DNA of 42,697 bases from contig CALVHH010000022.1 in assembly GCA_944327465.1 (NCBI GenBank), forward strand, positions 1-42,697, in the 5' to 3' direction. Within the stretch, counting starts at the first letter, position 1. Each line of letters opens with the position of its first letter. Position numbers and translations under genes: made by a program. Below the pieces are notes generated by a model. The model saw nothing but the letters and a program-made list of their open reading frames with translations. It searched no databases and had not been told where the DNA came from. Of this stretch, positions 1 to 42,697 are shown in pieces. The DNA comes from an uncultured Clostridia bacterium (GTDB lineage Bacteria > Bacillota > Clostridia > Christensenellales > Borkfalkiaceae).

Positions 1-2
1 TT

Positions 3-77
3 AGGGGAATAGCTCAACGGTAGAGTCGCGGTCTCCAAAACCGTCGGTTGCATGTTCGAATCGTGTTTCCCCTGCCA
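3..77 (+). tRNA. tRNA-Trp (anticodon CCA)
   Basis: The acceptor stem AGGGGAA pairs with TTCCCCT, followed by discriminator G and an encoded CCA at 75-77. The anticodon stem GCGGT/ACCGT encloses the loop CTCCAAA, giving anticodon CCA at 35-37. G73 and CCA identify tRNA-Trp, and the body resembles Firmicutes tRNA-Trp. Its promoter lies outside the window or before position 1. Confidence 0.95.
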
Positions 78-83
78 AACTTC

Positions 84-132
84 AAAAATGCCCGTTTTTC
101 GTTGGTTTTTGCCCGAAAAACGGGCATTTTTT
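84..132 (+). terminator. Rho-independent terminator after tRNA-Trp
   Basis: An 18-base arm at 84-101 is the reverse complement of 114-131, and the stem is followed by a T run ending at 132. The symmetric A/T flanks would also let it work on the minus strand. Between this hairpin and the acpP terminator (133-260) nothing gene-like was seen. Confidence 0.9.
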
Positions 133-260
133 ATATATTTTTCTGTTATTAATTTCCCGTAATTTACCTGATTTGTTATCAAAGCACGTCATCAAATCAG
201 GCATTGCGTATCCGTCAATATTTATTTTAAGAACTTAATACATGCTTGTCAAGCAAAATA

Positions 261-301
261 TAAAAAAGAAACGCCCGTGCATATGCAAAATAGGCACGGG
301 C
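261..301 (-). terminator. Terminator of acpP
   Basis: GCCCGTGC at 273-280 pairs with GCACGGGC at 294-301. On the minus strand the stem is followed by a T-rich stretch (261-270). It lies directly after the acpP stop codon. Confidence 0.85.
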
Positions 302-309
302 TGAAATAA

Positions 310-531
310 TTATAATGAATTGAGAACTTCAACGAGATCGCCGACCGTCTTTATCGATGCCACCTTATCGTCGGGAATGGTCTTTCCCGTGGTGTCTTCA
401 AGGGTCATGAGCATTTCAACAATGTCAAGGCTGTCGGCACCGAGGTCTTCGATAATGTTGCTTTCGAGGGTGATTTTGGATTGAGGCAGATCGAGCTGCT
501 CTGCAAGCATCTTTGCTATTTCTTCAAACAT
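310..531 (-). CDS. acpP: Acyl carrier protein
   Basis: This 73-residue acidic protein carries growing acyl chains in fatty acid synthesis. The conserved GADSLD motif places the phosphopantetheine-bearing serine at residue 34, where 4'-phosphopantetheine would be attached by an ACP synthase. Length and helix pattern fit the family. AAGGAG lies a few bases before the ATG, so the start is well supported. A consensus promoter (562-590) and a terminator frame the gene, so it appears to be a single-gene unit downstream of tex. No other fatty acid synthesis gene is visible, so a more specialised acyl carrier cannot be excluded, though the sequence is typical of the primary-metabolism type. Confidence 0.92.
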   Translation of the reverse strand: MFEEIAKMLAEQLDLPQSKITLESNIIEDLGADSLDIVEMLMTLEDTTGKTIPDDKVASIKTVGDLVEVLNSL

Positions 532-561
532 TATTGTGTCTCCTTAAATGGTTATAACAAA

Positions 562-590
562 ATTCTACAATAAACTATCAAAACTGTCAA
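562..590 (-). promoter_or_regulatory. Sigma-A type promoter of acpP
   Basis: On the minus strand TTGACA (585-590) is separated by 17 bases from TAGAAT (562-567). It starts right after the tex stop codon and would give a leader of about 24 bases containing the AAGGAG site of acpP. Confidence 0.8.
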
Positions 591-598
591 GCACTTTT

Positions 599-2755
599 TC
601 AATTTGCCTGCTTTTTGACCTGTTTCAGCGAAAGCCCTATGCGCTGTTTTTTGACGTCGAGATTGATTATCACAGCCTTTACGCGCTGTCCCACCTTTAA
701 GACATCGGAGGGATGACGTATATATCTGTCGCTTATCTCGGAGACGTGCACAAGCCCGTCCTGGTGGACGCCTATATCGATAAACGCGCCGAAATCGATG
801 ACATTGCGTACCGTGCCTTCTACCTCCATGCCTACGGCAAGGTCTTCGATGCCCATTATATCACGGCGCAGTTTAGGCGCGGGGAGGCTGTCGCGGACGT
901 CTCGCCCCGGCTTTATCAGCTCGGCAATGATGTCGTTCATAGTCGCCCTGTCCAACCCGCAGTACTCTGCCGCCTTGTCCTCGCCGAACTGTTTTACTTT
1001 TTGTGGAAGGTCTGCAAGTTTGTTGTTTGCAACGTCTTCGGTGGTATATCCGAACAGCGATAAAAGCTTTTCTGCCTTTTCATAACTTTCGGGATGCACG
1101 GCGGTATTATCAAATATATTTTTGCCGCCGGGCACGCGCAGGAAGCCTGCGCACTGTTCGAACGCCTTGGCGCCAAGCTTTGAAACTTTTAAAAGCTGTT
1201 TGCGTTCGGTAAACGCGCCGTTTTCCTCACGGTACGCCACAATATTCTTAGCAATTCCTGAGTTGAGCCCCGCAACAAAGCGCAACAGCGACACGCTGGC
1301 GGTATTTAAATCGACGCCGACCGAATTGACGCAATCTTCGAGCACGCCGCCAAGCACGCTGTCGAGGCGCTTTTTATCCATATCATGCTGATACTGACCT
1401 ACGCCTATCGATTTGGGGTCTATCTTTATTAGTTCCGCCAGAGGGTCCTGCAGCCTGCGGGCGATAGATATCGCCGAACGAAGCGTGAGGTCATAGTCGG
1501 GAAACTCTTCGACCGCAAGCGGACTTGCAGAATACACGCTCGCCCCGGCTTCGTTTACAACAGCATAGCTGACATCGGCATCCACCTCCTTCAACAGCTC
1601 GGCAACAAAAATTTCAGTCTCCTTGCTCGCCGTGCCGTTGCCTATGGCTATCACGTTTACTCCGCACTTTGAAATGAGGTCCTTTATTATCCTCTTGCTC
1701 TCCTCTATCTTGTTGTGGGGAGGCACAGGATAGATAACCGAAGTCGCAAGCACTTTACCCGTAGCATCGACGACGGCGACCTTGCAGCCCGTGCGGTAAC
1801 CGGGGTCAAGCCCCAAAGTTACCTTGCCCTTTACGGGCGGCTGAAGCAGCAGCGGACGAAGATTGACTTCAAACATCTTTATGGCCTGCTCCGACGCTCT
1901 GTCGGTGAGAATAGCGCGCACTTCGCGCTCGATAGAAGGTTCGATAAGGCGGTCGTAACCGTCGTCGGCGGCTTCGGCAATTATATCCGCGCAGTCGCCC
2001 TTTGTATGTATATACTTAGCCGAGCAAACGCGTTTTGCCATTTCGGGATTAAAATAGAGCTTTACCTTTAAATGCCCTTCCTTTTCGCCGCGGTTTACCG
2101 CAAGTATGCGGTGATTCTTAATTTCGGGCACAAGTTCGGCGTAGTCGGCATACATCGCGTACGTACCCTTTTCGTCGTCTTCTATCATCTTCACCTGTAT
2201 TTCGCCGTGATTTTCAAAGAGCGACCGCAGTTTTTTGCGCAGCTCGGCATTATCCGAAATTATTTCGGCTATGATATCGCGGGCTCCCGATATGGCAGAA
2301 GCGACGTCTTCGACACCCTTTTCGGCGTCGATATATTTTTGCGCCTCTGCATAGGGGTCACCGTTCTGCTCCAAAATGAACTCGGCTAGCGGCTTTAAGC
2401 CCTTTTCGATGGCGACAGATGCCCTTGTACGCTTTTTCTGCTTGAACGGACGGTAGACGTCTTCGATTTCCGTGAGCGTAGTACAGCCATCGATAGCGGC
2501 GCGTATCTCGTCGGTCATTTTTTCCTGTTCGGTTATCGCCTTTGCCACCTCTTCCTTGCGCTTGTTGAGGTTTTGCAGATATTCATATCTGTCTGCAAAT
2601 TTTCTAAGCAATTGGTCGTCGATGGCACCCGTCATCTCTTTGCGGTAGCGCGCAATGAAGGGAATGGTGTTGCCCTCATCCAAAAGCTCGACGATGTTTT
2701 TTGCGTGTTCGGACCGAAGGTTGAATTCTGTTGTCAGTTGCTGTAAAATTTCCAT
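599..2755 (-). CDS. tex: Tex family RNA-binding transcription accessory protein
   Basis: Tex is a cytoplasmic nucleic-acid-binding protein related to Spt6, implicated in transcription and tolerance of toxic gene expression. The 718-residue length is normal. Visible parts are the helical N-terminal region, a YqgF-like RNase H fold beginning near residue 320 (LGLDPGYRTG), helix-hairpin-helix segments around 500-560, and a C-terminal S1 domain (about 645-715, with GTVRNVIDFGAFIDIG). The start lies 4 bases after the stop of the AlkD-like gene, so translation is probably coupled; the ribosome site (AGGAAG) is very close to the ATG. It is the last gene of the long minus-strand run before acpP, which has its own promoter. 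Confidence 0.95.
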   Translation of the reverse strand: MEILQQLTTEFNLRSEHAKNIVELLDEGNTIPFIARYRKEMTGAIDDQLLRKFADRYEYLQNLNKRKEEVAKAITEQEKMTDEIRAAIDGCTTLTEIEDVYRPFKQKKRTRASVAIEKGLKPLAEFILEQNGDPYAEAQKYIDAEKGVEDVASAISGARDIIAEIISDNAELRKKLRSLFENHGEIQVKMIEDDEKGTYAMYADYAELVPEIKNHRILAVNRGEKEGHLKVKLYFNPEMAKRVCSAKYIHTKGDCADIIAEAADDGYDRLIEPSIEREVRAILTDRASEQAIKMFEVNLRPLLLQPPVKGKVTLGLDPGYRTGCKVAVVDATGKVLATSVIYPVPPHNKIEESKRIIKDLISKCGVNVIAIGNGTASKETEIFVAELLKEVDADVSYAVVNEAGASVYSASPLAVEEFPDYDLTLRSAISIARRLQDPLAELIKIDPKSIGVGQYQHDMDKKRLDSVLGGVLEDCVNSVGVDLNTASVSLLRFVAGLNSGIAKNIVAYREENGAFTERKQLLKVSKLGAKAFEQCAGFLRVPGGKNIFDNTAVHPESYEKAEKLLSLFGYTTEDVANNKLADLPQKVKQFGEDKAAEYCGLDRATMNDIIAELIKPGRDVRDSLPAPKLRRDIMGIEDLAVGMEVEGTVRNVIDFGAFIDIGVHQDGLVHVSEISDRYIRHPSDVLKVGQRVKAVIINLDVKKQRIGLSLKQVKKQAN

Positions 2756-2759
2756 CTTC

Positions 2760-3428
2760 CTATCTCTTTAATTTATTGAGGTTTATTTTTTGTTCAGACG
2801 TAAGTCTGTAACTTTCCTTAGCTTTTTGTATTGCTTTGTTGTGCGTCTTTGCCGTAAGAGCGTTGCTTTTCAAAAACCGCACGCCCTCATCGTAAAATTT
2901 TACCAACACTTCGGCAATGAGCCATGCCACACCCATATGCACATAGTACATAGAAGTATCGGCTTTTTGGCAACACGAAAATATAATATCCAGATACTTT
3001 TGCTCCATATAATACGAGAGCAGCGTAGTTATTGCAAAGCGCTGCGAAAATTCACGCGGAGCGGCAAGATATTTTTGTATATATGGTAAAAACTCGTCGC
3101 GATGCAAAGAAATACATTTTGGCGAAAAGCCGTCGCAAGTCGCCCAATTATCGATGAGCCCGACACATATGTCGACATAGCCGATGAACCTGTCATACGG
3201 AAGCTGCGCCACAGCCGAAAGTTTGACGAACGTAACTTCATAAAACTCGTCGGGAAAGGACATGAGCTCGTCCTCTCTTCCCTTAAAAAGTTTTGCCGCC
3301 TTTCTCAGTTTAGGTATCGTAACGCCCAGCACGCTTATCTCATCGTTTTTTAAAAGCTTTGTATGGAACCGACGATATTTTTCATCCGCGGCGTCATTGA
3401 GGTATGCCAAAAACTGTCCGTAATTCAT
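2760..3428 (-). CDS. AlkD-like DNA alkylation repair glycosylase
   Basis: This 222-residue protein belongs to the HEAT-like-repeat DNA alkylation repair family, whose members remove N3- and N7-alkylated purines without flipping the base. The hallmark segment LIDNWATCDGF places W95 and D99 at positions matching the conserved Trp and catalytic Asp of AlkD. The rest is all-helical with many basic residues. The start is an ATG with AAGGAGG about 12 bases upstream, inside the preceding glycosylase gene, which it overlaps by 35 bases. The pairing with a deaminated-base glycosylase suggests a small base-excision-repair unit. AlkC/AlkD subtype cannot be settled by eye. Confidence 0.85.
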   Translation of the reverse strand: MNYGQFLAYLNDAADEKYRRFHTKLLKNDEISVLGVTIPKLRKAAKLFKGREDELMSFPDEFYEVTFVKLSAVAQLPYDRFIGYVDICVGLIDNWATCDGFSPKCISLHRDEFLPYIQKYLAAPREFSQRFAITTLLSYYMEQKYLDIIFSCCQKADTSMYYVHMGVAWLIAEVLVKFYDEGVRFLKSNALTAKTHNKAIQKAKESYRLTSEQKINLNKLKR

Positions 3429-3882
3429 TGAGCCAGGCGTCCTCCTTTTTTGAAGTATTAGCAGGACTTGTTGAAGGCAGCTTTATGTACGGCACCGGCA
3501 AATTTGCATAATGCTTTAAAAAAATTTTATACGCAGTGCCGCCGTTTAAAATTATTCTTTTTATACTGCAGGCATCCAACACCAAACCAAGATCTGCCAC
3601 CTGATAATTTTTTATGCTGCTGTCCGCACTGCCGCGTATCTCGCAGCATGTGACAATATCCCACAGCGCTATTTTATTGCCGCACAGAAAATCCTTCTTT
3701 TCGGACACCGTCTGCGGAACGGGTCTGCCGAACGCCGACGCAAGCAGACGCCAAAAGTCGTTCCTGGGATTTCCGTAATAAAAGCTTTGCTGCCTGCTCA
3801 TTACGGAGGGAAAACTGCCGAGAATGAGAACTTCGCTGTCTCTGTTGAAAAACGGCTCGAAGCCTTTCATCCTTTCGCTCAC
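3394..3882 (-). CDS. DNA-deoxyinosine glycosylase (uracil-DNA glycosylase superfamily)
   Basis: This 162-residue protein matches the hypoxanthine-DNA glycosylase branch (family 6) of the uracil-DNA glycosylase superfamily, which excises deaminated adenine. Motif 1 is LILGSFPSVMSRQQSFYYG followed by NPRNDFW (about residues 19-44), and the C-terminal motif is LPSTSPANT near residues 134-142. It overlaps the M16 peptidase stop by 4 bases (ATGA) and itself overlaps the AlkD-like gene by 35 bases, so all three are translationally coupled. A mismatch-specific uracil glycosylase is the alternative, but the NPRNDFW segment favours the hypoxanthine type. Confidence 0.87.
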   Translation of the reverse strand: MSERMKGFEPFFNRDSEVLILGSFPSVMSRQQSFYYGNPRNDFWRLLASAFGRPVPQTVSEKKDFLCGNKIALWDIVTCCEIRGSADSSIKNYQVADLGLVLDACSIKRIILNGGTAYKIFLKHYANLPVPYIKLPSTSPANTSKKEDAWLNELRTVFGIPQ

Positions 3883-5114
3883 AGATGCCTGTCCACCTTG
3901 CCGACAACGGCAGTAGCCCTGTATCTTTCATCAAAATTATATTCGATAGCCTGCAAAACGTCCTGATACGTAACCGAAGTTATCTTCTTTACCCTGTCTT
4001 CGAAATTGTAGATGTTTCCGCTGTAAATAAGCTCCTTACCATACAGCAGCATCTGCGAGCTGGTATTTTCCTGGGCAAAAATCTGCGACGCCAAGAGCTG
4101 TTCTTTGCCGCGTTTAAATTCGTATTCGGTTATATTTTTGCGCCTGATATCTTCAATACACGAATAGATTGCTTCAACGGAATGCTCATAATTATCTGCA
4201 TTCACACCGGCGTATATCACGAGCGAACCCGTATCCTTATAGGAAGTGAGATAGGAATAGACGGTATAGGCAAGCCCGCGCTTTTCCCTGACTTCCTGGA
4301 AGAGCCTTGAAGACATACTGCCGCCGAGAACGGCGTTGACAATCATGGTAGCGTCGGCCAAAGGCTCATATCTCTTCATTGAAGGATAAGCTATGCCTAC
4401 ATGTACCTGCTCTATGTCCTTCTTTTTAGACAAATTTTTACTCTGCAGATTGACTTCGACGGCGCGGTACGAGCCGCTGCCTGCGGGCAAATCCGAAAAA
4501 TACTTTTCAACAAGCTCCTGCGCCTGTTCAACCGAAATATTCCCCGCCATAGATATGACGATGTTGTCGGTGGTGTATCTGTCCGCCATGTAGGCGAGAA
4601 TATTCTGCTTTTTAAAGGAGCGCACGTTTTTGCGGGGTCCCAAAATATTTCTGCCGTAATTCCTGTCCCCGAAAAACGCCTTCGACAGTAAATCGAGGCA
4701 GAGGTCATCGGGGGTATCCTCGTTCATGGCTATCTCTTCGAGCACTACTCCCTTTTCTCTTTTCATCTCCTCGGCGGGAAAGGTCGAGTTAAGGAAGATA
4801 TCGGCAAGTATTTCAAAAGCTTCGGCGGCGTGGTCTGACGTGGACTTCGCGTAGTAACACGTCATGTCCTTGCCGGTAAAAGCATTGACCTGCGCGCCGA
4901 TGGCGTCCATTCCGTCAGAGATATCAAACGCCGTGCGCTTTTTTGTCCCTTTGAACATCATGTGCTCAATAAAGTGCGAGATGCCGTCCTCTTCGTCGCT
5001 TTCAACACAAGCGCCCGTACCCACGATAATGCCCATTGTTACCGATAAAAGTCCGCTCATCTGCTTTACGATGAGCCTTATTCCGTTATCTAACTGTTTA
5101 AAGTGTACCATCAT
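3879..5114 (-). CDS. M16 family zinc metallopeptidase (MlpA/YmxG-like)
   Basis: This 411-residue M16B peptidase carries the inverted zinc motif HFIEH (H47, E50, H51), with the distal zinc-ligand glutamate expected in VVLEEIAMNED near residue 127. No signal peptide is seen, so it is probably cytoplasmic. Two consecutive ATG codons open the reading frame; the first overlaps the upstream stop (ATGA), while the second, 3 bases on, is better spaced from the AGGAG. In Bacillus subtilis the homologue mlpA follows ylxY, a NodB-fold gene, and the same order is kept here. Substrate is unknown. Confidence 0.9.
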   Translation of the reverse strand: MMVHFKQLDNGIRLIVKQMSGLLSVTMGIIVGTGACVESDEEDGISHFIEHMMFKGTKKRTAFDISDGMDAIGAQVNAFTGKDMTCYYAKSTSDHAAEAFEILADIFLNSTFPAEEMKREKGVVLEEIAMNEDTPDDLCLDLLSKAFFGDRNYGRNILGPRKNVRSFKKQNILAYMADRYTTDNIVISMAGNISVEQAQELVEKYFSDLPAGSGSYRAVEVNLQSKNLSKKKDIEQVHVGIAYPSMKRYEPLADATMIVNAVLGGSMSSRLFQEVREKRGLAYTVYSYLTSYKDTGSLVIYAGVNADNYEHSVEAIYSCIEDIRRKNITEYEFKRGKEQLLASQIFAQENTSSQMLLYGKELIYSGNIYNFEDRVKKITSVTYQDVLQAIEYNFDERYRATAVVGKVDRHL

Positions 5115-5815
5115 TCTCCTAAGTTCTTCGAAACCGTAACAAACGAAAGTCCGCTCGAAGATATGTAAGATATTATATCAGGCAGCGCAGCTACCGTTAC
5201 GTCCATAGGATGCATCAGAATAAATTCGCCGTTTACAATATTTTGCGTGGCGCGCTCGCAAATCAGCTTGGTATCGCTGTCGCGCCAGTCTATCGTATCC
5301 CGCGACCACATTATAGCCTTTACGCCCAACATTGAGCATGCCGAAAGCGTGTTTTCGTTGAATGCTCCCGAAGGCGGAGCAAACAGCGAGATATCGCTGC
5401 CGAGAATGGCATTCAACAATTTTATGCTCGGCAATATTTCGTCATAGTTCTGGCGATAAGTCATGGCGGAGTGGTCTTTATGGAAATACCCGTGCGAACC
5501 GATTTCGTGTCCGTTTTTTGCTATCTCGCGCACGCAGTCGACGTTGTCGTCCGCCCAGCACCCGCCGAGGAAAAAAGTTGCGCTGACATCAAATTCGTTC
5601 AAGATATCGAGTATCTTATAGACGTTCGAAGTATTCTGATAGACATTGAACATCAGCGAAACGCCGCAAGCTGTCTCTTTTGCAGAGTAATATGGCTGAT
5701 CATGTTCACCCGAAACCTGCACGGCGTTGCCGTCTGCAAAGCCCACAACGCAGGTAACGGCAATTATTGCGCACAGAACAGCATTGACTATGAATGGCGT
5801 AAGTTTGTTTTTCAA
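5111..5815 (-). CDS. NodB-fold polysaccharide deacetylase-like protein with altered motif 1
   Basis: A 234-residue protein with an N-terminal hydrophobic segment (about residues 7-27), so it is secreted or membrane-anchored. The NodB fold is seen from residue 50 on. Motif 2, SHGYFHKDH (107-115), keeps the two metal-binding histidines and PPSGAFN resembles motif 3. Motif 1, normally TFDD, reads MFNV (55-58), so both the catalytic-base Asp and the metal Asp are replaced. This may be a subfamily trait rather than decay, because the rest of the domain is intact. The start is TTG preceded by AGGGG. Position before the M16 gene parallels ylxY-mlpA of Bacillus. A sporulation or cell-wall role is inferred only. 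Confidence 0.8.
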   Translation of the reverse strand: MKNKLTPFIVNAVLCAIIAVTCVVGFADGNAVQVSGEHDQPYYSAKETACGVSLMFNVYQNTSNVYKILDILNEFDVSATFFLGGCWADDNVDCVREIAKNGHEIGSHGYFHKDHSAMTYRQNYDEILPSIKLLNAILGSDISLFAPPSGAFNENTLSACSMLGVKAIMWSRDTIDWRDSDTKLICERATQNIVNGEFILMHPMDVTVAALPDIISYISSSGLSFVTVSKNLGE

Positions 5816-5841
5816 AATAAGTTTACCCCTAAACAGAAATA

Positions 5842-5878
5842 CTATTAATATTTTATTTAGGAGTCGGCAAAATTTTGC
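5842..5878 (-). promoter_or_regulatory. Possible promoter with a palindrome over the -35 box
   Basis: On the minus strand TTGCCG (5865-5870) is 17 bases from TAATAG (5842-5847). The perfect 12-base palindrome GCAAAATTTTGC (5867-5878) overlaps the -35 box. It lies in the 66-base gap between mutS2 and the NodB-fold gene and could be a second start for the downstream genes. The boxes are weak matches. Confidence 0.4.
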
Positions 5879-5881
5879 TTG

Positions 5882-8254
5882 TTATTTGAGGGTGATTATC
5901 GTAACGCCCGTCTCACCCTCTCCGTATTTGCCGAGCCGGAACGAGCTGACGTTTTTATGCCTGCGAAGATGCGCCGAAATGGCTTCGCGCAATTTGCCCG
6001 TGCCCACGCCGTGTATTACTTTTATCTCCTCGAGGTTGTTCAACACTGCTCTGTCTATGAAATTATCGACTTCGCTGAGCGCCTCGGGCACGGTCATGCC
6101 CAAAAGATTTATCTCAAGTTCGGGCTTTGACGGCGCAAAATCGCCGCTCTTTCTTATCCTTACTTCACGCTTGTTCTGTCTGTCGGCGGAAATGTTCACC
6201 TTTTGCAGCGCAGATATTTTACAGCGCGTCTTTATGGTTCCGCACAGTACCTCGGCTTCTCCCTTCCCGGCATTGACCGAAAGCACCTGACCGACAGATT
6301 CCAGAGTTGCAAAATATACGTTGTCGCCGACATGCAAATTATCTGCGGTGGCAGGCTCGTATTCGTTCAGCTTTTCTTCCGCCCGCTCTTCACCGTAAGC
6401 TGCATCTTTGAGCTTGTTTTTGAGCGTACGCGCCTTTATCAAATCTGCCTGACCGAGTTCTTCCTTTCTGAACAGCTCTTCCATCTCGTCAAGCAGTTCT
6501 TCAGCCATTGCCGTGCGCTCGTTAATTATGCGCCTGCTCTCTGCACGCGCATTGGCAGTAAGCTTTTCGCGCTGTCTTTCAAGTTCATCTATCTTTTTGT
6601 TTACTTCAGCCAACCTGGTTTTGAGCTGAGCCGAAAGTTCGTTAGCTTCCTGCAGTTTTTTATCGGCTTCTATCCTGCTGTCCTCTGCCCGGCGCACGAT
6701 ATTTTCAAACGCCTTGCCTCCTTCGGAGAGAAAGGATACCGCGCGCTGCAAGATTTTATCGTCCATACCCAGCCGCCTGCATATTGCCAGAGCGTTGCTG
6801 GCGCCGGGCAGACCTATCTTTATGGAATACAGCGGCTTGAGTGTGGAGGCATCGAATTCCATAGACGCATTCTCTATGCCGTCGACAGTATATGCAAATT
6901 CTTTCAGCGGCGTAAAATGGGTAGTTACAATACCTCTGCAGCCTATTTTCAGCAGATGCTCCACAACGGCTTTGGCAAGCGCCTGCCCCTCGTCGGGGTT
7001 GGTGCCGCCGCCGAGTTCGTCGATGAGCACAAAACTGCCCTGAGTCGCTCTTTTGCACATGTCAATTACGGCAGTTATGTGGCTTGAAAACGTGGAGAGG
7101 CTCTCTTCGATGCTTTGACTGTCGCCCACGTCGCAGAAAATATCGTCAAATATGCATACGGACGAACCCTCCGCAGCCGGGATGTACATGCCGCAAGCCG
7201 CCATGAGACAGAACAGCCCGCACATCTTTAAGGTCACCGTTTTGCCGCCCGTATTGGCGCCGCTTATCAACAAAAAGTTATAACTTCCGCCCAGCTCCAC
7301 GGAAACGGGCACGACCTTTTCTCTGTCAATAAGCGGATGTCTGCCCTTTATTATATTGATGTACCCGCGCTTGTTTACCTGTGGCTGAACGCATTTATTT
7401 GCATAGCAATACTGCGCGCGGGCATAGTAGCTTTCCAGCTCGCTCAGGACGCGGATATCCGTTTTAAGTCGTTCGGACATATTTCCTACGGCAGCGGAGA
7501 GCTCCTTTAAAATGCGCTCAACTTCTTCGCGCTCGTCTATCTGCAGAGCCACAAGCTCGTTGTTCAGCTCAAGCACATATTCCGGTTCGACAAAAAATGT
7601 CGCGCCCGTCTGGGAACGGTCATGCACCAGCCCCTTCACACGCGAACGATATTCGGCTTTGACGGGGATGACATATCTGTCCCCGCGCATCGTGACAATG
7701 CCGTCCTGAAGATATTTTGCCGTTTCGCCCGTGACGTATTCCGAAAGTTTAGAGCGGATGCGCTCGTTGAGACTCTTTATTCTGCTCCTGATTGAATAGA
7801 GCGCCGCGCTCGCGTGGTCCCATACTTCATCATCGGAAATTATTTTTTCGGTTATGTCGTCTTCGAGATTTTTATCAAAATAGATATTCGCGCTGTCGCC
7901 CTTTATCTTTACGATCTCGTCGTCATCCACGCTGTTTATCGAAGTATACGCCATCCTCGCCGAACGTAACAGCTCGTTCACCTGCCTCAACTCCGCACAC
8001 GACAGCACGGAACGCTTGGACGCCCTGACCAACAATTCTTCGACGTCGGAAAAATACTGTATGCCGCTCAATCCGTATCTGAACAGCAGTTTCAGACATT
8101 CGCCCGTGCGGCTCAGCGCCTCTCGGGCATCCGAAAGGTCGGTTACGGGCATCAATTCGCCCAGGATTTTCTTTGTCCCTTCAAGACAGGCATACTCCGC
8201 GCAGCCGTCAAGCACTTTATTGAGTTCTAACCTTTCGATACTTTTGATATCCAT
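5882..8254 (-). CDS. mutS2: MutS2 ATPase/endonuclease
   Basis: MutS2 suppresses homologous recombination and, in Bacillus, also acts on collided ribosomes. The 790-residue protein has core and clamp helices at 1-300, a Walker A motif SGANTGGKT (331-339), a Walker B region with LIDELGGGTNPDEG, a long charged coiled coil (about 510-630), and a C-terminal Smr nuclease domain (about 710-790) with HGVGTGKLR. There is no N-terminal mismatch-recognition domain, which separates it from MutS. The start lies 4 bases after the U32 stop, in the uvrC-HAD-U32-mutS2 series. Confidence 0.95.
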   Translation of the reverse strand: MDIKSIERLELNKVLDGCAEYACLEGTKKILGELMPVTDLSDAREALSRTGECLKLLFRYGLSGIQYFSDVEELLVRASKRSVLSCAELRQVNELLRSARMAYTSINSVDDDEIVKIKGDSANIYFDKNLEDDITEKIISDDEVWDHASAALYSIRSRIKSLNERIRSKLSEYVTGETAKYLQDGIVTMRGDRYVIPVKAEYRSRVKGLVHDRSQTGATFFVEPEYVLELNNELVALQIDEREEVERILKELSAAVGNMSERLKTDIRVLSELESYYARAQYCYANKCVQPQVNKRGYINIIKGRHPLIDREKVVPVSVELGGSYNFLLISGANTGGKTVTLKMCGLFCLMAACGMYIPAAEGSSVCIFDDIFCDVGDSQSIEESLSTFSSHITAVIDMCKRATQGSFVLIDELGGGTNPDEGQALAKAVVEHLLKIGCRGIVTTHFTPLKEFAYTVDGIENASMEFDASTLKPLYSIKIGLPGASNALAICRRLGMDDKILQRAVSFLSEGGKAFENIVRRAEDSRIEADKKLQEANELSAQLKTRLAEVNKKIDELERQREKLTANARAESRRIINERTAMAEELLDEMEELFRKEELGQADLIKARTLKNKLKDAAYGEERAEEKLNEYEPATADNLHVGDNVYFATLESVGQVLSVNAGKGEAEVLCGTIKTRCKISALQKVNISADRQNKREVRIRKSGDFAPSKPELEINLLGMTVPEALSEVDNFIDRAVLNNLEEIKVIHGVGTGKLREAISAHLRRHKNVSSFRLGKYGEGETGVTIITLK

Positions 8255-8258
8255 AACT

Positions 8259-10445
8259 TCAATGTACGGGATTTTTGCTGTGTCCCGCAGTATAGTTTTT
8301 AAATAACTTCCTCAATTTTTCGCCGTCATTTGCAGCCATGGCGTCACCAATCATACACGCATCGCCCAGTGAACAATCCAAAAGCCTGCCTGTCTGCTGT
8401 TGCATGCATATGAGTCTGTCGCAGTTGAACAGCTCGAACCTGCACGACGAGGCGCTGTATCTTCGAAGAGAAAAGCGCCTGCCGCTCTCATCGGTCAAAC
8501 GGTAACTCAACCTCTTGTCGCAGCTTTTGCACGACTTTTCAAACGGGCAATAGATGATATCCATCACCTTTATATCGCCCGCAGACAAATAGAAAGTATT
8601 ATCAGAAAATAAGGATTGACATTCGTTAATCGTCAGTTCCTTCGAAAGAGCAACGTACTCGGCGTCGAGCATGGAAAGCGCAACGTCGTTGGACAAATTG
8701 AAGCCGCAGCCGGCAAAAAGTTTAATTCCACTTTCCATGCACAACTCCCACGCCCAATAACCGTCGCAATAGACTCCGTCAAATTCTTTCAAAACATCTG
8801 AAATGCCGCAAATATCGTCACCGCTGAAAAAGGGCGGCAGATACAAATATTTTTTACCTTTAAAAGAACCGAACGCACCGATATCCACAGTTCGATAATC
8901 TTCGGGTTTGAGTATGCCGATATCCGCATCAACGCCGTAAAATTCGCCGGAAATTATTGCATTAAGACTATTTTTGCCGCAGCGCCTATTCTCGGGCAAC
9001 GGCAACATGCCGCCGATAATTTCATTTAAATTGCACGAAAGCATTTTAAAATGTTCAGAATATGCGTGGCGCCGCAGCGAATTGAGCGCCGAGACAGGCA
9101 CAAACGGCTCGCCGATAACAGAGATATCGGCGAACTCGGGCTCAAACGGATACCCGTCCACCTTACAAAAGCACTTTAAAACATCTTCCTCCGTAAGTCC
9201 GCGGTTGACCGCAGGCGAGGGAATAAATTCGGATACATATTCTTTCCCGTCTATAGCCACGGACATTGCACTGCCACAGGCTATCTTCAAAGAAACGGAT
9301 ATTTTTTTCAGCTTTCTGTCCGAAAGCAGCCGCTCATTCAGTCGAACGTCCGTCGTTATAAATATCTTGTCGCCATTTATAAGTCTCGTCTGGGAATTCA
9401 CAAAAAATCCGCCCCTGGTCACGCCGCCAAAGACGGCTCCGCACAGTTCGCGTCCGCCTCTGAGCACCTTGAACGCATCACCATGCACGCAATGCATAGT
9501 ACTATGACACACATACTTGCCGTTTACCACTTCCACATTGCCGCAAAACTCGCCCAAGTGCCCCTGTACCGACCGAGATATAAACGATTTGTCCTGCCCG
9601 AAGGCAAGTCCCTTTGTGTAGTTGCCGCGATTATAAGTGCGCTTGAGCGCCGAAAGTCCCCCTCCCGCGTCATTGCCGTTGATCAAGCCGCGATAATATT
9701 TCACCGCCGCAGCGATATATTCGGGGCGGCGCATCCTCCCCTCTATTTTAAATGAATACACGCCGGCATCGATGAGCTTTGTAATATCGGTACCGACAGA
9801 AAGGTCCGAAAGCGAGAGAGCATATGCCTTTTCGGTATAGCCCTGACGGTCGATGGCATATTGTTTGCGGCATGGCTGCTTGCATCTTCCCCTGTTGCCG
9901 CTGTTTCCGCCGGCAAACGAGGACAGATAGCACTGTCCCGAAAAGCAAGTGCACAGCGCACCCTGAACGAACACCTCGGTCTCTATGACTTTGGCTATCT
10001 CGGCAATATCTTTAAGCGCTGTTTCTCTTGCAAGGATGACGCGTTCAAAGCCGAATCGCTTAGCCATGCGTGCGCCGTACACATTGTTTACGCCCGCCTG
10101 AGTAGACAGATGCAGGTGAAGCTGCGGATAGACCTCCTTTAAATATTTACCCAAAAAAATATCCTGGATAATGAGCGCATCGGCGCCGGCGTTGTGCGCG
10201 GCAACGACCTCTCCGATAAAATCGGTCAGCTCCGATTGTTTTACGAGCGTATTGACGGCAACATATATTTTGACGCCGAGCACATGCGCATATTCGCATA
10301 GCCTGCGCAGCATGTCACAATCGAAATTTTCAGCAGACGCCCTGGCAGAAAAACTCTTCAATCCCAGGTACACGGCATCGGCACCGCTGTTTATCGCGGC
10401 AAGCGCACCATTCATATCCCCTGCAGGGGCAAGCAGTTCAGTCAT
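8259..10445 (-). CDS. U32 family protein, RlhA-like (rRNA/tRNA hydroxylation type)
   Basis: U32 proteins annotated as peptidases include RlhA and TrhP, which hydroxylate 23S rRNA and tRNA; the peptidase name is historical. This one has about 728 residues, with the usual opening MTELLAPAGDMNGALAA and a cysteine cluster (CTCFSGQC...CKQPC, near residue 165-195) expected to bind an iron-sulfur cluster. A second cysteine group lies near the C terminus (CPFEKSCKSC). The length, with an extra C-terminal half, fits the RlhA/DUF3656 branch. The ATG at 10,445 is preferred because it matches the family start; an in-frame TTG 12 bases upstream is also possible. It overlaps the HAD gene by a few bases. 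Confidence 0.85.
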   Translation of the reverse strand: MTELLAPAGDMNGALAAINSGADAVYLGLKSFSARASAENFDCDMLRRLCEYAHVLGVKIYVAVNTLVKQSELTDFIGEVVAAHNAGADALIIQDIFLGKYLKEVYPQLHLHLSTQAGVNNVYGARMAKRFGFERVILARETALKDIAEIAKVIETEVFVQGALCTCFSGQCYLSSFAGGNSGNRGRCKQPCRKQYAIDRQGYTEKAYALSLSDLSVGTDITKLIDAGVYSFKIEGRMRRPEYIAAAVKYYRGLINGNDAGGGLSALKRTYNRGNYTKGLAFGQDKSFISRSVQGHLGEFCGNVEVVNGKYVCHSTMHCVHGDAFKVLRGGRELCGAVFGGVTRGGFFVNSQTRLINGDKIFITTDVRLNERLLSDRKLKKISVSLKIACGSAMSVAIDGKEYVSEFIPSPAVNRGLTEEDVLKCFCKVDGYPFEPEFADISVIGEPFVPVSALNSLRRHAYSEHFKMLSCNLNEIIGGMLPLPENRRCGKNSLNAIISGEFYGVDADIGILKPEDYRTVDIGAFGSFKGKKYLYLPPFFSGDDICGISDVLKEFDGVYCDGYWAWELCMESGIKLFAGCGFNLSNDVALSMLDAEYVALSKELTINECQSLFSDNTFYLSAGDIKVMDIIYCPFEKSCKSCDKRLSYRLTDESGRRFSLRRYSASSCRFELFNCDRLICMQQQTGRLLDCSLGDACMIGDAMAANDGEKLRKLFKNYTAGHSKNPVH

Positions 10446-11268
10446 GGCAATAACCAAACCTTTTGATTATCTCAGCCACGGCGCCTTCGTTATTTGTCGC
10501 CGAAACATAGTCGGCACGCTCCTTGAGCTCCCGCACGGCATTTCCAACGGCAACACCCACTCCCGCGGCCTCTATCATGGAAAGGTCGTTAAGGTTGTCG
10601 CCTATGGCAACGGTATGCGCTATATCTATGCCGTAATGCGACGCCATAAACCTTATGCCTGCGCCCTTGGTATCGCCGAGAGGCGAAACTTCGACAAGCA
10701 CTTCGGCGCTGCACGTAACATCGTATTTACCTTTAAACTTTTCGCTGAGGTACTCAAAAAGCCCTTCTCTTGCCTCGGCAGGACAAAGACTTGCAACTTT
10801 TTGACAAGTCAAATGCTTTTCTTTTACATATCGTGAGAGCTTTACGTCGGCATGCTCCGCCGTCAGATTAATTATGCTCTCATACAGTTTTAAAAATTTA
10901 TTGTCGGCGGGAATATCCGAAAAAAATCTGTCGTCGCTGTATACATTTACCGATTGTCCGCAGCTTTCTATCGCCTCACATATTTCAGACGCCTGTTCGC
11001 AGGAAAGTCCGCCGTGACGAATAAACGCACCCGTTTCGATATCGGCAATAACACTGCTCTGACACGCCGAAACGAGCCCCTTTAATCCGAGCCTGCGCAC
11101 TTGAGGCAATATGGAAGCGAGCACCCTTCCCGTGCACACAGCAAATATGCCGCCATCGGCAATATACCTATCGATTGCCTCAGCCACATTCGGCAATATT
11201 TTGCCGTCGGAAGTTATCAGAGTGCCGTCAAAATCGGAAACTATCAGTTTTGCATTGAGTTTAGTCAT
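10438..11268 (-). CDS. Cof-type HAD-IIB phosphatase
   Basis: A 276-residue cytoplasmic HAD hydrolase. Motif I is SDFDGTLI (D12 and D14), motif II is CTGRVLAS, and the C-terminal motif GDNLNDLSMIEAAGVGVAVGNA is typical of the Cof/HAD-IIB group. These enzymes usually dephosphorylate sugar phosphates or cofactors such as FMN or PLP; the substrate here is not predictable. It follows uvrC after 3 bases and runs into the U32 gene, so it is an internal operon gene. Confidence 0.9.
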   Translation of the reverse strand: MTKLNAKLIVSDFDGTLITSDGKILPNVAEAIDRYIADGGIFAVCTGRVLASILPQVRRLGLKGLVSACQSSVIADIETGAFIRHGGLSCEQASEICEAIESCGQSVNVYSDDRFFSDIPADNKFLKLYESIINLTAEHADVKLSRYVKEKHLTCQKVASLCPAEAREGLFEYLSEKFKGKYDVTCSAEVLVEVSPLGDTKGAGIRFMASHYGIDIAHTVAIGDNLNDLSMIEAAGVGVAVGNAVRELKERADYVSATNNEGAVAEIIKRFGYCHD

Positions 11269-11271
11269 ATC

Positions 11272-13077
11272 CTAATTAGAAAAATAATCTTTGATGGCTT
11301 TTGCCACCTTTAAACTTATCCCGTGCGTCCTGGCTATATCTTCTGCCTCGGCGCTCATTATCTTGTCTATTGTGGAATAGCGCTCCATCAGCGCTATCCT
11401 GCGCTGCTTGCCCACGCCTTCAATCTTTTCAAGCTCACTCTTTAGCATGTTTTTTGAATGAAGATTGCGGAAATATGTTATAGCAAATCTGTGCGCCTCG
11501 TCCCTGATCCTCTGTACCATGCGCAGCGCGTAGTCGCGAGCGGGTATTTTTACGGCGTCATCCGAAGTCAGCGTAAAAATTTCTTCCTGCTGCTTTGCTA
11601 TGGAGATGAGCTCGATATCCGTCACTCCGAGCTGCCCGAATATCTCCGCCACGGCTGAAAGCTGTCCCTTGCCGCCGTCGATAACTATCAAATCGGGTTT
11701 GGGAAAGCGCTCTTCCTCGTCGGTTCCGAGTTTCGACAACCTGCGCAGCAAAACTTCCTGAAGAGACGCAAAATCGTTCGCCCCTTCAACGGTCTTTATT
11801 TTGAACCTTCTGTACTGCGTCCTGTCCGCCTCGCCATCGATAAATACCACCATCGAAGCGACCTTGTCCACGCCGGACACATTGGAAATATCGTAACACT
11901 CCATCCTGCGGGGATAGCGGACGAGCCCGAGCATCTGCTGCAATCTCTTGCAGGCATTGACGGTCATATCGTCGCGATGCCTGATTTTATCTACAGATTT
12001 TTCAAGGTAATCGTGTGCGTTCCGCTCCGCCATCTTTAAAAGTTCTGCCTTGACGCCCTGTTTTGCAGCGGTTATGTCTACGCTCTTGCCGAGCTTTTCT
12101 TTGAAAAATTGCGACACGAGCAACTTTTCGCAGTATTCGGGAACAACTATCTCGGCAGGCGGTTCATGCGTGGCATAGTACTGTGTAATAAACGACGTAA
12201 GCGCTTCGGCATCGGAAATATGCGCCTCGTCCAGCGCAAACGAGCTAGCCCCCTGCATTATACCCTTTCTTGTAACCAGAACATTGACGGCAGAATACAG
12301 GTTATTTGTGGCGTAAGCGATTATGTCGGCGTCGATCACCTTATTTATCGAAGTTATTCGCTTGGCTTCAAGTTTGGAAAGCATCGATATCTTATTGCGA
12401 TAATCGAGCGCCAGCTCAAACGCCTCGCCTTCGGCAGCCGCAATCATCTTCTGTTCGAGCACGGCTTGCGCGTTTTTATAGTCGCCGTCCAAAAAATTCA
12501 GAGCTTTTTTAACTCTCAAACCGTACTCTTCTTCGTTTATCTTGTGCGCACACGGCGCCGTGCAGCGGCCTATATGATAATTCAGACACTCACGTTTGGG
12601 TTTTGCCGTAACCGACGTATGGCACAACCTGACGCCGAACAGCAGCTGAACGACTTCGAGTATATCCTTACAGTTGATACCCCCCATGAATGGACCAAAA
12701 TATCTGCCGCCATCTTTTTTTATTTTACGGGTTATATAAAAAGAAGGAAACCTGTCGCGCATATCGGCTTTGATATACGGATACGTCTTGTCGTCCTTTA
12801 AAAGAATATTGTACTTAGGCTTGTATTTTTTGATTAAATTATTTTCAAGCGCCAATGCGTCTATTTCGCTGTTTGTTATGATGTAATTGAAGTCGGCAAT
12901 ATTTGCAACCATCTGCATAACTTTCTGCGGCTTGGGAGTGTTGTGAAAATATTGCCTGACACGATTTTTAAGCACCCTCGCCTTGCCGACGTAAATGACG
13001 TTGCCGTACTTATCGAGCATTATATAGACGCCCGGAGAATCGGGCAGAAGTTTTAATTTCTCTTTGATAACGTCCAT
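11272..13077 (-). CDS. uvrC: Excinuclease ABC subunit C
   Basis: UvrC makes both incisions in nucleotide excision repair with UvrA and UvrB. The 601-residue protein shows the N-terminal GIY-YIG nuclease (GVYIM ... VIYVGKA, about residues 15-40), the cysteine cluster of the linker, a UvrB-binding segment (about 190-230), the RNase H-like C-terminal nuclease (ECYDISNVSG and VIDGGKGQL) and a terminal helix-hairpin-helix (IEGVGKQRRIALMERY). A GTG 33 bases upstream keeps the frame open, but it lies upstream of the -10 box, so the ATG at 13,077 is the start. No Shine-Dalgarno site is visible and the predicted leader is under 10 bases. Confidence 0.95.
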   Translation of the reverse strand: MDVIKEKLKLLPDSPGVYIMLDKYGNVIYVGKARVLKNRVRQYFHNTPKPQKVMQMVANIADFNYIITNSEIDALALENNLIKKYKPKYNILLKDDKTYPYIKADMRDRFPSFYITRKIKKDGGRYFGPFMGGINCKDILEVVQLLFGVRLCHTSVTAKPKRECLNYHIGRCTAPCAHKINEEEYGLRVKKALNFLDGDYKNAQAVLEQKMIAAAEGEAFELALDYRNKISMLSKLEAKRITSINKVIDADIIAYATNNLYSAVNVLVTRKGIMQGASSFALDEAHISDAEALTSFITQYYATHEPPAEIVVPEYCEKLLVSQFFKEKLGKSVDITAAKQGVKAELLKMAERNAHDYLEKSVDKIRHRDDMTVNACKRLQQMLGLVRYPRRMECYDISNVSGVDKVASMVVFIDGEADRTQYRRFKIKTVEGANDFASLQEVLLRRLSKLGTDEEERFPKPDLIVIDGGKGQLSAVAEIFGQLGVTDIELISIAKQQEEIFTLTSDDAVKIPARDYALRMVQRIRDEAHRFAITYFRNLHSKNMLKSELEKIEGVGKQRRIALMERYSTIDKIMSAEAEDIARTHGISLKVAKAIKDYFSN

Positions 13078-13092
13078 ACCAAACCATGTTAT

Positions 13093-13121
13093 ATTGTAAC
13101 ATAACCCCACTTATTTTGCAA
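13093..13121 (-). promoter_or_regulatory. Promoter of the uvrC gene series
   Basis: TTGCAA (13,116-13,121) and TACAAT (13,093-13,098) are 17 bases apart on the minus strand. The expected start site near 13,086 leaves only about 8-9 bases before the uvrC ATG. Confidence 0.75.
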
Positions 13122-13150
13122 TATTAATTGACATGTTTTTTATATATAAA

Positions 13151-13184
13151 TTTTAAGCCGACAGGCAGACCTGTCGGCTTAAAA
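13151..13184 (-). terminator. Terminator of the ABC exporter operon
   Basis: A perfect 15-base inverted repeat, 13,151-13,165 with 13,170-13,184, around a 4-base loop (TTTTAAGCCGACAGG arm). It follows the stop codon of the second ABC gene by about 15 bases; the tail is only partly T-rich. Confidence 0.8.
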
Positions 13185-13198
13185 GACACTATGTTTAA

Positions 13199-15133
13199 TT
13201 ATTCGAGCTCGAATGCACCTGTATAGAGCTGATAATATTTGCCCTTTTGGGCAATGAGCTGTTCATGACTGCCGCGCTCTATTATTTCGCCATGCTCAAG
13301 CACCATTATCGCCTGACTGTTCCTTACAGTGGACAGCCTGTGCGCTATGACAAAGACCGTTCTGCCCTCCATCAGTTTATCCATGCCCTGCTCGATGAGC
13401 TTTTCGGTTCTGGTATCGATGGACGAAGTAGCCTCATCGAGTATCAAAACGGGACATTCGGAGACCATCGCCCTGGAAATCGCAAGGAGCTGACGCTGTC
13501 CCTGCGAAAGATTGGCGCCATCGCCCTTTATCATGGTCTGATAACCATCGGGCAGATGACAGATAAAACTGTCGGCGTTGGCAAGTTTTGCCGCCCTGAT
13601 ACATTCCTCATCGGTGGCTTCAAGCCTGCCGTAGCGTATATTGTCCATTACCGTGCCCGTAAACAGGTGAGTATCCTGAAGCACTATGCCAAGAGAGCGG
13701 CGCAAATCTGACTTTTTGATATCCCTGATATTTATTCCGTCGTAGGTTATCGTGCCCGACTGGATGTCGTAAAAACGATTTATAAGATTTGTTATGGTCG
13801 TCTTGCCGGCACCCGTAGCGCCTACGAACGCTATCTTCTGTCCGGGTTTTGCATACAGGCTTATATTCTTTAAAATTACCTTTTGGGGAGTATATCCGAA
13901 CACGACGTCGTCAAAACGTATATCGCCCCTGAGAGGAATATATTCATACGAACCGTCGGAAAGAGGCTTTTTCCATGCCCAGCCGCCGTCGTCGCATTCG
14001 CCGTGCGTCAAAGTTATATCGCCTCCCTTGTCTTCGGGGGTCGTATCAATCATTTCAAATATGCGCTCGGCACCCGCAAGCGCCATAACTATGGCGCTGA
14101 ACTGCTGCGATACCTGCATTACGGGCATATTGAACTGCCTTGTATACATCAGATATGAGACGAGCATACCCGCCATAACAGCCAGTCTGTTGGCTTTATC
14201 GGCATTCTGCACGCTGCAGAATATGGAAAGCAGTCCGCCCTCTCCGCCGAATACCATTATAAGCACGCCGACGAGAGCAACAAGCACATATTGAAGATAA
14301 CCGAGATTGTTGTTTACAGGTCCCATCAGAAAAGCATAGCCGTTTGCAATGCTGCCCGCTTCGTTGAGCCTGTCGTTGACATCTTTGAATTCTTCACGAG
14401 CCTTCTGTTCATGACAGAATACTTTTATTACTTTCTGACCTTCGGTCATCTCTTCGACATATCCGTTGAGCGCACCCAAAGCCTTTTGGTTGGCAAGGTA
14501 ATATTTTGCCGACCGTCCGCCGATTATCTTTGTAGCAAAGATTATTCCAACAAGAACAACGCACACGACTAAAAGCAACGTGACACTGTACATTATCATG
14601 AATGCCAATACGGCAATCAGCGTCAGTACCGATGAGATGAGTTGCGGGATGGTCTGGGTGAGCAACTGACGCATGGTGTCGACGTCGTTTGTATATAAGC
14701 TCATCAGGTCGCCGTGAGTATGCGTGTCGAAGTACTGCAAAGGCAGCGTCTGCATGGTGGCAAACATGTCGTCGCGCATTTTTTTGAGCGTGCCCTGGGC
14801 AATGTACATCATGATGAGGTTACAAGCGAACGATGAAATGGCTCCCGCCGCATAAATGCAGCCCATCATAATGATGTTGTTCATTATCAGCCCCATGTCG
14901 GCATTTACCTGGTTGTCGATGAGTTCTGTCGTTATTACCGAAACTCGTGAAGCTGCGGTAACGTTTGCAACAGAGGATATACATACGAATATTATGACAC
15001 AGATAGTGGCAAACTTGTTGCGGAGGAAAGAATATTTAAGCAATCTGCCCAGCGTCTTCATGGGAGTCTTTGCCCCGTGCGAAGTTTTTATAAGGTCTCC
15101 GCCGCAATCGTTGACTTTTCTATTTGCAGGCAT
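13199..15133 (-). CDS. ABC exporter half-transporter, canonical ATPase subunit
   Basis: A 644-residue type IV ABC exporter half: six membrane helices (about 35-330), then a nucleotide-binding domain. Walker A is GATGAGKTT, the signature is LSQGQRQ, Walker B is LILDEATSSID with the catalytic Glu present, and the switch region is IAHRLSTV with its His. Together with the upstream gene this forms a heterodimer of the LmrCD/BmrCD/TM287-288 type, likely a multidrug or lipid-like substrate exporter in the cytoplasmic membrane. An insertion before the ATPase domain (about residues 375-400, rich in G, W and D) is unusual. Start overlaps the upstream stop (TAATG) with GAGGAG in front. Confidence 0.92.
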   Translation of the reverse strand: MPANRKVNDCGGDLIKTSHGAKTPMKTLGRLLKYSFLRNKFATICVIIFVCISSVANVTAASRVSVITTELIDNQVNADMGLIMNNIIMMGCIYAAGAISSFACNLIMMYIAQGTLKKMRDDMFATMQTLPLQYFDTHTHGDLMSLYTNDVDTMRQLLTQTIPQLISSVLTLIAVLAFMIMYSVTLLLVVCVVLVGIIFATKIIGGRSAKYYLANQKALGALNGYVEEMTEGQKVIKVFCHEQKAREEFKDVNDRLNEAGSIANGYAFLMGPVNNNLGYLQYVLVALVGVLIMVFGGEGGLLSIFCSVQNADKANRLAVMAGMLVSYLMYTRQFNMPVMQVSQQFSAIVMALAGAERIFEMIDTTPEDKGGDITLTHGECDDGGWAWKKPLSDGSYEYIPLRGDIRFDDVVFGYTPQKVILKNISLYAKPGQKIAFVGATGAGKTTITNLINRFYDIQSGTITYDGINIRDIKKSDLRRSLGIVLQDTHLFTGTVMDNIRYGRLEATDEECIRAAKLANADSFICHLPDGYQTMIKGDGANLSQGQRQLLAISRAMVSECPVLILDEATSSIDTRTEKLIEQGMDKLMEGRTVFVIAHRLSTVRNSQAIMVLEHGEIIERGSHEQLIAQKGKYYQLYTGAFELE

Positions 15134-16890
15134 TACTCCTCACCTCCCTTTACCTGAGATTCGAATATTTCCCTGTATATTTCGTTTGAAGCAAGCAGCT
15201 GCTCGTGCGTGCCCATACCGTCAATCTTGCCCTCGTTGAGCACTATTATCTTGTCGGCGTCCTGCACCGAAGCTATACGCTGGGCGATTATTATCTTTGT
15301 GGTTTCGGGGGCGTACTTTTTTAGGTTTGCGCGTATTGTTGCATCCGTCTTGGTATCGACCGCCGATGTGGAGTCATCAAAGATTATTATCTTGGGGTGT
15401 TTCAGAAGCGCACGCGCAATGCAGAGCCTCTGCTTTTGTCCGCCTGAGACGTTTACGCCGCCCTGACCGAGGTCATAATCGTACTTGCCGGGGAGATTTT
15501 GTATGAACTCGTCGGCACACGCCTGTTCGGCAGCTGCGCGTATCTGTTCATCGGTGGCATTCTCGTCGCCCCATCTGAGGTTTTCGGCTATAGTGCCTGA
15601 AAAGAGCACGTTCTTCTGCAGCACCATAGCTACGGTGTTGCGCAGAGCGTCGAGATTGTACTTGCGTACGTCAAGACCGCCGACCTTAACGCTGCCGTTG
15701 GCGGCGTCGTAAAGGCGGGGAATGAGCGACACGAGCGAACTCTTGCCCGAACCCGTAGCGCCGATTATACCTACAGTCTCACCCGAAGCTATGTGCAGGT
15801 CGATATTTTTGAGCACCTTGACATCGGCTTTTTGGGAATAGCAGAAATCTACGTTGTTGAAATCGATGGAGCCGTCCTTTACTTCGGTTATCTGCTCCTT
15901 GGACTTGGGAAGGGTAGTGGTTTCTTCGAGCACCTGTACGATACGCTCCGCAGAGCCCCTTGAAAGCGAAATGAAGTTGAGACACATTGCCACCATCATT
16001 ACTCCGGAGAGTATCTGAGCGGAATACTGAATGAGCGTCTGCAATTCACTGGGCTGGATTCCGCCCGCGATGTTGCCTACGTACATATTTGAGCCCATGG
16101 TGAGAATGACTATGTTGACAAGAAACATTACGAGCATGACGCTGGGCATCATTATCGTAAGTATTCTTTCGGCTTTTACGGAGTATGTATACACCTCTCC
16201 GCTCGCCTTCTTCATTTTGGATATCTCCCTATCTTCGCGCACGTATGACTTTACTACCCTTATTGCCGTGAGATCTTCCTGCAGCACCGCATTGAGATCG
16301 TCGTACTTTTTGAACATCGTTCTGAAGTAAGGCACGACCCTGAACATACAGAACGCCACCACCAACCCGAGCACGAGCGCAGCGCCCGCAAATATGAGCG
16401 CCATTATGGGTTCAATGACAATAGTCATTATTATTGACGCGATAAACAGAATGGGCGCACGGATGAGCATTCTTATTGCCATCTGATAGGCATTCTGCAC
16501 ATTTGTGACGTCGGTGGTTATACGGGTTATAAGGCTGGCAGTCGAATAATTATCGATATTGGCAAACGAAAACGACTGCAGATTGTTATACATATCCTCC
16601 CTGAGGTTATGCGCAAATCCGCACGAGGCCTTTGCCGCCAGCTTTGCCCCCACCGAACCTGCCACGAGAGCAATGAGCGCACAAGCTATCATGAGCGCTG
16701 CCGATATGGCGATGACATTTATGTCGACCTGCGCCTTCTTGTTTTCGGCAACGGCCTGAAGCTCGCCCACGATAAACGTCATGAGGAAGGGAATTATAAT
16801 TTCCATTATCGCTTCCACCGCCATCAGCAGAGGAACGATTATGGAGATTTTTTTGTACTCCCTCACGCTTTTGAGCAATTTTTTTATCAT
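15133..16890 (-). CDS. ABC exporter half-transporter, degenerate ATPase subunit
   Basis: A 585-residue ABC exporter half with six N-terminal membrane helices and one ATPase domain. Walker A is GATGSGKSS and the signature VSGGQKQR is intact, but Walker B reads IIFDDSTSAVD, so Asp replaces the catalytic Glu near residue 506, and the switch His is Gln in IIAQRIAS. These changes mark the non-hydrolysing site partner in heterodimeric exporters. The ATG at 16,890 has GGAG 6 bases upstream; a GTG 12 bases further up would include the ribosome site, so it is rejected. It follows marR and is overlapped by its partner gene. Confidence 0.93.
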   Translation of the reverse strand: MIKKLLKSVREYKKISIIVPLLMAVEAIMEIIIPFLMTFIVGELQAVAENKKAQVDINVIAISAALMIACALIALVAGSVGAKLAAKASCGFAHNLREDMYNNLQSFSFANIDNYSTASLITRITTDVTNVQNAYQMAIRMLIRAPILFIASIIMTIVIEPIMALIFAGAALVLGLVVAFCMFRVVPYFRTMFKKYDDLNAVLQEDLTAIRVVKSYVREDREISKMKKASGEVYTYSVKAERILTIMMPSVMLVMFLVNIVILTMGSNMYVGNIAGGIQPSELQTLIQYSAQILSGVMMVAMCLNFISLSRGSAERIVQVLEETTTLPKSKEQITEVKDGSIDFNNVDFCYSQKADVKVLKNIDLHIASGETVGIIGATGSGKSSLVSLIPRLYDAANGSVKVGGLDVRKYNLDALRNTVAMVLQKNVLFSGTIAENLRWGDENATDEQIRAAAEQACADEFIQNLPGKYDYDLGQGGVNVSGGQKQRLCIARALLKHPKIIIFDDSTSAVDTKTDATIRANLKKYAPETTKIIIAQRIASVQDADKIIVLNEGKIDGMGTHEQLLASNEIYREIFESQVKGGEE

Positions 16891-16921
16891 ACTTATCTCC
16901 ACTTAAAAAATTTTAAACAGA

Positions 16922-17362
16922 TTATTTACCGTCGTCGCCCAGATACGCAAGCACTTTATTGATGAGCGAAATAAATGTATGCTGCTCCTCGGAACTGAGC
17001 GCCGCGCATATGCGTTCATCGCACTTATCCATCAGCTCACGGTTTTTTTCGCAGAGCTCCACGCCTTTATCGGTCAGCGCTATATACTTTGTGCGCGCAT
17101 CGTCTATAGGCGACGTCCTCGTCAAAAAACCACCGCGCTGAAGATTTGACAGCATCGACGAAACGGACGAGGGTCTGAGCCCCGTGGCACGTTCTATGTC
17201 GCGCTGACATACCTGCTCGCCATGCAACGATTTTATCCTGATAAATACCAATGCATGAAGCTGTACGGAAGAGATGCCGTACTCAGAAAGATTGATGTCG
17301 TTGCTGCGCACTATCGCCCTGTGCAGGCTGCAGATGGCGCCGAACAAACGCTGGTTTTCCAC
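16922..17362 (-). CDS. MarR family transcriptional regulator
   Basis: A 146-residue winged-helix regulator. The DNA-binding segment runs over about residues 50-95 (VCQRDIERATGLRPSSVSSMLSNLQRGGFL, followed by the wing with DDARTKYIALTDKG). It is the first gene of the exporter operon, in the usual arrangement where MarR represses itself and a drug exporter until a ligand binds. Start is GTG with AGGGG 7 bases before. A consensus promoter and a perfect inverted repeat lie directly upstream, supporting autorepression. Confidence 0.92.
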   Translation of the reverse strand: MENQRLFGAICSLHRAIVRSNDINLSEYGISSVQLHALVFIRIKSLHGEQVCQRDIERATGLRPSSVSSMLSNLQRGGFLTRTSPIDDARTKYIALTDKGVELCEKNRELMDKCDERICAALSSEEQHTFISLINKVLAYLGDDGK

Positions 17363-17389
17363 ACGTATACCCCTAAAACAGAAAAAAAT

Positions 17390-17420
17390 ATTTCGATATC
17401 TAACTGTTTGATATCGAAAT
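17390..17420 (-). promoter_or_regulatory. Inverted-repeat operator, probably for MarR
   Basis: ATTTCGATATC (17,390-17,400) and its exact reverse complement (17,410-17,420) flank a 9-base spacer. The repeat covers the predicted transcription start (about 17,416) and ends 28 bases before the marR GTG, a position suited to repression. Confidence 0.75.
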
Positions 17421-17422
17421 AA

Positions 17423-17451
17423 ATTATATTGATTATGATGTTATTTGTCAA
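17423..17451 (-). promoter_or_regulatory. Consensus promoter of marR-ABC operon
   Basis: TTGACA (17,446-17,451) and TATAAT (17,423-17,428) with a 17-base spacer on the minus strand: a perfect sigma-A consensus, as expected for a strong promoter held off by a repressor. Confidence 0.88.
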
Positions 17452-17536
17452 CAGAATTTCAGCAAAAAAACGTATGACAAATATGAAATTTTTTTCATAA
17501 TGTAAAAAATTCACATTATCATTTAAGTTATAACTT

Positions 17537-17947
17537 TTAAGGGCTTTCATCCCTGTCGCCATCAAACGTGCCGGTTATCTCTTCCATGCCCTCACTGTCG
17601 ACTTTTGCAAATTTTACTTCGGATTGATCCTCTTCCTCACCGTCTTCCGAACTTTCGGAAAGAGAATTTTCTGCCTCTCCGGATTTTTCATCCGCGTTTT
17701 TGGCAGGCTGAACCTCCGCCGAAACATGCCTTCCCTCGCCCGAGTCGAGTATCTTGCGCGTTTCTTCATCATAGACGGCCACGTCATATTCCATTTTTGC
17801 AAGATTTTTATCGGCATAGACCCTTCTGAGCGCCTGCTCTTTGCGCATATTCCGCCTCTTTGTGCAGTAGGCGTATATAAAATATGAAAAGAGCAGAATA
17901 AAAAACAGTCCGCCGGCGCAAATCATCAAAATATAGATAGCATCCAT
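17537..17947 (-). CDS. Hypothetical single-span membrane protein with acidic tail
   Basis: A 136-residue protein of unknown function. One hydrophobic helix (about residues 4-27) is followed by a basic stretch (TKRRNMRKEQALRR), predicting a short outside N terminus and a cytoplasmic tail. Residues 70-136 are strongly acidic and low in complexity (many E, D, S), probably disordered. No family was recognised. The ATG has no Shine-Dalgarno site; a TTGACA-17-TAAAAT promoter ends 6 bases before it, so the mRNA may be leaderless. It is divergent from the TetR gene and may be its target. Confidence 0.65.
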   Translation of the reverse strand: MDAIYILMICAGGLFFILLFSYFIYAYCTKRRNMRKEQALRRVYADKNLAKMEYDVAVYDEETRKILDSGEGRHVSAEVQPAKNADEKSGEAENSLSESSEDGEEEDQSEVKFAKVDSEGMEEITGTFDGDRDESP

Positions 17948-17953
17948 ATATTT

Positions 17954-17982
17954 ATTTTATCAGTAAATAAAATTAATGTCAA
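17954..17982 (-). promoter_or_regulatory. Promoter of the membrane protein gene, leaderless geometry
   Basis: TTGACA (17,977-17,982), 17-base spacer, TAAAAT (17,954-17,959), then 6 bases to the ATG at 17,947. Transcription would begin at or next to the A of the start codon. Confidence 0.7.
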
Positions 17983-17992
17983 CAATTAATTT
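17970..17992. promoter_or_regulatory. Inverted repeat between divergent promoters, candidate TetR operator
   Basis: AAATTAAT (17,970-17,977) and ATTAATTT (17,985-17,992) are reverse complements around a 7-base spacer. The repeat touches the -35 boxes of both divergent promoters. AT-richness lowers certainty. Confidence 0.5.
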
Positions 17993-18019
17993 GATTTTTT
18001 AAGCACAATACTGTATAAT
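17991..18019 (+). promoter_or_regulatory. Promoter of the tetR-type gene
   Basis: TTGATT (17,991-17,996), 17-base spacer, TATAAT (18,014-18,019). A start near 18,026 gives a 24-base leader carrying the GAGGTG ribosome site. Confidence 0.75.
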
Positions 18020-18049
18020 AGGCTTATCAAGCAACAACGAGGTGCTGCT

Positions 18050-18625
18050 ATGGCTACAGACAAAAGAATAATAAAAACAAGACAAGCTATAACCACAGCA
18101 TTCATGGAGCTGTCACTTGAAAAGGACATACGCAAAATAACGGTATCGGATATTGCCGGCAGGGCGTCCGTCAATCGCTCCACATTCTATCTTCATTATA
18201 ACGACGCCAAGGAAGTGCTTGAAGATATTGAAAACAACATTTCAAAGACCGTCTACGAATGTTTTGCAAAATTCGACACCTCAGACATATTCAACAGCTC
18301 TTACGAAATGTTTATCACCCTGACGAGATTATTGGATGAGAAGCCCGCATTCAAAAATTTTATGCTGCACTCGCCCTCATCGGGATACGTCGTTGCCAAC
18401 ATAAAACATACGATGCTGCAAAACGCCGTCACAACCACGCTGGCAAAATCTAAGTATATAGGCGACCTCAATAAAATATACATCTCCATAGTCTATATGA
18501 TTTCGGGCATGGTAGATGCCTACATTCAATGGGCGACCAACGACAGAGAGGACAAGATGTCGCTTGAAGAACACTGCAAAATAATAAGCACGCTGACGCA
18601 GTCGGTTATAAACGCCGTTGCGTAA
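18050..18625 (+). CDS. TetR/AcrR family transcriptional regulator
   Basis: A 191-residue one-component repressor. The N-terminal helix-turn-helix spans about residues 8-55 (IRKITVSDIAGRASVNRSTFYLHYNDAKEVL), and the C-terminal ligand/dimer domain resembles the TetR_C_8 group often found near dihydroxyacetone-kinase regulators and orphan loci. The start ATG has GAGGTG 6 bases upstream. It is divergent from the acidic-tailed membrane protein, with a 23-base inverted repeat between them. Ligand and regulon are unknown. Confidence 0.9.
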   Translation: MATDKRIIKTRQAITTAFMELSLEKDIRKITVSDIAGRASVNRSTFYLHYNDAKEVLEDIENNISKTVYECFAKFDTSDIFNSSYEMFITLTRLLDEKPAFKNFMLHSPSSGYVVANIKHTMLQNAVTTTLAKSKYIGDLNKIYISIVYMISGMVDAYIQWATNDREDKMSLEEHCKIISTLTQSVINAVA

Positions 18626-18640
18626 CGACAAATTTTTAAG

Positions 18641-18675
18641 GGGCGCGGGGACAAAAATCATTTGACCCCGCGCCC
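18641..18675 (+). terminator. GC-rich hairpin between tetR-type gene and murG
   Basis: GGGCGCGGGG (18,641-18,650) pairs with CCCCGCGCCC (18,666-18,675). It follows the regulator stop by 15 bases. The T tract on the plus strand is poor (TCTTCAT), so it may be a weak terminator. Confidence 0.55.
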
Positions 18676-18677
18676 TC

Positions 18678-18707
18678 TTCATAATAACCGCGACAAAACA
18701 ATATAAT
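18678..18707 (+). promoter_or_regulatory. Possible murG promoter, leaderless geometry
   Basis: TTCATA (18,678-18,683), 18-base spacer, perfect TATAAT (18,702-18,707), then 6 bases to the murG ATG at 18,714. No Shine-Dalgarno sequence is present. Confidence 0.55.
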
Positions 18708-18713
18708 AATTAT

Positions 18714-19751
18714 ATGAAAAAGATAATGTTTTGCGGCGGCGGAAGCGCCGGTCACGTCGTTCCCAATCTGGCGCTGTGCGAACAGCTGAAAGGAAAATAT
18801 AATATTTGCTATATCGGCACCCGGGCTATAGAAAGGGAGCTGTGCAAAAGCAATTCGATAGAGTTTTTCTGCTTCGACGGAGTAAAACTTGTGCGTGACA
18901 AAGTACTATGCAATTTATCTATTCCGCACAAATTGCACACCAGCATAGTCCAATGCCGAAAAATTTTGGAAAGAGAAAAGCCCGACCTGCTGTTTTGCAA
19001 AGGCGGATATGTTTCCCTCCCTCCCGCAATTGCCGCGCATAAACTCGGTATAACCATACTGACGCACGAATCCGACATGAAACCGGGGCTGGCAAACAAA
19101 CTTATTGCACGCAAATGCCGCAGAGTGCTTACAGCATTTCCCTCAACGGCGGCAAAATTCAAAAACGGCGTATATACAGGTACGCCGCTCAGAAAAAACT
19201 TATTTGAAAGAGATAAACTTAAAGAAAAGAGCAGACTCGGCTGCGACCTCAGACCGGCAATACTCGTTTTAGGCGGAGGCAGCGGTTCAACGGCTATAAA
19301 CGAATGCCTGCGCGGCTGCCTGACGGAACTTTGCAAAGATTACAACATAATACACGTATGCGGCAGAGGCAACGCGGTGCGCTCGACGTTAAGCGGCTAC
19401 AGACAGATAGAATTTTGCGACGATATGGGACAGCTGTACGCATGCGCCGACTACGCTGTATCGCGCAGCGGCTCGAACGCCGCAAACGAACTGATAGCCC
19501 TGAAAATACCCACTCTTTTCATACCTTTGGAAAATGCGGCAAGCCGCGGCGACCAGATAGATAACGCAATGTATTTTTACGGGCGAGGGTTGTGCAGAAT
19601 ATTGCGCCAATCGCAAATGACGCTATCGTCGCTAAAACAGGCAATAGGAGAACTGCTTGCCGACGATAAACTGATATCCTCTCTTAAAAACAACAATTTT
19701 AAACGCGGAAACGAACGTATAATTGCAGAAATTGAAAGCGCTTTAAATTAA
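18714..19751 (+). CDS. murG: UDP-GlcNAc:undecaprenyl-PP-MurNAc-pentapeptide GlcNAc transferase
   Basis: MurG adds GlcNAc to lipid I, forming lipid II on the cytoplasmic face of the membrane. This 345-residue GT28 protein shows the N-terminal glycine loop GGGSAGHVVPN (8-18), the acceptor-side loop CKGGYVSLPPAIAAHKLG, the HESDMKPGLANKL segment, and the donor-binding region VLGGGSGSTAIN plus SRSGSNAANE. The HESD...PGLANK variant replaces the usual HEQN...GxxN and is, as I recall, common in Clostridia. It stands outside any division/cell-wall cluster, so it may be the only MurG or a paralogue. Its 3' end overlaps mntP by 9 bases, tail to tail. Confidence 0.85.
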   Translation: MKKIMFCGGGSAGHVVPNLALCEQLKGKYNICYIGTRAIERELCKSNSIEFFCFDGVKLVRDKVLCNLSIPHKLHTSIVQCRKILEREKPDLLFCKGGYVSLPPAIAAHKLGITILTHESDMKPGLANKLIARKCRRVLTAFPSTAAKFKNGVYTGTPLRKNLFERDKLKEKSRLGCDLRPAILVLGGGSGSTAINECLRGCLTELCKDYNIIHVCGRGNAVRSTLSGYRQIEFCDDMGQLYACADYAVSRSGSNAANELIALKIPTLFIPLENAASRGDQIDNAMYFYGRGLCRILRQSQMTLSSLKQAIGELLADDKLISSLKNNNFKRGNERIIAEIESALN

Positions 19752-20363
19752 TCCTTCTATCAATATTTTCAGACCTATCGCGACAAGTATGAGCCCGCCG
19801 AGTATCTGCGCTATGCCGGTCTTCTTTTCGAACAGTTTGCCCACTCTTGAGCCTATAAACACGCCGGCACAGACTATAATGAATGTGGTTATGCCTATGA
19901 TGCCCGTATAGCCCCAGACGGTAACTTCGGTTATTCCCTCATCGTACATCGCAATAAAACTGATGCCGACAGCCAGGGCGTCAATGCTTGTGGCAATTCC
20001 CTGAACTATCATCTCAGCCACATTGAACTTTTTGGGCGCAAGCTGCTCTGCCGGCTTGCGCATTTCCATGACCGAATCAAGTATCATTTTAACGCCAATT
20101 ATTAACAGTAAGGCAAACGCTATCCAATGGTCGTAACTGTCTATAAACTGCGTGTCTATGACCATTGACAGCCCGAATGCAACAAAAAAGCCGATGAGCG
20201 GCATCGCCATCTGAAAGACTCCGAAAGTCAGGGCTATGGCAGCCCCCTTCTTCCTGTTCAAATCGCGATAGCACATTCCGTCGCACACCGACACTGCAAA
20301 TGCATCCATTGAAAGAGATACGCCTATAAGAAATATCTGAAATACCAATTGCCAACTCCACAT
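19743..20363 (-). CDS. mntP: Manganese efflux pump MntP
   Basis: A 206-residue membrane protein with six hydrophobic helices, formed from two repeated halves, each with a conserved acidic motif: SMDAFAVSVCDG in the first and SIDALAVGISF in the second. These Asp residues are needed for manganese export in the family. Manganese riboswitches (yybP-ykoY) often precede this gene, but here the promoter ends 6 bases before the ATG, leaving no room for one. No Shine-Dalgarno site is seen. The 3' end overlaps murG by 9 bases. Confidence 0.93.
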   Translation of the reverse strand: MWSWQLVFQIFLIGVSLSMDAFAVSVCDGMCYRDLNRKKGAAIALTFGVFQMAMPLIGFFVAFGLSMVIDTQFIDSYDHWIAFALLLIIGVKMILDSVMEMRKPAEQLAPKKFNVAEMIVQGIATSIDALAVGISFIAMYDEGITEVTVWGYTGIIGITTFIIVCAGVFIGSRVGKLFEKKTGIAQILGGLILVAIGLKILIEGLI

Positions 20364-20369
20364 GCAGTA

Positions 20370-20398
20370 ATTATATAATAACGGTGTCGATTTGTAAA
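20370..20398 (-). promoter_or_regulatory. Promoter of mntP, leaderless geometry
   Basis: TTTACA (20,393-20,398), 17-base spacer, TATAAT (20,370-20,375), then 6 bases to the ATG. Five of six and six of six consensus matches. Confidence 0.8.
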
Positions 20399-20458
20399 CA
20401 CATAAAATTTAAATATTAAAAAATTATAAAATATTTTTGAAATACCCTTAAAAATAGT

Positions 20459-20486
20459 TTGCTTTTTAAGAAATTTACAGTATAAT
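20459..20486 (+). promoter_or_regulatory. Promoter of tRNA-Pro
   Basis: TTGCTT (20,459-20,464), 16-base spacer, TATAAT (20,481-20,486). The start would fall near 20,493, about 11 bases before the mature tRNA. Confidence 0.65.
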
Positions 20487-20503
20487 AAATAAGCTGTTTG
20501 CAT

Positions 20504-20580
20504 TGAGGTGTAGCGCAGTTTGGTAGCGCGTCTGGTTAGGGACCAGAAGGTCGTGGGTTCAAGTCCCGTCACCTCAACCA
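20504..20580 (+). tRNA. tRNA-Pro (anticodon AGG)
   Basis: Acceptor stem TGAGGTG/CACCTCA, discriminator A, encoded CCA. D arm GCGC/GCGC. The anticodon stem TCTGG/CCAGA encloses TTAGGGA, so the anticodon is AGG (20,538-20,540) followed by G37, as expected for m1G37 in tRNA-Pro. A34 is unusual in bacteria, where UGG and GGG are the normal proline anticodons. Confidence 0.9.
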
Positions 20581-20624
20581 ACAAAGGACCGCATGAAATA
20601 TTCATGCGGTCCTTTGTTTCTTTT
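20581..20624 (+). terminator. Terminator of tRNA-Pro
   Basis: A 17-base arm (20,581-20,597) is the exact reverse complement of 20,601-20,617, with an ATA loop and a following T-rich tail. Confidence 0.93.
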
Positions 20625-20680
20625 TTATTTGTATCTAAGACTAAAATCAGTCAAATTTGTATGCGTGCGCAGTTATATTT

Positions 20681-20717
20681 AAAAAACGGAAGGTAAAAAT
20701 ATGACCTTCCGTTTTTT
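20681..20717 (-). terminator. Terminator of the Pr6Pr-like gene
   Basis: AAAAAACGGAAGGT (20,681-20,694) pairs exactly with 20,704-20,717. The A/T flanks make it usable from either strand; it follows the stop codon at 20,729. Confidence 0.9.
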
Positions 20718-20728
20718 GATTAAAATCA

Positions 20729-21385
20729 CTAAATGCACCTCTTTTGCAGCTTGAGCAGCTTAATATACAGTGCGGCAATACCCGAAACGAGCAATATCAT
20801 TACAATTATCCACCAGAATGTGCCCATAAAGTACTCACCCCCGCCGCCGAACCCGAAAGCGCCCACAGGAGAATTCCAGTTGAGAAAGAAATACGGGTAG
20901 TTGAGTCCGTTTCCAAAATCCCAATTGCTTACATAGCCTATCGAAGCGAATATCAGATAGTATATCGGAGGCACCAGCGCCCACACAATCACATTGTAGC
21001 GCGGCGCTTTTTGCCCTGCAACAAACAAATCGGCAATGGCGCATATCGGCACAACTACATGTGTGAGCACATTTGCGGCAGAATTGAAAGCACCCGGTAT
21101 TGTGGGCGCCAGCACGGCGCAAAACACGCCGCCCGTCAATGTGATAGCAACCGTGAAAACAAACTTTATTATCCACAGCGCGGACGGAATATCACCATTT
21201 GAAGTCTTTAACCTTACAATTTGCGCAATCGCAAACACCGCGAGAATTGCAGCTATCCAAATGTTCGACTGTATTGTAAAATACAAAAAGCATTGCATGC
21301 CCTGCACCGCCGTAAGCGCAATGCCTGCAACAGCGCATATGACGACGCATGTTTCCAGCGCTATCGAAATCACTTTTCTGAACAT
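20729..21385 (-). CDS. Pr6Pr family (FAR-17a/AIG1-like) membrane protein
   Basis: A 218-residue protein with six or seven hydrophobic helices. The segment FTIQSNIWIAAIL after the second helix, the HVVVPICAIADLFV segment and the C-terminal YPYFFLNW motif match the Pr6Pr group. Function is not established for bacterial members. The ATG at 21,385 is chosen because GGAG lies 8 bases upstream. An in-frame ATG at 21,415 sits 7 bases after a TATAAT box and would give a leaderless form longer by 10 residues (MKQYDCGEKS); both forms could be made. Confidence 0.75.
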   Translation of the reverse strand: MFRKVISIALETCVVICAVAGIALTAVQGMQCFLYFTIQSNIWIAAILAVFAIAQIVRLKTSNGDIPSALWIIKFVFTVAITLTGGVFCAVLAPTIPGAFNSAANVLTHVVVPICAIADLFVAGQKAPRYNVIVWALVPPIYYLIFASIGYVSNWDFGNGLNYPYFFLNWNSPVGAFGFGGGGEYFMGTFWWIIVMILLVSGIAALYIKLLKLQKRCI

Positions 21386-21422
21386 ACTCTTCTCTCCGCA
21401 ATCGTATTGTTTCATAAAAGAG

Positions 21423-21451
21423 ATTATAGCACAATACAAAACTCCTGACAA
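21423..21451 (-). promoter_or_regulatory. Promoter of the Pr6Pr-like gene
   Basis: TTGTCA (21,446-21,451), 17-base spacer, TATAAT (21,423-21,428) on the minus strand. The start site is predicted at 21,415-21,416. Confidence 0.8.
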
Positions 21452-21494
21452 GCATAAGTGACAGACAGATTTTTTGCCTGCATGCCACATCGTA

Positions 21495-21530
21495 AAAGCG
21501 CCCGCGCAACTTGTGTTGCGCGGGCGCTTT
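21495..21530 (-). terminator. Terminator after the dgt-dnaG-rpoD gene series
   Basis: A perfect 16-base inverted repeat (21,495-21,510 with 21,515-21,530) around a 4-base loop, GC-rich, ending in CTTTT on the minus strand. It lies 65 bases after the zinc-ribbon gene stop. Confidence 0.88.
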
Positions 21531-21595
21531 GAATCCCTTTAGTTTTACCGCCGCAGGGAACAAACTAATTATATGTCCCCGGCGAAAAAGTTATG

Positions 21596-22294
21596 TCATC
21601 TATACAAAAATCTATGACAATTTTCACACTCGATTACCTTTCCCGAAGCGGCGTTCTCCTTTTCAGCTATCGAAAGCGAAGTTCCGCACATCGGGCAGAC
21701 ATCGCCCTTCAGCTGACAAAGAATAGGGAAAACTCTCTCGCTGCGCTTTGCCTGATATTTTTTAAGCACATCGTCATCGATATCTTTTGCAAGCTCTTTG
21801 AGGTCTTTGGCAATCGCTTCGGCTTCGACCTGCACAGTATCCTTATACTTCTTGAATGCAGCCTGCAATTTGGGATATTCTTTCTGCGCGGCAATGACGT
21901 TCTTCTTTAAATTCTGATATTCTTCTACCTGGTCTTTGATATTGGATATAAGATTGTTCAGCTCGTTCTTGAGAGCTTTGAAATCTTCTAAAAGGCTCTG
22001 CGCGCTGCGCTTATAAAAGGAGAGCGCATTGCTCTCTTCCGCAAGCTCATCGAGGTGGTCAAAGTCTTTGAGCGTTTCAGCCAGTTCGGCATAACGGGCA
22101 TTGAGCCTGTCGATATTTGCTCTGAGCTCCTGAGCCTTGGCTTCGATTTGGTCGAGCTTTTCGGAAGCTTTGGTAAGATACGAGCGCGCCTGAATATACT
22201 TTTTGCGTTCATCGCTCGAATTGAGTTTTTGCTCGACTTTAATGAGGCGGGAATCAGCCTCCTGATACTTTAAAAGTTTTTCAACCTGTGACAT
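21596..22294 (-). CDS. Coiled-coil protein with C-terminal zinc ribbon
   Basis: A 232-residue protein made of a long charged coiled coil (about residues 5-170) and a C-terminal C4 zinc ribbon (CPMCG ... CENC). This matches the CT398-like/C4-type zinc-ribbon family commonly found beside nif3 in Firmicutes; a nucleic-acid or RNase-related role has been proposed but is not established. The ATG at 22,294 has AAGGAG 6 bases upstream, so a longer in-frame start at 22,336 is rejected. It is the last gene of the dgt-dnaG-rpoD series. Confidence 0.85.
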   Translation of the reverse strand: MSQVEKLLKYQEADSRLIKVEQKLNSSDERKKYIQARSYLTKASEKLDQIEAKAQELRANIDRLNARYAELAETLKDFDHLDELAEESNALSFYKRSAQSLLEDFKALKNELNNLISNIKDQVEEYQNLKKNVIAAQKEYPKLQAAFKKYKDTVQVEAEAIAKDLKELAKDIDDDVLKKYQAKRSERVFPILCQLKGDVCPMCGTSLSIAEKENAASGKVIECENCHRFLYR

Positions 22295-22313
22295 ATTTGT
22301 CTCCTTGAGATTA

Positions 22314-23105
22314 TTACATAAGTTGTGCATCCACATATACGCAGACCTGCACGCCGAACATCGGCGCCAATGCCTTAGCTATGCGCTTAAAACCGTATAC
22401 TTCGGACGAATAGTGAGTGAGCTGCAGAACATTCACATTATTATAATAGAGCCCGGTTATCATGTGATGCGCAATATCTGCAGATACGAGCACGTCTGCC
22501 CCGCCGTTTATTGCAAGGTCGGCAGCGTCGGCGCCACACCCCGCACCACAGAACGATGCAACCCTTTTGATTATTCTTTCATCGTCGCCATATGCAAAGC
22601 AGCGGCGCGTTTCAAACGCCTTCAACGTGCGCTTGACAAAGTCTTTAAACGTGACCGGCTCTATATCGTACAATCTGCCGTAACCGCCCGAAGACAAATC
22701 GTTCATGACGCTTCTCGCCTCGACGCCGCCCAGACCGCGCATAAGATAATAGTCTATACCTTCCGGTGCACTGTCAAAATTGAGATGCATGGATATCACG
22801 CCGATGTTGTTTTTAATACAGATGACAAGAGCTCGCGATATGACATCGTCGGAAGGCTTTATGCTCTTTTGTCCGTGATAAATTGCAGGGTGGTGAGTAA
22901 CCAAGAGATTGCACCCGCGCCTTACCGCCTCTTCCGCCGCTTCGGGAGTAAAGTCGAGCGAAAAGAGCACTCCGGTGATTTCGCCCTCATTTTCGACGAG
23001 TATGCCGCTGTTGTCGTAATGCCCGTATTTTTTGCAGAGCTCATCGCTCAACGCAACAGGCGCGATTTTATTTTCGATTATTCTGAATATATCAATGAGT
23101 TTCAT
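22314..23105 (-). CDS. Nif3-like dinuclear metal centre protein
   Basis: A 263-residue protein of the Nif3/YqfO family, toroidal hexamers with two metal ions per subunit. Metal-ligand signatures are LLVTHHPAIYHG near residues 69-80, HLNFD near 102, and the C-terminal HYSSE segment. The Bacillus homologue lies in the same place, after the sigA-trmK genes. Cellular role is uncertain (GTP cyclohydrolase-type activity has been suggested for relatives). Overlaps trmK by 14 bases. Confidence 0.92.
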   Translation of the reverse strand: MKLIDIFRIIENKIAPVALSDELCKKYGHYDNSGILVENEGEITGVLFSLDFTPEAAEEAVRRGCNLLVTHHPAIYHGQKSIKPSDDVISRALVICIKNNIGVISMHLNFDSAPEGIDYYLMRGLGGVEARSVMNDLSSGGYGRLYDIEPVTFKDFVKRTLKAFETRRCFAYGDDERIIKRVASFCGAGCGADAADLAINGGADVLVSADIAHHMITGLYYNNVNVLQLTHYSSEVYGFKRIAKALAPMFGVQVCVYVDAQLM

Positions 23106-23763
23106 GTCTTTGAACGCTCCTCAAAAATTCCTGTCGCCTTAAAAGTTCTGAGCGGCTTTCCGAACTCATGCCGCTCTGCAAATATCCGGAAATTTTTGAC
23201 AATTCCAAATCTATATATGTCTGAAATAGTACTTCGTTAATGCTGTCTCTGCCAAACGCATATTCCGCATCGGAATACTCATAGGTACCGCCTTCCCTTT
23301 CTCCTTTGATAATGAAATAAAACTTGCCCGACCTGAACAATGTATCCTCAATTATACGGCACCCGTTTTCGACGAGGTACCTGCGCAGAAGCCCGGCATT
23401 TTTCATCGGCTGAAAGACAAAGCGTTCGGGGATGTAGCCTCGCTTTAATATGCCGACTATCTCCTCTCCGCCCATGCCCGCTATGAGCACAAGGTCGGCG
23501 CCGCGGACTTTATCCAGCCCATCGCAGCAAACGCATTCTACCTTGCCTTTTCGAACCTCTTCATTTAAAAGTTTAGCGGCCTTATTTAAACTTTTTTGGC
23601 TGATATCGGTCACTATCGCCCTGTCGCACAGCCCGTTATCGAGCATATAGCGCGTACAGTAGCCGTGGTCGCAGCCGATATCGGCAAATACGCTGCACTT
23701 GTCCAACCTTGCACATATCTGAGGTATGCGTCCGTTTGCGCCGCCAAAAGTTTTCTGCCTCAT
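23092..23763 (-). CDS. trmK: tRNA (adenine(22)-N1)-methyltransferase
   Basis: TrmK methylates A22 in the D loop of tRNAs using S-adenosylmethionine. The 223-residue protein has the SAM-binding motif ADIGCDHGYCTRYML near residues 28-42, the motif LVLIAGMGGEEI and QPMKNAGLLRRYL typical of the TrmK family, and a C-terminal coiled-coil tail. It overlaps rpoD by one base and nif3 by 14, the arrangement seen across Firmicutes. Confidence 0.93.
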   Translation of the reverse strand: MRQKTFGGANGRIPQICARLDKCSVFADIGCDHGYCTRYMLDNGLCDRAIVTDISQKSLNKAAKLLNEEVRKGKVECVCCDGLDKVRGADLVLIAGMGGEEIVGILKRGYIPERFVFQPMKNAGLLRRYLVENGCRIIEDTLFRSGKFYFIIKGEREGGTYEYSDAEYAFGRDSINEVLFQTYIDLELSKISGYLQSGMSSESRSELLRRQEFLRSVQRHETH

Positions 23764-24821
23764 CAGGTATCGAGGAAATCCTTGAGATGTTTAGATCTTG
23801 AAGGATGACGAAGCTTTCTCAGCGCCTTTGCCTCTATCTGGCGGATGCGCTCTCGCGTGACGTTGAATTCCTTGCCGACCTCTTCAAGCGTACGCGGACG
23901 ACCGTCGTCGACGCCATATCTCAGCCGCAGCACCTTCTCCTCGCGGGGCGTCAGGCTGTTTAGCACTGACAGCAGCGTCTCCTTGAGCATGGTCGTAGAA
24001 ACGCTGTCCGAAGGCGTGACGGCGCGGTCGTCTTCGATAAAGTCGCCGAGATGAGAATCCTCCTCTTCACCTATGGGAGTTTCGAGCGAAACGGGGTCCT
24101 GCGCAATCTTTTGAATTTCGCGCACCCTGTCCTCCGAAATATTCATTTCCTGCGCAATTTCAGCAGGAGTGGGTTCACGGCCGTACTTTTGCAAAAGTAT
24201 CCTGGATACGCGGGTCAGTTTGTTTATAGTTTCGACCATATGCACGGGAATACGTATTGTACGCGCCTGGTCGGCGATAGCCCTGGTTATTGCCTGTCTT
24301 ATCCACCAGGTTGCGTAAGTTGAAAACTTGAAACCCTTTTGATAATCAAATTTTTCCACCGCCTTCATCAGACCGAGGTTGCCCTCCTGGATGAGGTCCA
24401 AAAAGAGCATGCCCCTGCCGACATAGCGCTTTGCTATGGAGACGACAAGGCGAAGGTTGGCTTCGGAGAGTTTCTTTTTTGCATCTTCGTCGCCTTCCTG
24501 CATCCTTCTTGCCAGCTCTATCTCGTCGTCGGCGGAAAGAAGGGGCACTCTGCCTATATCTTTGAGATACATTTTTACCGGGTCATCGAGCCCTATATCC
24601 GAAAGCGCCTGTTCATACAGTTCGTTGTCGCGCTCCGCCTCGTCGATTATCTGAATGCCAGCCTCGGCAATGGATTTATAAACATAATCCATCTGGTTGG
24701 GAGTAGTTTCGTACTTCTCCATTATGTCGCACAGGCTGTTCGTCGTGATTGAGCCCTTGGACTGATGGTCATCGATAATCTTTTTTAATATCTCGTTTAA
24801 TTTCTGGTCGGATAAATTCAT
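23763..24821 (-). CDS. rpoD: RNA polymerase primary sigma factor
   Basis: The 352-residue housekeeping sigma factor (SigA). Region 1.2 begins near residue 80 ([16 protein letters not shown]), region 2 has the -10 recognition helix ([17 protein letters not shown]), region 3 follows, and region 4 ends with the -35 helix-turn-helix ([20 protein letters not shown]). The short region 1.1 fits Firmicutes. It overlaps dnaG and trmK by one base each, forming the classical dnaG-rpoD macromolecular synthesis order. The TTGACA/TATAAT-like promoters seen in this window fit this factor. Confidence 0.96.
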
Positions 24822-26611
24822 TATTGTACTCCGTGCTTTAGTTTTTCTTTTTGTTTAATAAGTTCGGTAATGCGCTGCGCAAGCTTGTTGCGCTCATCAA
24901 TATCCGAAACAGCGCCCAATTTTTTGGATAACTCGCCTACTTCACCGTCAATGAAATCGAGTTTCAACTTCAATATACTGTCGAAATAGTACTTTTCGGC
25001 GACCGCCCCTTCGAGACCCGAGCCGTCGGAATAATCGAGTATTCTTCCCAATTCTTCGTATTCTGGCGAATTTTCTTCAAAAAATTCAAATATCTCGCTC
25101 AAATGTATGCGCTCGCCGAGCATCCGCTTTGACAATACGTATTTTGCAAGAATGACGTGGATATCGTTTACGAACGGTATCTGAGAAATATCCGTGTCCT
25201 TTGCATAATCGGCGCCGAAAAGCAGTCCGGCTATGACAAACCTCGAAGCTTTGAGCGATGCAGACGCATTATCCGACCGTTCTTCGCGCACGTCCGGCTT
25301 GATTTCGAGCTGACTCGGCGACGACGCAAGGTCGCGGTTTAAACTTTCATAAGTATACCCCGTCTTATCCCTCAGTTTTTTTAATAAATCTTCCTGCTCG
25401 GCGGCACTATCGGCAGTCTTTATAATCTTTATCGCCTCGGCTACGAAACGGCGCTTATCTTCAGACTTTTCAAGGTCGTATGACTTTTCCAGCACGAGCA
25501 ATTTATAGTCGATAAGCGGCATGGCGGCCTCAAGGCATTGCCTGTAACCTTCCGCTCCGCGCTGTTTTATCACATCGTCCGGGTCCAACCCGTCGGGCAT
25601 AGGCACGACTTTTACGTTCAGTCCCTCACCCTTCAAAATGTCGAGCCCGCGCAAATTGGCTTTTTGCCCTGCCGCATCGCCGTCGTACGAAATGAGCACC
25701 GTATCGGTGTATCTCTTAATCAGCCTTGCCTGGTCCTGCGTGAGCGAAGTGCCCATGCTTGCCACCACGTTTTTGAAGCCCGATGAATACAGCGAAATGG
25801 CATCCATGTAGCCTTCGACCATGATGACTTCTTTTATAGTCTGGCTCCTTTTGAGCTTTTTTAAAAGATTTATATTATAAAGCGTCTTGCTTTTGTTGAA
25901 TACGACTGTCTCTTTTGTGTTTTTGTATTTTGCAAAATCGGCTTTGCCGAGTATACGCCCGCCAAAAGCAACCACTTCGTCCAAGGCGTTTATTATGGGA
26001 AATATCAGTCTGCCGCCTTGAGCATCGACGAGCCTCCCCTTGACTTCGTTTACAGTGCCGCTGTCCAGGATGTCCTGTTTTGAATATCCTTTGCGCAGCA
26101 AGAACCTCGGCAACTCGTCAAAATTGAGACTTGCCCCCAATCCGAACGAACGCACGACATTAGCCGGTATCTTTCTGTTTAAAATATACTGGATGTGCGC
26201 ATCAGCATTGCCCGAATTGAGATTGTCGAGGTAGAAATGCGCACAGTCGTTCATTATTTTTAAAATTGTATCTCTGCGCCGCTTGTTTTCGGCAGTACGG
26301 CGGCTGTCGACCGCGGTCTGCGGCATCTGCAAACCCGCACGTTCGGCAAGCAATTTGACCGTATCTATAAAGTCGAGCGATTCCATTTCGGAGACGAGCT
26401 TTATTACGTCACCCGATGCTCCGCAGCCAAAACAATGATAAAACTGCCCGCTTTCGTTTATCGAAAAGGACGCGGTCTTTTCATGATGAAAGGGACAGCA
26501 TGCCCAATAATTGCTTCCCCTCTTTTCAAGGGAAAAGTAACCGCCGGCAATGTCGACTATATTCAGTTTATCTTTAAGCGTACGCAAAAAGTCCTGGTCG
26601 ACGACAGGCAT
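24821..26611 (-). CDS. dnaG: DNA primase
   Basis: DnaG makes RNA primers at the replication fork. The 596-residue protein has an N-terminal CHC2 zinc finger (C39, H42, C60, C63), the RNA polymerase core, a TOPRIM domain with [11 protein letters not shown] and [11 protein letters not shown], and a C-terminal helicase-interaction helical domain. Length is normal. It follows dgt by 18 bases and overlaps rpoD by one. Confidence 0.96.
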
Positions 26612-26629
26612 TGAAATACTTCCTCAAAC

Positions 26630-27652
26630 TTAGTTCAATTCATCAAAGAACGTCCAGCCACGCGGCACAAAAATATTGTTGAACATATACACCGCGTACC
26701 TATCGGTCATCGACGAAATATAGTCGCACACGGCTCTGTCCGCACCGCATTTATCGGCTATATTCAGGTAGACTGCCGGCATTTCTTCGGGATGCTTTGC
26801 AAAATAATAATACATTTCCGAAAGCATGCGTTCAGCCTTCTCCTCCTCGCCCATGGCATACTTTGTCCTGTATACCCTTTCAAACATAAAGGCTCGGAGC
26901 GCCTCGCTCGCCTCTTCCACCTCGCTCTCCATTTCAACGCACGGCTTATCGCAGCTGTTCCGCCACACGGAAGTAACGGCGGTATTTATGCGTTCGCGAG
27001 AAGTTGAGCCGAGCACGCCTACGATATCGCGGGGGACATCCTCCGCTTTGAGCACGCCAGCACGAATTGCGTCATTGAGGTCGTGATTGATGTAGGCAAT
27101 CCTGTCGGCTATATTTACGCATTTACCTTCGAGAGTGCATGGCGTAAGCGACTTTTTATGGTTGAGAATGCCGTCGCGCACCTCGTATGTAAGATTGAGC
27201 CCCCTTCCGTCCTTTTCAAGAACTTCAACTACCCGCACAGACTGCTCGTTATGCCTGAACCCTTCTGGCGACAGCTTATCCAATATTCTTTCGCCGCTGT
27301 GCCCGAACGGCGTGTGCCCGAGGTCGTGACCGAGCGCTATTGCCTCGGCGAGGTCTTCATTCAGCGCCAGGGCACGGGCTATGGATCTCGATATCTGCGC
27401 GACATCGAGCGTATGCGTCAGTCGCGTTACGTAATGGTCGCCTTCCGGCGAAAAGAATACCTGGGTCTTGTTCTTGAGGCGTGCAAAAGCTTTGCAATAA
27501 ATTATGCGGTCGCGATCGCGCTGAAAATCCGTGCGCATGGCGCACGGCGGCTCATCAAACTTGCGCCCCTTCGTCTTATCCGAACGTGTGGCATAGCGTG
27601 AAAGCGTAAGTTTTTCGTTTTCATACGTCCTTAAACGAACATCCCTTTCCAT
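26630..27652 (-). CDS. dgt: dGTPase-like HD-domain triphosphohydrolase
   Basis: A 340-residue HD-domain protein of the deoxyguanosinetriphosphate triphosphohydrolase-like family, which removes triphosphate from dNTPs. The metal motifs are H in RLTHTLDV and HD in ALGHDLGHTPFGHSGE, with the later D in NIADRIAYINHDLND. It heads the dnaG-rpoD series, an order common in Clostridia and Bacillus relatives. No Shine-Dalgarno sequence precedes the ATG; AT-rich TATATT and TATTAA boxes lie 6-8 bases upstream but no good -35 was found. Confidence 0.92.
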   Translation of the reverse strand: MERDVRLRTYENEKLTLSRYATRSDKTKGRKFDEPPCAMRTDFQRDRDRIIYCKAFARLKNKTQVFFSPEGDHYVTRLTHTLDVAQISRSIARALALNEDLAEAIALGHDLGHTPFGHSGERILDKLSPEGFRHNEQSVRVVEVLEKDGRGLNLTYEVRDGILNHKKSLTPCTLEGKCVNIADRIAYINHDLNDAIRAGVLKAEDVPRDIVGVLGSTSRERINTAVTSVWRNSCDKPCVEMESEVEEASEALRAFMFERVYRTKYAMGEEEKAERMLSEMYYYFAKHPEEMPAVYLNIADKCGADRAVCDYISSMTDRYAVYMFNNIFVPRGWTFFDELN

Positions 27653-27728
27653 TACAATTTAATATACGAAATAAGTAAATTTTTTCCTTTATTTTTGACA
27701 AAGTCAAAGCGAATAATTCAAAAAACGG

Positions 27729-28454
27729 TTATTTGGCAAAGCCTCCGCCTATTGATATTACTTCGCCTGTCATATAACTCGACTCTGCGGCAAACAGCAC
27801 GGCAGAAGCAACGTCTTCACCGTTGCCCAGCCTGCCGAGAGGAATCTGATTTATCAGCTCCTCCATCTCCTCGGCAGAAAGATTGCCGTTCATCTCGGTA
27901 TCAATGACGCCGGGAGAAATGCAATTTACCGTTATATGCGAGGGAGCAAGTTCCTTGGCAAGAGCCTTTGTAAAAGCTATCACTCCGCCCTTGGTCGCAG
28001 AGTACGCCACTTCGCAGCTCGCCCCAACTTCGCCCCAAACGGACGCTATATTGACGATCGCCCCACGTCCGTGAGATATCATGGAGCGCACGGCTTCTCT
28101 GCTGCACAAAAACACTCCGCGAAGATTTACTCCGTTCACCTCTTCCCAATCGGCGAGCGTCGTATCCTGAATGACGTTCACCTTTGATATGCCGGCATTG
28201 TTCACCAACACATCGAGTCCACCGAATATGCGGAAAATTTCCGCAAACATCTCCTTGACCTGCACTTCGTCCGAGACGTCTGCACGCATCAGAACGGGAC
28301 AATAATCCAATTCGTTGAACTCGTTCTGCGTAGCCAGAGCACTGTCCTCATCGTGCCAATAATTGAGTATGACCTCGTAGCCTTCTTCCAGAAAGCGCTG
28401 AGCGACAGCCTTGCCTATTCCCTTTGTTCCACCTGTTATAAGCGCCGTTTTCAT
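27729..28454 (-). CDS. SDR reductase, probably EF-P 5-aminopentanone reductase (YmfI-like)
   Basis: A 241-residue classical short-chain dehydrogenase. It has TGGTKGIG (7-14), NNAG (85-88), catalytic S138, Y151 and K155. The segment ASVWGEVGASCEVAYSATKGG and the PGVIDTEMN stretch resemble Clostridia proteins annotated as elongation factor P 5-aminopentanone reductase (YmfI), which finishes the modification of the EF-P lysine. FabG is the alternative. It is the last gene of the shikimate operon and overlaps aroK by 4 bases; a link between the two pathways is not obvious. No strong terminator follows; only a short TTTGAC-TTT-GTCAAA hairpin lies before dgt. Confidence 0.75.
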   Translation of the reverse strand: MKTALITGGTKGIGKAVAQRFLEEGYEVILNYWHDEDSALATQNEFNELDYCPVLMRADVSDEVQVKEMFAEIFRIFGGLDVLVNNAGISKVNVIQDTTLADWEEVNGVNLRGVFLCSREAVRSMISHGRGAIVNIASVWGEVGASCEVAYSATKGGVIAFTKALAKELAPSHITVNCISPGVIDTEMNGNLSAEEMEELINQIPLGRLGNGEDVASAVLFAAESSYMTGEVISIGGGFAK

Positions 28455-28954
28455 TCCGACATATGCTCCATGATTATTGCCGCAATCTCTTCGGGCGATT
28501 TTTCGTCGGTATCCACAATATAGTCCGCGGCAGCCTCGTAAATTTTAGCTCTTGCAGACGATATGGTGCGCACCCGTTCTTCGAGGTCGCCCTTTAAAAG
28601 CGGACGGGAATTATCGCCTTTAAGTCTCTTTATTATAATCTCGGGCGACGTACGCAGATAAAATATCCTGCCGCTGCCCTTGAGTTTTTCCACGTTGGCA
28701 TGGCGCAGAACACACCCGCCGCCCAGGGAAATGACGGCGCCTTTGCACCTTTCGGATATCTTTGCCGTCACCTCGCTTTCGATATCACGGAATTTCTCCT
28801 CGCCGCAGGTTGAAAAAATCGACGTTATATCGCCGTATTCTTTGACTATTTCTTCGTCGGTATCGATTATTTCAAGGCAGTAGAGCCTTCCGAGCGCGGC
28901 AGCGACCGTTGTCTTGCCGCTTCCCATCATTCCGCATAGTACTATGTTTATCAT
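28451..28954 (-). CDS. aroK: Shikimate kinase
   Basis: Phosphorylates shikimate at the 3-hydroxyl with ATP. The 167-residue protein has the Walker A loop GMMGSGKTT (8-16), the DTDEEI shikimate-binding segment, SLGGGCVL, and a lid arginine in RPLLKGD. Overlaps aroQ and the following SDR gene by 4 bases each (ATGA), so translation is coupled. Confidence 0.93.
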   Translation of the reverse strand: MINIVLCGMMGSGKTTVAAALGRLYCLEIIDTDEEIVKEYGDITSIFSTCGEEKFRDIESEVTAKISERCKGAVISLGGGCVLRHANVEKLKGSGRIFYLRTSPEIIIKRLKGDNSRPLLKGDLEERVRTISSARAKIYEAAADYIVDTDEKSPEEIAAIIMEHMSE

Positions 28955-29370
28955 AACTTAAATGATTGCGCAGCGAGAATATAGCTGTCTTTACCAAATC
29001 CCGCAATCACGCCGCGACACACCGCGGAAATTACGGAAGCGTGTCTGAATTCTTCACGCGCATGCACATTGGACATATGCACCTCAACGACGGGAACATC
29101 TATCGAAGCAATCGCATCGCGTATTGCATAGCTGTAATGAGTGAACGCACCCGCGTTGAGGATTATTCCGTCCACCCCCTCATCTGCCGCCGCATGAAGT
29201 CTTGTACATATTTCGCCTTCAAGGTTGCTCTGATAAAACAGGCACTCGTCCTCAGCAAAATGAGCCGAGATATCCGCATTTATATCGCTGAGAGTACGTG
29301 TACCGTACACTCCTTTTTCGCGCCTGCCCGTCATATTGAGATTTACGCCGTTTATAAATAAAAATTTCAT
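28951..29370 (-). CDS. aroQ: 3-dehydroquinate dehydratase, type II
   Basis: Converts 3-dehydroquinate to 3-dehydroshikimate, the third step of the pathway. The 139-residue length is typical of the type II dodecameric enzyme. Conserved parts are NGVNLNMTGRRE with the catalytic Tyr just after (VYG), LNAGAFTHYS, EVHMSN and FRHASVISAVCRGVIAGFG. The usual NGPNLN is NGVNLN here. Starts 4 bases after aroE. Confidence 0.94.
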   Translation of the reverse strand: MKFLFINGVNLNMTGRREKGVYGTRTLSDINADISAHFAEDECLFYQSNLEGEICTRLHAAADEGVDGIILNAGAFTHYSYAIRDAIASIDVPVVEVHMSNVHAREEFRHASVISAVCRGVIAGFGKDSYILAAQSFKL

Positions 29371-29374
29371 AAGT

Positions 29375-30169
29375 TCACATTTCCTTTAAATAGCTTTCAA
29401 AGAGCGCCTTAGCCTGAACGTCGTCGGGAGAGACATCAAAATATATACACTGGGCGTAATATGCCTGATAGAACAGCATTGCCTTGCCGTTGACTGCAGG
29501 TTTGCCCAGCGATTTTGCCATAGAGAGAAAGGCGCTCTCTTCAGGCACATAGATGAGGTCTACCGCCACACCCACTCTTGCAAGCACGTCGATTCCGACC
29601 GGCGATATACCTTCGGTTTCGTGCATGCCTACGCCCGTAGCATTTATTGCTATATCGTAATCGGCAGGTTCAACGCATTCAAGCACGGCAACGCCTTCAC
29701 AGTCATCTTTCAGCGCCATGGCGCTGAAAGAATTTCTGTCATAGACGCTGACCTTCGCCCCTGCCGCACAGAGCTTTTTTGCAACCGCACGCCCCGCGCC
29801 GCCTGCGCCGAGGAGCAACACGCTTTTGCCGGCAACTTCTATGCCGTTGCTTCTCAGCATGAGCATAAAGCCGAGCCCGTCGGTATTGTGTCCCGAGAGG
29901 TCGGAACATCTCACCGTATTTACGGCACCGAAGAGAGCGGCGTCGCCTTCGATGCTTTTGAGATGGGGCATGACCGAAAGTTTATAAGGTATTGTGACAT
30001 TGAACCCGTCGTAACGGGCGATGACTCCGCTTATCCAGCCTTCAAAAGCGCTCTGAGGTATGGATATTGCATCGTACGTGATTTTATTGCCCATTTTGTC
30101 GGCAATGAACGTGTGCATTTTGGGACTGTCGGATTTTGATACATCCTTTCCTATGACCGCCAATTTCAT
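29375..30169 (-). CDS. aroE: Shikimate dehydrogenase
   Basis: NADPH-dependent reduction of 3-dehydroshikimate. The protein has 264 residues from the ATG at 30,169, which overlaps the aroB stop (ATGA) and has GGAGG 7 bases upstream; an in-frame start 30 bases further up lacks such support. Seen are the substrate loop KSDSPKMH, the catalytic Lys in NVTIPYK, NTDG, and the glycine-rich LLGAGGAGRAV motif for the nucleotide. Confidence 0.93.
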   Translation of the reverse strand: MKLAVIGKDVSKSDSPKMHTFIADKMGNKITYDAISIPQSAFEGWISGVIARYDGFNVTIPYKLSVMPHLKSIEGDAALFGAVNTVRCSDLSGHNTDGLGFMLMLRSNGIEVAGKSVLLLGAGGAGRAVAKKLCAAGAKVSVYDRNSFSAMALKDDCEGVAVLECVEPADYDIAINATGVGMHETEGISPVGIDVLARVGVAVDLIYVPEESAFLSMAKSLGKPAVNGKAMLFYQAYYAQCIYFDVSPDDVQAKALFESYLKEM

Positions 30170-31233
30170 ATCTTTCCCTCCGCAATAAGGTCGTTGCATT
30201 CATCTATAAGACGGCAGTATTCATTCAATGAAAGAATAATTTCGACGCTCTTGCCCTCACTTTGGGGAGCAATTACCGAAACCTGCGTAGCCAGCACGTT
30301 CTTTTTATCGTGTTTTGCAAGACGCGCCGCCGAACCCGCATCCGCAAAATACGGTATGTCGCCCAAAACCTTTTTTATGAGCGCCGTAAGTTTTTGAGCA
30401 TAGGCGCTTTCGCAATACCCGAGTTTTACAGCAATATAAGTTTCATAAAAAAGCCCTATCAGAACAAATTCGCCGTGAGATTTGTGCCCGTAGCAGAGTT
30501 CGAAGGCATGACCGGTGGTATGACCTGCGTTGAGCGTCTTTCTTTGACCGCCGGTATCTCTTTCGTCCGCCGCGACAACGGCAGCTTTATGCGCTATGCA
30601 ATCGTAAACAATCCCGTCTTCAAAGACAAACGAAAACAGCGATGAGCGATGACTTTCAAGCTCATGAAAGATATCGGCGTTCAACACGCCGTACTTTACT
30701 ATTTCCCCCAGACCGCAGCGCAGCTGACGCTTGGGGAGCGTAGATAAAAAGAACGGATCGACTATGACTTCGGAGGGCTGATAAAATGTACCGATGACAT
30801 TTTTGACGCCATCGAAATCGACCGCGGTTTTGCCGCCGACGGAACTGTCGACCTGGGCAAGGAGCGTCGTTGGTATCTGAATAAGGTTTATGCCGCGCAT
30901 ATATAGCGACGCAGCCAGACCGGCAATATCGCCGACCACTCCACCGCCGAAGGCTACTACAGTATCGGCGCGGGTAATATCGGCTTTGAGCATCGCCGAT
31001 AAAATATTGAAAAGCCAACGATAGTTTTTACTCTTTTCGCCGGCAGGCAGCACGTATACGGGATTTTCTCCGAATTTTTGCTCAATGCACCCGTAATACA
31101 ATTTATAGACGTTTGAATCAGTTACGATAAACAGCTTTTTACCTTTCAAACGGGCAGCGCGCTCCTCAAACGCACCGCTGCCGCAAAATATATTGCTTTT
31201 GCACGAAGGCGTATCGATTGTCAAAATTTTCAT
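30166..31233 (-). CDS. aroB: 3-dehydroquinate synthase
   Basis: Cyclises DAHP to 3-dehydroquinate, using NAD and a divalent metal. The 355-residue protein has VAFGGGVVGDIAGLAAS, the IPTTLLAQVDSSVGGKTAVD active-site stretch and the metal-ligand histidines in LNAGHTTGHAFE. Lies one base after aroC and overlaps aroE by 4 bases. Confidence 0.95.
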   Translation of the reverse strand: MKILTIDTPSCKSNIFCGSGAFEERAARLKGKKLFIVTDSNVYKLYYGCIEQKFGENPVYVLPAGEKSKNYRWLFNILSAMLKADITRADTVVAFGGGVVGDIAGLAASLYMRGINLIQIPTTLLAQVDSSVGGKTAVDFDGVKNVIGTFYQPSEVIVDPFFLSTLPKRQLRCGLGEIVKYGVLNADIFHELESHRSSLFSFVFEDGIVYDCIAHKAAVVAADERDTGGQRKTLNAGHTTGHAFELCYGHKSHGEFVLIGLFYETYIAVKLGYCESAYAQKLTALIKKVLGDIPYFADAGSAARLAKHDKKNVLATQVSVIAPQSEGKSVEIILSLNEYCRLIDECNDLIAEGKI

Positions 31234-31234
31234 A

Positions 31235-32362
31235 TCACGGCAAGCGGGCGTACCGCTCCTTCACCTCACTGAGATTGTCTCCGCCCAACCGGGAGAGAAT
31301 TACTTCGGTAAGCGCGGTCGCAACCACGCATTCCGCAATTATTTCGCATGCACATATCGCCGCAACGTCGCTGCGTTCTCCGGCAGCTTTTGCAGGCAGC
31401 TTACTGTCGAAATCGATAGTATCCAAACCACGCATCAGCGTAGGAATGGGCTTCATTGCCGCGCGCAGAACGATATCTTCGCCATTGGACATTCCGCCTT
31501 CGATGCCGCCGGCATTATTCGTACTGCGCATGATTTTCCCGTCATTCAAGTAAATCGCGTCATGCACGGCTGAGCCGCGATTGTATGCAACACCAAACCC
31601 CATGCCGACTTCGACGCCCTTTATTGCCTGAACGCTCATCAATGCGGCACAGAGCAACGAATCGAGCTTTGTAGAGTACTGCATGCAACTGCCGAATCCG
31701 CTCTTTAAACCTTTGACGCGCACTTCGACGACCCCGCCGGCAGTATCTCCTTCGGTCTTGAGCTCGTCAATCAGCGCCATAGCGCGGCGCTGAGCGTCGT
31801 CATCGAGCATAAACAGCGGCCGGCGTTTGGCTTGGGCGAGCTCTTCAAACAAATAGTCGCCCCTGTCTTCGATGCCGCAGAGACATTTTACATACCCGGA
31901 AACGTGCACCCCGAGCTCATTCAAAAGGCACATGCATATCGCACCGGTCGCGACCCTTGCCGCAGTCTCCCTAGCGCTTGCGCGCTCAAGGATATTTCTT
32001 GCGTCACTCTGGTCGTATTTCAGCATGCCCGTAAGGTCGGCATGACCGGGACGAACCCTTGTAAGCCGCCTTAAAGACGTATCGGCGCCTTCGGGCGCCA
32101 TGCACGCCTGCCAGTTGACATAGTCGCGGTTTACAATACTAAACGCCAGCGGACTGCCGAGCGTCAGCCTGTTGCGCACGCCGCTGAGTATTTCTATCTC
32201 GTCCTTTTCAATCTTCTGTCTGCCGCCGCGACCGTAGCCGCTCTGCCGAAGGGCAAGGTATTCGTTGATAAAATTTATATCGATATTGACATTTGCAGGC
32301 AAACCTTCAATTATTCCGACAATTGCCTTGCCGTGAGATTCGCCGGCGCTCGTAAATTTCAT
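31235..32362 (-). CDS. aroC: Chorismate synthase
   Basis: Last step of the shikimate pathway, an FMN-dependent elimination forming chorismate. The 375-residue protein shows GESHGKAIVGIIEGLP (near residues 7-22), RQSGYGRGGRQ, RPGHADLTGMLKYDQ(S/D)DARN-type signature and GGIEGGMSNGEDI. ATG overlaps the upstream stop (ATGA) and has GGAGG in front. aroA and a DAHP synthase are not in the window. Confidence 0.95.
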   Translation of the reverse strand: MKFTSAGESHGKAIVGIIEGLPANVNIDINFINEYLALRQSGYGRGGRQKIEKDEIEILSGVRNRLTLGSPLAFSIVNRDYVNWQACMAPEGADTSLRRLTRVRPGHADLTGMLKYDQSDARNILERASARETAARVATGAICMCLLNELGVHVSGYVKCLCGIEDRGDYLFEELAQAKRRPLFMLDDDAQRRAMALIDELKTEGDTAGGVVEVRVKGLKSGFGSCMQYSTKLDSLLCAALMSVQAIKGVEVGMGFGVAYNRGSAVHDAIYLNDGKIMRSTNNAGGIEGGMSNGEDIVLRAAMKPIPTLMRGLDTIDFDSKLPAKAAGERSDVAAICACEIIAECVVATALTEVILSRLGGDNLSEVKERYARLP

Positions 32363-33396
32363 TTGTTGTTTCCTCCGCCCAAGGTGTATCCGTCCTTATC
32401 GACAATAATGGTTATGTCGCCGTGCTTGCTCGTCAAAATAGGGAAATTGACCACGCTGCTTATATCCGCAAGGGCCTGCGCCGACGGATAACCCGAATAG
32501 TTATCGCCGACCGAGATAACCGCAAGCGAAGGCGAAAGGGTCTGATACCATTTAGGCGACGAACATTCCGCCCTGCCGTGTCCGGGCACGGACACTATGT
32601 CGCAATCGGACAGGTCAATCGGATAGCCGTGAATGGGCGCGTACTCATCTCCCGCCGCCGTCATAATATCATAACTGTCCACAATACTCTCGAGCGCAGC
32701 CTTGCCTGCTGAAGAAGTAAACGCGAACGAAGTGCCGCAGTATTCCAGCCAGATGACCGCAGAAGCATTGAGCATATTTTCTTCGGTGGCAGACTTATCG
32801 AGCGCCGCATAGTAACCTTTGGGGTCATCGGGCGACGAAGGCGAAAGGAAAGTGAAGAAATAATCCTCGCCGACAGCCCCCGCGCCGTATTCGCAGTAGC
32901 TTATCTCAGCTTCGCTTGCCGCGGCGGCATCGACAAATTCGGCATACTCTTCATTGATATAGATGTTTGAAACCGCAGGCATGAATATATGCTTTATCTC
33001 TTTTTTAAAAGAACTGATGACCTCATCCAGTCCGCCGCAGTATTCTCCGAGCACCGAAGTGCATACGAGATAATCTATAGTATCGACTCCGCGCTCGTTG
33101 AGCACGGTCAATATAGCTAAATTGTTCGCATATGAACCGTCGCCGCCATCGATAAGCATGACTTTTCCGTCAGGAAACTCACAAAGAGTGCTGTCGCCGT
33201 ACCCTACATCTATAAACGTAACGCGGAGAGTATCCTCCTCGCGTTCATCCTTTCCCACAAAGTACGCCGAAAGATATTTTATGGGAATAAATATATTGAT
33301 AACTATCAGCACAATGACGAGCAGCCCCACTACGGCTGCCGTTATTATTGCGGCAACGCGCCCCCTGGAAAACTCCATCTTCTTTTTATCGGTCAA
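32359..33396 (-). CDS. Membrane-anchored ComEC-like beta-lactamase-fold protein with lost metal site
   Basis: A 345-residue protein with one membrane helix (about residues 13-36) and an outside domain resembling the C-terminal ComEC/Rec2 domain: VTFIDVGYGDST (59-70), LIDGG (81-85) and a closing LAVISVGDNYSGYPS. In active relatives the SHxDxDH metal motif would follow; here residues 112-121 read CTSVLGEYCG, so His and Asp ligands are replaced. The TGD position reads TSS, and HHGS reads GHGR. Metal-dependent hydrolysis is therefore doubtful. The start is TTG with GGGAG upstream. It is the first gene of the shikimate operon; its role there is unknown. Confidence 0.75.
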   Translation of the reverse strand: MTDKKKMEFSRGRVAAIITAAVVGLLVIVLIVINIFIPIKYLSAYFVGKDEREEDTLRVTFIDVGYGDSTLCEFPDGKVMLIDGGDGSYANNLAILTVLNERGVDTIDYLVCTSVLGEYCGGLDEVISSFKKEIKHIFMPAVSNIYINEEYAEFVDAAAASEAEISYCEYGAGAVGEDYFFTFLSPSSPDDPKGYYAALDKSATEENMLNASAVIWLEYCGTSFAFTSSAGKAALESIVDSYDIMTAAGDEYAPIHGYPIDLSDCDIVSVPGHGRAECSSPKWYQTLSPSLAVISVGDNYSGYPSAQALADISSVVNFPILTSKHGDITIIVDKDGYTLGGGNNK

Positions 33397-33433
33397 TTTG
33401 CTCTCTCCCGTTACTTATAATTATACATTATGT

Positions 33434-33462
33434 ATTATACTATAAACTGCCGCCTTTGTAAA
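33434..33462 (-). promoter_or_regulatory. Promoter of the shikimate operon
   Basis: TTTACA (33,457-33,462), 17-base spacer, TATAAT (33,434-33,439). It gives a leader of about 30 bases with a GGGAG ribosome site before the TTG start at 33,396. No attenuator or riboswitch was seen. Confidence 0.83.
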
Positions 33463-33501
33463 TAAAATTGCGCGACATTTGGTCAAACATTTTGAGCGCA
33501 G

Positions 33502-33533
33502 CATAAAAGCCGCGCCGAGGCGCGGCTTTTATG
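33502..33533 (-). terminator. Terminator of the pyruvate formate-lyase genes
   Basis: CATAAAAGCCGCGC (33,502-33,515) pairs with 33,520-33,533 in a very stable stem that ends in TTTTATG on the minus strand. It separates the pfl unit from the shikimate promoter. Confidence 0.85.
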
Positions 33534-33553
33534 GCATGGCATGACATTACAGT

Positions 33554-33784
33554 TCAGAACGACTGATGTATGGTTCTTGAAATGACGTCGTCCTGCTGTT
33601 CCTTTGTGAGCTTATTGAAGTTTACGGCATAGCCCGAAACCCTTATTGTCAGCTGAGGATATTTTTCGGGGTGAGCCTGCGCATCGAGCAGGGTATCCCT
33701 GTCGAATACGTTTACATTGAGATGATGTCCGCCATCTGCAACATAGGCATCGAGCATATTGACCAAATTATCTACCCTTGACAT
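33554..33784 (-). CDS. Stand-alone glycyl-radical domain of pyruvate formate-lyase (GrcA-like)
   Basis: A 76-residue protein equal to the C-terminal piece of pyruvate formate-lyase. It holds the radical motif RVSGYAV with the radical-bearing Gly51, preceded by GGHHLNVNV and PEKYPQLTI and followed by [11 protein letters not shown]. The N terminus ([11 protein letters not shown]) begins where the body protein stops, with no missing segment. GAGGT lies 8 bases before the ATG, and the frame differs from that of the body gene. E. coli GrcA is a similar spare part, but there the main enzyme keeps its own glycine; here this is the only visible source. It must be activated by PflA to generate the radical. 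Confidence 0.9.
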
Positions 33785-33837
33785 ACATAGTACCTCGCAA
33801 ATATTTTATATTTTGAAATTAAGGTTGTAAAACTGTT

Positions 33838-35868
33838 TTAATCGTCCTTTCCGAGCGAAGCAGGCGTTACGGAGAAGGTATTGGAAATGCCGTCACGCGA
33901 ATACTCATAGGGAAGTTTCGCCACAGATTCCAGCGAAGCCAGCGCACCGCTTGTATCTCTGCCGTGCATGGGATTTGCGCCGGGCGCAAGCGGCGTGCCC
34001 TCCCTTCTTCCATCAGGCGTATTGCCCGTCTTTTTGCCGTAGACGACATTGGAAGTTATGGTGAGGATAGACATTGTGGGCACACTTTCGCGATAGGTGT
34101 AATGACTCTTGATTTTGTTCATAAAGGTCTTTACAAGCCATACGGCTATATCATCCACCCTGTCGTCGTTATTGCCGTACTTAGGATAGTCGCCTTCTAT
34201 CCTGTAATCGACTGCCAATCCCTCTTCATTGCGGACGGGATAGACTTTTGCATACTTTATCGCCGAAAGCGAATCGACCGCACAGGAGAGCCCGGCGATG
34301 CCCGTAGCAAAAAATCTGCGCACGTCCGTATCATGCAGTGCCATTTCGAGCGCTTCATAGCTGTATTTATCGTGCATGTAATGAATGAGGTTGAGCGTAT
34401 TTACATACAGACCGGCAAGCCAGTCCATCATCTGTTCATACTTGGCTTTTACTTCGGCATAGTCCAGCGGACCGTCGCCCTCTATCGGCGCATACATCGG
34501 CGAGACCTGAAGCGCTTTGCCCGTCTTTTTATCCTTGCAGAGCTCGTCCTTGCCGCCATTGATTGCATAGAGCAGACACTTGGCAAGATTTGCCCTTGCG
34601 CCGAAAAACTGCATATCCTTGCCTACGCGCATGCAGCTTACGCAGCATGCAATGCAGTAATCGTCGCCCATCTCGGGACGCATGAGGTCGTCGCTTTCGT
34701 ACTGTATAGCCGAAGTCTCAATAGAAGTTTTTGCACAGAACTTTTTGAATCCCGCAGGAAGGTTTTTAGACCACAAAACCGTAAGATTGGGTTCGGGCGC
34801 GGGACCGAGATTTTTGAGCGTATGAAGGATGCGGAACGAAGAGCGCGTTACGAGCGTTCTTCCGTCGACACCCATGCCGCCTATCGACTCGGTTACCCAA
34901 GTGGGGTCGCCCGAAAACAGCTCGTTATACTCCTTTATCCTCATGAACTTGACGATGCGAAGCTTCATTACGAACTGGTCTATGAGTTCCTGAGCCTGCA
35001 TTTCGGTTATCGTGCCGCGTTTAATATCACGCTCGATATAGATATCAAGGAATGTGGAATTGCGACCTATAGACATTGCCGCACCGTTCTGGTCCTTTAC
35101 GGCGCCGAGATAACCGAAATACAGCCACTGGATGGCTTCCTGCGCATTTTCGGCGGGGCGAGAGATATCCATGCCGTAGGACGCCGCCATCTGCTTGAGG
35201 GCGTTGAGCGCCTTTATCTGCTCCGACAATTCCTCTCTGTCGCGAATCTTATCGGGAGTCATCACTCCGTCCATATTCAGCTTATCTTTCTGCTTCTGTG
35301 CAATGAGATAGTCTATGCCGTACAGCGCCACGCGGCGGTAGTCCCCGACTATCCTTCCCCTGCCGTAAGTATCGGGCAGACCAGTAAGTATGTGAGCTGT
35401 ACGGGCGCGCCGCATTTCGGGCGTATAGGCATCGTACACTCCGTCGTTATGTGTTTTGCGATATTTCGTAAATATCTCTTTGACGAGAGGATCAATTTCG
35501 TAGCCGTACATGCCGAGCGCTTCCTCCGCCATTCTTATTCCGCCGAAGGGCTGGAGTGCGCGCTTGAAAGGCTCGTCAGTCTGCAGACCGACTATCTTTT
35601 CAAGCTCTTTATCTATATAACCGCCTTTATGACTGGTGAGCGTAGATACGATCGACGTATCGGCCTTCAGGACTCCGCCGGCAGCCCTCTCCTTTTCGGA
35701 AAGTTCAAGTATCTCCTGCCAGAGCTTTTTGGTAGCCTCTGTCGGTCCCTCCAAAAAGCTGTCGTCGCCGTCATACGGCGTATAATTGCGCTGAATGAAA
35801 TCGCGCACGTTGACTTCATCATCGCTCCATTTTCCAGGAATAAATCCCTCCCATGCCTTGTAAGTCAT
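33838..35868 (-). CDS. pflB: Pyruvate formate-lyase body lacking the glycyl-radical segment
   Basis: Converts pyruvate and CoA to acetyl-CoA and formate without oxygen. This 676-residue protein aligns with PflB from its N terminus (MTYKAWEGF) to the [15 protein letters not shown] segment, then stops. The adjacent active-site cysteines are C408 and C409 in IACCVS, followed by [11 protein letters not shown]. About 75 residues including the radical glycine are absent and are encoded by the next gene. GAGGT precedes the ATG, and a TTGACA promoter lies upstream. The body alone should be inactive. Other glycyl-radical enzymes (choline lyase, glycerol dehydratase) are excluded by the close PflB match. 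Confidence 0.93.
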
Positions 35869-35883
35869 AAATACCTCATTAAT

Positions 35884-35896
35884 AAGATTAAATCTT
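35884..35896. promoter_or_regulatory. Palindrome in the pflB leader, possible operator
   Basis: AAGATT and AATCTT flank one base (35,884-35,896), with AT-rich near-symmetric flanks. It lies between the predicted transcription start (about 35,904) and the ribosome site. Confidence 0.4.
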
Positions 35897-35910
35897 AATT
35901 ATTTTTCTAT

Positions 35911-35939
35911 AGAATAATACAAACGACACCGATTGTCAA
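35911..35939 (-). promoter_or_regulatory. Promoter of pflB and the radical-domain gene
   Basis: TTGACA (35,934-35,939), 17-base spacer, TATTCT (35,911-35,916) on the minus strand, giving a leader of about 36 bases. It starts about 33 bases after the thioredoxin-like stop codon, so the pflB pair can be expressed apart from pflA. Confidence 0.72.
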
Positions 35940-35971
35940 GCGTACGGACACCGAAACAGAGCACAAAAATT

Positions 35972-36256
35972 TTACAGCCGATGCGTCTGCCCGTATTCTT
36001 CAAGCTTTGCCTGCACCCAAAGAGAGAGTATCTCCTCGGGCTGATAGCCGAAGCATCTCGCCACTACTTTTTCGCCGTCGGCTATAATTATCGCAGGAAT
36101 GCACTCCACGCCGTATTTTTGAACGGCTTCGGGATGCGATTCAATATCTATCCTCTCGACGGAAAGCCCGTTCTGCCTAGCCGCCGCATTGACGGCGGGT
36201 ATTACCGCATGACAGCCGGCGCAGCTGTCGCCGCTTATTTCAATGAGTTTTATCAT
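35972..36256 (-). CDS. Thioredoxin-like protein with CAGC motif
   Basis: A 94-residue thioredoxin-fold protein. The redox motif is C12-A-G-C15 at the end of the first strand (LIEISGDSCAGC), and the cis-proline loop is ECIPAII. Length and motif are closer to small glutaredoxin-like/thioredoxin-like proteins than to classical WCGPC thioredoxin. It overlaps pflA by 4 bases (ATGA) and precedes the split pfl genes. A role in keeping the PFL cysteines or activase reduced is inferred from position only. Confidence 0.82.
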   Translation of the reverse strand: MIKLIEISGDSCAGCHAVIPAVNAAARQNGLSVERIDIESHPEAVQKYGVECIPAIIIADGEKVVARCFGYQPEEILSLWVQAKLEEYGQTHRL

Positions 36257-36972
36257 AATATTTTTAAAATTTCCTTTGCGTTTGCAATACGTTCCGCAGA
36301 AAGCGGCTGCGTATCTTTCAGCGGATAAGCGATACCGAGTTTATCGTACTTTACAACGCCCATCGTATGATAGGGAAGAACTTCTATTTTTTTAACATTT
36401 CCCAGCAGACAGATAAAATCCCTCAGCCTGCAAAGATAATCATCATTATCCGTAATTCCCGGAACAAGAACGTGCCTTATCCAGACGGGCTTGCCAAGCT
36501 CTGCAAGATAACGGGCAAAGGCGAGAATATTTTTATTGGAATGACCGGTGAGACGCCTGTGCTCCGCATCATCGATATGTTTTATGTCCAGAAGCACGAG
36601 TTCTGTCACTTTGAGCAGCCCGTCATACTTTTTCGGATTGCCGGCATCGAACATCACTCCCGACGTATCGAGTGCAGTATGCACGCCGCGTTCTTTAAGA
36701 AGCGAAAACAAACTGCTCACGAACTCCGCCTGCAGCATGGGCTCCCCGCCCGAAACAGTCACTCCGCCACCGCCCGTAAAATAGCTTTTATATTTCAATG
36801 CTCGTTCGGCGACCTGTTCGGCGGTGTACTCGCTGCCGGCATTCGAAGACCAGGTATCAGGATTATGACAGTACAGACAACGCATCGGACAGCCCTGCAT
36901 GAACACGACAAAACGTATTCCGGGCCCGTCCACCGTGCCAAACGATTCAAAGGAATGTATCCTGCCAAGCAT
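36253..36972 (-). CDS. pflA: Pyruvate formate-lyase activating enzyme
   Basis: A radical-SAM enzyme that abstracts hydrogen from the PFL glycine to create the glycyl radical. The 239-residue protein has the [4Fe-4S] motif CPMRCLYC (C28, C32, C35), the FGTVDGPGIRFVVFMQGC lead-in typical of PflA, and VSGGEPMLQ for SAM binding. The ATG at 36,972 has GGGGAGG 7 bases upstream. An in-frame start 39 bases further up lies in the T tail of the leader terminator and is rejected. Expression is probably controlled by the upstream ZTP-type riboswitch. Confidence 0.94.
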   Translation of the reverse strand: MLGRIHSFESFGTVDGPGIRFVVFMQGCPMRCLYCHNPDTWSSNAGSEYTAEQVAERALKYKSYFTGGGGVTVSGGEPMLQAEFVSSLFSLLKERGVHTALDTSGVMFDAGNPKKYDGLLKVTELVLLDIKHIDDAEHRRLTGHSNKNILAFARYLAELGKPVWIRHVLVPGITDNDDYLCRLRDFICLLGNVKKIEVLPYHTMGVVKYDKLGIAYPLKDTQPLSAERIANAKEILKIL

Positions 36973-37005
36973 GGACCGACCTCCCCGCCGCATCAAAAAT
37001 AAAAA

Positions 37006-37037
37006 GGGCAAAATTTACCTTGAAGATAAATCTGCCC
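37006..37037 (-). terminator. Leader terminator of pflA, riboswitch expression platform
   Basis: On the minus strand GGGCAGATTTATC (37,025-37,037) pairs with the arm at 37,006-37,019, followed by a T-rich tail (36,995-37,005). The 5' arm reuses the GGGCA of the aptamer core, so aptamer folding and terminator folding exclude each other. Confidence 0.8.
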
Positions 37038-37112
37038 AGACGAACGACACTGCTCCTGCGCGTGCACTCCACCGCGGTCATCCCGCATAATTCGTCAGTT
37101 GTGCACGGAGCT
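37033..37112 (-). promoter_or_regulatory. ZTP (pfl motif) riboswitch aptamer
   Basis: The minus-strand leader holds the conserved ZTP-riboswitch pieces in order: ACTGACGAA (37,091-37,099), a central hairpin region, GGAGC (37,052-37,056), and TTCGTCTGGGCA (37,033-37,044). GACGAA and TTCGTC pair perfectly, matching the family pseudoknot usually written CUGGCG/CGCCUGGGCA with a compensatory change. The closing helix is short as I draw it. ZTP rises when 10-formyl-tetrahydrofolate is low; binding should disrupt the terminator and turn on pflA, whose pathway supplies formate. The location before pflA fits the origin of the motif name. Confidence 0.82.
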
Positions 37113-37117
37113 CATTG

Positions 37118-37129
37118 ATGTATATACAT
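37118..37129. promoter_or_regulatory. Perfect 12-base palindrome over the pflA start site
   Basis: ATGTATATACAT is its own reverse complement and covers the predicted transcription start near 37,121 and part of the -10 box. It may be an operator, although short TA-rich palindromes also arise by chance. Confidence 0.4.
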
Positions 37130-37156
37130 TGTAACACCCAAAACAATTCTTGTCAA
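37128..37156 (-). promoter_or_regulatory. Promoter of pflA leader
   Basis: TTGACA (37,151-37,156), 17-base spacer, TACAAT (37,128-37,133). It gives a leader of about 149 bases before the pflA ATG. Confidence 0.83.
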
Positions 37157-37209
37157 TACTTTTACCACAAAATATTGTTTGAAAAAATTTAACAACGACA
37201 ATATATTGT
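37143..37209. repeat. Repeated ACAA-N3/4-TTGT palindromes upstream of pflA
   Basis: Three related sites: ACAATTCTTGT (37,143-37,153, over the -35), ACAAAATATTGT (37,167-37,178) and the perfect palindrome ACAATATATTGT (37,198-37,209). The last two have centres 31 bases apart, about three helix turns. They resemble a set of binding sites for a dimeric regulator. Confidence 0.5.
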
Positions 37210-37246
37210 GGTCAAAGCAATTTTAAATACAATTTTTCGGGCAATG

Positions 37247-37696
37247 TCACAAAAAATAGTATATAACGCCCACCAAAGTGCCCGAAATGACGCCGAAAAC
37301 GATTATTGCGCCTGCCACGGTAAACATTTTTGCCGCCATGCCATATATCCAGCCTTCGGTTTTGAATTCTATCGCAGGCGAAGCCACCGAGTTCGCAAAT
37401 CCCGTTATTGGCACTATAGAGCCTGCGCCCGCATACCTGCCTATGCGGTCGTATACGCCGAGCCCGGTCAGCATACAGCCCAAAAATATCAATATGACCG
37501 AAACACATCCGGCAAGGACGTCGCCCGTAAGTCCTGCAAATTGCAGCATGAACCTGAAAAACTGACCGATGCAGCAGATGAGCCCGCCGACCCCGAACGC
37601 CGCAGCACAGTTTTTAAAATGTTTGGTCTTGGGCTCGAGCCGCCTGACGTATTCAAGATAATTTGCATTATAATTGCACTGTTTTTTATACGTCAT
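37247..37696 (-). CDS. spoVAC: Stage V sporulation protein AC
   Basis: A 149-residue membrane protein with about four hydrophobic helices. The stretch GAGSIVPITGFANSVASPAIEFKTEGWIYGMAAKMF is the SpoVAC hallmark. In Bacillus SpoVAC takes part in dipicolinic acid uptake and release and acts as a mechanosensitive channel in the spore membrane. Its usual partners SpoVAD and SpoVAEB are not next to it here. GAGGG lies 9 bases before the ATG. Whether it works alone or with partners elsewhere cannot be told. Confidence 0.88.
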   Translation of the reverse strand: MTYKKQCNYNANYLEYVRRLEPKTKHFKNCAAAFGVGGLICCIGQFFRFMLQFAGLTGDVLAGCVSVILIFLGCMLTGLGVYDRIGRYAGAGSIVPITGFANSVASPAIEFKTEGWIYGMAAKMFTVAGAIIVFGVISGTLVGVIYYFL

Positions 37697-37806
37697 TTGC
37701 AGTCGCCCTCTTTTTTAGGCCTAATTAAAGTTTCGCGTTCGTCGCGCCGCGAAAGATCGACTTCCTTCCTCATAGTCATATTTTGTCCCCGCAGGACAAA
37801 AACTAT

Positions 37807-38571
37807 TCAGCCGAACGCGATATCGAGTATCATCATGAGGGCAAAACCGCCGATGACCCCCAATGTTGAGAGCGCCTTGCCCGCTTCGCAGCTCTTTGGA
37901 ACGAGCTCCGAGCAGACAACCGCTATCATTGCGCCCGCAGAAAAGGCGAGCGCAAACGGAAGTATCCAGGATATAAAGGTGACGGCGGCGGCGCCGAGCA
38001 CGCCCGAAACTATTTCAACCATTCCCGAAAGTTGCCCTATAAAAAAGCTCCTGAACCTGGAACAGCCGTTCGCCCTCAAGGGAAGAGCAACACACATGCC
38101 TTCGGGAAAATTTTGTATGCCTATTCCGAGCGCAAGCATGGCAGCAGGCAAAATTGCGGCATTGCCCGCAGCCGCTCCGAACGCCACACCCACAGCCATA
38201 CCTTCAGGAATGTTGTGAACGGTGACGGCAACGCAAGTCACTAAGCAAGAGCGCGAGGTGTTGTCGCCGACAATGCGCAGCTTGCCGACCACAATATCCG
38301 CTATGATTATCATCGCTCCTCCCGCAATAAAACCGAGCGTTAAAACGATGTACGAATATTCGCCGCCCGATTCAAGGGCGGGCAGCAGCAATGAAAAGAA
38401 TGACGACGCGACCATTATGCCCGACGCCACGGACACCATAAGCGCGAACGCCGATTTACCGACATTTTTAAAGAAAAAAATGAGCGAAGCGCCTGCCGCC
38501 GTCATCGCCCAGGTGAAAGTGCATGCGATAAGCGCCTGCTGCCAGCCGCTCAACTGATAAAAAAACTGCAA
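37807..38571 (-). CDS. ZIP family divalent metal transporter
   Basis: A 254-residue membrane protein with eight predicted helices. Metal-site motifs are HNIPEG (H119-G124) in helix 4 and QNFPEG (153-158) in helix 5, the second with Gln in place of the common His. This matches the GufA/ZupT-like ZIP group, importing zinc or other divalent ions. The start is TTG with GGAG 7 bases upstream. The 110-base gap to spoVAC has two short hairpins (37,731-37,754 and 37,781-37,801) with poor T tails, so read-through into spoVAC is possible. Confidence 0.9.
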   Translation of the reverse strand: MQFFYQLSGWQQALIACTFTWAMTAAGASLIFFFKNVGKSAFALMVSVASGIMVASSFFSLLLPALESGGEYSYIVLTLGFIAGGAMIIIADIVVGKLRIVGDNTSRSCLVTCVAVTVHNIPEGMAVGVAFGAAAGNAAILPAAMLALGIGIQNFPEGMCVALPLRANGCSRFRSFFIGQLSGMVEIVSGVLGAAAVTFISWILPFALAFSAGAMIAVVCSELVPKSCEAGKALSTLGVIGGFALMMILDIAFG

Positions 38572-38691
38572 AATTTATCTCCGGTAAAATGACAAGTATT
38601 ACTTCAATTTATTCCGCCGCGATAAATTTTGCCACAAAAATGAATAAGTACGGCATACTGTGATACGCATAGTACGTCGCAAAATATTAAA

Positions 38692-38719
38692 TATCGCCCG
38701 AAGCATTGCTAAGGGCGAT
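38692..38719 (-). terminator. Terminator of the thyA-folA unit
   Basis: ATCGCCC (38,692-38,698) pairs with GGGCGAT (38,713-38,719), followed on the minus strand by an AT-rich tail. It lies just after the folA stop. The rest of 38,572-38,691 holds no recognised promoter. Confidence 0.7.
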
Positions 38720-38731
38720 AGAATTTAAAAA

Positions 38732-39232
38732 TTATATTTGCTTAGGAAAAAGATTTCTGTATACACACATTCTTATCGTGAAACCGTTTGTAACAATATC
38801 GTCGCCGCAACTTTCAAGTGCAAAGCCGTTGTCAGCATCCAGATCGGGGAAAAACGTATCGGCGCCCCCATCCGCATCGACTTTTGTTACGAGCACGCTT
38901 TCGCAGTACGGCAAAAGCAATTTATATATACTTGCCCCTCCCGCCACATAAACTTCGCCGGCGGCGCGGCGTTTTATAGCATCAAAGAGTTGACTTTCGC
39001 TACGCACGACAATGCAGTCTTGGCGGTCTTCGATGTTTTTTGACAGCACTATGTTAAGCCTGTCCTTGAGCGGCAGACCGCCGGGGAAAGAGCGGAGAGT
39101 ATTGCCGCCTATAACCACGGTATTGCCCGTAGTAGTCTGTCTGAAAAACTTCATGTCCGCAGGCAGGCGGAACATGAGCGAATTGCCCCTGCCTATCCCC
39201 CAATTTTTATCTACATGAACTATCGCTTTCAT
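38732..39232 (-). CDS. folA: Dihydrofolate reductase
   Basis: NADPH-dependent reduction of dihydrofolate to tetrahydrofolate. The 166-residue protein has the N-terminal KNWGIGRGNSLMFRLPADMKFFR segment with the active-site Asp in the LPADMK helix, and VIGGNTLRSFPGGLPLKDRLNIVLS. The ATG at 39,232 shares one base with the thyA stop (TAATG) and begins the family-typical MKAIVHVD, so a longer start at 39,271 is rejected. It regenerates the folate oxidised by thyA, its operon partner. Confidence 0.94.
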   Translation of the reverse strand: MKAIVHVDKNWGIGRGNSLMFRLPADMKFFRQTTTGNTVVIGGNTLRSFPGGLPLKDRLNIVLSKNIEDRQDCIVVRSESQLFDAIKRRAAGEVYVAGGASIYKLLLPYCESVLVTKVDADGGADTFFPDLDADNGFALESCGDDIVTNGFTIRMCVYRNLFPKQI

Positions 39233-40062
39233 TACTCCGCCACCGGTATGACATATTTTTTCTTGTTGCATTGATAATCTTCAAGTTTAAAGCTGTCCAC
39301 CGTAAAGTCGTAAAAATTCTTTATATCAGGGTCGACTATCAGTCTGGGGGCGGGATACCCGGGCATTTTTATTATCTCTTTGACGATAGGAATATGTCTG
39401 TCGTAGATGTGCGCATCGGCTATGACATGCACAAGCTCACCCGCCTTGAAGCCGCTCACCTGCGCCATCATTATCAATAAAACGGCATACTGGGCAACAT
39501 TCCAATTGTTCGCCGTAAGCATATCGTTTGAGCGCTGATTCAAAATGGCGTTCAGCCTGTCGCCCGAAACATTGAACGTCATGGAATACGCACAGGGATA
39601 TAGATTCATTTCGTGAAGGTCGGCAAAAGTATATATGTTTGTCATTATGCGCCTGCTGGACGGATTGTTCTTTAAATCGTAGAGCACCCTGTCCACCTGG
39701 TCGAACTCGCCCTCCTTGTATTGATGCTTGACGCCAAGCTGATAGCCGTACGCCTTGCCGATTGACCCGTCTTCATCCGCCCATTGATCCCATATCTTGG
39801 AATTGAGGTCGTGTATGTTATTTGATTTCTTCTGCCATATCCACAGCAACTCGTCTATTGCAGACTTTATCGCCGTGCGGCGTATCGTCAATATGGGAAA
39901 TTCTTCCTGCAAATCATAGCGATTGACTATTCCGAACTTTTTTACGGTGTGCGCAGGCGTTCCGTCGCTCCAACGCGGGCGCACGGGAAGGTTTGTATCC
40001 CAAACACCGTTCTCCATGATGTCGTTCATGTTTTGTATAAAAATGTCATCGGCTTTACTCAT
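39232..40062 (-). CDS. thyA: Thymidylate synthase (Bacillus subtilis ThyA type)
   Basis: Methylates dUMP to dTMP with methylene-tetrahydrofolate. The 276-residue protein has ELLWIWQKKSNNIHDLN, IWDQWADEDGSIGKAYG, PSSRR and the catalytic Cys157 in LYPCAYSMTFNV, where the common PCH is PCA. QRSNDML...NWNV replaces the usual GLPFN segment. These variants are close to ThyA of B. subtilis rather than the E. coli/ThyB form. The ATG at 40,062 has GGAG 7 bases upstream; the frame stays open to 40,146 but without a ribosome site. Confidence 0.92.
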   Translation of the reverse strand: MSKADDIFIQNMNDIMENGVWDTNLPVRPRWSDGTPAHTVKKFGIVNRYDLQEEFPILTIRRTAIKSAIDELLWIWQKKSNNIHDLNSKIWDQWADEDGSIGKAYGYQLGVKHQYKEGEFDQVDRVLYDLKNNPSSRRIMTNIYTFADLHEMNLYPCAYSMTFNVSGDRLNAILNQRSNDMLTANNWNVAQYAVLLIMMAQVSGFKAGELVHVIADAHIYDRHIPIVKEIIKMPGYPAPRLIVDPDIKNFYDFTVDSFKLEDYQCNKKKYVIPVAE

Positions 40063-40115
40063 CTTATTTCTCCAATGTGAATTATAATAAGTTGAAAGTG
40101 CATTTTGGCACAGTC

Positions 40116-40898
40116 TCAGAACGCATCCTTTTGCGTCCTGCTCCACTTTATTGCTATCATCTTGCGCATCAGACGTGCGGGAACCAATTTTGAAAGATAA
40201 TACAGCGCCCTGTTTGCCGCTCCTATAATTGCCATCCTCTTACCCCTTTCGCTCGCCTCAAGTGCTTTCAACGCAACAAAACGAGGCGTCTTTGCGGCAA
40301 TCTTACCCCAAAGCCCCTGAGTGCGTATATACTCCTCAACATCGGGTCGCGTATGTATTGCGCCGGGCAGAACGACGCACACATCCACCCCGCTGCCCCT
40401 CAGTTCTTCGGCAAGCGCAAGAGAAAACGATGTGAGCGCACCCTTTGCAGCGCTGTAAATTGCAAAATACGGCATATCGTACTGCCCGCATATCGACGAG
40501 ATATTTATAATTTTCAGGTGTTCCGCGGCATGGGATATGCAAAACGCGCACATCGAGACCGCGCCCTCGAAATTGGCGCGCATCTGAAAGATCAGTTTTT
40601 GCTGATTATACCGACAAAACGGCTTTTGGATATCTGCGCCCGCGACATTGATTAGTGCGGAAAACTTATATCTTCCGGCATCGGCAAACATTGCCTCGCG
40701 TGAGCGCTCGTCGGCAAGGTCACAGGCAAAATACACGATATCGGCGGCGGGATAAGCCTGAAGCATCTGCGCCCTGAGTTTGCGCAATTTATCTTCACTT
40801 CTGCCCGTAATATAGACGTTTTCGCCACGACGAAGGCACAATTCGACAAAAGCTTTGCCAAGATACCCCGTGGCACCCGTTATCAACGTATATACCAT
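40116..40898 (-). CDS. SDR family oxidoreductase of unknown substrate
   Basis: A 260-residue short-chain dehydrogenase. The nucleotide loop is TGATGYLG (7-14), NVAG is present (84-87), and the catalytic residues are S135, Y148 and K152 in YSAAK. The basic C terminus with a hydrophobic patch (ALYYLSKLVPARLMRKM) suggests loose membrane contact, as in acyl or steroid-type SDRs. It precedes thyA by 53 bases but no functional link is evident. The ATG has no Shine-Dalgarno site, and a TATAAT box ends 6 bases before it, so the mRNA may be leaderless. Confidence 0.82.
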   Translation of the reverse strand: MVYTLITGATGYLGKAFVELCLRRGENVYITGRSEDKLRKLRAQMLQAYPAADIVYFACDLADERSREAMFADAGRYKFSALINVAGADIQKPFCRYNQQKLIFQMRANFEGAVSMCAFCISHAAEHLKIINISSICGQYDMPYFAIYSAAKGALTSFSLALAEELRGSGVDVCVVLPGAIHTRPDVEEYIRTQGLWGKIAAKTPRFVALKALEASERGKRMAIIGAANRALYYLSKLVPARLMRKMIAIKWSRTQKDAF

Positions 40899-40904
40899 AT
40901 AATT

Positions 40905-40933
40905 ATTATATCACAGTCAGCCGCCGTTGTACA
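40905..40933 (-). promoter_or_regulatory. Promoter of the SDR gene, leaderless geometry
   Basis: TGTACA (40,928-40,933), 17-base spacer, TATAAT (40,905-40,910), then 6 bases to the ATG at 40,898. It sits in the 39-base gap after the SPOR-like gene. Confidence 0.65.
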
Positions 40934-40937
40934 GTCA

Positions 40938-41597
40938 TTACGCAAAACTTATATTCATAAGATTGTCAACGACCGCTATCTGCAACAATCTCAGCTGCCA
41001 TGAGCAGACGGCATCGCCTAAATTTTTTGTGTACCGCGCCACATTTGCGGCAGCATCTGCCAACGGAAAGATATCGGTTTTTTCCAGATTAGACAACACG
41101 GCATCGGCGTCCTCTATTATTGCGCAGGCGCTTCCACCGTCAATAACGCCGCCATCAATTGCATTGGCAAGCGAATAATATATCGACGCAAGTTGGCAGA
41201 AAGTCTTCAACGCCCCCTCTATCCGGCAGACGTCATCTCTGTACCGCAACGCAAGCTCATACTCGTTTACCTGTACGCCGTATACGGCGCACTCAATACC
41301 GCTGTCAAAAAATGCCGCACTGACTTTTTCGGCATCTTCAAAACTATAATAGCAGGCTACGGCGGAAACATACTCGCCGTCCAAATTCAGCGTATAGCCA
41401 GCACCCCCGTAGTTTTGCACCGTTGAGTTGACGATGCCCACCGACTGCGCATCATCGCCGCTCTTATAGCAGACGAAATAATACTCCGAAGGCAGCACAA
41501 TATTATAAACGCTTATCAACGGCAGCAGCACAGCGACACCCGCCAACACGACAGACACCACGACGGCAACGAGCGGATACACGATATTCTTTTTCAT
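40938..41597 (-). CDS. Hypothetical membrane-anchored protein, possible SPOR-like domain
   Basis: A 219-residue protein with one N-terminal membrane helix (about residues 5-32). Residues 37-107 have the strand-helix rhythm and spacing of a SPOR-like repeat (YYFVCYKSG ... YVSAVACYYSFEDAEKVSAAFFDSGIECAVYGV), which in other proteins binds peptidoglycan lacking stem peptides. The rest is helical. The topology suggests an outside domain. The assignment is by pattern only. The ATG has no Shine-Dalgarno site; TACAAT (41,603-41,608) lies 5 bases upstream but with a poor -35. Confidence 0.6.
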   Translation of the reverse strand: MKKNIVYPLVAVVVSVVLAGVAVLLPLISVYNIVLPSEYYFVCYKSGDDAQSVGIVNSTVQNYGGAGYTLNLDGEYVSAVACYYSFEDAEKVSAAFFDSGIECAVYGVQVNEYELALRYRDDVCRIEGALKTFCQLASIYYSLANAIDGGVIDGGSACAIIEDADAVLSNLEKTDIFPLADAAANVARYTKNLGDAVCSWQLRLLQIAVVDNLMNISFA

Positions 41598-41686
41598 ACA
41601 TTATTGTATTTTAAAAATTATAACTATATTCTACACGAAAAGGCAGCCATCCTGCATAGTCTGCAAAATTTCACTCTTTGCGATAC

Positions 41687-41715
41687 TTGTTTTTCTGCAA
41701 CAATAATGCTACAAT
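41687..41715 (+). promoter_or_regulatory. Possible promoter of the lipoprotein gene
   Basis: TTGTTT (41,687-41,692), 17-base spacer, TACAAT (41,710-41,715). The leader would be about 56 bases, with a weak AGGA before the ATG. Confidence 0.5.
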
Positions 41716-41777
41716 TAAGGCATGTAAATATTTTATAGCATGGCGATGGCGACAATAGTATAGTTAGGATATATTAA

Positions 41778-42509
41778 ATGAAAAAGAGTATAATTACATT
41801 TATTTCATTGAATGCTTTAATTTTCATGGTCAATCTTTCAGCGTGTTCCATTCTGCCGAAATACAGCGACCCGGAAAGTATGGAAATACAAGAGCAAAAA
41901 TACGTTACCGGTTTTTACGATAATCTTTGGCCTGTCGGAATAACTGTCAGCGAAAACGAACCCGCGGCATTTGAAAGCAAGTACCATTACTGGTGGAAGG
42001 TCGAAAATGCGCCTTTCGACATGTATTGCGCCCAGAATAAAGAAGCTTTATACTGGAAACCTGCCATCTATTGCAAAGAAAGTCAATTCGAGCAAGTCAA
42101 AGCTCATTATTCCAACGCTTTAAATTATAATTATTATATCGGCAGATATCTTGAAGATGACACAAGCGTTCTGTTAGATAAAAATGACGAAGAATATGCC
42201 GAACGCGCTATAAAATTTATAATCGATTTGGACAGTACTTTTGGCGTCGGCGGACTTTTTGACCCTTTCGAGGATAGAAAGGTTACATTTAATATAGAAT
42301 TGTTAGACTGGGACAGAGTGACCATATACCGCGTTAGCAAGGACGGTTTTTTTACTACTCTGCACATGGAATTGGCGATATATGACGGAGAACTATACCG
42401 CTATTCGTCTTACGATGAAGAAAAGAGACAGACAACATTTTACAGCTTTGACGATGACGTAAGTAAACATATGGTAAGGCTATTTAACAATTTAAACGTG
42501 CTGGAATAA
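41778..42509 (+). CDS. Hypothetical lipoprotein
   Basis: A 243-residue protein with a lipoprotein signal peptide: MKKS, a hydrophobic core and lipobox LSAC, giving Cys23 as the lipidated residue. The mature part is rich in aromatic and acidic residues and no family was recognised. It is flanked by a promoter-like sequence and a strong terminator, so it appears to be a single-gene unit. Codon use looks somewhat more AT-rich than the surrounding genes, which may point to a different history. Confidence 0.7.
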   Translation: MKKSIITFISLNALIFMVNLSACSILPKYSDPESMEIQEQKYVTGFYDNLWPVGITVSENEPAAFESKYHYWWKVENAPFDMYCAQNKEALYWKPAIYCKESQFEQVKAHYSNALNYNYYIGRYLEDDTSVLLDKNDEEYAERAIKFIIDLDSTFGVGGLFDPFEDRKVTFNIELLDWDRVTIYRVSKDGFFTTLHMELAIYDGELYRYSSYDEEKRQTTFYSFDDDVSKHMVRLFNNLNVLE

Positions 42510-42584
42510 CAATAATTAAGCAAATCAAAATGAGACCATGGATTGCCAACCAACTGCAAGGGCTGTTCTTATCTCACATATTAC

Positions 42585-42625
42585 CAAAACGCCGTGACGG
42601 GCACAAGTCCCGTCACGGCGTTTTG
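42585..42625 (+). terminator. Terminator of the lipoprotein gene
   Basis: A perfect 17-base inverted repeat (42,585-42,601 with 42,609-42,625) around a 7-base loop, ending in TTTTG. The remaining bases to 42,697 show no feature. Confidence 0.92.
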
Positions 42626-42697
42626 TGATTTGTGAACGAAAAGGCTACACGCATCAGTCTTTATATTGCCTATATAATATCAAATTGCACCGCAAAA

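Follow-up and report, generated by a model that had tools for sequence, protein, structure and literature searches.

Two adjacent genes in the 42,697 nt stretch of DNA analysed here (the window, a contig of an uncultured Clostridia bacterium) together encode the parts of a pyruvate formate-lyase (PFL), and we put the probability that they specify one enzyme, an obligate two-subunit PFL, at about 85%. PFL is a main enzyme of fermentation in gut anaerobes, vulnerable to oxygen through its radical domain. At the sequence level the two halves are together complete, the catalytic elements are conserved, the pair is the sole PFL in the assembly, and it is kept in relatives. Judged from these comparisons, a two-subunit PFL appears to be real and widespread, while the re-fusion, the linked thioredoxin-like gene and the viral carrier genes described below appear to be new among what was searched. 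The features of the region are:

32359–33396, minus strand: neighbouring gene without assignment, 345 aa, with an N-terminal membrane segment and, by eye, the look of a metallo-hydrolase; no Pfam match at 0.001
33503–33532, no strand: GC-rich inverted repeat past the small gene, terminator-like by eye, absent from the terminator-scan list
33554–33784, minus strand: radical-carrier gene (GrcA3-like), 76 aa, radical glycine G51 in RVSGYAV
33785–33837, minus strand: spacer of 53 nt, with GAGGT 7 nt 5' of the ATG of the small gene
33831–33803, minus strand: promoter-like match in the spacer, weak (10/12 consensus positions)
33838–35868, minus strand: PFL body gene, 676 aa, ending SLGKDD, without radical domain, catalytic pair C408-C409
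35972–36256, minus strand: thioredoxin-like gene between pflA and the body, 94 aa, CAGC, C-terminal GYQPEEIL (PF13192, E 9.1e-10)
36253–37011, minus strand: pflA, PFL-activating radical SAM enzyme (TIGR02493, 320.4 bits, cut-off 231.75), 5' of the body and co-directional with the pair
37128–37156, minus strand: promoter-like site 5' of pflA (TTGACA, 17, TACAAT; 11/12), a consensus match only

A sequence-only reading of the window had proposed the body and the small protein, and both ORFs were recovered where it had placed them. The body matches the PFL model TIGR01255 with 1094.7 bits (cut-off 994.2) over positions 1–663 of 744, and the small protein covers positions 666–743, so nothing is missing between the halves. 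When aligned with E. coli PFL (PDB 1h16), the body reaches as far as residue 678; the small protein, from its own residue 5 on, matches residues 683–758. The sole difference at the junction is a 5-residue loop of the E. coli enzyme that is also missing from most intact clostridial PFL termini compared (L016 is an exception). The earlier claim that joining the two proteins leaves no gap against full-length PflB was thus borne out. The further claim that the body stops just before the glycyl-radical domain stands in that the cut lies in the linker ahead of the radical domain proper, but not for the Pfam model PF01228 (Gly_radical), which begins about 50 residues ahead of that domain and straddles the cut, with positions 2–48, its first half, remaining in the body and positions 53–106 in the small protein. 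Likewise, the GAGGT motif and the frame change attributed to the spacer are present, the small gene being in a different reading frame from the body, but the stop codon also assigned to the spacer is the TAA at 33838–33840, which lies inside the body ORF.

In intact PFL (PflB, TIGR01255; PDB 1h16 and 2pfl) the radical domain is part of the chain, whereas here the radical glycine is found on a separate protein of 76 aa, and a thioredoxin-like gene is additionally present between pflA and the body. The glycine G51 is invariant across 23 aligned small proteins, as are C408 and C409 in 25 aligned split bodies; judging from the conserved motif, we take these cysteines to be the equivalents of E. 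coli C418 and C419. The latter numbering of the catalytic cysteines of E. coli PFL is that used in PMC12338860. An AlphaFold model of the body alone (mean pLDDT 78.5, with residues 603–643 and 666–676 below 50) confirms the PFL fold only. A consensus scan found 13 promoter-like matches in the scanned region, an AT-rich stretch, against 5.7 expected; the match in the spacer makes transcription of the small gene on its own conceivable, though such matches are common here.

The assembly to which the window belongs (1.44 Mb in 23 contigs, 92% complete) contains a single PFL-like match, and neither another PFL nor a GrcA was found in it, although one may have been missed at this completeness. The Gly_radical model matched both halves of the pair and one further gene, which reads as an anaerobic ribonucleotide reductase with an NrdG-like ORF next to it. 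The sequence-only reading had named a full-length pflB elsewhere in the genome as a finding that would speak against it, and none was present in the 92% recovered. Among the 37 genomes of the genus, including our own (drafts of 67–98% completeness, searched with the Gly_radical model, which also matches other glycyl radical enzymes), 21 have the split form, 8 an intact PFL and 8 a reductase-type match only. No genus genome has both forms (0/21 split genomes with an intact PFL, 0/8 intact genomes with a separate small gene). Pyruvate:ferredoxin oxidoreductase (PFOR) is present in our genome, which thus has another way to acetyl-CoA besides PFL; with 8/37 genus genomes showing no PFL, the enzyme is evidently dispensable there. 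In other families of the order, one of 24 genomes (G045) is split.

In a scan of GTDB genomes, 73 of the best 80 of 575 loci showed the adjacent truncated body and short radical protein which the earlier reading had suggested looking for in relatives, the remainder being two intact PFLs and five small genes without adjacent body; the titles among these 80 include Clostridia, Lachnospiraceae, Ruminococcus, Erysipelotrichaceae, Acholeplasmatales, Anaeroplasmataceae, Olsenella and Collinsella. Among 199 genomes drawn evenly from the phylum, at least 58 (59 rows, E ≤2.1e-49) have an unbroken PFL junction and our own genome is the only split one among the matches listed, hence the split is confined to certain lineages within the phylum. 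A set of 95 split loci, reduced to 93 distinct ones by removal of the same-contig copies L124 and L126, shows that the arrangement is not due to chance. Their spacers range from 1 to 446 nt with a median of 46 (8 below 10 nt and 24 above 100 nt; start codons were chosen by script, and the small gene of L105 was begun too far in), the three frames are evenly used (29/35/29), and a ribosome-site-like motif precedes the small gene in 91/93.

These variable spacers, the use of all frames and the motif indicate two genes and not a frameshift, and read-through or frameshift was rejected, as was an assembly artefact, the same pair occurring in many independent assemblies. In a few relatives both parts share a reading frame and are separated by just one stop codon (G023, and likewise G279 and G280), as expected if read-through, frameshift or assembly error masked one continuous protein, yet in view of the preceding observations we give this explanation almost no credence. 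A pseudogene was similarly rejected: 66 pairwise comparisons among 12 near loci gave pN/pS values of 0.086 (small gene) and 0.128 (body), so both genes are under purifying selection in these 12 loci, and the decay in relatives that the sequence-only reading had listed as counter-evidence was not seen.

The likeness to GrcA (YfiD) and to the phage Y06I spare-part proteins lies in the separate small radical-domain protein; these back up an intact PFL, whereas none is present in our 92% complete assembly. With the GrcA/YfiD model TIGR04365 the small protein scores 98.5 bits, below the cut-off of 170, and it is without the N-terminal extension, while with the NCBIfam model NF038360 (GrcA3) it scores 157.5 bits over 74/78 model positions, 0.5 under the cut-off of 158. 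GrcA3 is named an autonomous cofactor by NCBI, not an obligate subunit, and this name would fit a GrcA-type spare accompanying a body that uses another radical domain or is a decaying remnant. So would the second small gene away from the body that at least six genomes contain (L040, L058, L077, L086, L098 and genome G072 of L108), which means that the small protein is not a single fixed partner there; five of these genomes were picked because a lone small gene had been seen in them, so that no rate can be derived, and all six have a split-type pair or body at another site. We nevertheless regard the spare-part explanation as improbable, since neither our assembly nor the remaining 20 split genus genomes yielded another PFL radical domain, selection on the body is strong, and no body of the split clade was seen with a radical domain, bar the intact ones of the genus. 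At the sequence level the obligate-subunit reading therefore holds, with a single PFL in the assembly and the pair kept in relatives.

Of 26 genomes reached via related split loci, a PFL match passes the cut-off in 25, and only G061 (locus L082) contains an intact PFL besides the split one, the other 25/26 being without; the searches for second small genes gave several further full-length matches to the Gly_radical model, which extends to other glycyl radical enzymes. In G281 the body is a fragment only.

PMC8683613 describes the rescue of E. coli PFL from oxygen damage by a small protein; repair of further enzymes of the family by other GrcA-like proteins is suggested as a possibility by the authors. 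F. nucleatum is without such a homolog according to a 2025 review (PMC12288474). No description of a split PFL was found in the literature as covered by titles and abstract starts, with most subscription papers falling outside. Two PDB entries for formate acetyltransferase, 38la and 38lb, are bodies without radical domain from lineages other than that of the window, and look like natural split bodies: the last residue of 38la aligns with that of the window body, which likewise ends at the LGK linker, 38la is the top scorer with an Erysipelotrichaceae split body (1228.9 bits), as 38lb is with an Olsenella split body including its tail (1325.4 bits). When the query is an intact clostridial sequence, E. 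coli PFL (1h16) outscores both. PDB chain searches found no chain for the small partner. Given 38la and 38lb, an enzyme of this kind is probably under study by others, and together with the GrcA3 model they mean that the split kind is partly catalogued already.

The evolution of the split form was examined using an 88-row tree and a quicker 132-row tree. The former comprised 64 split rows, all with complete bodies and after manual removal of 16 near copies, together with 7 intact rows from the genus and 17 hand-chosen canonical rows; for the latter, 141 rows above 440 aa were kept and nine copies then dropped. In the 88-row tree one branch (SH-aLRT 100) unites the split rows with the intact ones from the genus, which are nested several starred forks deep inside it, and the 132-row tree agrees. 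Constraining the split rows to a clade of their own costs 101.6 log-likelihood units (p-AU 0.0023, a value weakened because the constrained group was named after the 132-row tree had been viewed). The 132-row tree also places Mycoplasmatota and Actinomycetota rows inside the split branch, which suggests transfer of the split form between phyla, and groups the window-genus rows with a record named Candidatus Coproplasma, a matter of placement only. The simplest history would be one fission, a wide spread and re-fusion in the genus of the window, whose intact PFLs look re-fused; the split form would then be one clade reaching three phyla, which we count as new here.

Alternatively, the intact PFLs of the genus could be ancestral, with many fissions at the same linker. 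By eye, the linker of most of them has the canonical length, at a position with Lys in nearly all split rows their small domain carries the Arg that most canonical rows share, and the forks near the intact rows in the 88-row tree are weakly supported. However, forbidding re-fusion requires 13 separate fissions (six when forks under 80 are collapsed), the split-only clade is rejected, and the radical domains of these PFLs follow the split type elsewhere (YV, DAQ), so that we consider this history unlikely, if a serious contender to a single split followed by re-fusion. Lys versus Arg at this TKEQQ site was tried as a marker of the split form and dropped, the intact E. coli PFL having Lys.

The 93 split loci fall into 73 with short bodies ending near LGKDD and 20 with longer-tailed bodies, the tails often, though not always, containing cysteines. 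Eight of the tailed bodies (L082, L085, L101, L104, L105, L106, L109 and L114) have a post-LGK extension with a recurring F.G(D/E) and cysteines near the end, and in L104 the small ORF (3983–4396) extends to 138 aa and stops just short of pflA. The pflA gene is downstream in 16/20 tailed and 6/6 canonical loci and upstream in the short class, where, among the 64 loci with at least 1 kb of upstream sequence, 56 have pflA followed by the thioredoxin-like gene, six have pflA alone and two have neither. No thioredoxin-like gene was found in the re-fused (5/5), tailed (16/16) and canonical (4/4) loci with enough sequence. Its invariant residues in 20 aligned rows are G9, C12, C15, P54, G70, Q72, P73, E75 and I76. 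In a profile search of 32 genomes, those of the genus being drafts, the four with the gene next to a split PFL gave matches at E ≤7.7e-33, while the other 28, among them eight genus genomes with a re-fused PFL and eight with none, gave hits no better than 4e-13 in 10 genomes, by reading ordinary thioredoxins, and none in 18. Three of the six pflA-bearing split loci without the thioredoxin-like gene (L042, L044 and L092) group with the re-fused rows in the 132-row tree; L052 and L125, both with the gene, are in the same grouping, for which the 88-row tree gives no resolution. The link between the thioredoxin-like gene and the split is suggestive, the re-fused rows being few lineages, and an association with the short split class would be new among what was searched.

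For the obligate two-subunit enzyme, we propose that the body supplies the barrel and the catalytic cysteine pair, that the 76-aa protein would dock where the C-terminal domain lies in intact PFL, and that PflA would install the glycyl radical on it, the complex then presumably converting pyruvate and CoA to formate and acetyl-CoA; 2-ketobutyrate lyase activity may be an alternative. Oxygen cuts the PFL chain at the radical glycine, and for this reason we infer that a separate carrier could allow cheap replacement, with the cell discarding 76 residues and keeping the 676-residue body. With the carrier off, the catalytic cysteines would be exposed while the body awaits a new one, and the thioredoxin-like protein, a concrete candidate partner, might re-reduce them. 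The combined scenario, in which an oxygen-cut carrier is exchangeable, a split-only thioredoxin resets the cysteines, and a single split was followed by inter-phylum spread, re-fusion in the genus with loss of the thioredoxin and carriage of the small gene by phages of such hosts, is possible but on balance doubtful. The split and seemingly re-fused sister species form a natural experiment on why the parts are separate, and their survival in oxygen is directly comparable. Annotation pipelines may also mistake such bodies for truncated PFLs.

Finally, a scan of IMG/VR gave 16 records with such a small gene. A PFL body is missing from 13 of these records, among them L195 and L196, which encode a longer, GrcA-type protein. 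Small carrier genes without a body in the IMG/VR record include:

L184, 3001–3222: small carrier gene
L185, L186 and L187, 3001–3225: small carrier genes
L189 and L194, 3001–3216: small carrier genes

In L184 and L186 the neighbours of the small gene include an anaerobic ribonucleotide reductase and an activase-like gene, and in L186 and L187 a T4-type RNA ligase is nearby. Terminase models match 3/16 and tail-sheath models 1/16 of the records, so that IMG/VR and a few neighbouring genes are the basis for calling them viral; some records are short, and some of the 16 may be bacterial fragments. Viral small genes without a body would be new here among what was searched. In L183 and L193 (both 3001–5258) the order is reversed, with the small gene before the body, and the PFL match contains two in-frame TGA codons, which may represent recoding or decay. 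Searching a phage collection with the small protein gave 1538 matching records, most of them from phages of enterobacteria.
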